From contig CANMNB010000021.1 in assembly GCA_947499145.1 (NCBI GenBank), positions 1-34,457 on the forward strand: a stretch of DNA of 34,457 nucleotides. The letters are read 5' to 3'. Position 1 is the stretch's first letter. Each line of letters starts with the position of its first letter. Positions 1-34,457 of the stretch are shown here, one piece after another. The notes under the pieces were generated by a model that was not told where the DNA came from, searched no databases, and saw nothing but the letters and a program-made list of their open reading frames with translations. This DNA comes from an uncultured Arachnia sp. (GTDB lineage Bacteria; Actinomycetota; Actinomycetes; Propionibacteriales; Propionibacteriaceae). The translations under genes were made by a program, and so were the position numbers.

Positions 1-73
1 CCGTCTTCTCCTGCGCAGTCCAACGCCCCATCATCGCCTCCCCAGTGACTCACACTCAGGATGACAACTACGG

Positions 74-118
74 AGTGGTCGATCTTCCCCCGTCCACCTC
101 CGAAAAGTGATCGCTGAC
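74..118. repeat. 45-bp dispersed repeat, copy 1
   Basis: The reverse complement of this 45-bp stretch recurs at 9238-9282 with about three mismatches (seen directly by comparing the two segments). The shared core contains TCCGAAAAGTGATCGCTGA. Copy 1 lies in the non-coding region upstream of deoC. Copy 2 is part of a pair of hairpins. The rest of positions 1-248 shows no convincing gene; open frames there have poor codon bias. Confidence 0.75.
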
Positions 119-248
119 TCGACGTTTTCGCCAGTTGCGCCGCCGTCCTGCGCCCGATCAGCTGACCCGGTGACGGCGGCTGCCTTGCTGCCACACGACG
201 ACCGATGGCGCACGAGTCCCCTCACCGTCACCGGGCCACTTCAACGAC

Positions 249-254
249 TACGCT
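249..254 (+). promoter_or_regulatory. Candidate -10 box for leaderless deoC mRNA
   Basis: TACGCT fits TANNNT and lies 7 nt before the deoC ATG at 262. There is no Shine-Dalgarno sequence in front of that ATG, so transcription probably starts at or next to the start codon. No clear -35 element is visible. Confidence 0.4.
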
Positions 255-261
255 GGCCCGC

Positions 262-930
262 ATGGACATCTCTCGCCAGGCGCTGGCCCGCATGATCGAC
301 CACACCCTGCTGCGCACCGACGCGACCCCCGCCGAAGTGAGCGCGCTGATCGCGGAGGCGAAGGAGCTCAACACCTACTCCGTCTGCATCTCGCCGTCGA
401 TGCTGCCCGTGGCCGAAGACCTCGGCGACGTCAAGCTCGCCACGGTCTGCGGATTCCCGTCCGGCAACCACACACCACAGACCAAAGCCTCAGAAGCCGC
501 CGAGTCCTCGAAGCTGGGCGCCGACGAGATCGACATGGTCATCAACATCTCGCACCTCAAGGCGGGGCGTCCCGAGCGGGTCCTGGAGGAGATCGAGGCC
601 GTCCGTGCAGCCACCAGCGGAGTGCTCAAGGTGATCATCGAGTCGGCTGCGCTGACCGACGAGGAGGTCGTCGAGGCGTGCCGTCAGGCCGAGGCAGCAG
701 GGGCTGACTACGTCAAGACGTCGACCGGCTTCCACCCCGCCGGCGGGGCTACGGTGCGCGCCATCGAGCTGATGCACGAGACCGTCGGTGGCCGCCTCGG
801 TATCAAGGCCTCGGGCGGCATCCGGGACTGGGCGAGCGCTCAAGCCATGGTGGCGGCGGGCGCGACCCGGCTGGGGCTCTCGAGCAGCCGCGCGGTACTC
901 GACGGCGGCCAAGCTGAGGGCGCCTACTGA
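262..930 (+). CDS. deoC: Deoxyribose-phosphate aldolase
   Basis: This 222-aa class I aldolase cleaves 2-deoxyribose-5-phosphate to glyceraldehyde-3-phosphate and acetaldehyde in cytosolic deoxynucleoside catabolism. It matches DeoC along its whole length and is close to the usual family size. The Schiff-base lysine is K152 in YVKTSTGF. The proton-relay residues are K182 in GIKASGGI and D91 in DEIDMVIN. An in-frame ATG at 205 would add 19 residues ([10 protein letters not shown]...) that do not look like the family N-terminus. The ATG at 262 gives the normal [17 protein letters not shown] start and follows a TANNNT box by 7 nt. No other deo genes are adjacent, so it appears to be a stand-alone gene. 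Confidence 0.96.
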
Positions 931-1021
931 TCCCTTGGGTCTGGACGGCCGCCGGAACACTTGGCAGACTGGCTGCCTTCATGCCGACGAAGGACGACGA
1001 CGTCCGGAAGGAGCACCAGCC

Positions 1022-1585
1022 GTGCCATCCACCCCCCAGACCATCCACCGCCTCATCTGCGCCGCGCTGGCCACGACCGGAGTCATTGCCCTGTCCGGAT
1101 GTGGTGAGCAGATCGCCGAACAGGTCGTCGAGCGCGGAATCGAACAGGCCGGAGAGGGCGGCGAGGAGGTCGACATCGACTTCGGTGACGACGACGAGCA
1201 GACCGTGACCGTCACCGACGAGGACGGCAACACTGGCACTGCCGTCGTCGGAAGTGATGAACTGCCCGACGGGTTCCCCGAGGAACTCATCCCGGACGAT
1301 GCGACAGTCAACCAGGTCATGACCATGGACCAGGACGGCCAGACACAGCAGATGGTCATGTTCAGCAGCGACACCCCTCCCGGTGACCTCTACGACCACT
1401 ACGTGGAGCTCATCCCCAGTCTGGGCTACGAGGTGACGGAGGAGAACAAGGTCGACCTGAACGGGATGGTCCAGTTCTCCGTGAATGGCGTGGGCAACGG
1501 CGAGGAGATCGGAGTCATGGGCCTGCCGGCCGACGAGAAGACGAACGGCACCGCCATGCGCCTGCTCGATGGGCCCGCGGAGTAG
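1022..1585 (+). CDS. Acidic secreted lipoprotein of unknown function
   Basis: This 187-aa protein has a lipoprotein signal peptide: a short positive N-terminus, a hydrophobic stretch, and lipobox ALSGC with the lipidated cysteine near residue 27. The mature part is strongly acidic (IDFGDDDEQ, VTDEDGN). It ends in a compact domain containing GDLYDHYVELIPSLGYEV, a pattern seen in small exported actinobacterial proteins of unknown role. The GTG start at 1022 is chosen because AAGGAG at 1008-1013 lies 8 nt upstream and the signal peptide begins there. Upstream in-frame starts would bury the signal peptide. Its stop is 1 nt from the stop of the convergent ABC transporter. I do not recognise a specific function. 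Confidence 0.85.
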   Translation: MPSTPQTIHRLICAALATTGVIALSGCGEQIAEQVVERGIEQAGEGGEEVDIDFGDDDEQTVTVTDEDGNTGTAVVGSDELPDGFPEELIPDDATVNQVMTMDQDGQTQQMVMFSSDTPPGDLYDHYVELIPSLGYEVTEENKVDLNGMVQFSVNGVGNGEEIGVMGLPADEKTNGTAMRLLDGPAE

Positions 1586-1586
1586 C

Positions 1587-3449
1587 TCACTCGGCGAACT
1601 GCCGGGCGTGCAGTCGCGAGTAGGTGCCGCCCTTGGCCAACAACTCCTCGTGGGTGCCCCGCTCGACGACCTGGCCGTCGTCGATGACCAGGATCTGGTC
1701 GGCTTCGCGAACCGTGGACAGGCGGTGGGCGATCACGATGGCCGTCCGGCCCTCCCGCGCCACGTCGAGAGCCTGCTGCACCAGGTGCTCCGAGGATGAG
1801 TCCAGGTGGGCCGTCGCCTCGTCCAGCACGATGACCCGCGGCGCCTTCAGCAGCAGCCGCGCGATCGCGAACCTCTGCCGCTCCCCGCCGCTCAACCGGT
1901 AGCCGCGCTCCCCCACCACGGTGCCGAGGCCGTCGGGGAGGCGACGGACGAGATCGGCGATCTGGGCGGATTCGAGCGCCGCCCACAACTCGTCGTCGCT
2001 GGCGTCAGGCTTCGCGTAGCGGAGGTTGGCGCCGATGGTGTCGTGGAAGAGGTGTGCGTCCTGCGTGACGTAGCCAACGGTCTCCCGCAGCGACTCCTGC
2101 CGGATCCGGCGCACGTCCACGTCGCCGACGCGCACGCTGCCGGAGTCGACGTCGTACATCCGGGCGATGAGGCTGGTCACGGTGGTCTTGCCTGCCCCGG
2201 ACGGGCCGACGAGGGCCAGCGTCTGACCCGGTTCGACGTGGAAACTCACCCCGCGCAGCACGGGCGCGTTGGCGGACTCGACGGCGGCCGCGCCCGGCTC
2301 CAGCGACGCCAGCGACACCTTCTCCGCGTCGGGGTAGGTGAACCAGACGGCGTCGAACGACACGCTCGCCGAGGCGGGCACGTCGAGGGCATCGGGGGCG
2401 TCACGGATGGCGGGCTCGAGGTCCAGCACCTCGAAGACACGTTCGAAGCTCACCAGCGCGGTCATCACGTCGATGCGCAGGTTGGTGAGCTGCATCAGCG
2501 GCGCGTAGAGCCGGGCGAGCAAGGCGACGAGGGCGGTGAGCGTCCCGATCGTCATGTCCTCACGCACGACGGCGATGCCACCGAAGCCGTAGAACATCGC
2601 CGTCGCCAGTGACGCAACCAGGGCCATGGCGGTCATGAACACCCGGGAGACCATGGCGATCCTGACACCCGACTCAGCGACGTCCCTGGCCTGGGCGTCG
2701 AAGCGGGCGTGCTCGGTCGTCGGGTCGCCGAACAGCTTCACCAACAGCGCCCCGGAGACGGTGAACCGCTCCGTCATGGTGGCGGTCATCTCCGCCTGCT
2801 GCTGCATCCGGTCCTTGGTCAGACCGGCAAGACGGGTTCCGACGGCACGTGCCGGGGTCATGAACAGCGGTAGCAGCACCAGCGCCGCCAGGGTCAGCGG
2901 CCAGGACAGGATGAGCATCGACGCCACGACCATGATGAGCGTCGACACGTTGCTCACCGCCGATGACAGCGTCGACGTGAACGCCTGCTGCGCTCCCGAG
3001 ACGTCCGACTGCAACCGGGACACGAGCTTGCCGGTGTTGGAGCGCGAGAAGAACGCGATCGGCATCTGCTGCACATGGTCGAAGAGCTGGGTGCGCAGCC
3101 GGTGGATCAGCGACTCCCCGATCCTGGCCGAGCACCACCGCTCCAGCACGCTGAGCGCGGCGGACGCGACGGCCATCCCCGCGACGACAAGTGCGAGCGT
3201 GACGATGAGCTCGGTGTCACCGGCGAGCACGCCGTCGTCGATGATCCGCTGGAACAGGAGAGCCGGAGCGACGCTGAGCGCGCTGCCCAGGACCACAGCG
3301 ATGAGGAACACCGTGATGAGGCCCGCATAGGGCCGGCCGTAGCCCAGCACCCGCCGCACGATGCCGGGCGGCAGTTCGTGGGTCTTGATCGACGGGTCCG
3401 TGGCGAGGCCACCCATCATGCGTCCGCCGCCGACGCCACCGCCGCGCAT
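1587..3449 (-). CDS. ABC transporter, fused permease and ATPase (exporter type)
   Basis: A 620-aa half-transporter of the ABCB/MsbA-like exporter type, expected to work as a dimer in the membrane. The N-terminal transmembrane domain (about residues 40-330) is followed by the nucleotide-binding domain (about 370-615). Visible motifs are Walker A GPSGAGKTT near 414, the signature LSGGERQR near 517, Walker B VIVLDEATAHLD near 540, and the H-loop IAHRLSTVREAD near 569. The ATG at 3449 overlaps the TGA of the upstream exporter gene by one base (TGATG), so the two are probably translationally coupled. The reading frame stays open far upstream, but that part is antisense-like sequence under the neighbouring gene. 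The substrate cannot be told from sequence; lipid or drug export are family possibilities. Confidence 0.93.
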   Translation of the reverse strand: MRGGGVGGGRMMGGLATDPSIKTHELPPGIVRRVLGYGRPYAGLITVFLIAVVLGSALSVAPALLFQRIIDDGVLAGDTELIVTLALVVAGMAVASAALSVLERWCSARIGESLIHRLRTQLFDHVQQMPIAFFSRSNTGKLVSRLQSDVSGAQQAFTSTLSSAVSNVSTLIMVVASMLILSWPLTLAALVLLPLFMTPARAVGTRLAGLTKDRMQQQAEMTATMTERFTVSGALLVKLFGDPTTEHARFDAQARDVAESGVRIAMVSRVFMTAMALVASLATAMFYGFGGIAVVREDMTIGTLTALVALLARLYAPLMQLTNLRIDVMTALVSFERVFEVLDLEPAIRDAPDALDVPASASVSFDAVWFTYPDAEKVSLASLEPGAAAVESANAPVLRGVSFHVEPGQTLALVGPSGAGKTTVTSLIARMYDVDSGSVRVGDVDVRRIRQESLRETVGYVTQDAHLFHDTIGANLRYAKPDASDDELWAALESAQIADLVRRLPDGLGTVVGERGYRLSGGERQRFAIARLLLKAPRVIVLDEATAHLDSSSEHLVQQALDVAREGRTAIVIAHRLSTVREADQILVIDDGQVVERGTHEELLAKGGTYSRLHARQFAE

Positions 3450-4918
3450 CACTGGCCGGCCTGCTCGGTGCCCGGCACGCGTCGCCGCGACCGCATGGCG
3501 GTGCTTTGGGCTGCCAAGCGGAACAGCTTGGCGGTGGGAAGACCCACCGGGCGTGCGATCTGCGCGCCGAACGTCGATCCAGCCGCCAACGCGAGCGCCA
3601 CCATGGTGGCCTCGCCGAGGTTGGTCTGTGCCTGCACCGAGAGCGGTTCGTCGAACGACTCGATCGCCCGGTACAGACCTCGGTACAGCGCCAGCCCCGG
3701 GACCATGGCGACGATGCCCGTTGTCACCAGAGCGATGAGGGGCACACGGAAGCGACCCACGATGAACTGCGCCAGGAACCCGACGACGACCGCACCGACG
3801 GCCGCCGCGCCGGGCCAGTTGCCGATCACGGGCAGGATGGCGAGGTAGGTCGCGAAGCCGATCGCTGCAAGCCCCGCGCAGTACGGCAGCACCGACAGGC
3901 TGACTTGGAAACTGAACGCCACCCCGACGGCGATCAGGGACGCCCAGATGATCTGCGTCGCGGAGGGGATCGCGTAGCCGGTCGTGGTCGGAGTGAGGTA
4001 TCCCTCGACTCCAAGGGCGAGGCCCGCCCACAGGGTGATGACAACGCCCAGCACGATGCCTGCAGTCTGCAGCACCGCGTCGAACGTCCGGGCGCCGGCG
4101 GTGATGAGGTTGCCGTCCATCGCGTCCCGCGCCGCGCCAACGAATCCGATTCCCGCCAGCAGCGACACGATGCCGGATGCGACGATGAGCGACGGGGACA
4201 CGTTCGCCAGCCAATCGACGCCATCCACCCGCGCCTGCATCACGGCCACCGCCATTGCGGTGGGCACCGCTGCACCGAAGGCTTGGATGAAAAAGACCGA
4301 CAAGGCCGTGCGGCTCAACACGTACTGGACGACGTACAGGAGCGCGTTGGCCAGCGCCGCGAGCAGGATCTCGGTCATGTGTCCACCGAGGAGCGCGGCC
4401 ACACCGCCGCCGGTCAGGGCCTGGCCGAAGGCGATGACCCAGCCCCGGTAGGGACGCCCCTCCTGCCTCAGCGTCTCCAGGCGCCGACGCGCCTCATCCA
4501 GCTCCAACTCCCGGTTGCCGATCTCGTCGATCAACCGGAGGAGCCGTGTGAGTTGGGTGTAGTCCGTGACGCGCTGCCGGACTCCGCGGAATCCGGTGAT
4601 GGGTTCGGCACGGCCTCGGCGGTGATAGCTGATGGTCACGGAGGTCCAGGTGACGTCGACGTCGACCTCGAGTCCGTAGGCGCTGGTGACGGTGAGCGCG
4701 AACGCCGTCGCGTCCGAGGTCAGAGCTCCGGTCTGGACGGCCAGCTCCGCCACCCGCAGGGCCAGGTCCACGACGGCAGCCGCGTACCGGGCATCGACCG
4801 ACGAGGGTGGTGCGGCAAGCTCCTTGTGGGCCTCCGAGAGGACGGCGGGGACCTCGTCGTCCGGCGCCGAGGCCGGCGGCCTGAACAGGTCGCCTACCAT
4901 CCTTCGCCACAACACCAC
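3449..4918 (-). CDS. ThrE-family threonine/serine exporter
   Basis: A 489-aa membrane protein of the ThrE family, known from corynebacteria to export threonine and serine. The soluble N-terminal half (about 1-150) matches the ThrE/DUF1212 type, with TDYTQLTRLLRLIDEI. About ten hydrophobic segments follow from about residue 155 to 460 (for example VIAFGQALTGGGVAALLGG). Many ThrE systems are split into two genes; here both halves are fused. The GTG start at 4918 has GGAGG 9 nt upstream; an ATG at 4900 (MVGDLF) is a poorer alternative. It is the first gene of a two-gene unit with the ABC transporter. Transport of amino acids is inferred from family. Confidence 0.9.
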   Translation of the reverse strand: MVLWRRMVGDLFRPPASAPDDEVPAVLSEAHKELAAPPSSVDARYAAAVVDLALRVAELAVQTGALTSDATAFALTVTSAYGLEVDVDVTWTSVTISYHRRGRAEPITGFRGVRQRVTDYTQLTRLLRLIDEIGNRELELDEARRRLETLRQEGRPYRGWVIAFGQALTGGGVAALLGGHMTEILLAALANALLYVVQYVLSRTALSVFFIQAFGAAVPTAMAVAVMQARVDGVDWLANVSPSLIVASGIVSLLAGIGFVGAARDAMDGNLITAGARTFDAVLQTAGIVLGVVITLWAGLALGVEGYLTPTTTGYAIPSATQIIWASLIAVGVAFSFQVSLSVLPYCAGLAAIGFATYLAILPVIGNWPGAAAVGAVVVGFLAQFIVGRFRVPLIALVTTGIVAMVPGLALYRGLYRAIESFDEPLSVQAQTNLGEATMVALALAAGSTFGAQIARPVGLPTAKLFRLAAQSTAMRSRRRVPGTEQAGQ

Positions 4919-4965
4919 GCGTCACCACCTCCAGCCCCCACCCTAGTGGCCGCCGCGCGTGGGCC

Positions 4966-4973
4966 TATAAGCT
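4966..4973 (+). promoter_or_regulatory. Candidate -10 region for leaderless dcd mRNA
   Basis: TATAAGCT contains two overlapping -10-like hexamers, TATAAG and TAAGCT. The second ends 6 nt before the dcd ATG at 4980. No ribosome-binding site precedes the ATG, which fits leaderless transcription. Confidence 0.45.
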
Positions 4974-4979
4974 GCGGCC

Positions 4980-5555
4980 ATGCTTCTGAGCGATCGCGAC
5001 ATCCTGCACGAGGCCTCCACCGGGGGCATCCAGCTCGAGCCTTGGGAACCGGGCATGGTCCAGCCCTCCAGCGTCGACGTGCGCCTGGACAAGTACTTCC
5101 GGGTCTTCGAGAACCATCGCTACCCCCACATCGACCCGGCGCAGGAGCAGGCCGAGCTGACGCGGTTGATCGAGACGCCGGAGGGGGAGCCGTTCGTGCT
5201 GCACCCCGGCGAGTTCGCGCTGGCATCGACGTACGAACTGGTGACCTTGGACAGCCACGTCGCCGCACGTCTCGAGGGCAAGTCCTCCCTAGGTCGGTTG
5301 GGGCTCCTCACGCACTCGACGGCCGGCTTCATCGACCCGGGATTCAGCGGGCACGTCACGCTCGAGCTGTCCAACATGGCCACTCTGCCGGTGCTGCTCT
5401 GGCCGGGGATGAAGATCGGCCAGTTGTGCTTCTTCCGGCTGAGCTCCCCGGCCGAGTACCCGTACGGCTCGGAGAAGTACGGCTCGCGGTACCAGGGTCA
5501 GCGCGGCCCGACGCCGTCGCGGTCCTTCCAGAACTTCCACCGGACGCAGGTCTAG
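4980..5555 (+). CDS. dcd: dCTP deaminase, probably bifunctional Dcd:Dut
   Basis: A 191-aa trimeric trimmed-beta-roll enzyme that deaminates dCTP and supplies dUMP for thymidylate synthesis. The conserved core [20 protein letters not shown] covers about residues 100-119. The catalytic glutamate is E129 in VTLELSN. Length and sequence fit the actinobacterial enzymes (Mycobacterium tuberculosis type) that both deaminate dCTP and hydrolyse the resulting dUTP, so the product is probably dUMP; this last step is inferred from family. It is divergent from the exporter gene with 61 nt between them. A hairpin cluster follows its stop codon. Confidence 0.95.
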
Positions 5556-5560
5556 GCAAA

Positions 5561-5600
5561 GCGGGAGCGCCGCTCCCGACTCATCTGTCGCGGGAGCGGC
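5561..5600 (+). terminator. Paired alternative hairpins downstream of dcd
   Basis: CGGGAGCG (5562-5569) pairs with CGCTCCCG (5571-5578). A competing perfect 10-bp stem forms between GCCGCTCCCG (5569-5578) and CGGGAGCGGC (5591-5600) with a 12-nt loop. There is no clean T tract. It probably ends dcd transcription, possibly from both sides, since the next gene remnant runs on the opposite strand. Confidence 0.5.
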
Positions 5601-5613
5601 ACTCTGCTTGGTG

Positions 5614-6036
5614 TCAGTTGCCCGTCTTGGGCAGGCCGACAGGGCCGCTGGGCCGGTAGGTCGCGGTCGGCTTGACCGTCGAGGTGGACTTCACCGTGGG
5701 CTTGGCCGTCGGCGTGGGCTTCGCCGTCGGCGTGGGCTTGATGGTCGGCTTGGGTTTCTCCCTTGGGCTCGGCTCCACGGACGGGGTCTCACTCGACGTC
5801 ACCGATGGGTCACGCTCGGAGTCCAGACTTCCACGGACAGGCCAAAGCCCGGACCACGAGGGACGCCATTCGTAGTCCGGGCAGGTTGGAAACCGGACAG
5901 GTACTGCCGGACGGCAGCCAGCGTCTCGTTCTTGAAGGAGTACCCACCGACTCGCGCACTCGAGGCGCGCTACTTCAGAGGGCCCGTACCAGTACGTCGT
6001 TCGACGGCAGTCACCGCTGCTGGGCGGGCTAGGCAG
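5614..6036 (-). pseudogene. Decayed surface-protein gene with LPKTG end
   Basis: No intact gene fills this 480-nt gap, but coding signal is visible in two alternating frames on the minus strand. The 3' part reads KPTPTAKPTPTAKP... and ends GLPKTGN then stop: a Pro/Thr stalk and an LPXTG-like motif without the membrane segment and positive tail that sorting needs. From about 5960 to 5815 the better codon bias is in another frame, reading GYSFKNETLAAVRQYLSGF and ending at TGA 5799-5801. Upstream of that the first frame again looks better (TTYWYGPSEVARLEC). No start codon links these parts. At least two frameshifts and a truncated end are inferred. It directly follows the FHA gene stop. Confidence 0.42.
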
Positions 6037-6936
6037 TCAGTCGCGGCGGCAGATCGTGAACCAGCGGTTGCCGTAGGCCACCTGCTGGCCATCGTCCACC
6101 CGAACCCGAATCCCCGCCGGGCAGTCCTCAAGCTCTCCGCCGCGCGCCACGAGCGCGGTGCCATTCGTCGAGCCGCGGTCGACGATCCATACGCCGTCGT
6201 CCGCTGCCTCGATGAGCACGTGGGTGCGGGAGATCATGCGTCCGTCCCCTCCGGAGGGCACGATGTTGACCTCGGGGTCACCCTGGGTGCGTTGCGGGTT
6301 CCGGCCCAACAGGACGGGGATCCCCAACCCCACCTCACGGCCGTCGTCCAGGCGCAGCCTCCACTCACAGGCGTCGTCCGCGCCCGGTGAGCGGTTCAGC
6401 TGGATCCATCCCTGGTTCACGCGGGGCGGGGGGGCTTGGCGCGGGTCCCGGGCGGGGGCGGACAGAACCAAGGGGGGCCCCGCGGAATCGGTATCGGCGT
6501 CCAAGTCAATTCCGGGTGAGGCTTGCACACCGCGGGAGACGGGCACAGCGGGGGTGGGACCGCTTCGCGGGCCACGACCCACTTCCAGGATTGGCTCGGC
6601 CCCCAGATCGGACCACCACAGGGGTGCGCCATGCCTCTCCTGCTGCTCCGGAATGGTCGCCGTGGGTCGGACCCGGTCGCGGTGACGCGCGCGCAACCGA
6701 AGGAGGAGCCACGCGACGCCCACTGCGGCCGACAGCACCACGGCGGTGACGCGCACCGACTGCGACGGGGATGCCACCACGACGATGACGGCCACCGCCA
6801 TGAGCACGGCGGGGGGCAGCAGGATCTCCCACTCCGCTGGGGACGACTGGTGCCTGACCTCCTGCACGCGGGCAGGACGGGCGGCCGGACCCTGCTGAGC
6901 CGTCCGACTCCTGTTCTCGTGCATGCTCTGACTCAC
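6037..6936 (-). CDS. Membrane-anchored FHA-domain protein
   Basis: A 299-aa protein with two hydrophobic segments near residues 40-85 (LLPPAVLMAVAVIVVVAS and VVLSAAVGVAWLLL). A proline-rich linker leads to a C-terminal forkhead-associated domain (about 200-297). The FHA phosphothreonine-binding signatures are visible: GRNP, SRTH and DRGSTNGT. The start is GTG at 6936, overlapping the TGA of the upstream FHA gene by 4 nt (GTGA), so both are co-translated. An ATG 12 nt further in (MHENRS) is possible. FHA domains bind phosphothreonine on partners of Ser/Thr kinases; a transmembrane kinase lies about 17 kb away in this window, but a link is inference. Confidence 0.87.
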   Translation of the reverse strand: MSQSMHENRSRTAQQGPAARPARVQEVRHQSSPAEWEILLPPAVLMAVAVIVVVASPSQSVRVTAVVLSAAVGVAWLLLRLRARHRDRVRPTATIPEQQERHGAPLWWSDLGAEPILEVGRGPRSGPTPAVPVSRGVQASPGIDLDADTDSAGPPLVLSAPARDPRQAPPPRVNQGWIQLNRSPGADDACEWRLRLDDGREVGLGIPVLLGRNPQRTQGDPEVNIVPSGGDGRMISRTHVLIEAADDGVWIVDRGSTNGTALVARGGELEDCPAGIRVRVDDGQQVAYGNRWFTICRRD

Positions 6937-7907
6937 CGCCTCGGCGCCTCGATTCTCAGCGACATTTCGTCACCAAGATCAAGGATGGTACCCAACTCCA
7001 CGCGCGCTGAGCGACCTTGGGCTAGCACAAACGCGTGATCGCGCGGAGGAACGACACGGGTTCCGTTGGTCGAATTCATGTCGGTCACCCGAACACCCCC
7101 GGGCTCTGCCGTGATCAGGAGGTGGTTGCGTGAGATGTCGCTGGAGGGGCTCGGAACACGGAAAACCTCCGCACCCTCCGGCGCCTTGCGCTGGTCCGGA
7201 GCACGCCCCACGAGGATGTGCGTCCTCAACTCGAGTGCGTCACCATGGCTGGCCTTCACCAGGGCGACTGCGTACTCGGGGGTATAGGGCGCGCCGTCGG
7301 ATCCAGCTGGCTCGGGGGCCGGCACCATCGTCTCCGTGGGAGGCAGTTCGGTGTCGTCCGAATCCCACTGCTGACGAGTGGGTTCGGCGTCGAGTTCGCC
7401 TACCGGCGAGTTCGACTCCGGCGAGGCGGGCACGTCGGCCACCGGGTTGACGATGGGTGCGACGCCGGCGCGGCTGACGCGCACCGTCGCGGCCGTCACT
7501 GCGCCTTCGGCCAACGGGAGCCAGAGGACCTCACCGTCGAGGTCATCGACAACGATCGCGACGTCACCGGCCTCTCCCCGACGTTCGAAGGCGCCGGCGC
7601 CGTCGAGCAAGGAAGAGCCAGTGCTGGAGTCGACGACGTCGATCGCGCCTCGTGCGTGTCCCCGAATCTGCTCGTCGCCCAAGTGGAGGAGCGCGACGTC
7701 GGGCATGCGGTCCAGTCCGAACTCGACGAGCACCTGGTGCTGCTCGTCCAGGCTCGTGGCGGCGGCAAGGGCGCCCCACAGCGAGTTCACCACGTCGGAG
7801 AGGCGGGCAGGCACGGGCTGCAGGACCGCGACCATCGTGGGGCCGACGAGCACCAACCACGCACCCGGCGTGTAGGTGACCCGCCAATCAGCGCTGAGTT
7901 CGCTCAT
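6933..7907 (-). CDS. FHA-domain protein with unique N-terminal domain
   Basis: A 324-aa cytosolic protein. Residues 1 to about 170 form a domain I do not recognise (ADWRVTYTPGAWLVLVGPTM). An acidic, proline-rich linker follows. The C-terminal FHA domain (about 225-322) has GRAPDQ, SRNH and DMNSTNGT. ATG 7907 is chosen because GGGAGG lies just upstream; the frame stays open to 8018 but that overlaps the neighbouring aminotransferase gene. It is the first gene of a two-gene unit with the membrane FHA protein. The pair may form a scaffold that reads threonine phosphorylation at the membrane; this is inferred only from domains and coupling. Confidence 0.87.
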   Translation of the reverse strand: MSELSADWRVTYTPGAWLVLVGPTMVAVLQPVPARLSDVVNSLWGALAAATSLDEQHQVLVEFGLDRMPDVALLHLGDEQIRGHARGAIDVVDSSTGSSLLDGAGAFERRGEAGDVAIVVDDLDGEVLWLPLAEGAVTAATVRVSRAGVAPIVNPVADVPASPESNSPVGELDAEPTRQQWDSDDTELPPTETMVPAPEPAGSDGAPYTPEYAVALVKASHGDALELRTHILVGRAPDQRKAPEGAEVFRVPSPSSDISRNHLLITAEPGGVRVTDMNSTNGTRVVPPRDHAFVLAQGRSARVELGTILDLGDEMSLRIEAPRR

Positions 7908-7956
7908 GCATCCTCCCGTACATACGTTCCAGACTAAGGGCGAGGGGGTCACCCCT

Positions 7957-9078
7957 TCAGGTGAGGCTGGCTGCCATTCGCGCCACGCCCTCGCTGATGA
8001 TCTCAGGCGATGTCGCAAGGTTCACGCGAACGAACTGCGACGCGCCCGCTGCGAACTCCTCGCCGAAGTTGAAGCGCAGCCGGCCCCGCTCATGGAAGCG
8101 GCGTCCCGGGTGTTCGAGCCCGAGCGGCGAGCAGTCCAGCCAGGCCAGGTAGGTGCCGTCGGACGGCTCGTAGCGGAGCTCCGGGATCGCTCCGGTGAGC
8201 TCCTCGGCGAACTGGCGCTTGTGGGCGTCGATCTCCGTGGCGGCCTCCAGCACCCAGGCGCGGGCGTCGTCGAGCGCTGCACAGTGCGCCAGGACAGCGA
8301 AATGGCTGGCAGCTTCGTGGACGTGCGGTGGGAGGGTGCCCAGCTTCTCCCTGGCACCCTCGCCTGCAACGATCAGCCCGGCCTTCAGTGCGGCGAGGTT
8401 CCACGACTTCGACGCCGACGTGACGACGAAGCAGTCCCGCGCCTCCGGGATGGCGAGCAGAGGAACGTGGCGGTCTCCGGCCAATGGCGCGTGGATCTCG
8501 TCGGAGATGATCGTGACCCCGTGCTCCTGGGCGAGCCGGGCGAGGCGGGTCAGTTCCTCCCGGGTATGGATGGCGCCGCTGGGGTTGTGGGGGGAGCACA
8601 GGAGGTAGGCGCGGGGCCGGTTCGCGACGAAGGCGGCCTCGATGGCGTCGAGGTCCAGGCGGCCGTCGGTGGTGAGGGGCACGTCGATGCGACGACGCCC
8701 CGTGCGCGCCACCACGGAGTAGAACGGCGGGTAGATCGGCGGGTTGACGACCACGCCGTCCCCGGGCTCGGTCACCAGGAGAAGGGTCTCGCGCATGCCC
8801 TGCATCACGTCGCCGGCGAGGTGCACGTCGCGGCCGGGATCAACGCGCCAGCCCCACATCCACTCGGCGAAGCCCGCAAACGACTCCTGGTACATCGGGA
8901 GCTCGGGGTAGCCGGTGTCGCCGTCGTCGATGGCGCGGCGCAGTCGCTCGGCGATGGGCTCGGCCAGGTGCACGTCCATCTCGGCCACGAACATCGGCAG
9001 CACATCGGGCTCGAAGCGCGTCCACTTGATGGAGGTGCGGCGGCGCAGGTCCGCCAGGGGGACGGAGAAGATGGGCAT
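7957..9078 (-). CDS. MalY/PatB-type PLP aminotransferase (probable cystathionine beta-lyase)
   Basis: A 373-aa fold-type I PLP enzyme of the MalY/PatB subgroup. These usually cleave C-S bonds (cystathionine or cysteine beta-lyase) rather than transaminate. The PLP lysine is K224 in SASKSWNLAALKAG. The pyridoxal contacts are N165 in CSPHNPSG and D193 in ISDEIHAPL. The N-terminal MFVAEMDVHLAEPI and DTGYPELP are typical of the subgroup. ATG 9078 gives the family N-terminus (MPIFSVPLADLRRRTSIKW); the longer reading to 9171 runs into the hairpin repeat zone. Role in sulfur amino-acid metabolism is inferred; no met/cys genes are adjacent. Confidence 0.9.
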   Translation of the reverse strand: MPIFSVPLADLRRRTSIKWTRFEPDVLPMFVAEMDVHLAEPIAERLRRAIDDGDTGYPELPMYQESFAGFAEWMWGWRVDPGRDVHLAGDVMQGMRETLLLVTEPGDGVVVNPPIYPPFYSVVARTGRRRIDVPLTTDGRLDLDAIEAAFVANRPRAYLLCSPHNPSGAIHTREELTRLARLAQEHGVTIISDEIHAPLAGDRHVPLLAIPEARDCFVVTSASKSWNLAALKAGLIVAGEGAREKLGTLPPHVHEAASHFAVLAHCAALDDARAWVLEAATEIDAHKRQFAEELTGAIPELRYEPSDGTYLAWLDCSPLGLEHPGRRFHERGRLRFNFGEEFAAGASQFVRVNLATSPEIISEGVARMAASLT

Positions 9079-9173
9079 GGGTCCATCCTGCCCAATATCC
9101 CGTCGTGACGCATGGGAGCGTTCACATCCGCGAGATCGCCGGATGGAATGATGGTGTGTCGCCGTCGCCAAGC

Positions 9174-9293
9174 GGGGGAAAATCGATCAGTGCTCGATTT
9201 TCCCCACGCCGCAGCGGCCATCCGGCAATTGCGACGGGTCAGCGATCACTTTTCGGAGGCGGACGGGGGAGAATCGACCACTGATCGATTTTC
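9174..9293. repeat. Pair of inverted hairpin elements
   Basis: GGGGAAAATCGA (9175-9186) and TCGATTTTCCCC (9194-9205) form a perfect 12-bp stem with a 7-nt loop TCAGTGC. About 60 nt on, GAATCGA (9271-9277) and TCGATTTTC (9285-9293) form a second stem with loop CCACTGA. The second element is the reverse complement of the first with few changes, loop included. The arrangement resembles a REP/BIME doublet. It lies between the aminotransferase gene and the next minus-strand gene and overlaps the 3' end of the latter. Confidence 0.75.
9238..9282. repeat. 45-bp dispersed repeat, copy 2
   Basis: Inverted copy of the 45-bp segment at 74-118, about 42 of 45 positions identical by eye. It overlaps the second hairpin of this cluster and includes the stop codon of the overlapping minus-strand gene. 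Confidence 0.75.
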
Positions 9294-10106
9294 GCGCGGG
9301 CGGTGATCAGCTGGCACGGCTGGAGCTGCGGGCGGCGCGGGACGACCTGCGGGGGGCGCGGGAGTCCCGACCGGCGGGGGCGGCATCAGCGACGGTGCCG
9401 GCCCACCCAAGTGGAGATCAGGAGGCGACTCACACCCCACGTTCTGCATGACGAACCGCGGGAGGGTGCGTGCCCAGTCCGTCAGGTAGCGCAGGTAGCC
9501 GTCGACGTGCTCCGGCTGCAGGCGGCCTCGGACGGAGACGAGGATGCAGTCACCCTCGAACCACAACTCGCTGAAGCGGGGAGCCGGCTGGGTCGTCAGC
9601 CAGCGCATGACGCGAGGGTGCACGACGTCGTGGGCGAAGCGACGCTGCTCGCACGTGACGCGCCACTCGCGGTTGAACTCGGCGTCCTCGAACTCGATGT
9701 CGCTGAGGAACGTGCGGGTGCCCCAGTTCTCCCGCGAAATGTCCAGACGGGGGAAGCGTGCCCCCGGGATCCGGATGAAGGCCACGTGGTAGTGGTGGGT
9801 GCTGCGGTTCTTGCCCGAGCCCGTCGTGTACTGGTAGGCGAAACCCGCGGCGCGCGCACCGTCGAATGTGCCCTCGTAACCGTAGTTCGCGCTGCGGCTG
9901 CTGCCGACGCCGAACGGGCCGCCGGTGAAGGCTCGCACCATCTCCGGCCACTTGCCCCGGTAGGTCCAGCCGCGCGCGCGGGTCCAGGCGGTCCACTTCT
10001 CGGTGCGCTTCTTGTGCGACCAGTAGGCGAAGCCGAACATGGCAGCCACCATGACACCGAAGACGGTGAACATCCCGCCCTGGGCGAGGAACTCAAAGAA
10101 CGCCAC
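9246..10106 (-). CDS. Membrane-anchored protein of unknown function
   Basis: About 286 aa. One N-terminal membrane segment (GGMFTVFGVMVAAMFGFAYW) is followed by a charged KKRTEKW turn. A cytosolic domain of about 200 residues contains TYRGKWPEMVRAF, GSGKNRSTHHYHVAF and FRIPGARFPRLDIS-like stretches. A proline/alanine-rich tail follows. I do not recognise the family. GTG 10106 is the preferred start; TTG 10124 in the same frame is also open, and neither has a clear ribosome-binding site. The last about 20 codons, including the stop, are encoded by the 45-bp repeat and hairpin element, so the C-terminus is probably not original protein sequence. Confidence 0.72.
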   Translation of the reverse strand: MAFFEFLAQGGMFTVFGVMVAAMFGFAYWSHKKRTEKWTAWTRARGWTYRGKWPEMVRAFTGGPFGVGSSRSANYGYEGTFDGARAAGFAYQYTTGSGKNRSTHHYHVAFIRIPGARFPRLDISRENWGTRTFLSDIEFEDAEFNREWRVTCEQRRFAHDVVHPRVMRWLTTQPAPRFSELWFEGDCILVSVRGRLQPEHVDGYLRYLTDWARTLPRFVMQNVGCESPPDLHLGGPAPSLMPPPPVGTPAPPAGRPAPPAAPAVPADHRPRENRSVVDSPPSASEK

Positions 10107-10173
10107 ACCACCACGATAGGACAACCGGGGATATCAGGAACTGACGCGTTTGGCCGGGGCGGGCGGCCTCGCG

Positions 10174-10179
10174 CATACT
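10174..10179 (+). promoter_or_regulatory. Weak candidate -10 box for the ileS leader
   Basis: CATACT (overlapping TACTAG) lies just upstream of the predicted T-box leader and in a suitable place to start it. No convincing -35 element is seen; TTTGGC at 10148 is too far away. Confidence 0.3.
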
Positions 10180-10189
10180 AGGGAGCGTC

Positions 10190-10366
10190 GTCGCACGGCA
10201 TTGATGGGGCCATCACCCCGGAGCTGCCGGAAGAACAGCCCACGAGGGCCCAGTAGAACCGGCCGCGAGACGAGATGAGCGGGGCGCTGTCGCGCCCAAG
10301 GGGGGTGGTACCGCGGGCCGTGAGGCTCGTCCCTTCAACCGGAGCACACTCAAGGCTGAAGAGGAC
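10190..10366 (+). promoter_or_regulatory. T-box riboswitch (isoleucine) upstream of ileS
   Basis: A tRNA-sensing leader. The T-box core GGTGGTACCGCGG lies at 10304-10316; its TGG-type bulge pairs with the tRNA CCA end. Downstream CGTCCC (about 10330) can pair with upstream GGGG as in the antisequestrator. The specifier is read as ATC at 10212-10214, in the 6-nt loop of the short stem GGGG/CCCC (10206-10209 with 10216-10219). A short stem I and the lack of a terminator with T tract fit the actinobacterial translational class: uncharged tRNA-Ile would free the GAGGAC ribosome-binding site before ATG 10370. Class and mechanism are from known ileS leaders; the motifs are seen. Confidence 0.87.
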
Positions 10367-10369
10367 CTG

Positions 10370-13300
10370 ATGACCACCGCTGGGTACAACGCCGTCGCCG
10401 CCTCCATCGACTTCCCCGCCATGGAGCACGACATCCTGCGCTTCTGGGCCGAGCACCAGACGTTCGACAAGACACTCGACGCCACCGCCGGCGGCGAGCC
10501 GTGGACGTTCTACGAGGGCCCGCCCACCGCCAACGGCATGCCCGGCACGCACCACATCGAGGCCCGCGTCTTCAAGGACCTCTTCCCGCGCTTCAAGACC
10601 ATGCAGGGCCGCCACGTCGAGCGCAAGGCCGGCTGGGACTGCCACGGCCTGCCCGTCGAACTGGCCGTCGAGAAGGAGCTCGGCTTCTCCGGCAAGACCG
10701 ACATCGAGGCCTACGGTGTGGAGGAGTTCAACGCCCGCTGCCGTGAGTCCGTACTCCGCCACGTCGACGCCTTCGCCGAGCTCACCGAGCGGATGGGCTA
10801 CTGGGTCAACATGGACGACGCCTACGTCACCATGACGCCGGAGTACATCCAGTCGCTGTGGTGGGCGCTGAAGCAGATCTTCGACGCCGGCCTGCTGCAG
10901 GAGGACTACCGTGTCGCGCCGTACTGCCCACGCTGCGGCACCACGCTGTCCGACCACGAGCTGGCGCAGGGCTACGAGGACATCCACGACCCGTCGGTCT
11001 ACGTCCGTTTCCCGCTGACCTCCGGGCCGCTCGCCGGGGACGTCGACCTGTTGGTGTGGACGACGACCCCCTGGACGCTGGTCTCGAACACCGCTGTCGC
11101 GGCCCACCCGGAGGTGGACTACGTCGTCGCGTCACACCCGGACCAGAAGTCCCTCGTCGTGGCCGAGCCGCTGTTCGACACGGTCCTCGGTGAGGAGTGG
11201 ACCCGCGGCCAGGTGATCCGGGGCCGCGACATGGAGCGCTGGACCTACCAGCGTCCGTTCGAGCTCGTGGAGTTCCCGGAGACCGACGGCGGCACCCACT
11301 ACGTCGTGCTCGCCGAGTACGTGACCACCGACGACGGCTCCGGCCTGGTGCACCAGGCGCCCGCGTTCGGTGAGGACGACATGCACGTCTGCCGCGCCTA
11401 CGGCCTGCCCTTCGTCAACCCCGTGCGCCCTGACGGTACGTTCGAGGCCGAGCTCGATTTGGTCGGCGGGCAGTTCTTCAAGGACGCCGACGTCGCTCTG
11501 GTCGCGGACCTCGCCGCCCGCGGACTCCTGTTCCGCAAGCTTGACTACCTCCACAGCTACCCGCACTGCTGGCGCTGCCACACCCCGCTGCTCTACTACG
11601 CCCAGCCGTCGTGGTACATCCGCACCACGCGCATCAAGGACGAACTGCTGCGGGAGAACGAGAACACCAACTGGTACCCCGAGAGCATCAAGCACGGCCG
11701 CTACGGCGACTGGCTCAACAACAACATCGACTGGGCGCTGTCCCGTTCCCGATACTGGGGCACCCCGCTGCCGATCTGGCGCAACGTCGAGGACCCGAGC
11801 GACCTCATCTGCATCGGCTCCCTGGCTGAGCTGGGCGAGCTGACCGGGCGTGACCTCTCGGACCTCGACCCGCACCGCCCGTTCATCGACGACGTCGAGA
11901 TCGTCCGCGACGGCGCCACCTACCGGCGCGTGCCGGAGGTCATCGACGCGTGGTTCGATTCCGGCGCCATGCCGTTCGCGCAGTGGGGCTACCCCCATGC
12001 ACCGGGCTCCGAGGAGAAGTTCCGGGCGAACTACCCGGCCGACTTCATCTGTGAGGCCATCGACCAGACCCGCGGCTGGTTCTACTCGCTGATGGCCGTG
12101 GGCACCCTGGTCTTCGATCAGTCGTCCTACAGCAACGTCGTCTGCCTCGGCCACATCCTGGCCGAGGACGGCCGCAAGATGAGCAAGCACCTCGGCAACA
12201 TCCTGGCCCCCATCCCGCTGATGGACGAGCACGGCGCGGATGCGGTCCGCTGGTTCATGGCGTGTTCCGGCTCCCCGTGGGCGGCGCGTCGCGTCGGGCA
12301 CTCCACCATCCAGGAGACCGTCCGCAAGGTGCTGCTGACGTACTGGAACACCGTCGCGTTCCACTCCCTGTACGCCCGGGCCGCCGGCTGGACCCCCACG
12401 GGCGACGCGCCGGCGGTGGCCGGGCGCCACGTCCTGGACCGCTGGCTCGTCTCCGAGACCCACCAACTGGTCGCCGGCGTGACGGAGGCCCTCGAGGCCT
12501 TCGACACCCAGCGCGTCGGCACGCTGGTCTCGGCGTACGTCGACGACCTGTCGAACTGGTACGTCCGCCGCTCACGCCGCCGCTTCTGGAATGCGGATCC
12601 GTCGGCGCTGTGGACGCTGCACGAGTCCCTGGAGACGCTCACGCGCCTGATGGCCCCGATCATGCCGTTCGTCACCGAGCGGGTCTGGCAGGACCTGTTC
12701 GTCCCGACGGTCGACGGCGCGGCGGCGTCTGTGCACCTGGCCAGCTGGCCGGTCGCGGATGCGTCCCTGGTGGACGGGTCCCTGTCCGAGGCCATGGCGA
12801 CCACGCGTCGGCTGGTGGAGTTGGGCCGCGCCGCCCGGGCGGAGTCGAAGGTGCGGACCCGCCAGCCGCTGCGCCGGATGCTCGTCCCGTCAGCGGCCCT
12901 GGGCGGCTTGCACGACGAGCTGCTGGCGGAGGTGCGCGCCGAGCTGAACGTCGAGTCCGTCGAGAGCTTCACGTCGGCCGGGGACCTCGTCGAGTACTCC
13001 GCCAAGGGCAACTTCCGGAACCTGGGCAAGCGCTTCGCGAAGCGGACCCCGCAGGTGGCCGGTGCGATCGCCGCGACGGACGCCGCCAGGCTCGCCGCCG
13101 AGTTGCGGGAGCGGGGGACGACGTCGGTGGAACTTGACGGGGAGACCCTCGAGCTCGGGCCCGACGACGTGCTGCTGACCGAGCGGCCGCGCGAGGGGTG
13201 GTCGGTGGTCAACGAGCAGGGCGAGACCGTGGCGCTGGACCTGGAGCTGACGCCGGAGCTGGTGCGCGCCGGGCTGGCGCGTGAAGTGGTGCGGCTGGCG

Positions 13301-13513
13301 CAGGAGGCCCGCAAGCGGGCCGGTCTGGACGTCTCCGACCGGATCCGGTTGACCCTGCAGGCCGACGGCGACCTCGCCGCCGCCATCACCGAGCACGCCG
13401 GGCTGATCGCGAGCGAGACGCTCGCTGTCGCGCTCGAGCAGGCCGCCGTCGCGGAACCGACGCTGACCGACGACGAGCTCGGGCTGGCCGTGCACGTCGA
13501 GAAGACCGAGTAG
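10370..13513 (+). CDS. ileS: Isoleucyl-tRNA synthetase, type 2, with GTHH signature
   Basis: A 1047-aa class I synthetase charging tRNA-Ile. The first signature is G59-T60-H61-H62 (PPTANGMPGTHHIEAR), where most IleRS enzymes have HxGH. The second is K603-M-S-K-H. The editing domain has VWTTTPWTLVSNTA and GEDDMHVCRAYG. Cysteine pairs YCPRCGTTL and CWRCHTPLL may bind zinc. Length and sequence fit the eukaryote-like type 2, which is intrinsically resistant to mupirocin; GxHH variants have been linked to still stronger resistance. ATG 10370 has GAGGAC upstream and follows the T-box. The symporter gene starts 12 nt after the stop, so they may be co-transcribed under T-box control. Confidence 0.97.
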   Translation: MTTAGYNAVAASIDFPAMEHDILRFWAEHQTFDKTLDATAGGEPWTFYEGPPTANGMPGTHHIEARVFKDLFPRFKTMQGRHVERKAGWDCHGLPVELAVEKELGFSGKTDIEAYGVEEFNARCRESVLRHVDAFAELTERMGYWVNMDDAYVTMTPEYIQSLWWALKQIFDAGLLQEDYRVAPYCPRCGTTLSDHELAQGYEDIHDPSVYVRFPLTSGPLAGDVDLLVWTTTPWTLVSNTAVAAHPEVDYVVASHPDQKSLVVAEPLFDTVLGEEWTRGQVIRGRDMERWTYQRPFELVEFPETDGGTHYVVLAEYVTTDDGSGLVHQAPAFGEDDMHVCRAYGLPFVNPVRPDGTFEAELDLVGGQFFKDADVALVADLAARGLLFRKLDYLHSYPHCWRCHTPLLYYAQPSWYIRTTRIKDELLRENENTNWYPESIKHGRYGDWLNNNIDWALSRSRYWGTPLPIWRNVEDPSDLICIGSLAELGELTGRDLSDLDPHRPFIDDVEIVRDGATYRRVPEVIDAWFDSGAMPFAQWGYPHAPGSEEKFRANYPADFICEAIDQTRGWFYSLMAVGTLVFDQSSYSNVVCLGHILAEDGRKMSKHLGNILAPIPLMDEHGADAVRWFMACSGSPWAARRVGHSTIQETVRKVLLTYWNTVAFHSLYARAAGWTPTGDAPAVAGRHVLDRWLVSETHQLVAGVTEALEAFDTQRVGTLVSAYVDDLSNWYVRRSRRRFWNADPSALWTLHESLETLTRLMAPIMPFVTERVWQDLFVPTVDGAAASVHLASWPVADASLVDGSLSEAMATTRRLVELGRAARAESKVRTRQPLRRMLVPSAALGGLHDELLAEVRAELNVESVESFTSAGDLVEYSAKGNFRNLGKRFAKRTPQVAGAIAATDAARLAAELRERGTTSVELDGETLELGPDDVLLTERPREGWSVVNEQGETVALDLELTPELVRAGLAREVVRLAQEARKRAGLDVSDRIRLTLQADGDLAAAITEHAGLIASETLAVALEQAAVAEPTLTDDELGLAVHVEKTE

Positions 13514-13525
13514 GAGTTGGCTGCG

Positions 13526-14743
13526 ATGGCTCGACTGCTGAAGCTGAACCTGTTGGTGAAGGTGCTGATCGCCATCGCGCTGGGCATCGCGCTGGGCGCT
13601 TTCCTGCCCGAGTTCGTGGTCCGACTGTTCGTGACCTTCAACGGCCTGTTCGGCAACTTCCTGGGGTTCATCATCCCGCTGCTCATCGTCGGGCTGATCA
13701 CGCCCGCGATCGACGAGCTGGGCAAGGGCGCGGGCAAGTGGCTGGCGATCACCGCCGGCATCGCCTACGTCTCGAGCATCACCGCCGGCCTGCTGGCCTG
13801 GGGGGCGAGCTCGCTCATCTGGCCGCGGATGCTGGGCGACCGGGACGTCACCGACCTCGCCGACCCGGAGTCCGGGCTCGCCACCGCCTTCTTCACCATC
13901 GACATGCCGCCGGTGTTCGGGGTGATGACGGCGCTGGTGTTCGCGTTCGTCGTCGGTGTGGCGCTCACCGCCCTCGACGCCCCGGCGCTGCACCAGATGT
14001 TCAGCGACTTCCGCGAAGTCATCAACATCGTGATCAGCAAGGTCATCGTGCCGCTGTTGCCGGTCTACATCTTCGGCATCTTCCTGAACATGACGTTCGC
14101 GGGGCAGGTGTGGTCGGTGATCACGGCATTCCTCGGCGTCGTCCTGGTGGTCTTCGGCCTCACGGTGGTCTACCTGCTGTTGCAGTACCTGGTGGCGGGC
14201 AGCGTCGCGCGGCGCAACCCGCTGCGCATGATCCGCGACATGCTGCCGGCCTACGCAACCGCGCTCGGCACGTCGTCGTCGGCCGCCACCATTCCGGTCA
14301 CGCTGCGTTCCGCCATCCGGATGGGGGTGTCGGAGAACATCGCCTCGTTCGTGGTGCCGCTGTGCGCGACCATCCACCTCGCCGGGTCGACCATCAAGAT
14401 CACCGCGTTCGCGCTGGCGATCGTCGTGATGTTCGGCATCGACGTCTCTCCCGCCGTCATCCTGGGCTTCATCCTGATGCTGGGCATCGCGATGGTGGCG
14501 GCACCGGGCGTGCCGGGTGGTGCGATAGTCACCGCCGCCGCGCTGCTGGAATCACAGCTGGGCTTCACCCCGGAGCAGGTAGGGCTGATGATCGCCACCT
14601 ACATCGCCATCGACTCCGTCGGGACCGCCACGAACGTCACCGGCGACGGTGCCATCGCGGCCGTCATCGACAAGCTGGCCGGCCACCCCGGCCACCGTGA
14701 CCTCGGCCTGCACCTGCCGGCTGGGGAGGCCGAGCCTGTTTGA
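13526..14743 (+). CDS. Dicarboxylate/amino acid:cation symporter (DAACS family)
   Basis: A 405-aa inner-membrane transporter of the sodium/proton:dicarboxylate symporter family (GltP/SstT-like). The re-entrant serine-rich loop ALGTSSSAATIPVT, the HLAGSTIKIT segment, MVAAPGVPGGA and DSVGTATNVTGD (site of the NMDGT-like ion and substrate motif) are all present. About eight hydrophobic segments are seen. ATG 13526 has AGGAG at 13512-13516, 9 nt upstream; a TTG at 13517 is disfavoured. It follows ileS by 12 nt and ends 19 nt before the convergent epimerase. Substrate is uncertain: glutamate, aspartate, serine/threonine or dicarboxylates. Confidence 0.92.
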   Translation: MARLLKLNLLVKVLIAIALGIALGAFLPEFVVRLFVTFNGLFGNFLGFIIPLLIVGLITPAIDELGKGAGKWLAITAGIAYVSSITAGLLAWGASSLIWPRMLGDRDVTDLADPESGLATAFFTIDMPPVFGVMTALVFAFVVGVALTALDAPALHQMFSDFREVINIVISKVIVPLLPVYIFGIFLNMTFAGQVWSVITAFLGVVLVVFGLTVVYLLLQYLVAGSVARRNPLRMIRDMLPAYATALGTSSSAATIPVTLRSAIRMGVSENIASFVVPLCATIHLAGSTIKITAFALAIVVMFGIDVSPAVILGFILMLGIAMVAAPGVPGGAIVTAAALLESQLGFTPEQVGLMIATYIAIDSVGTATNVTGDGAIAAVIDKLAGHPGHRDLGLHLPAGEAEPV

Positions 14744-14762
14744 GTTCCGCGCCGCCGGGGGC

Positions 14763-15620
14763 TCAGACGTGGTCGCGCCAGGAGTGCTCGGGCTCGTAGC
14801 CGAGCAACCGGCGGGCCTTGTCGATCCCCAGGAGGGTCTCGTTGCCCTTGAGTCGCCGGGTCAGCTTCACCTGTGGGAACACCTTCTTCATCAGGTCGGC
14901 GCTGTCGCGTTCCATGACCGTGTCGGCATTGGCGACGATAAACGCCTCGAATCCCGTGAGGTCGGTCTCGAGTGAGCGTCGGACAGCCTGGGCGCCGTCG
15001 CGGCCGTCGATGTAGCCCCACAGGTTCCAGCGACGCTTGGCCGGGTCGTCCTGCCACGTCGGGAAATCCTCGTAGTTCTCGACGTCCATGACGTTGGAGA
15101 ACCGCAGTCCGATGATGGAGAGCTCCGGGTCCCAGCGAGCGAAGTGGCGCGCCATCTCCTCCTCGACCGCCTTCCCCATCGAGTAGGTCGAGTTCGGCAG
15201 CACGGCGTACTCCTCGTCGACGGGCGCGTACGGCGGTGGGACGTCGAAAGGCAGTCCCAGCACGGTCTCGCTCGACGCCCACACGACCTTGGTGATCTGC
15301 GCGATCTTGGCCGCCTGGAAGATGTTGAACGTGGCGGGGACGTTGTTGCGGAACGTGGCACCCTGCGTGTGCTGGCCGGGTGCGGGAACCGCGGCCAGGT
15401 GGACCACGGCGTCTATTCCCTCGTGGCGCTCGTCGATGCCGGTGAGGAGTTCGATGACTTGGCTGAAGTCGGTGAGGTCCGCCTTCGTGAACTGGCCCGG
15501 CTGCCCCTCGGGGGGCAGTGTGGAGTCGGTGGTGATGAGGTCGTAGCCGTGGTCGGCCAGGTGTTGGACGACGTGGCGGCCCAGCTTCCCGCTGCTGCCG
15601 GTGACGACGACTCGGGTCAT
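14763..15620 (-). CDS. NAD-dependent epimerase/dehydratase (extended SDR)
   Basis: A 285-aa cytosolic short-chain dehydrogenase of the extended type, acting on sugar or sugar-acid substrates. The Rossmann motif is VTGSSGKLG (residues 6-14). The catalytic residues are S116/S117 and Y146-S-M-G-K150. HLAAVP lies near residue 74. The sequence recalls uronate-dehydrogenase-like members, but the exact substrate is not determined. ATG 15620 has GGAGGAG upstream. It is followed upstream on the same strand by the Gfo/Idh/MocA gene and the MarR gene, and could share their transcript. Confidence 0.9.
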   Translation of the reverse strand: MTRVVVTGSSGKLGRHVVQHLADHGYDLITTDSTLPPEGQPGQFTKADLTDFSQVIELLTGIDERHEGIDAVVHLAAVPAPGQHTQGATFRNNVPATFNIFQAAKIAQITKVVWASSETVLGLPFDVPPPYAPVDEEYAVLPNSTYSMGKAVEEEMARHFARWDPELSIIGLRFSNVMDVENYEDFPTWQDDPAKRRWNLWGYIDGRDGAQAVRRSLETDLTGFEAFIVANADTVMERDSADLMKKVFPQVKLTRRLKGNETLLGIDKARRLLGYEPEHSWRDHV

Positions 15621-15714
15621 GGTGTACTCCTCCAGATTAGTGGCGGCGAGAGGGTCGCGCGATCGGCACGCGCGAGCTGGCGGTGGCACGGAGGGCGCCG
15701 AGCCCGCGACGTGG

Positions 15715-16716
15715 TCAGGTCAGGTCCGCGGACATGTCCGCCTCGTGATAGCTCAGTCCAAGCTGGGACAGGCATTCCTCCATCACCCGCATCACCTCGA
15801 GGGTGTCGCTCAGCAACATCGCCGGCGACTCGGTCTCCCCCGCCAACATGCGGGTGGTGACCTCACTGAGCTCGTGCGCGTAGCCCCGGCCCGTCATGCG
15901 GGCCTCGATCACCTTGGGCAGCACGCCGGAGCGGTGGACGGAGATCGTCGTGGGGTGGTGGAAGCGGGGTTCGACCTCCACCCAGCCCTTGGTGCCGTGG
16001 ATGGTGAAGCGACCGGGGCCGTGGGCGTCGAATCCGCAGGCGAGCGAGGCCGTCCCCCCACCGACGTAAGCGAGTGTCATGGTGGCCGCCGAGTCGACGC
16101 CGTTCGGCGCCATTCGCCCCACACAGTGGATCTTGTCCGCAGTGCCGAGGTAGGACTGTGCGAAGGAGATGAGGTAGACCCCGAGGTCGAGGATGGCGCC
16201 CCCGCCGGTATCGGCCGCGAAGAAACGGCTGGTGGGGTCGAAGCGTCGATAGGCCAGCAAGTCACCCTGGACTCCGAGGACCTCCCCGATCCGGCCCCAA
16301 GCGACCACTTCCCGGGCCGCTGCAACGGCAGGCAGGAAGCGGGTCCACATCGCCTCCATGCAGAACGTGCCCTTGTTCCGCGCCGCGGTGACGACCTCCT
16401 GGGCCCCTGCGTGCGTCGCGGTGAAGGACTTCTCGACGAGGAGCCCCTTGCCGCGCTCGATGGCCGCCAGCGCGACGTCGCGGTGGTGTGGATGGGTGGT
16501 GGCGAGGTAGACGACGTCGATGTCGTCATCGTCGAGCAATTCGAGGTAGCTGCCGTAGTGGCGGGGCACTGCATGCTTCGCCGCCAGACCGCGGGCTCGT
16601 TCTCCGTCGCGTGAGGCGATGGCTGTCAACTCGGCGTTGGGCACAAAGGCGAAGTCGCCCGCCACGACGTCGGCGATCCATCCAGCCCCGATGATTCCCC
16701 AGCGAATCGTCTCCAT
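15715..16716 (-). CDS. Gfo/Idh/MocA-family oxidoreductase
   Basis: A 333-aa NAD(P)-dependent dehydrogenase, probably on sugars, inositols or related polyols. The N-terminal Rossmann fold begins GIIGAGWIA (residues 7-15). The family EKxF-like motif is E95-K96-S-F, and the C-terminal half has GGGAILDLGVYLISFA. Start ATG 16716 leaves 39 nt to the end of the MarR gene, which is upstream on the same strand. Regulation by that MarR protein is plausible but inferred only from arrangement. Confidence 0.92.
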   Translation of the reverse strand: METIRWGIIGAGWIADVVAGDFAFVPNAELTAIASRDGERARGLAAKHAVPRHYGSYLELLDDDDIDVVYLATTHPHHRDVALAAIERGKGLLVEKSFTATHAGAQEVVTAARNKGTFCMEAMWTRFLPAVAAAREVVAWGRIGEVLGVQGDLLAYRRFDPTSRFFAADTGGGAILDLGVYLISFAQSYLGTADKIHCVGRMAPNGVDSAATMTLAYVGGGTASLACGFDAHGPGRFTIHGTKGWVEVEPRFHHPTTISVHRSGVLPKVIEARMTGRGYAHELSEVTTRMLAGETESPAMLLSDTLEVMRVMEECLSQLGLSYHEADMSADLT

Positions 16717-16755
16717 GGTGGCAGGCTACTCGTCAGCGGGTGCCGCTGGGAGGAA

Positions 16756-17295
16756 TCAGCGTCCGCCCACGACCTCTGGCCGCGCGACCACTCCACGATC
16801 GTCGACGACGTTGGCGTTCTCGGCCCCGTCCTCCAATGCCCGCCGGGCGTCGGCGGCACCGTCGGTCAGCTCCGCCATGACCCGCATGAGCAGGTCCATC
16901 TCCGTGTCGTCGAGCTGCTCGAGTCGGGCGCCGAGCGAGATGGAGAGCTGCCGGAACATGTCGCGGCCCATCTCGCGGCACTTCGGCGTGGGCTGGAGCC
17001 AGGTGGTGCGGCCGTCGTGCGCGACGGGGATCCGTTCGATCAAGTTGTGTCGCTCCAGGCGATCCAGCAATGCTGTGGTGGCGGCCGGCGACAGCACCAG
17101 ACGCTTCGCCAGGCGCCCGGGGGTCATGGGACTCCCTGAATCCGCGGCCATGGAGATCGCACTGATCGCGTGGACGTCGTTGTGGCCCATCCCTTCGCGG
17201 CGGCGGGAGACCTCCATGTAGCGCTCGGCCTCCACCGTGAACGCCTGCAGGGCGCGCAGGGCCGCGCGGATCCTGGGGTCAGGGCCGGTCGACAT
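16756..17295 (-). CDS. MarR-family transcriptional regulator
   Basis: A 179-aa winged-helix DNA-binding protein. The helix-turn-helix region is about residues 55-105 (TPGRLAKRLVLSPAATTALL, then RLERHNLIER), followed by the beta wing HDGRTTWLQ. Helical ends provide the dimer interface. ATG 17295 is chosen because TATGAT at 17302-17307 ends exactly 6 nt before it, the layout of a leaderless gene; ATG 17316 (MGAYDGG) is the alternative but would place the -10 box inside the gene. The gene is divergent from lysC and upstream of the oxidoreductase. The ligand is unknown. Confidence 0.87.
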   Translation of the reverse strand: MSTGPDPRIRAALRALQAFTVEAERYMEVSRRREGMGHNDVHAISAISMAADSGSPMTPGRLAKRLVLSPAATTALLDRLERHNLIERIPVAHDGRTTWLQPTPKCREMGRDMFRQLSISLGARLEQLDDTEMDLLMRVMAELTDGAADARRALEDGAENANVVDDRGVVARPEVVGGR

Positions 17296-17301
17296 GCCGC
17301 C

Positions 17302-17307
17302 ATCATA
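17302..17307 (-). promoter_or_regulatory. -10 box for leaderless MarR gene
   Basis: TATGAT, close to consensus TATAAT, lies 6 nt before ATG 17295 on the minus strand, so the A of the ATG would be the transcription start. No -35 is obvious. Confidence 0.55.
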
Positions 17308-17405
17308 GGCGCCCATACCGGGCGGGGGTTCTCACGGCCGGGGCGCTTACCCGTGCGCCGGGGACGGACGCACTATCGTGGGCAGGGCAGTCGTGAGGAG
17401 TGTGG

Positions 17406-18680
17406 ATGGGACGCATCGTTCAGAAGTACGGCGGTTCTTCCGTCGCGGACGCCGAGTCGATCAAGCGTGTCGCCCGGCGGATCGCCCGCACGCGTGGGGA
17501 CGGCCACGACGTCATCATCGTGATCTCCGCGATGGGAGACACCACGGACGAGCTGATGGACCTGGCGCTGCAGGTCTCTCCGCGCCCCAAGTCTCGGGAG
17601 CTGGACATGCTGCTCACCACCGGGGAGCGGCAGTCCGCGGCCCTGTTGGCGATGGCCCTGTCGGATCTCGGCGTCGACGCCGTGTCCTACACGGGTTCAC
17701 AGGCGGGTGTCATCACCACCCCGACGCACGGCAACGCCAGGATCATCGACATCACCCCCGGCCGCGTCGAGACAGCACTCCAGGAGGGCAATGTCGCCAT
17801 CGTCGCCGGTTTCCAGGGCGTGTCCCAGACGACGAAGGACGTCACGACGCTCGGTCGTGGTGCCTCCGACACCACCGCCGTCGCGCTGGCCGCCGCGCTG
17901 GGCGCCGACTACTGCGAGATCTACTCCGACGTGGACGGCGTCTTCACCGCAGACCCGCGCATCGTGCCGTCGGCGCGCAAGATCGACCAGATCGGCTACG
18001 AGGAGATGATGGAGCTCGCGGCGTCGGGTGCCAAGATCCTCCACCTGCGCTGCGTCGAGTACGCGCGGCGGGAGAACGTCACGGTCCACGTGCGGTCGTC
18101 GTTCACGGACCTGTCCGGCACCTGGGTGCTCCCCCAGGAAGAGGTAGAGAAGGGATCCCCCATGGAAGAGGCCATCATCACCGGCGTCGCCCACGACCGC
18201 GGCGAGGCGAAGATCACCATCGTCGGCGTTCCCGACCAGGTGGGCGAGGCCGCCGCCATCTTCAAGGCCGTCGCGGACCGCGAGATCAACATCGACATGA
18301 TCGTGCAGAACGTGTCACGCCTCTCCGACGTCGCCACGGACATCTCGTTCACCCTTCCGATGGCTGACGGGCGCAAGGCCATCGAGGCGCTCGAGGAGAT
18401 CCGGGACACCGTCGGCTTCAAGGAATTGCTCTACGACGACCAGGTGGGCAAGGTCTCGATCGTCGGTGTCGGCATGCGGTCTCACCCGGGCGTGACTGCC
18501 ACGTTCTTTGACGCCTTGGCCAAGGAACAGGTCAATCTGCAGATGATCTCCACGTCGGAGATCCGCATCTCCGTGGTGGTGGGCGCGGACGACGTCGACC
18601 GCGCGGTTCGGGCTGCGCACACGGCGTTCGGGCTGGATTCCACTGACGAGGCGAAGGTCTACGCGGGCACCGGGCGCTGA
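17406..18680 (+). CDS. lysC: Aspartate kinase, alpha subunit
   Basis: A 424-aa kinase phosphorylating aspartate, the first step to lysine, threonine, methionine and diaminopimelate. Seen: the kinase start [44 protein letters not shown] and the C-terminal tandem ACT domains (about 265-420), where lysine and threonine usually bind. ATG 17406 has GAGGAG 5 nt upstream. A GTG at 17400 overlaps this site and is rejected. TATCGT at 17374-17379 is a possible -10 box. An internal start gives a second product. Unlike many relatives, no asd gene follows. Confidence 0.96.
18162..18680 (+). CDS. Aspartate kinase beta subunit from internal start
   Basis: In-frame ATG at residue 253 of LysC, preceded by GAGAAGG about 9 nt upstream. 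It encodes 172 aa made of the regulatory ACT domains alone ([20 protein letters not shown]...). In Corynebacterium glutamicum and Bacillus the same gene yields an alpha2beta2 enzyme from such an internal start, and the corynebacterial beta subunit begins at the equivalent place with the same length. The product is inferred from the site and homology. Confidence 0.72.
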
Positions 18681-18684
18681 CTGC

Positions 18685-18761
18685 GTGCACGAAGGGGGCC
18701 GATTCGGGCCAGGCAAGGACACAGCGTCCACGCCGGCCTCGATTCGGCCCCCTTCGTGCAC
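18685..18761. repeat. 77-bp long-hairpin repeat, copy 1
   Basis: Ends are perfect inverted 18-bp arms: GTGCACGAAGGGGGCCGA at the left and its complement at the right, ending TTCGTGCAC. A copy of identical length lies at 23386-23462 with a similar centre (GCGTCCA shared, direct orientation). Located just after the lysC stop, between convergent genes, so it may also end transcription. Confidence 0.85.
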
Positions 18762-18899
18762 ACGCCTCGCCACGCCACCTCCGGCAGCTACTCGGCGACC
18801 GTGTTGACCGAATCGTTCCCCGAGTAGGGCACGCAGTGCCCGTGTCGAGGGGAAACCACACGCCTCGACACGCCACCTCCGGCGGCTACTCGGCGACCG
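18760..18899. repeat. REP-like palindrome cluster after lysC
   Basis: A 42-bp unit occurs twice, at 18760-18801 and 18858-18899, with two differences. It contains GGCGGCTACTCGGCGACCG. Between them, in the other orientation, lies a 31-bp unit (18820-18850) with flanks CCGAGTAG and GTGTCGAGG around the hairpin GGCACGCAGTGCC. Related units recur at 23020-23172. Positions 18900-18942 show nothing else. Confidence 0.8.
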
Positions 18900-18942
18900 G
18901 GGGGACCGACACGTCGCTCAGGCGGCTACGCGGCACCCTGCG

Positions 18943-20505
18943 TCAGCGGCGGCGACGCGTGCCGAAGAGTCCACGGGCCACCTCAGCGGCGGCGGTCCGC
19001 ATGAATTGCCGGAACGCGGAGGACTTCACGACCTGTTCCACCAGCCCCGGGTCCTCCTTGCGACGCCGCGATGAGGTGCTGCGTCCTCCTGAGCCGGACT
19101 CCCGTTCCGCCTCCTCATCCGCCCTGCGGGCGCGCTCGGCGTCCTCCTCGATGCGCTTGACGAGGATCTCGTGCGCGGACTCGCGGTCGATGGCCTGGCC
19201 GTAGGTGCCCATCAGCGGCGACGCGGCGACGTGCTGGCGCAGCACGGCCTCGTCGGTCGGCGACATTGAGGACGTCGGCGCCCAGACCCGCGTCCACGCC
19301 ACCGGGGTGGGGGCGCCGTCGGGGTCCATGACCGTGACCACGGCCTCTCCCGTGCCGAGGCTCTGGAGCAACTCTCCCAGGTCGTAGCTGGAGCGGGGGT
19401 ACGTGTCGACGGTCGCTTTCAGCGCCTTGGCCGCATTGGGGGTATGCGCGCGGAGCTGGTGCTGGACGCGGCTGCCGAGTTGCGCGAGCACGTCGTCGGG
19501 GACGTCCTTGGGGGTCTGGGTGACGAAGAAGACACCGACGCCTTTGGATCGGATGAGCCTCACCGTCTGGGTAATCGCGTCGAGGAAGGCCGTGGAGGCC
19601 CCGTTGAACAGCAGGTGGGCCTCGTCGAAGAAGAACACGAGCTTGGGCTTGTCAATATCACCCACTTCCGGCAGCGTCTCGAAGAGCTCCGCCAAGAGCC
19701 ACATCAAGAAGGTGGAGAACAGCTCCGGCTGGGACGCCAAGTCCGGCAGTTCGAGCATGGAGACGACGCCGCGGCCGTCCGCGGCCACCCGCAGCAGGTT
19801 GGCCGGGTCGAACTCGGGTTCGCCGAAGAACACGTCGCCGCCGGATTCGGACAGCGTGACCAGGTTGCGGAGGATGACCCCGACGGTGGCGGTCGAGATC
19901 CCGCCGATCCCCTTGAGCTCGGACTTGCCCTCGTCGGAGATGAGGTAGCGCAGCAACTCGATGAGGTCCTTGAGGTCCAACAGCGGCAGTCCGGCCTTGT
20001 CGGCGTAGTAGAACACCAGCCCGAGCGAGGATTCCTGCACCTGGTTGAGGTCGAGGACCTTGGACAGCAGGACCGGGCCGAACGACGTCACCGTGGCGCG
20101 CAGCGGGACCCCGTGGCCCCGGCCACCCAAGGCGTAGAACTCGCACGGAAAGTCCGTCGGCGTGAACGGCTGTCCCTGAGCCTCCGCGCGGGCGAGCAGC
20201 TTCTCGCCGGCCTCAGCCGGGGTCGCCATACCGGAGAGGTCGCCCTTGATGTCAGCGGCGAACACGGGGACGCCGGCGGAGCTGAGGGCCTCAGCCATCA
20301 CCTGGAGGGTCTTGGTCTTGCCCGTACCAGTGGCGCCGGCGACCAGCCCGTGCCTGTTGAACATGCCGACCGGGATCCGGATGGGTGCGTCGACGACGGG
20401 CCCGCCGTCGCTCATCAGGACGCCCAGTTGGATGCCTTCCGCCTCGAAGGAATACCCCTCGAGGATGCTGGACAGGAGTTCTTCGGAAACGCTCGACTCG
20501 GTCAC
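18943..20505 (-). CDS. HerA-like ATPase (DUF853/YjgR type)
   Basis: A 520-aa P-loop ATPase of the HerA/FtsK superfamily, the type called DUF853 (E. coli YjgR). Walker A is GATGTGKTKT (residues 57-66). Walker B is LVFFFDEAHLLF near 286-297, followed by a conserved VTQTPKDVPDDVLAQLGSRV stretch. The C-terminal tail is charged and basic (AERARRADEEAERES, GTRRRR). GTG 20505 is chosen because it gives the family N-terminus; the frame is open further upstream but that part overlaps the divergent gene. HerA proper works with NurA in DNA end resection; for this subfamily the role is unproven. No nuclease gene is next to it. Confidence 0.9.
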   Translation of the reverse strand: MTESSVSEELLSSILEGYSFEAEGIQLGVLMSDGGPVVDAPIRIPVGMFNRHGLVAGATGTGKTKTLQVMAEALSSAGVPVFAADIKGDLSGMATPAEAGEKLLARAEAQGQPFTPTDFPCEFYALGGRGHGVPLRATVTSFGPVLLSKVLDLNQVQESSLGLVFYYADKAGLPLLDLKDLIELLRYLISDEGKSELKGIGGISTATVGVILRNLVTLSESGGDVFFGEPEFDPANLLRVAADGRGVVSMLELPDLASQPELFSTFLMWLLAELFETLPEVGDIDKPKLVFFFDEAHLLFNGASTAFLDAITQTVRLIRSKGVGVFFVTQTPKDVPDDVLAQLGSRVQHQLRAHTPNAAKALKATVDTYPRSSYDLGELLQSLGTGEAVVTVMDPDGAPTPVAWTRVWAPTSSMSPTDEAVLRQHVAASPLMGTYGQAIDRESAHEILVKRIEEDAERARRADEEAERESGSGGRSTSSRRRKEDPGLVEQVVKSSAFRQFMRTAAAEVARGLFGTRRRR

Positions 20506-20598
20506 GGGCACCAGCCTGCCACAGCCAATCGGGCCGCGGCAGGCCGGAAAACCGATTCCCGGCCTCGTGTAGCTTCCCACCGACGGCGCCGCCGTCGG

Positions 20599-20604
20599 TA
20601 GACT
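20599..20604 (+). promoter_or_regulatory. -10 box for leaderless small gene
   Basis: TAGACT (TANNNT) ends 6 nt before the GTG at 20611, with no Shine-Dalgarno between them. Confidence 0.5.
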
Positions 20605-20610
20605 GCCCGC

Positions 20611-20904
20611 GTGATCTTCAAGCGAGTGGGCGAGGGGCGCCCCTATCCGGACCACGGCTACGTCCAGAAGCAGTGGGCCGCGATCGCGCCCCACCAGGTG
20701 CGGCTGGACGAGCTGGTCACCACCAAGCGCACCCTGGACCTCGAGATGCTCCTGACGGAGGACTCCACCTTCTACGGCGACCTGTTCGCGCACGTCGTCG
20801 CCTGGCGCGGTGAGTTGTACCTCGAGGACGGCCTCCACCGCGCCCTCCGAGCCGCCCTCCAGCAGCGCCAGACCCTCCACGCTCGCGTGCTGGAACTGAA
20901 GTAG
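20611..20904 (+). CDS. Small conserved actinobacterial protein (VapB-like in databases)
   Basis: A 97-aa protein starting at GTG. It has a pattern conserved in many Actinobacteria: MIFKRVGEGRPYPDHGY, VRLDELVTTKRTLDLEMLL, TFYGDLFAHVVAWRGELYLE. Relatives are often labelled VapB-family antitoxin, but no toxin (PIN) gene is adjacent, so the label is doubtful. The DGLHRALRAALQQRQTLHARV helix could bind DNA or a partner. It is followed after 38 nt by the LytR_C gene, a pairing I believe is common in the phylum. Confidence 0.87.
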   Translation: MIFKRVGEGRPYPDHGYVQKQWAAIAPHQVRLDELVTTKRTLDLEMLLTEDSTFYGDLFAHVVAWRGELYLEDGLHRALRAALQQRQTLHARVLELK

Positions 20905-20942
20905 CCGTCCATGTCCCCCGAGCGAGCCTGAGGCCAATCCCT

Positions 20943-21518
20943 GTGCGAGTCTTTCGATTAGTCGCGACCCCCGTACTGCTGCTGGGGCTCCTGGCGTTCC
21001 TGGTGTGGGGGGCGTCGTGGGGCTGGCGCAACCTCACGGCCCCCATCCCGGAGCCGGAGCCGACGCCCTGTGTGACGATGACGGCCGCAGCGGTGACGCC
21101 GGCGACAGTGTCCGTCCGGGTCCTGAACGGAGGATTCACCTCCGGGCTGGCGTACCGCGAGGCCCAACGTCTGGAGGGAGTCGGGTTCACGGTGATCCGC
21201 ACCGGCAACACCGACGAACGCATCACAACCACGCTCATCCGCGGCGGCGAGGAGAACATGCCCGGGATGCAGCTGGTGGCGTCGTACTTCGCCGGCGCGA
21301 CGATCGAGCCCGACGGGCGGGTCGACGGGACGATCGACGTCATGGTCGGCTCGGAGTTCGAGGGACCGGGACCCGAACCGCTGACCGAGATCGCCGCCGG
21401 TGAGGACGGCACCTACTGCGCGCCGCCCAGCCCGTCGCCGTCGGTCTCCGGCTCCGAGGCGCCCGCAAGCCCCGAGGGCACGCCCCCTGTCGAGGAGACC
21501 CCGGCAGAAGAGGGCTGA
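20943..21518 (+). CDS. LytR C-terminal domain membrane protein
   Basis: A 191-aa protein with one N-terminal membrane anchor (LVATPVLLLGLLAFLVWGAS). An extracytoplasmic LytR_C domain (about 55-140) contains VSVRVLNGGFTSGLAYREAQ and ends in IDVMVGSEFEG. A Ser/Pro/Glu-rich tail follows. This domain accompanies LytR-CpsA-Psr cell-wall ligases but here stands alone without the catalytic part, so it is probably an accessory envelope protein. GTG 20943 has TGAGG 9 nt upstream. It is downstream of the small VapB-like gene and 27 nt upstream of gnd, so all three may share a transcript. Confidence 0.85.
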   Translation: MRVFRLVATPVLLLGLLAFLVWGASWGWRNLTAPIPEPEPTPCVTMTAAAVTPATVSVRVLNGGFTSGLAYREAQRLEGVGFTVIRTGNTDERITTTLIRGGEENMPGMQLVASYFAGATIEPDGRVDGTIDVMVGSEFEGPGPEPLTEIAAGEDGTYCAPPSPSPSVSGSEAPASPEGTPPVEETPAEEG

Positions 21519-21545
21519 TCCGCCCCTGAGGAAAGATGGCTGTCC

Positions 21546-23000
21546 ATGAGCTCAGAACGCACCGCCTCCGCAGACATCGGCATCATCGGAATCGGCGTCA
21601 TGGGCACCAGCCTGGCCCGCAACCTCGCGCGGCACGGCCACGCCGTCGCCGCCTACGACCTCGATCCGGAACAGGCTCAGGACCTCGTCACCGACCACGG
21701 CTCCGAGGGGACGTTCGTCCCAGCAGCCGAACTCGATGACTTCGTCGCGGCCCTGCGAGCCCCGCGCGTGGCGATCATCCTGGTCCCGGCCGGAGCCCCG
21801 ACGGACGCCGCCATCGAGACCCTGGTGCAGCGCATGGACCCCGGGGACATCATCATCGACGGTGGGAACACGCTCTACACGGACACCCAGGCGCGCGGTG
21901 CCGCGCTGGAGGGCACCGGCATCCACTTCGTCGGGATGGGGGTCTCGGGCGGCGAGCAGGGTGCGCTGCTCGGCCCGTCCCTGATGCCGGGAGGCAGCGC
22001 CGAATCCTATGAGCGGATCGGTCCCATGCTGGAGTCCATCGCGGCGAAGGTCGACGGTGAGCCGTGCTGCATGCACGTGGGGCCCGACGGCGCCGGACAC
22101 TTCGTCAAGATGATCCACAACGGCATCGAGTACGCCGACATGCAGCTGATCGCGGAGGCCTATGACCTCATGCGCCGGTGCCTGCGCATGAAGGTCCCCG
22201 ACATCCGCGACGTCTTCGCGTCCTGGCGCGACGGGCACCTCGACTCGTACCTCATCGACATCACCACGGACATCCTCGGCCACACCGACCACGCCACCGG
22301 CAAGCCCTTCATCGACGTCGTCGCCGACGCTGCCGGCCAGAAGGGCACGGGCGCCTGGACGGTCAAGACCGCGCTCGATGTCGGCATCCCCGTACCCGCC
22401 ATCGCAGAGGCGACATTCGCCCGCTCCCTGTCCGGTGCAGCGCTGGAGCGAGTCGCCGTCGAGGAGTTGGACATCGATCCTGCCGTCACCCCGGCGGAGG
22501 GCGATGTGGCCGAGTGGGTCGAGGCGATCCACAACGCGCTGCTCGCGTCGAAGATCTGCGCCTACGCGCAGGGTTTCGACGCCATCCAGCTGGCCAGCGA
22601 GGAGGAGGAGTGGAACATCGACCTGGACCACCTCGCCCGCATCTGGCGCGACGGGTGCATCATCCGGGCCGGCTTCCTCAACTACATCTCCGACGCCTAC
22701 ATCGCGGACCCGGAGCTCCCCTCGTTGGTGGGCGACGAGTGGTTCAGCGAGCGCGTCGAGGAGTGTCTGCCGGCGTGGCGGAAGGTGGTGGCGCTGTCGG
22801 CGAGTTCCGGTGTGCCGGCACCAGCCTTCGCATCGTCGCTCGCCTGGTACGACGCCCTGCGCGCCGGCCGCCTGCCGACGGCGCTGATCCAGGCGCAGCG
22901 GGACTACTTCGGGTCGCACTCGTACAACCGCGTTGACAAGCCGGGCCGGTTCCACACGCGCTGGGAGCTTCCCGAGCGACCCGAGGAGCAGTGGACCTGA
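21546..23000 (+). CDS. gnd: 6-phosphogluconate dehydrogenase, decarboxylating
   Basis: A 484-aa enzyme converting 6-phosphogluconate to ribulose-5-phosphate and CO2 with NADP reduction, in the oxidative pentose phosphate pathway. Length is that of the long, homodimeric (GndA-type) enzymes. Motifs: cofactor loop IGIIGIGVMG (residues 11-20), DGGNTLYTDT, GMGVSGGEQGALLGPSLMPG, and catalytic lysine in GHFVKMIHNGIEYADMQ. The C-terminal RDYFGSHSYNRVDKPG closes over the substrate. ATG 21546 has TGAGGAAAG about 10 nt upstream. Confidence 0.96.
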   Translation: MSSERTASADIGIIGIGVMGTSLARNLARHGHAVAAYDLDPEQAQDLVTDHGSEGTFVPAAELDDFVAALRAPRVAIILVPAGAPTDAAIETLVQRMDPGDIIIDGGNTLYTDTQARGAALEGTGIHFVGMGVSGGEQGALLGPSLMPGGSAESYERIGPMLESIAAKVDGEPCCMHVGPDGAGHFVKMIHNGIEYADMQLIAEAYDLMRRCLRMKVPDIRDVFASWRDGHLDSYLIDITTDILGHTDHATGKPFIDVVADAAGQKGTGAWTVKTALDVGIPVPAIAEATFARSLSGAALERVAVEELDIDPAVTPAEGDVAEWVEAIHNALLASKICAYAQGFDAIQLASEEEEWNIDLDHLARIWRDGCIIRAGFLNYISDAYIADPELPSLVGDEWFSERVEECLPAWRKVVALSASSGVPAPAFASSLAWYDALRAGRLPTALIQAQRDYFGSHSYNRVDKPGRFHTRWELPERPEEQWT

Positions 23001-23019
23001 CGGGTGCCGGGAGACTCGC

Positions 23020-23172
23020 CCGAGTAGGGCGCGCAGCGCCACATGGCGGAGGTACCCATCAACTGCTCACCGCCTAGGGCACGCAGTGCCCGTGTCGAGT
23101 CTCGCTCCCCGAGTGGGGCACGCAGTGCCCGTGTCGAGGGGCAGCAGTCCCGCCTCGACTGCGGCTACTCGG
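23020..23172. repeat. REP-like palindrome cluster after gnd
   Basis: Three units of the CCGAGTAG...GTGTCGAGG family follow one another: a truncated one at 23020-23040 with GGCGCGCAGCGCC, one at 23073-23099, and one at 23109-23139, both with the hairpin GGCACGCAGTGCC. An opposite-strand partner CGCCTCGACTGCGGCTACTCGG-like segment lies at 23151-23172. The units match those at 18760-18899. Confidence 0.8.
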
Positions 23173-23200
23173 CAAGCGCGGGACCGTCGCCAGACGCGAA

Positions 23201-23230
23201 GTGGGGCAGATCCCTTGAGATCTGCCCCAC
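23201..23230. terminator. Perfect 12-bp hairpin between gnd and tRNA-Ser
   Basis: GTGGGGCAGATC (23201-23212) pairs fully with GATCTGCCCCAC (23219-23230) over a 6-nt loop. It lies 8 nt past the tRNA-Ser CCA end on the minus strand and downstream of gnd on the plus strand. There is no T tract, so it may serve as a bidirectional stop or as an RNA-end structure. Confidence 0.6.
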
Positions 23231-23237
23231 TCCCAGT

Positions 23238-23325
23238 TGGCGGTGACGGAGGGATTTGAACCCTCGGTGGGTTGCCCCACACTCGCTTTCGAGGCGAGCT
23301 CTTTCGGCCGCTCAGACACGTCACC
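23238..23325 (-). tRNA. tRNA-Ser (anticodon CGA)
   Basis: A complete class II tRNA. Acceptor GGTGACG (from 23325) pairs with CGTCACC, discriminator G at 23241, and CCA is encoded (23240-23238). The anticodon stem CTCGC/GCGAG holds loop CTCGAAA, giving anticodon CGA for UCG codons. The long variable arm GTGGGGCAACCCAC and T-loop TTCAAAT are present. TAATCT at 23333-23338 on the minus strand could be its -10 box. Confidence 0.95.
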
Positions 23326-23385
23326 GCGAAGAAGATTACAGGTTGGCCCGGGGTCGGGCGAAATCGGCGGACTCCTGGGGGACTT

Positions 23386-23462
23386 GTGCATGAAGGGGGC
23401 CGTTCCGCGAGCGCCGAGGACGTCGCGTCCATGCCTCCGCCGATTCGGCCCCCTTCGTGCAC
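23386..23462. repeat. 77-bp long-hairpin repeat, copy 2
   Basis: Same length as the copy at 18685-18761, in direct orientation. The arms are GTGCATGAAGGGGGCCG and CGGCCCCCTTCGTGCAC, with GTCGCGTCCATGCC in the centre. It sits between tRNA-Ser and the kinase gene. Confidence 0.85.
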
Positions 23463-23620
23463 GGGGTCCGGACGCTGGCACCGCAACGGCGCCGCTGGCG
23501 TCCCGCTGATCAAGGCGCCGGACGCTACTGGACGTGGCCCCGCCACGGCGCAAGCTGCAGTGCAATCGTTGGGAATCTCACCATCCCTCTACAGCCAGCA
23601 CTCGAGGTCGGGCGTCCGGG

Positions 23621-23674
23621 CCACTCGCTGTAGGGGGGATCCTGAATGGCGGACATCCCCACTACAGCTCGTGG
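23621..23674. repeat. Imperfect inverted repeat downstream of kinase gene
   Basis: CCACTCGCTGTAGGGGGGAT (from 23621) is nearly complementary to the segment ending CTACAGCTCGTGG at 23674, with an 8-nt loop and a few mismatches. A third similar piece (CCCTCTACAGC) lies at 23585. It may stop kinase transcription. The rest of 23463-23729 shows no gene. Confidence 0.45.
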
Positions 23675-23729
23675 TCGCAGTTCGGGGGGACGGGGCGGGG
23701 CTGGCCCAACGGCGCCAAACGCGACGGCG

Positions 23730-25442
23730 TCAGTCGCCCAGCGTCTTCTTCCAGTCGTCGACGGCGTCCTTGAGGGTCTCGTACAGGTCCTCGAAATCGT
23801 CCTTGCGGTCGGAGTCGCTGAGCGCCTGGTCCACCTTGGACAGGCCATCCGAGGCGATCTGGTCGTTGCCCTCCCGCAGTGCCTGGTCCAGCTCCCGCAG
23901 CCCCTGCTGCAGGCGCTGGCGCTCGTCGTTGCCGAACGTCCCCTCGGTGAACGCGTCCTGCACCGCGTCACCCATGGTCGACGAGGCTTCCGCAACAGCC
24001 GATTCCGCCGCATCCAGCGCCGGCCCGTCCGGCACGGGCTGCTCCTGCGCCGGCTCCTCCACGGGCGGCGCGGTCTCCACCGGCTTGTCCGTCTCCAGCT
24101 GGGTCGGCTCCGCCGCGATGGGGGTCTCCTCCGACGGAGCGGGCTCCTCCGACGGCGTCTCCTGCTCCGTCGTCTCAGGGGTGGTCTCCTCCGACGCCGT
24201 CTCCTCCGCCGTGGTCTCGGGGACCGTCTCCTCGGCCGTCTCCTCGACCGGGGCCGACGGCGACGGCGACGCGACCACCGCGTTGAGGGGATCCCACCCG
24301 TTCATCAGCGCATAGGCGCCGACACCACCCAGCGCCAGCACCGCCAGCAGCAACAGCCACGGGAGCGCGCTGCCGCGACGTTCCCGCGGCACCTGCGTGG
24401 TCGCCGTCGAGTAGTTCGCCGGAGGCGGTGCGGCTGCGGCTGTCCGGCCGGTACTCGCACCAGCCGCTGCTCCTCCGAGCGCCCCGGCTCCCGTTGCAGC
24501 GCCAGCAGCGCCGGGTCCCAGGACGCGGGTTCGCGCCGCACCACCCGCAACGGGGCCCCCGAGCGGCACGGTCGCCGCGTCACCAGACCCGCCGGCCCCC
24601 CGCAGGCGTGAGGCGACGGCCTCGGCGGGCTGCGGACGGACGTCAGGGTCCTTGGCCATCAGTTGCGTGACAAGGGCGACGAGGTCTGCGGGTGCGTCGG
24701 GGCGTTCCGAGGCCAGGTTGGGGATGGGTGCGGTCGCGTGCTGCATGAGGGTGGCGACGGGAGTCTCCCCGCGGAACGGGGGGTGGCCGGTCAGCAGCGT
24801 GAACAGGAGGCAGCCGAGCGCGTACAGGTCGCTGCGGCGATCCGCCGGCTGCCCTGACGCCTGCTCCGGCGAGAGATACTGCGCCGTGCCGATGATGTTC
24901 TGCGTCGCGGTCAGCGGACCGTGGGGGTCCTGGGCCTCGTCGACCAGCCGGGTGATGCCGAAGTCGAGCACCTTGATGCGGCCGTCAGCGGTGCGCGCGA
25001 TGTTGCCGGGCTTGATGTCGCGGTGGAGGATGCCGCGTGCATGGGCGGCGGCGAGCGCGGAGGCGACCTGCGCGCCGATGGCGGCCACCTCGTCGGCGGG
25101 CAGGGCCCCGCGCGACTTCACCTCGTCGGCCAGGGTCTGGCCAGCGAGGAGTTCCATCACGATGAAGGCGTGGTCGTCGGTGAGGCCGGTGTCGAAGACC
25201 GTGACGATGTTGTCGTGGCTGAGCGACGCCGTGGTCCGGGCCTCCCGACGAAAGCGTTCGGCCGCGGCCGGGTCCTTCGTCGGTGCCTCCAGATCGAGGA
25301 TCTTGACCGCGACGTCCCGGCCGAGCAGGTCGTCGGTCGCGCGAAAAACCGTGGCCATCCCGCCGCGCCCGATCCGCTCGACCAGGCGGTAACGGCCAGC
25401 GAGGATGCGGGCGCCGTCCATCGGCTGCGTGGGCTCGTCCAT
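23730..25442 (-). CDS. Transmembrane Ser/Thr protein kinase without PASTA domains
   Basis: A 570-aa Hanks-type kinase. The kinase domain (about 16-280) shows the glycine loop GRGGMATVF (25-33), K47, HRDIKPGN (140-147), DFG (160-162) and APE-equivalent SPEQ (191-194). A Gly/Ala-rich linker leads to one membrane segment (about 360-379). The extracellular part is a Glu/Thr/Pro stalk (about 397-475) and a C-terminal helical, coiled-coil-like region (about 480-570, GNDERQRLQQGLRELDQAL). There are no PASTA repeats, so the sensor differs from PknB/StkP. ATG 25442. It lies 36 nt from the end of tadA on the same strand. Targets may include the two FHA proteins, inferred only. Confidence 0.94.
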   Translation of the reverse strand: MDEPTQPMDGARILAGRYRLVERIGRGGMATVFRATDDLLGRDVAVKILDLEAPTKDPAAAERFRREARTTASLSHDNIVTVFDTGLTDDHAFIVMELLAGQTLADEVKSRGALPADEVAAIGAQVASALAAAHARGILHRDIKPGNIARTADGRIKVLDFGITRLVDEAQDPHGPLTATQNIIGTAQYLSPEQASGQPADRRSDLYALGCLLFTLLTGHPPFRGETPVATLMQHATAPIPNLASERPDAPADLVALVTQLMAKDPDVRPQPAEAVASRLRGAGGSGDAATVPLGGPVAGGAARTRVLGPGAAGAATGAGALGGAAAGASTGRTAAAAPPPANYSTATTQVPRERRGSALPWLLLLAVLALGGVGAYALMNGWDPLNAVVASPSPSAPVEETAEETVPETTAEETASEETTPETTEQETPSEEPAPSEETPIAAEPTQLETDKPVETAPPVEEPAQEQPVPDGPALDAAESAVAEASSTMGDAVQDAFTEGTFGNDERQRLQQGLRELDQALREGNDQIASDGLSKVDQALSDSDRKDDFEDLYETLKDAVDDWKKTLGD

Positions 25443-25478
25443 GCGGGAAACCCTACCCGTGAGGCGAGCCCGCCCGGA

Positions 25479-25934
25479 TCATCGGCGGTCGACGAAGAAG
25501 CGATCGAGGACCTGGGCGCACTCCTCGGCGAGGATCCCACTGGTGACGCGCGGCCGATGGTTGAGGCGCGGGTCCCGCACCACGTCGAACAGCGACGACA
25601 CCGCGCCGGCCTTGGGGTCGAAGGCACCGAACACGACGTGCTCGATCCGGCTCGCGACGATCGCACCGGCACACATGGTGCAGGGCTCCAGCGTCACCAC
25701 GAGCGTGCATTCGGCGAGCCGCCACTCCCCCACCTCGCGGGCCGCGAGGCGGATGGCGACGACCTCCGCGTGGGCCGTCGGGTCGCCGTGAAGCTCTCGC
25801 TCGTTCCCGGCAGCGGCGATCACAGCGCCGTCCGGGCCCAGGACCACGGCACCCACCGGCACGTCGCCTCGTTCGCCCGCCAGACGCGCCTGGCGGAGCG
25901 CCAAACGCATTGCCGGGTCCCAGCGTGACTCCAC
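25479..25934 (-). CDS. tadA: tRNA-specific adenosine deaminase
   Basis: A 151-aa zinc deaminase converting A34 to inosine in tRNA-Arg(ACG). That substrate tRNA gene is in this window. The zinc and catalytic motifs are HAE (H55, E57) and PCTMC (C85, C88). GTG 25934 is preferred: it follows the TGA of the upstream gene with only one base between and gives the extra N-terminal helix usual in the family. ATG 25910 is an alternative. It is translationally coupled to the partner gene. The frame is open further upstream but overlaps that gene. Confidence 0.94.
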   Translation of the reverse strand: MESRWDPAMRLALRQARLAGERGDVPVGAVVLGPDGAVIAAAGNERELHGDPTAHAEVVAIRLAAREVGEWRLAECTLVVTLEPCTMCAGAIVASRIEHVVFGAFDPKAGAVSSLFDVVRDPRLNHRPRVTSGILAEECAQVLDRFFVDRR

Positions 25935-25935
25935 G

Positions 25936-26514
25936 TCAGTCGCCGAAGGAGTCGACCGCCCCGTCGAACTCGTCGCCGATGCGGAGCTTGCGCGCGATCT
26001 GCACCAGGAGCTCGGAGGAGTCCTCGTCGTAGTCGGTGGCCATGGCTTCCAGCTCGAAGGCACGCAGCCCGCTGGCCGCGAACATCTCGAGGTCCCCGAT
26101 GGGTGCGGAGTCGTCGTCCTCGTCCGGCAGTTCCTCGCCCAGGTAGTCCACGACGTCGCGGGCGATGGGCCAGTCGTTGGCCGCCGTGATGTCGCTCAGC
26201 AGCACCTCGACAGCGCGCCCGCGCACGCGGCAGATGACGAAGAAGTCCCCGGCCACCGAGACGAAGCCGTCCGCCCCGGAGTCACCTGGCAGGCGCTGCA
26301 GCTGGCGGATGAGCTCGTCGAGGTCGTTGGCGACGTCGAAGTCGAGCGGCACCGCCGTCGCCTTGCCGTCCTCGCGGTAGACGGCCACGACGAAATCGAC
26401 GTCGTCCTCCGTCGCGTCCTCGAGCTCCTCCTCGTCGTCGAGCTCGTCGTCTTCCAGGTCGGCGTCGTCTTCCTTGAGGTCGAAGGGTTCGGCATCTTCA
26501 TCGAAAACGTCCAC
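25936..26514 (-). CDS. tRNA adenosine deaminase-associated protein
   Basis: A 192-aa acidic protein of the family found next to tadA in Actinobacteria. The first about 45 residues are almost entirely Asp/Glu-rich ([20 protein letters not shown]). Then comes a folded part with [18 protein letters not shown] and [18 protein letters not shown]. Its role is unknown; partnership with TadA is inferred from the constant neighbourhood and the 1-nt gap. GTG 26514 is chosen because AAGGAG lies 6 nt upstream; ATG 26547 (MDVAGPTKE) is possible but has no such site. Confidence 0.87.
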
Positions 26515-26647
26515 GGCGCTCTCCTTGGTTGGGCCAGCAACGTCCATGATCCCAGACAAAGTCGCAGTCGTCAGCCCCCGGGCTCGACGTCGCGCCCATC
26601 CACCACCCCCGCGCCCATGTGTCCGGTCCTTGTGCCACAGTTGTGCC

Positions 26648-27289
26648 GTGGAGATTCGCGTCATTGAGCACCCGTTGGTGGACCACAAGCTGACCAAGCT
26701 GCGGGACCGGCACACCGAGCAACCAACGTTCCGGCGGCTCGTCGAGGAACTCGTCACCCTGCTCGCCTACGAGGCCACTCGCGGCGTCCGTGTCAACGAG
26801 TGCCAGATCGAGACCCCGGTTGCGGCCACCACCGGCACCAAGCTGGCACACCCCGCCCCGCTGGTCGTTCCGATCCTGCGGGCCGGGCTCGGGATGCTCG
26901 ACGGCATGCTGCGGCTGGTCCCCACCGCCGAGGTCGGGTTCCTCGGCATGATCCGCGACGAGGAGACCCTCCAGCCCGCCACGTATGCCGAGCGGCTGCC
27001 GCAGGACCTCTCCGGCCGCCAGTGCTATGTCCTGGACCCGATGCTCGCCACCGGCGGCTCTCTCGGCGAGGCCATCAAGTTTCTGGTGGGGCGCGGCGCG
27101 GACGACATCACCGCCATCTGTCTTCTGGCCGCCCCGGAGGGAATCGAGAACATCCAGGCCCTGCTGGCCGACCTCCACGTCCCCTGCACCCTCGTCGTCG
27201 CCGCCGTGGACGACCACCTCAACGACGTGGGCTACATCGTGCCGGGCCTGGGCGACGCGGGCGACCGACTCTACGGGCTGGCCGATTGA
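26648..27289 (+). CDS. upp: Uracil phosphoribosyltransferase
   Basis: A 213-aa pyrimidine-salvage enzyme making UMP from uracil and PRPP. The PRPP-binding motif is [11 protein letters not shown] (residues 128-138). The uracil-binding C-terminus [16 protein letters not shown] is intact, and [16 protein letters not shown] is conserved. Length is the usual one. GTG 26648 is chosen because translation from it gives the standard N-terminus ([15 protein letters not shown]). No Shine-Dalgarno is seen; a weak CACAGT ends 6 nt before it, so the gene may be leaderless. It is divergent from the deaminase-associated gene and 1 nt before the GNAT gene. Confidence 0.96.
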
Positions 27290-27290
27290 C

Positions 27291-27992
27291 ATGAGGTGGG
27301 AGGCGCTCTACCCCCCGTTCGGGCTGGCGCTCCGGCTGGGGCCGGTCGAGCTCAGACCCGCGCGGCAGGAGGACCTCCCGGAGCTGCTGGAGTTGATCGC
27401 CGCCGGCGTCGTGTCCCCGGACGTGCCGCAATACCCCCTCTCGGCACCATTCGCGCTGGGTGAGGACTCCCAGGAGCGCCGCCTGCAGTCGCTGCGCTTC
27501 TGGTGGACGACGTGGGCCGAGTCGTCGCCAGCGGACTGGTGCTTCAACATGGCCGTCCGCCGCGACGGCGAACTCGTGGGGGTGCAGGACCTGTTCGCCT
27601 CGAACTTCGCGTGCAGCCGTTCGGCACAGACCGGGTCCTGGCTGGTGGCCGACCAGCAGGGGCGCGGGACTGGGACGCTGATGCGGCAGGCGGTGTGCAT
27701 GTTCGCGTTCGACCACCTCAAGGCGCAGGAGGTGATCAGCGCGTCGTTCCACGACAATGCCCGCTCGATCGCGGTCAGCCGCAAGGTCGGGTTCCAGCCG
27801 AACGGTCAGCGACGCGCGCGGCGGGGCGACGGCTGGTTCGACGACGAGCTGGTGTTCCGTCTCACGCCGGAGCACCTCGTCCGTCCGGAGTTCCCGCTCG
27901 AGGTGGACGGTTTGGAGCGGTTCCTCCGGTTCCTCGGGCTCACGAAGGGCGCGGCGTCACAGCACCCAGCTCACCGCGCGACGGGCCAGTAG
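27291..27992 (+). CDS. GNAT-family N-acetyltransferase
   Basis: A 233-aa acetyltransferase of the RimJ/RimL-like type. Seen: VELRPARQEDLPELLELI at the N-terminus, acetyl-CoA-binding VADQQGRGTGTLMRQAV (motif A, with QxxGxG/T), and the typical end SASFHDNARSIAVSRKVGFQ. The acceptor is unknown: a protein N-terminus or a small molecule. ATG 27291 begins one base after the upp stop, so the two genes form an operon. Its 3' end overlaps that of the convergent GyrI-like gene by 22 nt. Confidence 0.9.
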   Translation: MRWEALYPPFGLALRLGPVELRPARQEDLPELLELIAAGVVSPDVPQYPLSAPFALGEDSQERRLQSLRFWWTTWAESSPADWCFNMAVRRDGELVGVQDLFASNFACSRSAQTGSWLVADQQGRGTGTLMRQAVCMFAFDHLKAQEVISASFHDNARSIAVSRKVGFQPNGQRRARRGDGWFDDELVFRLTPEHLVRPEFPLEVDGLERFLRFLGLTKGAASQHPAHRATGQ

Positions 27993-28435
27993 AGGTCCGT
28001 GCGCAGCTCGCTGGGCTCGGTGGTCTGCGGGTCGTCGACGTAGACCTCGAACACCGTCTCGCCCGGACGCAGGTCATCCTGGTCACGGATCCACGACTCG
28101 AGCCGCTGCCAGCTCTCGCCGAGGCCGTCGTAGGGGCCGGTGTGGGTGACCCGCGCGAAGTCGCCGCCCGGCAGCTCGCTGGCGACGACGTCGTCGCCGT
28201 CAGCCACGGGGCCGTCGGTGGTGAAGCCGACCTCGAGGTCGATGCTGTCCTGCCGCATCGCCGTGTAGAGGCCGAACGCCTGCAGCGGGGTGCGGCCCTG
28301 CGCCGCCAGGTGGCCGGCGACCTTCTGGTAGGCGCCGTCGTAGAAGCTCCTGAGGTCGGCCATTGCGACGGTGCCGGTCACGACGGCGGTGGGTACGGCC
28401 TCGCGGGTGATGATCTCGGGCGTGAAGTCGGTCAC
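27971..28435 (-). CDS. GyrI-like effector-binding domain protein
   Basis: A 154-aa single-domain protein of the GyrI/AraC effector-binding fold. Features are RSFYDGAYQKVAGHL, GFTTDGPVADGDDVVASELP, HTGPYDGLGESWQRLESWI and the final TDLYWPV. These bind small molecules; stand-alone members are sometimes implicated in drug sequestration or hydrolysis. GTG 28435 is chosen because AGGAGG lies a few bases upstream. The frame is open for 1.3 kb further upstream but that is antisense-like overlap with menB. It follows menB by 74 nt. Ligand unknown. Confidence 0.87.
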   Translation of the reverse strand: MTDFTPEIITREAVPTAVVTGTVAMADLRSFYDGAYQKVAGHLAAQGRTPLQAFGLYTAMRQDSIDLEVGFTTDGPVADGDDVVASELPGGDFARVTHTGPYDGLGESWQRLESWIRDQDDLRPGETVFEVYVDDPQTTEPSELRTDLYWPVAR

Positions 28436-28509
28436 GGTTCCTCCTGCGCCGGTCCGGGATCCCGACCCTCGGGCCCGCCGGGCGCCACCCACGCTACGCC
28501 GTGGGCCGA

Positions 28510-29406
28510 TCAGTAGTAGTAGGGGAAGGCCTCCCAGTTCGGGGGACGCTTCTCCAGGAACGCGTCGCGGCCCTCCACGGCCTCGTCGGTCATGTAAGCC
28601 AGGCGCGTGGTCTCCCCCGCGAACACCTGCTGACCCACCAGCCCATCGTCGATCAGGTTGAACGAGTACTTGAGCATGCGCTGGGCCGTGGGCGACTTGC
28701 CGCAGATCTTCCGTGCCCACTCCAACCCCAGCTCCTCCAGGTCCTCGTGGGCGACGACACGGTTGACCATGCCCATGCGATGGGCGTCCTCCGCGTCGTG
28801 GACGTCGCCCAGGAAGAAGACCTCGCGGGCGAACTTCTGCCCCACCTGGCGGGCCAGGTAGGCGGAGCCGAACCCGCCGTCGAACGAGCCGACGTCGGCG
28901 TCGGTCTGCTTGAACTTCGCATGCTCTCGGGAGGCCAGGGTGAGGTCGGCAACGACGTGGATGGAGTGCCCGCCGCCCGCGGCCCACCCGTTGACGAGCG
29001 CGATGACCGCCTTCGGCATGAAGCGGATGAGTCGCTGGGCCTCGAGGATGTGGAGGCGGCCGAGCTTGGCCTTGTCGACGGTCTCGGAGGTCTCGCCGTC
29101 GGCGTACTGGTAGCCGGAGCGGCCACGGATCCGCTGGTCGCCGCCAGAGCAGAACGCCCACCCGCCGTCCTTCTCTGACGGCCCGTTCCCGGTCAGCAGG
29201 ACGCAGCCGACGTCGGAGGACGTGCGGGCGTGCTCGAGGGCCTGGCACAGCTCGTCGACGGTGTGGGGGCGGAAGGCGTTGCGCACCTCCGGGCGATCGA
29301 AGGCGATGCGGACCGCCGGCACGTCCTTGGCGCGGTGGTAGGTGATGTCGGTGAAGTCGAAGCCCTCGACCTCGTCCCAGCGCTCCGGATGGAAGGGGTT
29401 GCTCAT
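28510..29406 (-). CDS. menB: 1,4-dihydroxy-2-naphthoyl-CoA synthase
   Basis: A 298-aa crotonase-fold enzyme that closes the naphthoate ring in menaquinone synthesis. Its landmarks are WAFCSGGDQRIRGRSGYQY (83-101), VNGWAAGGGHSIHVVADLTL (138-157), and the active-site aspartate and serine in TDADVGSFDGG (168-178). The tail PNWEAFPYYY is typical of MenB. The length fits. No other men genes are adjacent. ATG 29406 has AGGAGAC upstream; this site overlaps the stop codon of the upstream diesterase gene (TAGGAG), so the two are coupled. Confidence 0.96.
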   Translation of the reverse strand: MSNPFHPERWDEVEGFDFTDITYHRAKDVPAVRIAFDRPEVRNAFRPHTVDELCQALEHARTSSDVGCVLLTGNGPSEKDGGWAFCSGGDQRIRGRSGYQYADGETSETVDKAKLGRLHILEAQRLIRFMPKAVIALVNGWAAGGGHSIHVVADLTLASREHAKFKQTDADVGSFDGGFGSAYLARQVGQKFAREVFFLGDVHDAEDAHRMGMVNRVVAHEDLEELGLEWARKICGKSPTAQRMLKYSFNLIDDGLVGQQVFAGETTRLAYMTDEAVEGRDAFLEKRPPNWEAFPYYY

Positions 29407-29415
29407 GATCGTCTC

Positions 29416-30144
29416 CTAGCGGGGATCGGCCAGGACTTCCTTGGCGCGGTCGGGGAAGTTGGTGATGACGGCGTCGACGCCGAGGGAGGCAAGGTACCTG
29501 ATCTCGCCGGGCTCGTCGACGGTCCAGGCGTGGGCTCGGATGCCGGCCTCGTGGCACAGCCACATGAAGTGCGGTTGCCTGAGGACGAGGCGGTGGGGGT
29601 GGAGGGCCCCGGCGCCGAACCAGAGGGCGTACTCCCAGGGGTCGAACAGCCCCTCGGCGTACAGCAGACCGAGGTTGCGTGGTTCGACGCTCTCGCGGAG
29701 GTTGGCCAGCCCGAAGTGGTTGAACGAGGAGATCACGACGCGGTCCTGCACCCCGAACTCCTCGACAGGGCGCCACACATCGAACTCGATCCCGGCATAG
29801 GGTTCGATCGTGTTCTTGAGCTCGATGTTGATGGCGACGCCCGTGGGGGCCAGCAGGTCCAGCACCTCACGCAGGGTGGGGATCTGGACGTTGCGGTAGC
29901 CGACGAAGCCGTTGGAGAAGTTGCAGCGGCGGAGCTGCTCGAGGGTGAGGTCGACGACACGGCCGATCCCGTTGCTCGTGCGGTTGATTGCCTCGTCGTG
30001 GATGACGACCAGTTCGCCGTCGACGGTGCGCTGCACGTCGAACTCGACCCCGTCCGCCCCTTGCTCGAGGGCGAGCTTGAGCGCGGGGATGGTGTTCTCG
30101 GGGGCGTAGGCGGACGCACCCCGGTGGGCCCAAACTTCAGTCAT
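29416..30144 (-). CDS. Glycerophosphodiester phosphodiesterase
   Basis: A 242-aa TIM-barrel phosphodiesterase releasing glycerol-3-phosphate from glycerophosphodiesters. Catalytic and metal motifs are HRG (H7, R8), E34-F-D36 and H49-D-E51. The C-terminal HAWTVDEPGEIRYL, GVDAVITNFPDRAKEVL is typical. There is no signal peptide, so it acts in the cytosol. ATG 30144. It is first in an apparent unit with menB. A function for menaquinone is not implied; co-transcription is probably convenience. Confidence 0.94.
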   Translation of the reverse strand: MTEVWAHRGASAYAPENTIPALKLALEQGADGVEFDVQRTVDGELVVIHDEAINRTSNGIGRVVDLTLEQLRRCNFSNGFVGYRNVQIPTLREVLDLLAPTGVAINIELKNTIEPYAGIEFDVWRPVEEFGVQDRVVISSFNHFGLANLRESVEPRNLGLLYAEGLFDPWEYALWFGAGALHPHRLVLRQPHFMWLCHEAGIRAHAWTVDEPGEIRYLASLGVDAVITNFPDRAKEVLADPR

Positions 30145-30191
30145 GACGTTCTCTCATCACCCCGATGGTAACCAGTAGGGCCCAGCGAGGA

Positions 30192-32243
30192 TCAACCGCC
30201 CGCCAAAGCCCGACCCACCTCGTCCGAGAGGGCCAGCTGGCCACCGAGCAGGACGACGCGGGCAGGATCGCGCTCCGCGACCGTGGCGAGCACACTCGCG
30301 CCGATCGCTGAATGCCGCGAAAGGAGAATCGGCTCGCCTGTTTGAGCGGCGACGGGGGCCGCTGACAAGGCATCGACCATCGTGTGCCCGTTGGCGACGA
30401 ACACTGAACCCGATTCGGTAGCCGGCAGCCGTCGGGCGACCTGAACCGATAGCTCGAATCGGTCGGATGCAGACAGCCGCTCGACGTGCGGCGCCAGGCG
30501 TGCGAGCTGTTCCTCGGCCGTGGGGGAGACGGCCAGAGGACCGCCGAGGATGACAATCCGGTCCGGTTGGAGACGGGTGATCTCGCCAAGCACACTGTCA
30601 GGGACCGACGCTTGACGGACGAGGAGGACAGGAGTCCCCTCCAAGGCAGCAAGTGGCCCCACGCTCAGCGCGTCTACCATTGAGTGACCATTGGCGATGT
30701 ACACAGTCTTGACGCCTTCTCGGAACGACCTCGCCGAGACAACTGCCGACATGGCGAAACGGTCTGGGGCAGACCAACGTTGGACTGAGTCCGCGAGGGG
30801 ACGAAGGAGCGATTCCACACGCTGGGAGATGGCCAGGTCTCCCCCCAGAACGACGATGCGCTTGGGGTCCAGACGGATCAGCTCCGACAGGACGACTTCG
30901 GGGACATCGTCTTGCTCGACCAGAAGGATCGGCCCGTTGACGCGGCCGGCGACGGGGCCCACTGTGAGCGAATCGACCATTGTCTTCCCATTGGCCAAGA
31001 AGACGGTGTCCGCGCCAGTCGGGAATCCCTGTCGAGAAAGCTCCGCAGATACAGAGAATCGGTCAGGGCCCTCCCAGCGCTCGATCGCGTACAGCGGCTC
31101 CGTCCACGAGACCTCAATGTGGCTGGAGTGGATGCGGGTCCCGGACTGAGTCGTCAGGTATGCCCGGTAGGTGTGGGATCCCTCCGACCCCTCCGTGCGT
31201 GCCAAGGGGAGAGTGAATGACCCGTCAGGGCCGACCAGCGCCTCAGCAACCGTTCGCCAGTTCGCGCCTGTGCGCTGTTGGGCGATGATCGTACTGCCGC
31301 CGTACCCAAGAGCGGAGCCAGAGAGAAAAGCTGGCTGCCCCACCAGGAGGGGCTCCACCGGGGACAACTCAATCTTGCCCAGCCTTTCAAGTTCAAACTC
31401 AGGGCTGGTCAATGTCTTCGACGTAGCCGCCTCGGCTACGACGCGATAGCGGACGAGTCCGGGCACATCACTACTCACACCCAGCGTGATGGAGAACTGC
31501 CCTCGAGGACCAGCTGTGACCTCCGTACCCTGGCCATCGACCCATCGACCATTGATCCAAGTCTGTGTCCGAACTCTGGCTCCTCCACCACCCGGGCTGA
31601 CGAGACCCGTGGCCCGCGCCTCCGCGTTCGCAGCGACTTGCGTCTGAGGGCGTATGACCAATTCGGTCGGTCCCGTACTGGCGCGCGTGAGGTTGTACTG
31701 GTAGAGATCGTGCTGGGACATCAGGTTGATGACCTTGTTGGCGTACAGGGGATCGGTGGCATAACCACCAAGGTGGACTTCGACGATGAAGCGGTCCGGG
31801 TTGTCCGAGTGCTCGAAAGCCTTCGCATAGCGCGAGAGACGCTTCAAGAAATACCCGTGGTCCTTGAACGATCTCTCGGGATCATCGTAACGTCGAAAAC
31901 TCGCGGTCGTGCTGCGCTTGCTGCCGTCCGCGTCATACTCTGTGGTCTGGATCGAATAGCAGCCGTTTTGCCAAGGACTTGGTGGGTCCCAGCACTTGAT
32001 GCCGAACCAGTTGTTGGCCTCCTTGGTCAGACGGGACTCACCCATCCCCGATTCGAGCATCGCTTGAGCCAACGAGACACTCGCCGGCACCCCGAACTCT
32101 CGCTCCTCCGCCTGGGCCCAGCGGTAAGTCTGGGAGATGAACTCTGCCGCTTCAAGGGCATCGGCCCTCACAGGTGACTGAAACATGATGCCTGCCAGGG
32201 ATACACCCAGCAGGAGAGCGGTGAGCCTTCGGAATCGACGCAT
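30192..32243 (-). CDS. Secreted glucosaminidase with cell-wall-binding repeats
   Basis: A 683-aa exported protein. Signal peptide about 1-28 (LTALLLGVSLAGIMFQS). The glucosaminidase domain (about 33-190) has the likely catalytic E64 in AQAMLESGMGES, then NNWFGIKCWD; C84 and C95 could bond. The middle (about 215-380) holds two Ig-like modules. Three about 98-residue CW_binding_2 repeats begin near 386, 487 and 585 (each with PDRF and VVLGG- or VILGG-like strands). It should cut and bind peptidoglycan. ATG 32243 gives the signal peptide. Codon use looks slightly less GC-biased than in neighbours, which may hint at transfer. Confidence 0.92.
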   Translation of the reverse strand: MRRFRRLTALLLGVSLAGIMFQSPVRADALEAAEFISQTYRWAQAEEREFGVPASVSLAQAMLESGMGESRLTKEANNWFGIKCWDPPSPWQNGCYSIQTTEYDADGSKRSTTASFRRYDDPERSFKDHGYFLKRLSRYAKAFEHSDNPDRFIVEVHLGGYATDPLYANKVINLMSQHDLYQYNLTRASTGPTELVIRPQTQVAANAEARATGLVSPGGGGARVRTQTWINGRWVDGQGTEVTAGPRGQFSITLGVSSDVPGLVRYRVVAEAATSKTLTSPEFELERLGKIELSPVEPLLVGQPAFLSGSALGYGGSTIIAQQRTGANWRTVAEALVGPDGSFTLPLARTEGSEGSHTYRAYLTTQSGTRIHSSHIEVSWTEPLYAIERWEGPDRFSVSAELSRQGFPTGADTVFLANGKTMVDSLTVGPVAGRVNGPILLVEQDDVPEVVLSELIRLDPKRIVVLGGDLAISQRVESLLRPLADSVQRWSAPDRFAMSAVVSARSFREGVKTVYIANGHSMVDALSVGPLAALEGTPVLLVRQASVPDSVLGEITRLQPDRIVILGGPLAVSPTAEEQLARLAPHVERLSASDRFELSVQVARRLPATESGSVFVANGHTMVDALSAAPVAAQTGEPILLSRHSAIGASVLATVAERDPARVVLLGGQLALSDEVGRALAGG

Positions 32244-32424
32244 GGGCTCATTGAACCGCAACTGGCGGAGAGTTTCTGCGGCCAACCCGAACTAGTCCAA
32301 CCGACGCAGCGTCCTCAGGCTTCATGCCTGACCGTGATGCGGTTGGCAGCGGTGGGAGACCTTCCCCATCTCCCGCCCTGCAGATTCATCACACCTGACC
32401 GGCCAACCTGCCTCGGCATCACGC

Positions 32425-32697
32425 CTAGCGATAACTGAAGCGCTCGTGGGCGCAACTGGGGCAGGTGCAGCGTCTAGCCTGCCTGCAATAGCGGCACAAC
32501 CTAGGGTTGGAGCCGTCGTCCCAGCGCCGCGCGTGAAACCGGATGTCTCCGTCCAGGGCAGCCAAAATCTCTGTTCCACCCATGCCAACACGGCCGCACT
32601 CGTGACACTGCACGATGAATGTTGTTGCGGGTTTCCCATCGGCGCCTGAGGGGGACTGCGGCTCCGGGTGCTGCTCGGCAACGGCCCATGCGCTCAT
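32425..32697 (-). CDS. Small cysteine-rich protein of unknown function
   Basis: A 90-aa protein with three CxxC-type pairs: CHECG, CRYCRQ and CTCPSC. Such spacing suits zinc or iron binding. The family is not recognised. Support for coding is an ATG exactly 6 nt after a strong -10 box (TAATAT), the cysteine pattern, and a TAG stop. The 180 nt on its 3' side to the glucosaminidase gene include a short CAGGC/GCCTG hairpin but no other gene. Confidence 0.6.
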   Translation of the reverse strand: MSAWAVAEQHPEPQSPSGADGKPATTFIVQCHECGRVGMGGTEILAALDGDIRFHARRWDDGSNPRLCRYCRQARRCTCPSCAHERFSYR

Positions 32698-32703
32698 GAA
32701 CCC

Positions 32704-32709
32704 ATATTA
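32704..32709 (-). promoter_or_regulatory. -10 box for leaderless cysteine-rich gene
   Basis: TAATAT ends 6 nt before ATG 32697 on the minus strand, so the transcript could begin at the start codon. Confidence 0.55.
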
Positions 32710-32862
32710 GCGATGGTCATAATACTCGCACAGGATGTCCACCTAACATCCCGCACCTTGAAGAGGCATGTCCTCCTCCATCACCGCGAGCTGTCGTGAC
32801 GGCGGATTCTCATTGAGGCCGATCCGGTTCCCACAAGGCTGGTTGCCCCATGAACGCGAAAA

Positions 32863-32882
32863 GGGGCTCCCGAAGGAGCCCC
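32863..32882 (-). terminator. Rho-independent terminator of tRNA-Arg
   Basis: GGGGCTCC (32863-32870) and GGAGCCCC (32875-32882) form an 8-bp stem with a 4-nt loop. Read on the minus strand the stem is followed by TTTT. It lies about 40 nt past the tRNA-Arg 3' end. Confidence 0.8.
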
Positions 32883-32921
32883 TCCCGTCACCTACAAGCC
32901 TGTGACTTGCGGCGACGCTTG

Positions 32922-32994
32922 CGCGCTCGGAGGGACTCGAACCCCCAACCTTCTGATCCGTAGTCAGATGCTCTATCCATTGAGCCACGAGCGC
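32922..32994 (-). tRNA. tRNA-Arg (anticodon ACG)
   Basis: A 73-nt tRNA. Acceptor GCGCTCG (from 32994) pairs with CGAGCGC; the discriminator is G. The anticodon stem TCTGA/TCAGA encloses CTACGGA, so the anticodon is ACG, the substrate of TadA (A34 to I34). The T-loop TTCGAGT is present. CCA is not encoded. Promoter and terminator are visible on both sides. Confidence 0.95.
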
Positions 32995-33014
32995 ACGCCG
33001 TGAGGCGATTGCCA

Positions 33015-33043
33015 ACTATACGCATCGTCTCGCGCGTCGGCAA
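33015..33043 (-). promoter_or_regulatory. Promoter of tRNA-Arg
   Basis: On the minus strand TTGCCG (33043-33038) and TATAGT (33020-33015) are separated by 17 nt, a good match to a housekeeping promoter. The start point would be about 12 nt before the tRNA 5' end. Confidence 0.75.
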
Positions 33044-33057
33044 ACCCACAACGAGCC

Positions 33058-33373
33058 TCACTCAATACCTGCGGGCCCACCCTCCACACAGAATTCGCCC
33101 GCGACGCCAACCACACCGACATGCACACCGGATGGATGGACCTTCACACACGCGATCCGCCACAACGCCCACACCCCTATCCGCGCCGCGTCCGAACTCC
33201 GCATGGCCCGAGCACCGGCTACCGTGACCGACATCGGCTGCGAGTTGATCAGCCACCGACTCATCGACCGGGTTGATCAAACCATCGGGAATTTGAAGAG
33301 CCACCGGTTGACCACGAAGTCCTCTACTACCATTCAGATCCAGCCCTGCGACCCGCAGTGCCCAACCACATGA
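33058..33373 (+). pseudogene. Frameshifted gene remnant beside tRNA-Arg
   Basis: From 33058 to about 33140 one frame shows strong GC-rich third positions (HTEFARDANHTDMHTGWMD). From 33143 the bias shifts to another frame, FTHAIRHNAHTPIRAASEL, continuing to SHRLIDRVDQTIGNL and ending at TGA 33371. Neither part has its own start. It looks like the 3' end of one gene broken by a single frameshift. The protein family is not recognised. The tRNA promoter overlaps its left edge. Confidence 0.42.
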
Positions 33374-33450
33374 GTCCCCGGGACATGCTGGGGCGATGGT
33401 CGTGGATTGTCCCTGGCCGGTCACGACCTCGAGCAGAACAAGGACGCTGC

Positions 33451-34457
33451 ATGCCGCCCACCTCACTGCACCGAACCCTCGGCGCCGTCGCCCTGTCCGT
33501 GCTGACCGCCGGACTTCCCATCACGGCCTCCGCCGACGACCAAGGCGTCGAAACCGCCCCGACGCCCATCGTCACGGCCTCCCCGGTTCCGGCCACCCAA
33601 CCCAGCCCACGTCCGGCACCGACGAGCTCCCCCAGCCCCACACTTGCCGCGTCCCCGACGGTGGAGCCGACACTTGCCGCGTCCCCGACGGTGGAGCCGA
33701 CCTTCGCCGCGTCCCCGACGGTGGAGCCGACCTTCGCCGCGTCCCCGACGGTGGAGCCGACACTTGCCGCGTCCCCGACGGTGGAGCCGACCTTCGCCGC
33801 GTCCCCGACGGCGAAACCCACACCTGCACCAGCCCCAACGGTGGAGCCGACGCCGCCTCCCGCCCCGACCCTGACCGTCACGGTCAACACCCCCACAACC
33901 GTCCCCGTGGGCAGCCCGGTCGTCCTGACCGGCAAGACCGTCGGTGGCGCGCAGGTCCGCGGTGAAGTGTGGGACTCCAACGGAAGTCGCTGGTCCGCGA
34001 CCGGACCGATCACCGCCGCCACTGACGGATCCTACGAGGTTTCCTCCACCTGGAACTCGACCTCCACCGTCGCGCAGCGGTGGCGGGTGTCCGCCACCGC
34101 CGACGCGAAAACTGTCCGCAGCGGCGAAGTCACCGTGGCACGGAAGCTGACGGAGCCTGCCGTCCAGGACCTGACCGTCACCGTCAACACCCCCACAACC
34201 GTCCCCGTGGGCAGCCCGGTCGTCCTGACCGGCAAGACCGTCGGTGGCGCGCAGGTCCGCGGTGAAGTGTGGGACTCCAACAGGAGCCGCTGGTCCGCGA
34301 CCGGACCGGTCACCGCCGCCACTGACGGATCCTACGAGGTTTCCTCCACCTGGAACTCGACCTCCACCGTCGCGCAGCGTTGGCGGGTGTCCGCCACCGC
34401 CGACGGGAGAACTGTCCGCAGCGGCGAGGTCACTGTGGCACGGGAACAGCCATCGGT
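33451..34457 (+). CDS. Secreted repeat protein, partial at window end
   Basis: Open from ATG 33451 through the last base, with no stop (at least 335 aa seen). AAGGA lies 6 nt upstream. A signal peptide about 1-30 (LGAVALSVLTAGLPITASA) is followed by a Thr/Pro-rich region. From residue 64 come six near-identical 10-residue units T(L/F)AASPTVEP plus a variant, and then two 100-residue modules (from about residue 141 and 241), each starting LTVTVNTPTTVPVGSPVVLT. The modules resemble Ig-like domains, similar in style to the middle of the glucosaminidase. It is probably a surface or secreted protein; function unknown. Confidence 0.87.
   Translation, partial: MPPTSLHRTLGAVALSVLTAGLPITASADDQGVETAPTPIVTASPVPATQPSPRPAPTSSPSPTLAASPTVEPTLAASPTVEPTFAASPTVEPTFAASPTVEPTLAASPTVEPTFAASPTAKPTPAPAPTVEPTPPPAPTLTVTVNTPTTVPVGSPVVLTGKTVGGAQVRGEVWDSNGSRWSATGPITAATDGSYEVSSTWNSTSTVAQRWRVSATADAKTVRSGEVTVARKLTEPAVQDLTVTVNTPTTVPVGSPVVLTGKTVGGAQVRGEVWDSNRSRWSATGPVTAATDGSYEVSSTWNSTSTVAQRWRVSATADGRTVRSGEVTVAREQPS
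33640..33849 (+). repeat. 30-bp tandem repeat in secreted protein
   Basis: Seven 30-bp units at 33640, 33670, 33700, 33730, 33760, 33790 and 33820. Most contain GCCGCGTCCCCGACGGTGGA. They encode the T(L/F)AASPTVEP stalk. The ACACTT and ACCTTC unit starts occur in the order A A B B A B; the last unit is degenerate. Confidence 0.95.
33871..34443 (+). repeat. Tandem 300-bp module repeat
   Basis: Bases 33871-34143 and 34171-34443 differ at about 10 of 273 positions. The 60-bp row from 33901 is identical to that from 34201. They encode two consecutive Ig-like modules; more may lie beyond the window. Confidence 0.95.

Follow-up and report, generated by a model that had tools for sequence, protein, structure and literature searches.

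Can an isoleucyl-tRNA synthetase (IleRS) whose first signature motif reads GTHH instead of HxGH serve as the housekeeping enzyme of an actinobacterium, and what would this exchange mean for its mupirocin sensitivity? The question was raised by ileS on contig CANMNB010000021.1 of an uncultured Arachnia sp. (GCA_947499145.1), of which 34,457 nucleotides were analysed (the window). The best explanation, given a probability of about 0.9, is a housekeeping type 2 IleRS (IleRS2) with GTHH, a predicted millimolar inhibition constant (Ki) for mupirocin, intrinsic mupirocin insensitivity of the cell and a probable translational T-box. The resulting sequence-based prediction is that this bacterium and many members of its family would be naturally insensitive through the target itself, without an acquired gene. 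Both elements are already in print: the role of the motif dates from 2023, and the Ki measured for an actinobacterial member of the same clade from 2016.

The window IleRS scored 878 bits with the curated isoleucyl-tRNA synthetase model TIGR00392 (cut-off 621.4) and contained the Pfam domains tRNA-synt_1, Anticodon_1 and DUF5915. The sequence-only reading had placed GTHH at the site of HxGH, and the codons, the alignments and the modelled position of the motif agree with this. In phmmer alignments to solved structures, GTHH stood without gaps opposite HxGH of the Thermus thermophilus enzyme (1ile) and opposite GVHH of an engineered Priestia megaterium IleRS2 (8c8w). A scan of all 1047 residues for the pattern H.GH gave no hit, and a normal HxGH was thus not present elsewhere in the protein. 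The four residues conform to the Gly/Ala-X-His-His pattern of the G/AXHH IleRS2. In the AlphaFold2 model (mean pLDDT 89.6), residues 60-78 formed a helix, which would place the motif at the N-terminal tip of the catalytic helix. The fold of the whole modelled chain was that of IleRS2, with the P. megaterium enzyme as the best structural match in VIA-align. The earlier statement that the rest of the enzyme is intact held for the editing domain and the unbroken reading frame; KMSKH, which it had counted as intact, is itself a variant of KMSKS, though the rule in this clade.

Table 1. Features of the ileS locus and its surroundings (positions in the window)
Feature	Position	Strand	Evidence or remark
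T-box leader with short stem I	10192..10337	+	Rfam RF00230, E 3.7e-6, 34.8 bits
T-box core UGGUACCGCG	10306-10315	+	Sequence search and folds
Predicted sequestrator hairpin, pairing the Shine-Dalgarno region (10358-10365)	10329..10366	+	Single-sequence fold
ileS2, isoleucyl-tRNA synthetase type 2, 1047 aa	10370..13513	+	TIGR00392; Pfam; structural matches to P. megaterium IleRS2
Swapped first signature motif G59-T60-H61-H62 (HxGH to GxHH)	10544..10555	+	Codons ggc acg cac cac
CP1 editing domain, residues 201-399	10970..11566	+	phmmer match to isolated editing domain 1wk8, 152.6 bits
Second signature motif K603-M-S-K-H607, H replacing the last S	12176..12190	+	[KR]MSKH in 49/49 class relatives read
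Aspartokinase-like gene	17400-18680	+	
HerA-like gene	18943-20937	-	
6-phosphogluconate dehydrogenase gene	21546-23000	+	
tRNA gene	23241-23325	-	tRNA search
tRNA gene	32922-32994	-	tRNA search

Only one ileS had been seen in the window, and this was found to hold for the whole genome, which comprises 26 contigs with an estimated completeness of 100% and a contamination of 0.3. The IleRS model detected one gene above its cut-off, and the three next-best matches were assigned by NCBIfam to ValRS, LeuRS and MetRS. An IleRS1 query ranked the same ileS first, with all others far behind. Both searches led to the rejection of a further ileS copy, although one in a gap between the 26 contigs is conceivable. 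As the sole ileS found, the gene would be expected to encode an active enzyme, and it is apparently the housekeeping IleRS of this member of the Propionibacteriaceae, which stands close to Arachnia and Tessaracoccus. The surroundings of the gene look like an ordinary chromosomal region. Separately, the ValRS of this genome (L002 178-3057, contig C3) matched the NCBIfam exception model alt_ValS with 1477.6 bits (cut-off 900).

The swapped motif was widespread among relatives. All 80 named relatives retrieved, the top 80 of at least 586, showed GxHH (60 GAHH, 20 GTHH), which bears out the earlier view that the motif is not a product of decay. Within the best 120 of 8000 proteins, 117 of the 119 others carried GxHH; the remaining two, P0095 and P0119, read GRRR (disrupted N-terminus) and GTHP. 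An even draw of 118 class genomes from a larger group (116 with a match) showed a bimodal distribution of identities to the window, 59-71% in 86 genomes including the window versus 39-46% in 30 genomes. The high-identity group, with 49 of 85 others read, comprised GTHH (31), GAHH (13) and GVHH (5), with KMSKH in 39 and RMSKH in 10 of these rows. HYGH together with KMSKS was found in all 28 loci read from the 30 low-identity genomes. Two ileS types, GxHH with [KR]MSKH and HYGH with KMSKS, hence alternate within the class, even inside one genus. An even draw of 149 genomes from the phylum yielded motifs from 146 loci once the window, a truncated gene and a genome that gave no match had been set aside. 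GxHH was read in 82, HxGH in 39 and HxGT in 21 of them; HFGN, GVHN and AVHT occurred once each, and one locus was unreadable.

At the family level, 97 of 98 genomes had a match. Besides the window, 50 loci were read from the 96 other matching genomes, 43 with GTHH and seven with HYGH, a ratio that is not an unbiased rate since 29 were the best and 21 mostly low-scoring matches. One of the 43 GTHH loci (L309) was found in another frame. The IleRS of family genome G217 (L307; 2.5 Mb, 61% G+C in the fetched stretch) carried GTHH and shared 100% identity across 721 aa with the representative sequence of a GTHH cluster (P0121; 1,801 sequences); we suspect Cutibacterium acnes here. All seven HYGH loci came from one genus, g134, which also has a GTHH member, G186 (L129). 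The HYGH members were G164, G200, G211, G220, G227, G234 and G241 (L301, L297, L299, L296, L353, L294 and L295, respectively). The occurrence of GTHH and HYGH ileS2 in different species of g134 is read from the sequences as a natural replacement. With both motif types, g134 permits a natural comparison without engineering, and the natural contrast between the two ileS types is the most useful addition of the present analysis.

A FastTree phylogeny of 72 rows, a method that joins long branches readily, placed the window as sister to Arachnia propionica (support 95) inside the Propionibacteriaceae set (support 98). A clade of 19 rows with support 100 contained both the window and the Streptomyces griseus IleRS. 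The family HYGH genes included (L294, L297, L299) sat among HYGH genes of other Actinomycetes (support 98), so the two ileS types in the family seem to have replaced one another and not to have arisen from each other by mutation. The IleRS1 rows, canonical and HxGT, lay behind a branch of length 1.41 with support 100, with the S. griseus IleRS2 on the side of the window, while the HxGT outgroup did not form one side of any branch. Two group motifs are named in PMC4861432, NKIL for IleRS1 and HYPFE. NKIL was absent from the window IleRS, which reads IEARVFKDLF at this site, and an NK motif occurred there in 21/21 HxGT, 13/39 HxGH and 0/82 GxHH loci of the phylum draw. At the HYPFE site the window departs from the motif with GYPHA, a point against the assignment, but S. 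griseus, filed as IleRS2 in PMC4861432, has GYPYK there, and HYPFE therefore does not define this clade. Judged by the tree and the NKIL site, the window enzyme is a type 2 (eukaryote-like) IleRS, and the earlier link to IleRS2 variants stands, next to a biochemically tested enzyme. The HIGH row L205 (f13) was nested in the GxHH part of the tree beside GIHH rows, which suggests a natural reversion besides the published Deinococcus-Thermus case.

Residues one and three of the HxGH motif are, as a rule, of critical importance to class I synthetases. Their swap to G/AXHH, found in 86 IleRS2 sequences of the published set, was reported in 2023 to make IleRS2 hyper-resistant to mupirocin (PMC10485003). 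The claim of the sequence-only reading that GxHH enzymes tolerate very high mupirocin is thus in the literature, where the motif was swapped both ways. The Deinococcus radiodurans IleRS2 with ALHH had a Ki of 6.6 mM and lost resistance 823-fold once made HVGH, and two HVGH enzymes given GVHH gained approximately 175- and 430-fold (PMC10485003, Table 1). According to the same source, the third His occupies the position equivalent to that of the first His in the crystal structure. Hyper-resistance was ascribed to a clash of this third His with mupirocin, which was modelled, the Ki being too high for crystals (PMC10485003). For the window, the first and third positions of a HIGH motif would have been exchanged to give GTHH in a type 2 IleRS. 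His61 would stand in for the first His in contacting the transition state, a takeover that crystal structures of P. megaterium IleRS2 with GVHH support (PMC10485003), and Ile-AMP formation would be kept. The side chain of His61 in the third position would clash with mupirocin, as modelled in the literature, and bring about a millimolar Ki, which would make the cell intrinsically insensitive.

The closest characterised system is the S. griseus IleRS2, 69% identical to the window enzyme. It likewise comes from an actinobacterium, combines a swapped motif with KMSKH and falls into the same fully supported clade. A Ki of 10 mM for mupirocin has been in print for this enzyme since 2016, and it is described as lacking tRNA-dependent pre-transfer editing (PMC4861432). 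The position X is Ala (GAHH) in S. griseus and Thr in the window, and the former enzyme was assayed whereas the latter is known from its sequence. The S. griseus motif was taken from S. griseus subsp. griseus NRRL WC-3645 (L066), not necessarily the assayed strain. The D. radiodurans IleRS2 shares with the window a natural non-canonical motif with His in the third position (PMC10485003), but begins with Ala instead of Gly and belongs to another lineage. Wild-type P. megaterium IleRS2 differs from the window by its canonical HVGH and a Ki of ~1 µM, and its GVHH form is an engineered one with impaired catalysis (PMC10485003; PDB 8c8u, 8c8v and 8c8w for the two forms). The acquired resistant enzymes MupA and MupB are related in sequence; membership of the window IleRS was rejected, with 739.6 and 739.0 bits on NF000257 and NF000258 lying far below the cut-off of 1900. 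These enzymes are acquired, whereas no ileS besides that of the window was detected in the present genome. A millimolar Ki is predicted here by applying the G/AXHH mechanism and the S. griseus Ki to the window enzyme, and on this analogy the predicted mupirocin insensitivity is supported.

Insensitivity could nevertheless be a by-product. The swap would then be real but amount to an ancient active-site variant, neutral or catalytic in nature, whose function in the lineage is not antibiotic resistance. This explanation is a serious one, somewhat short of even odds. The wide distribution of GxHH (82/146 phylum loci) is in its favour, as are the activation step of the D. radiodurans ALHH enzyme, which is described as free of catalytic cost (PMC10485003), and the association of [KR]MSKH with GxHH in the clade of the window. 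The authors of PMC10485003, on the other hand, presume selection by mupirocin and report two or more gains of the motif along with a single reversion, and the 43 GxHH rows of the present tree require at least four label changes. KMSKH as a compensating change for GxHH was rejected: it tracks the first motif throughout the 49 GxHH and 28 HYGH class rows, but most GxHH loci of the phylum draw retain KMSKS, so it looks like clade history.

Moderate resistance like that of an ordinary HxGH IleRS2 (micromolar Ki), with the effect of His61 offset by Thr60 or further residues of the clade, is improbable for the window enzyme. The natural non-canonical motifs measured are GAHH of S. griseus (motif from L066) and ALHH of D. 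radiodurans; GTHH is not among them. A search of the open-licence literature found neither kinetics of the window enzyme or any GTHH IleRS nor a mupirocin minimal inhibitory concentration (MIC) of the organism, and mupirocin did not appear among the matches listed for Tessaracoccus or Arachnia. X of G/AXHH is described as hydrophobic (PMC10485003), and Thr is not strongly so; GTHH is still usual in the family (43/50 read). The Ki of the S. griseus GAHH enzyme speaks against moderate resistance, and so does a phenotype from what is presumably the same family as that of the window organism, to which we assign Cutibacterium acnes. An MIC above 1,024 µg/ml was reported for six of six C. acnes isolates and ATCC 6919, compared with 0.09-0.125 µg/ml for Staphylococcus aureus (PMC11977785). 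A mupA at ~35% identity was present in four of the six isolates with no difference in MIC, and additional factors were suggested (PMC11977785). In our reading, a swapped-motif target could explain this MIC, indirectly and by family membership. Intrinsic resistance is also described for bifidobacteria, through an atypical IleRS (PMC3714544), and for skin Micrococcus and Corynebacteria (PMC8090955). Decay or a sequencing error, with an inactive enzyme or wrong codons, would fit the normally critical positions affected, but has a negligible probability given GxHH in 80/80 named relatives (best 80 of at least 586) and in all 49 class relatives read (of 85 with 59% identity or more), the intact frame and the sole ileS of the genome.

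Synthesis of the window IleRS is probably controlled by a translational T-box that would read the charging of tRNA-Ile. A translational T-box mechanism for actinobacterial ileS genes was put forward in 2005 (PMC1262725), and biophysical work on an actinobacterial ileS T-box is available (PMC10651847). As in these systems, a core lies upstream of the window ileS, together with a hairpin predicted from the single sequence that would sequester the Shine-Dalgarno region. The RF00230 match was below the gathering score of 93, which we attribute to the short stem I, and none was reported at the gathering threshold. Stem I ends in the loop CCAUCA, in which AUC at 10212-10214 is an Ile codon and matches ileS. 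The 5' arm of the sequestrator is common to the T-box hairpin, with bases shared from 10329, and the predicted energies were -19.0 (T-box) and -17.0 kcal/mol (sequestrator). The core TGGNACCGCG occurred upstream of 77/80 named relatives and 26/29 class GxHH loci; the family loci had it in 41/42 GxHH and 6/6 HYGH cases. In the phylum draw, it was found at 27/75 GxHH, 15/37 HxGH and 1/20 HxGT loci with enough upstream sequence. A looser core search of the last 40 loci detected it at 10/20 GxHH and 20/20 HYGH loci. Since the core also accompanies HYGH and HxGH and is patchy among GxHH, possession of the T-box is not tied to the motif swap itself.

The signature motifs of IleRS might be more plastic than published, where HXGH was given for all IleRS1 and HXGH or G/AXHH for IleRS2. 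Some lineages would rely on a sole IleRS of the HxGT or the GVHH/EMHKS type, and with the replacement between GxHH and HYGH ileS2 in Actinomycetes this would amount to several independent natural escapes from IleRS inhibitors. The proposal is tentative, with the balance leaning against it. An IleRS1-type enzyme with HxGT was read at 21 of the 146 phylum loci, each the sole match at E 1e-100 or better in its genome (L091, L100, L102, L105, L106, L109, L111, L148, L156, L162, L163, L165, L167, L168, L171, L173, L179, L187, L189, L190, L260). All IleRS1 of the set in PMC10485003 carry HXGH, and laboratory mutants of S. aureus have Gln for His at the fourth position. No paper on HxGT in IleRS beyond PMC10485003 was found in the open-licence literature. 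By their sequences, the HxGT enzymes could be naturally less sensitive to mupirocin. They and the GVHH plus EMHKS enzymes may be newer than the GTHH finding itself, and some of the cases with altered KMSKS may already be contained in Fig. 2b of PMC10485003. Loci L257, L258 and L259 combined GVHH with an altered KMSKS (EMHYS, DMHYS, EFSKS), and L261 combined AVHT with EMHGS. Their genomes, 90-97% complete, showed one match each at E 1e-100 or better. Among the best 120 of 8000 relatives of L258 (P0181-P0300), the first Lys of KMSKS was absent from all 120, replaced by Glu in 112, Asp in seven and Val in one. GxHH was present in 112 of these 120 and EMHKS was the commonest second motif; some carried names, from metagenome bins of Actinomycetota and Planctomycetota.
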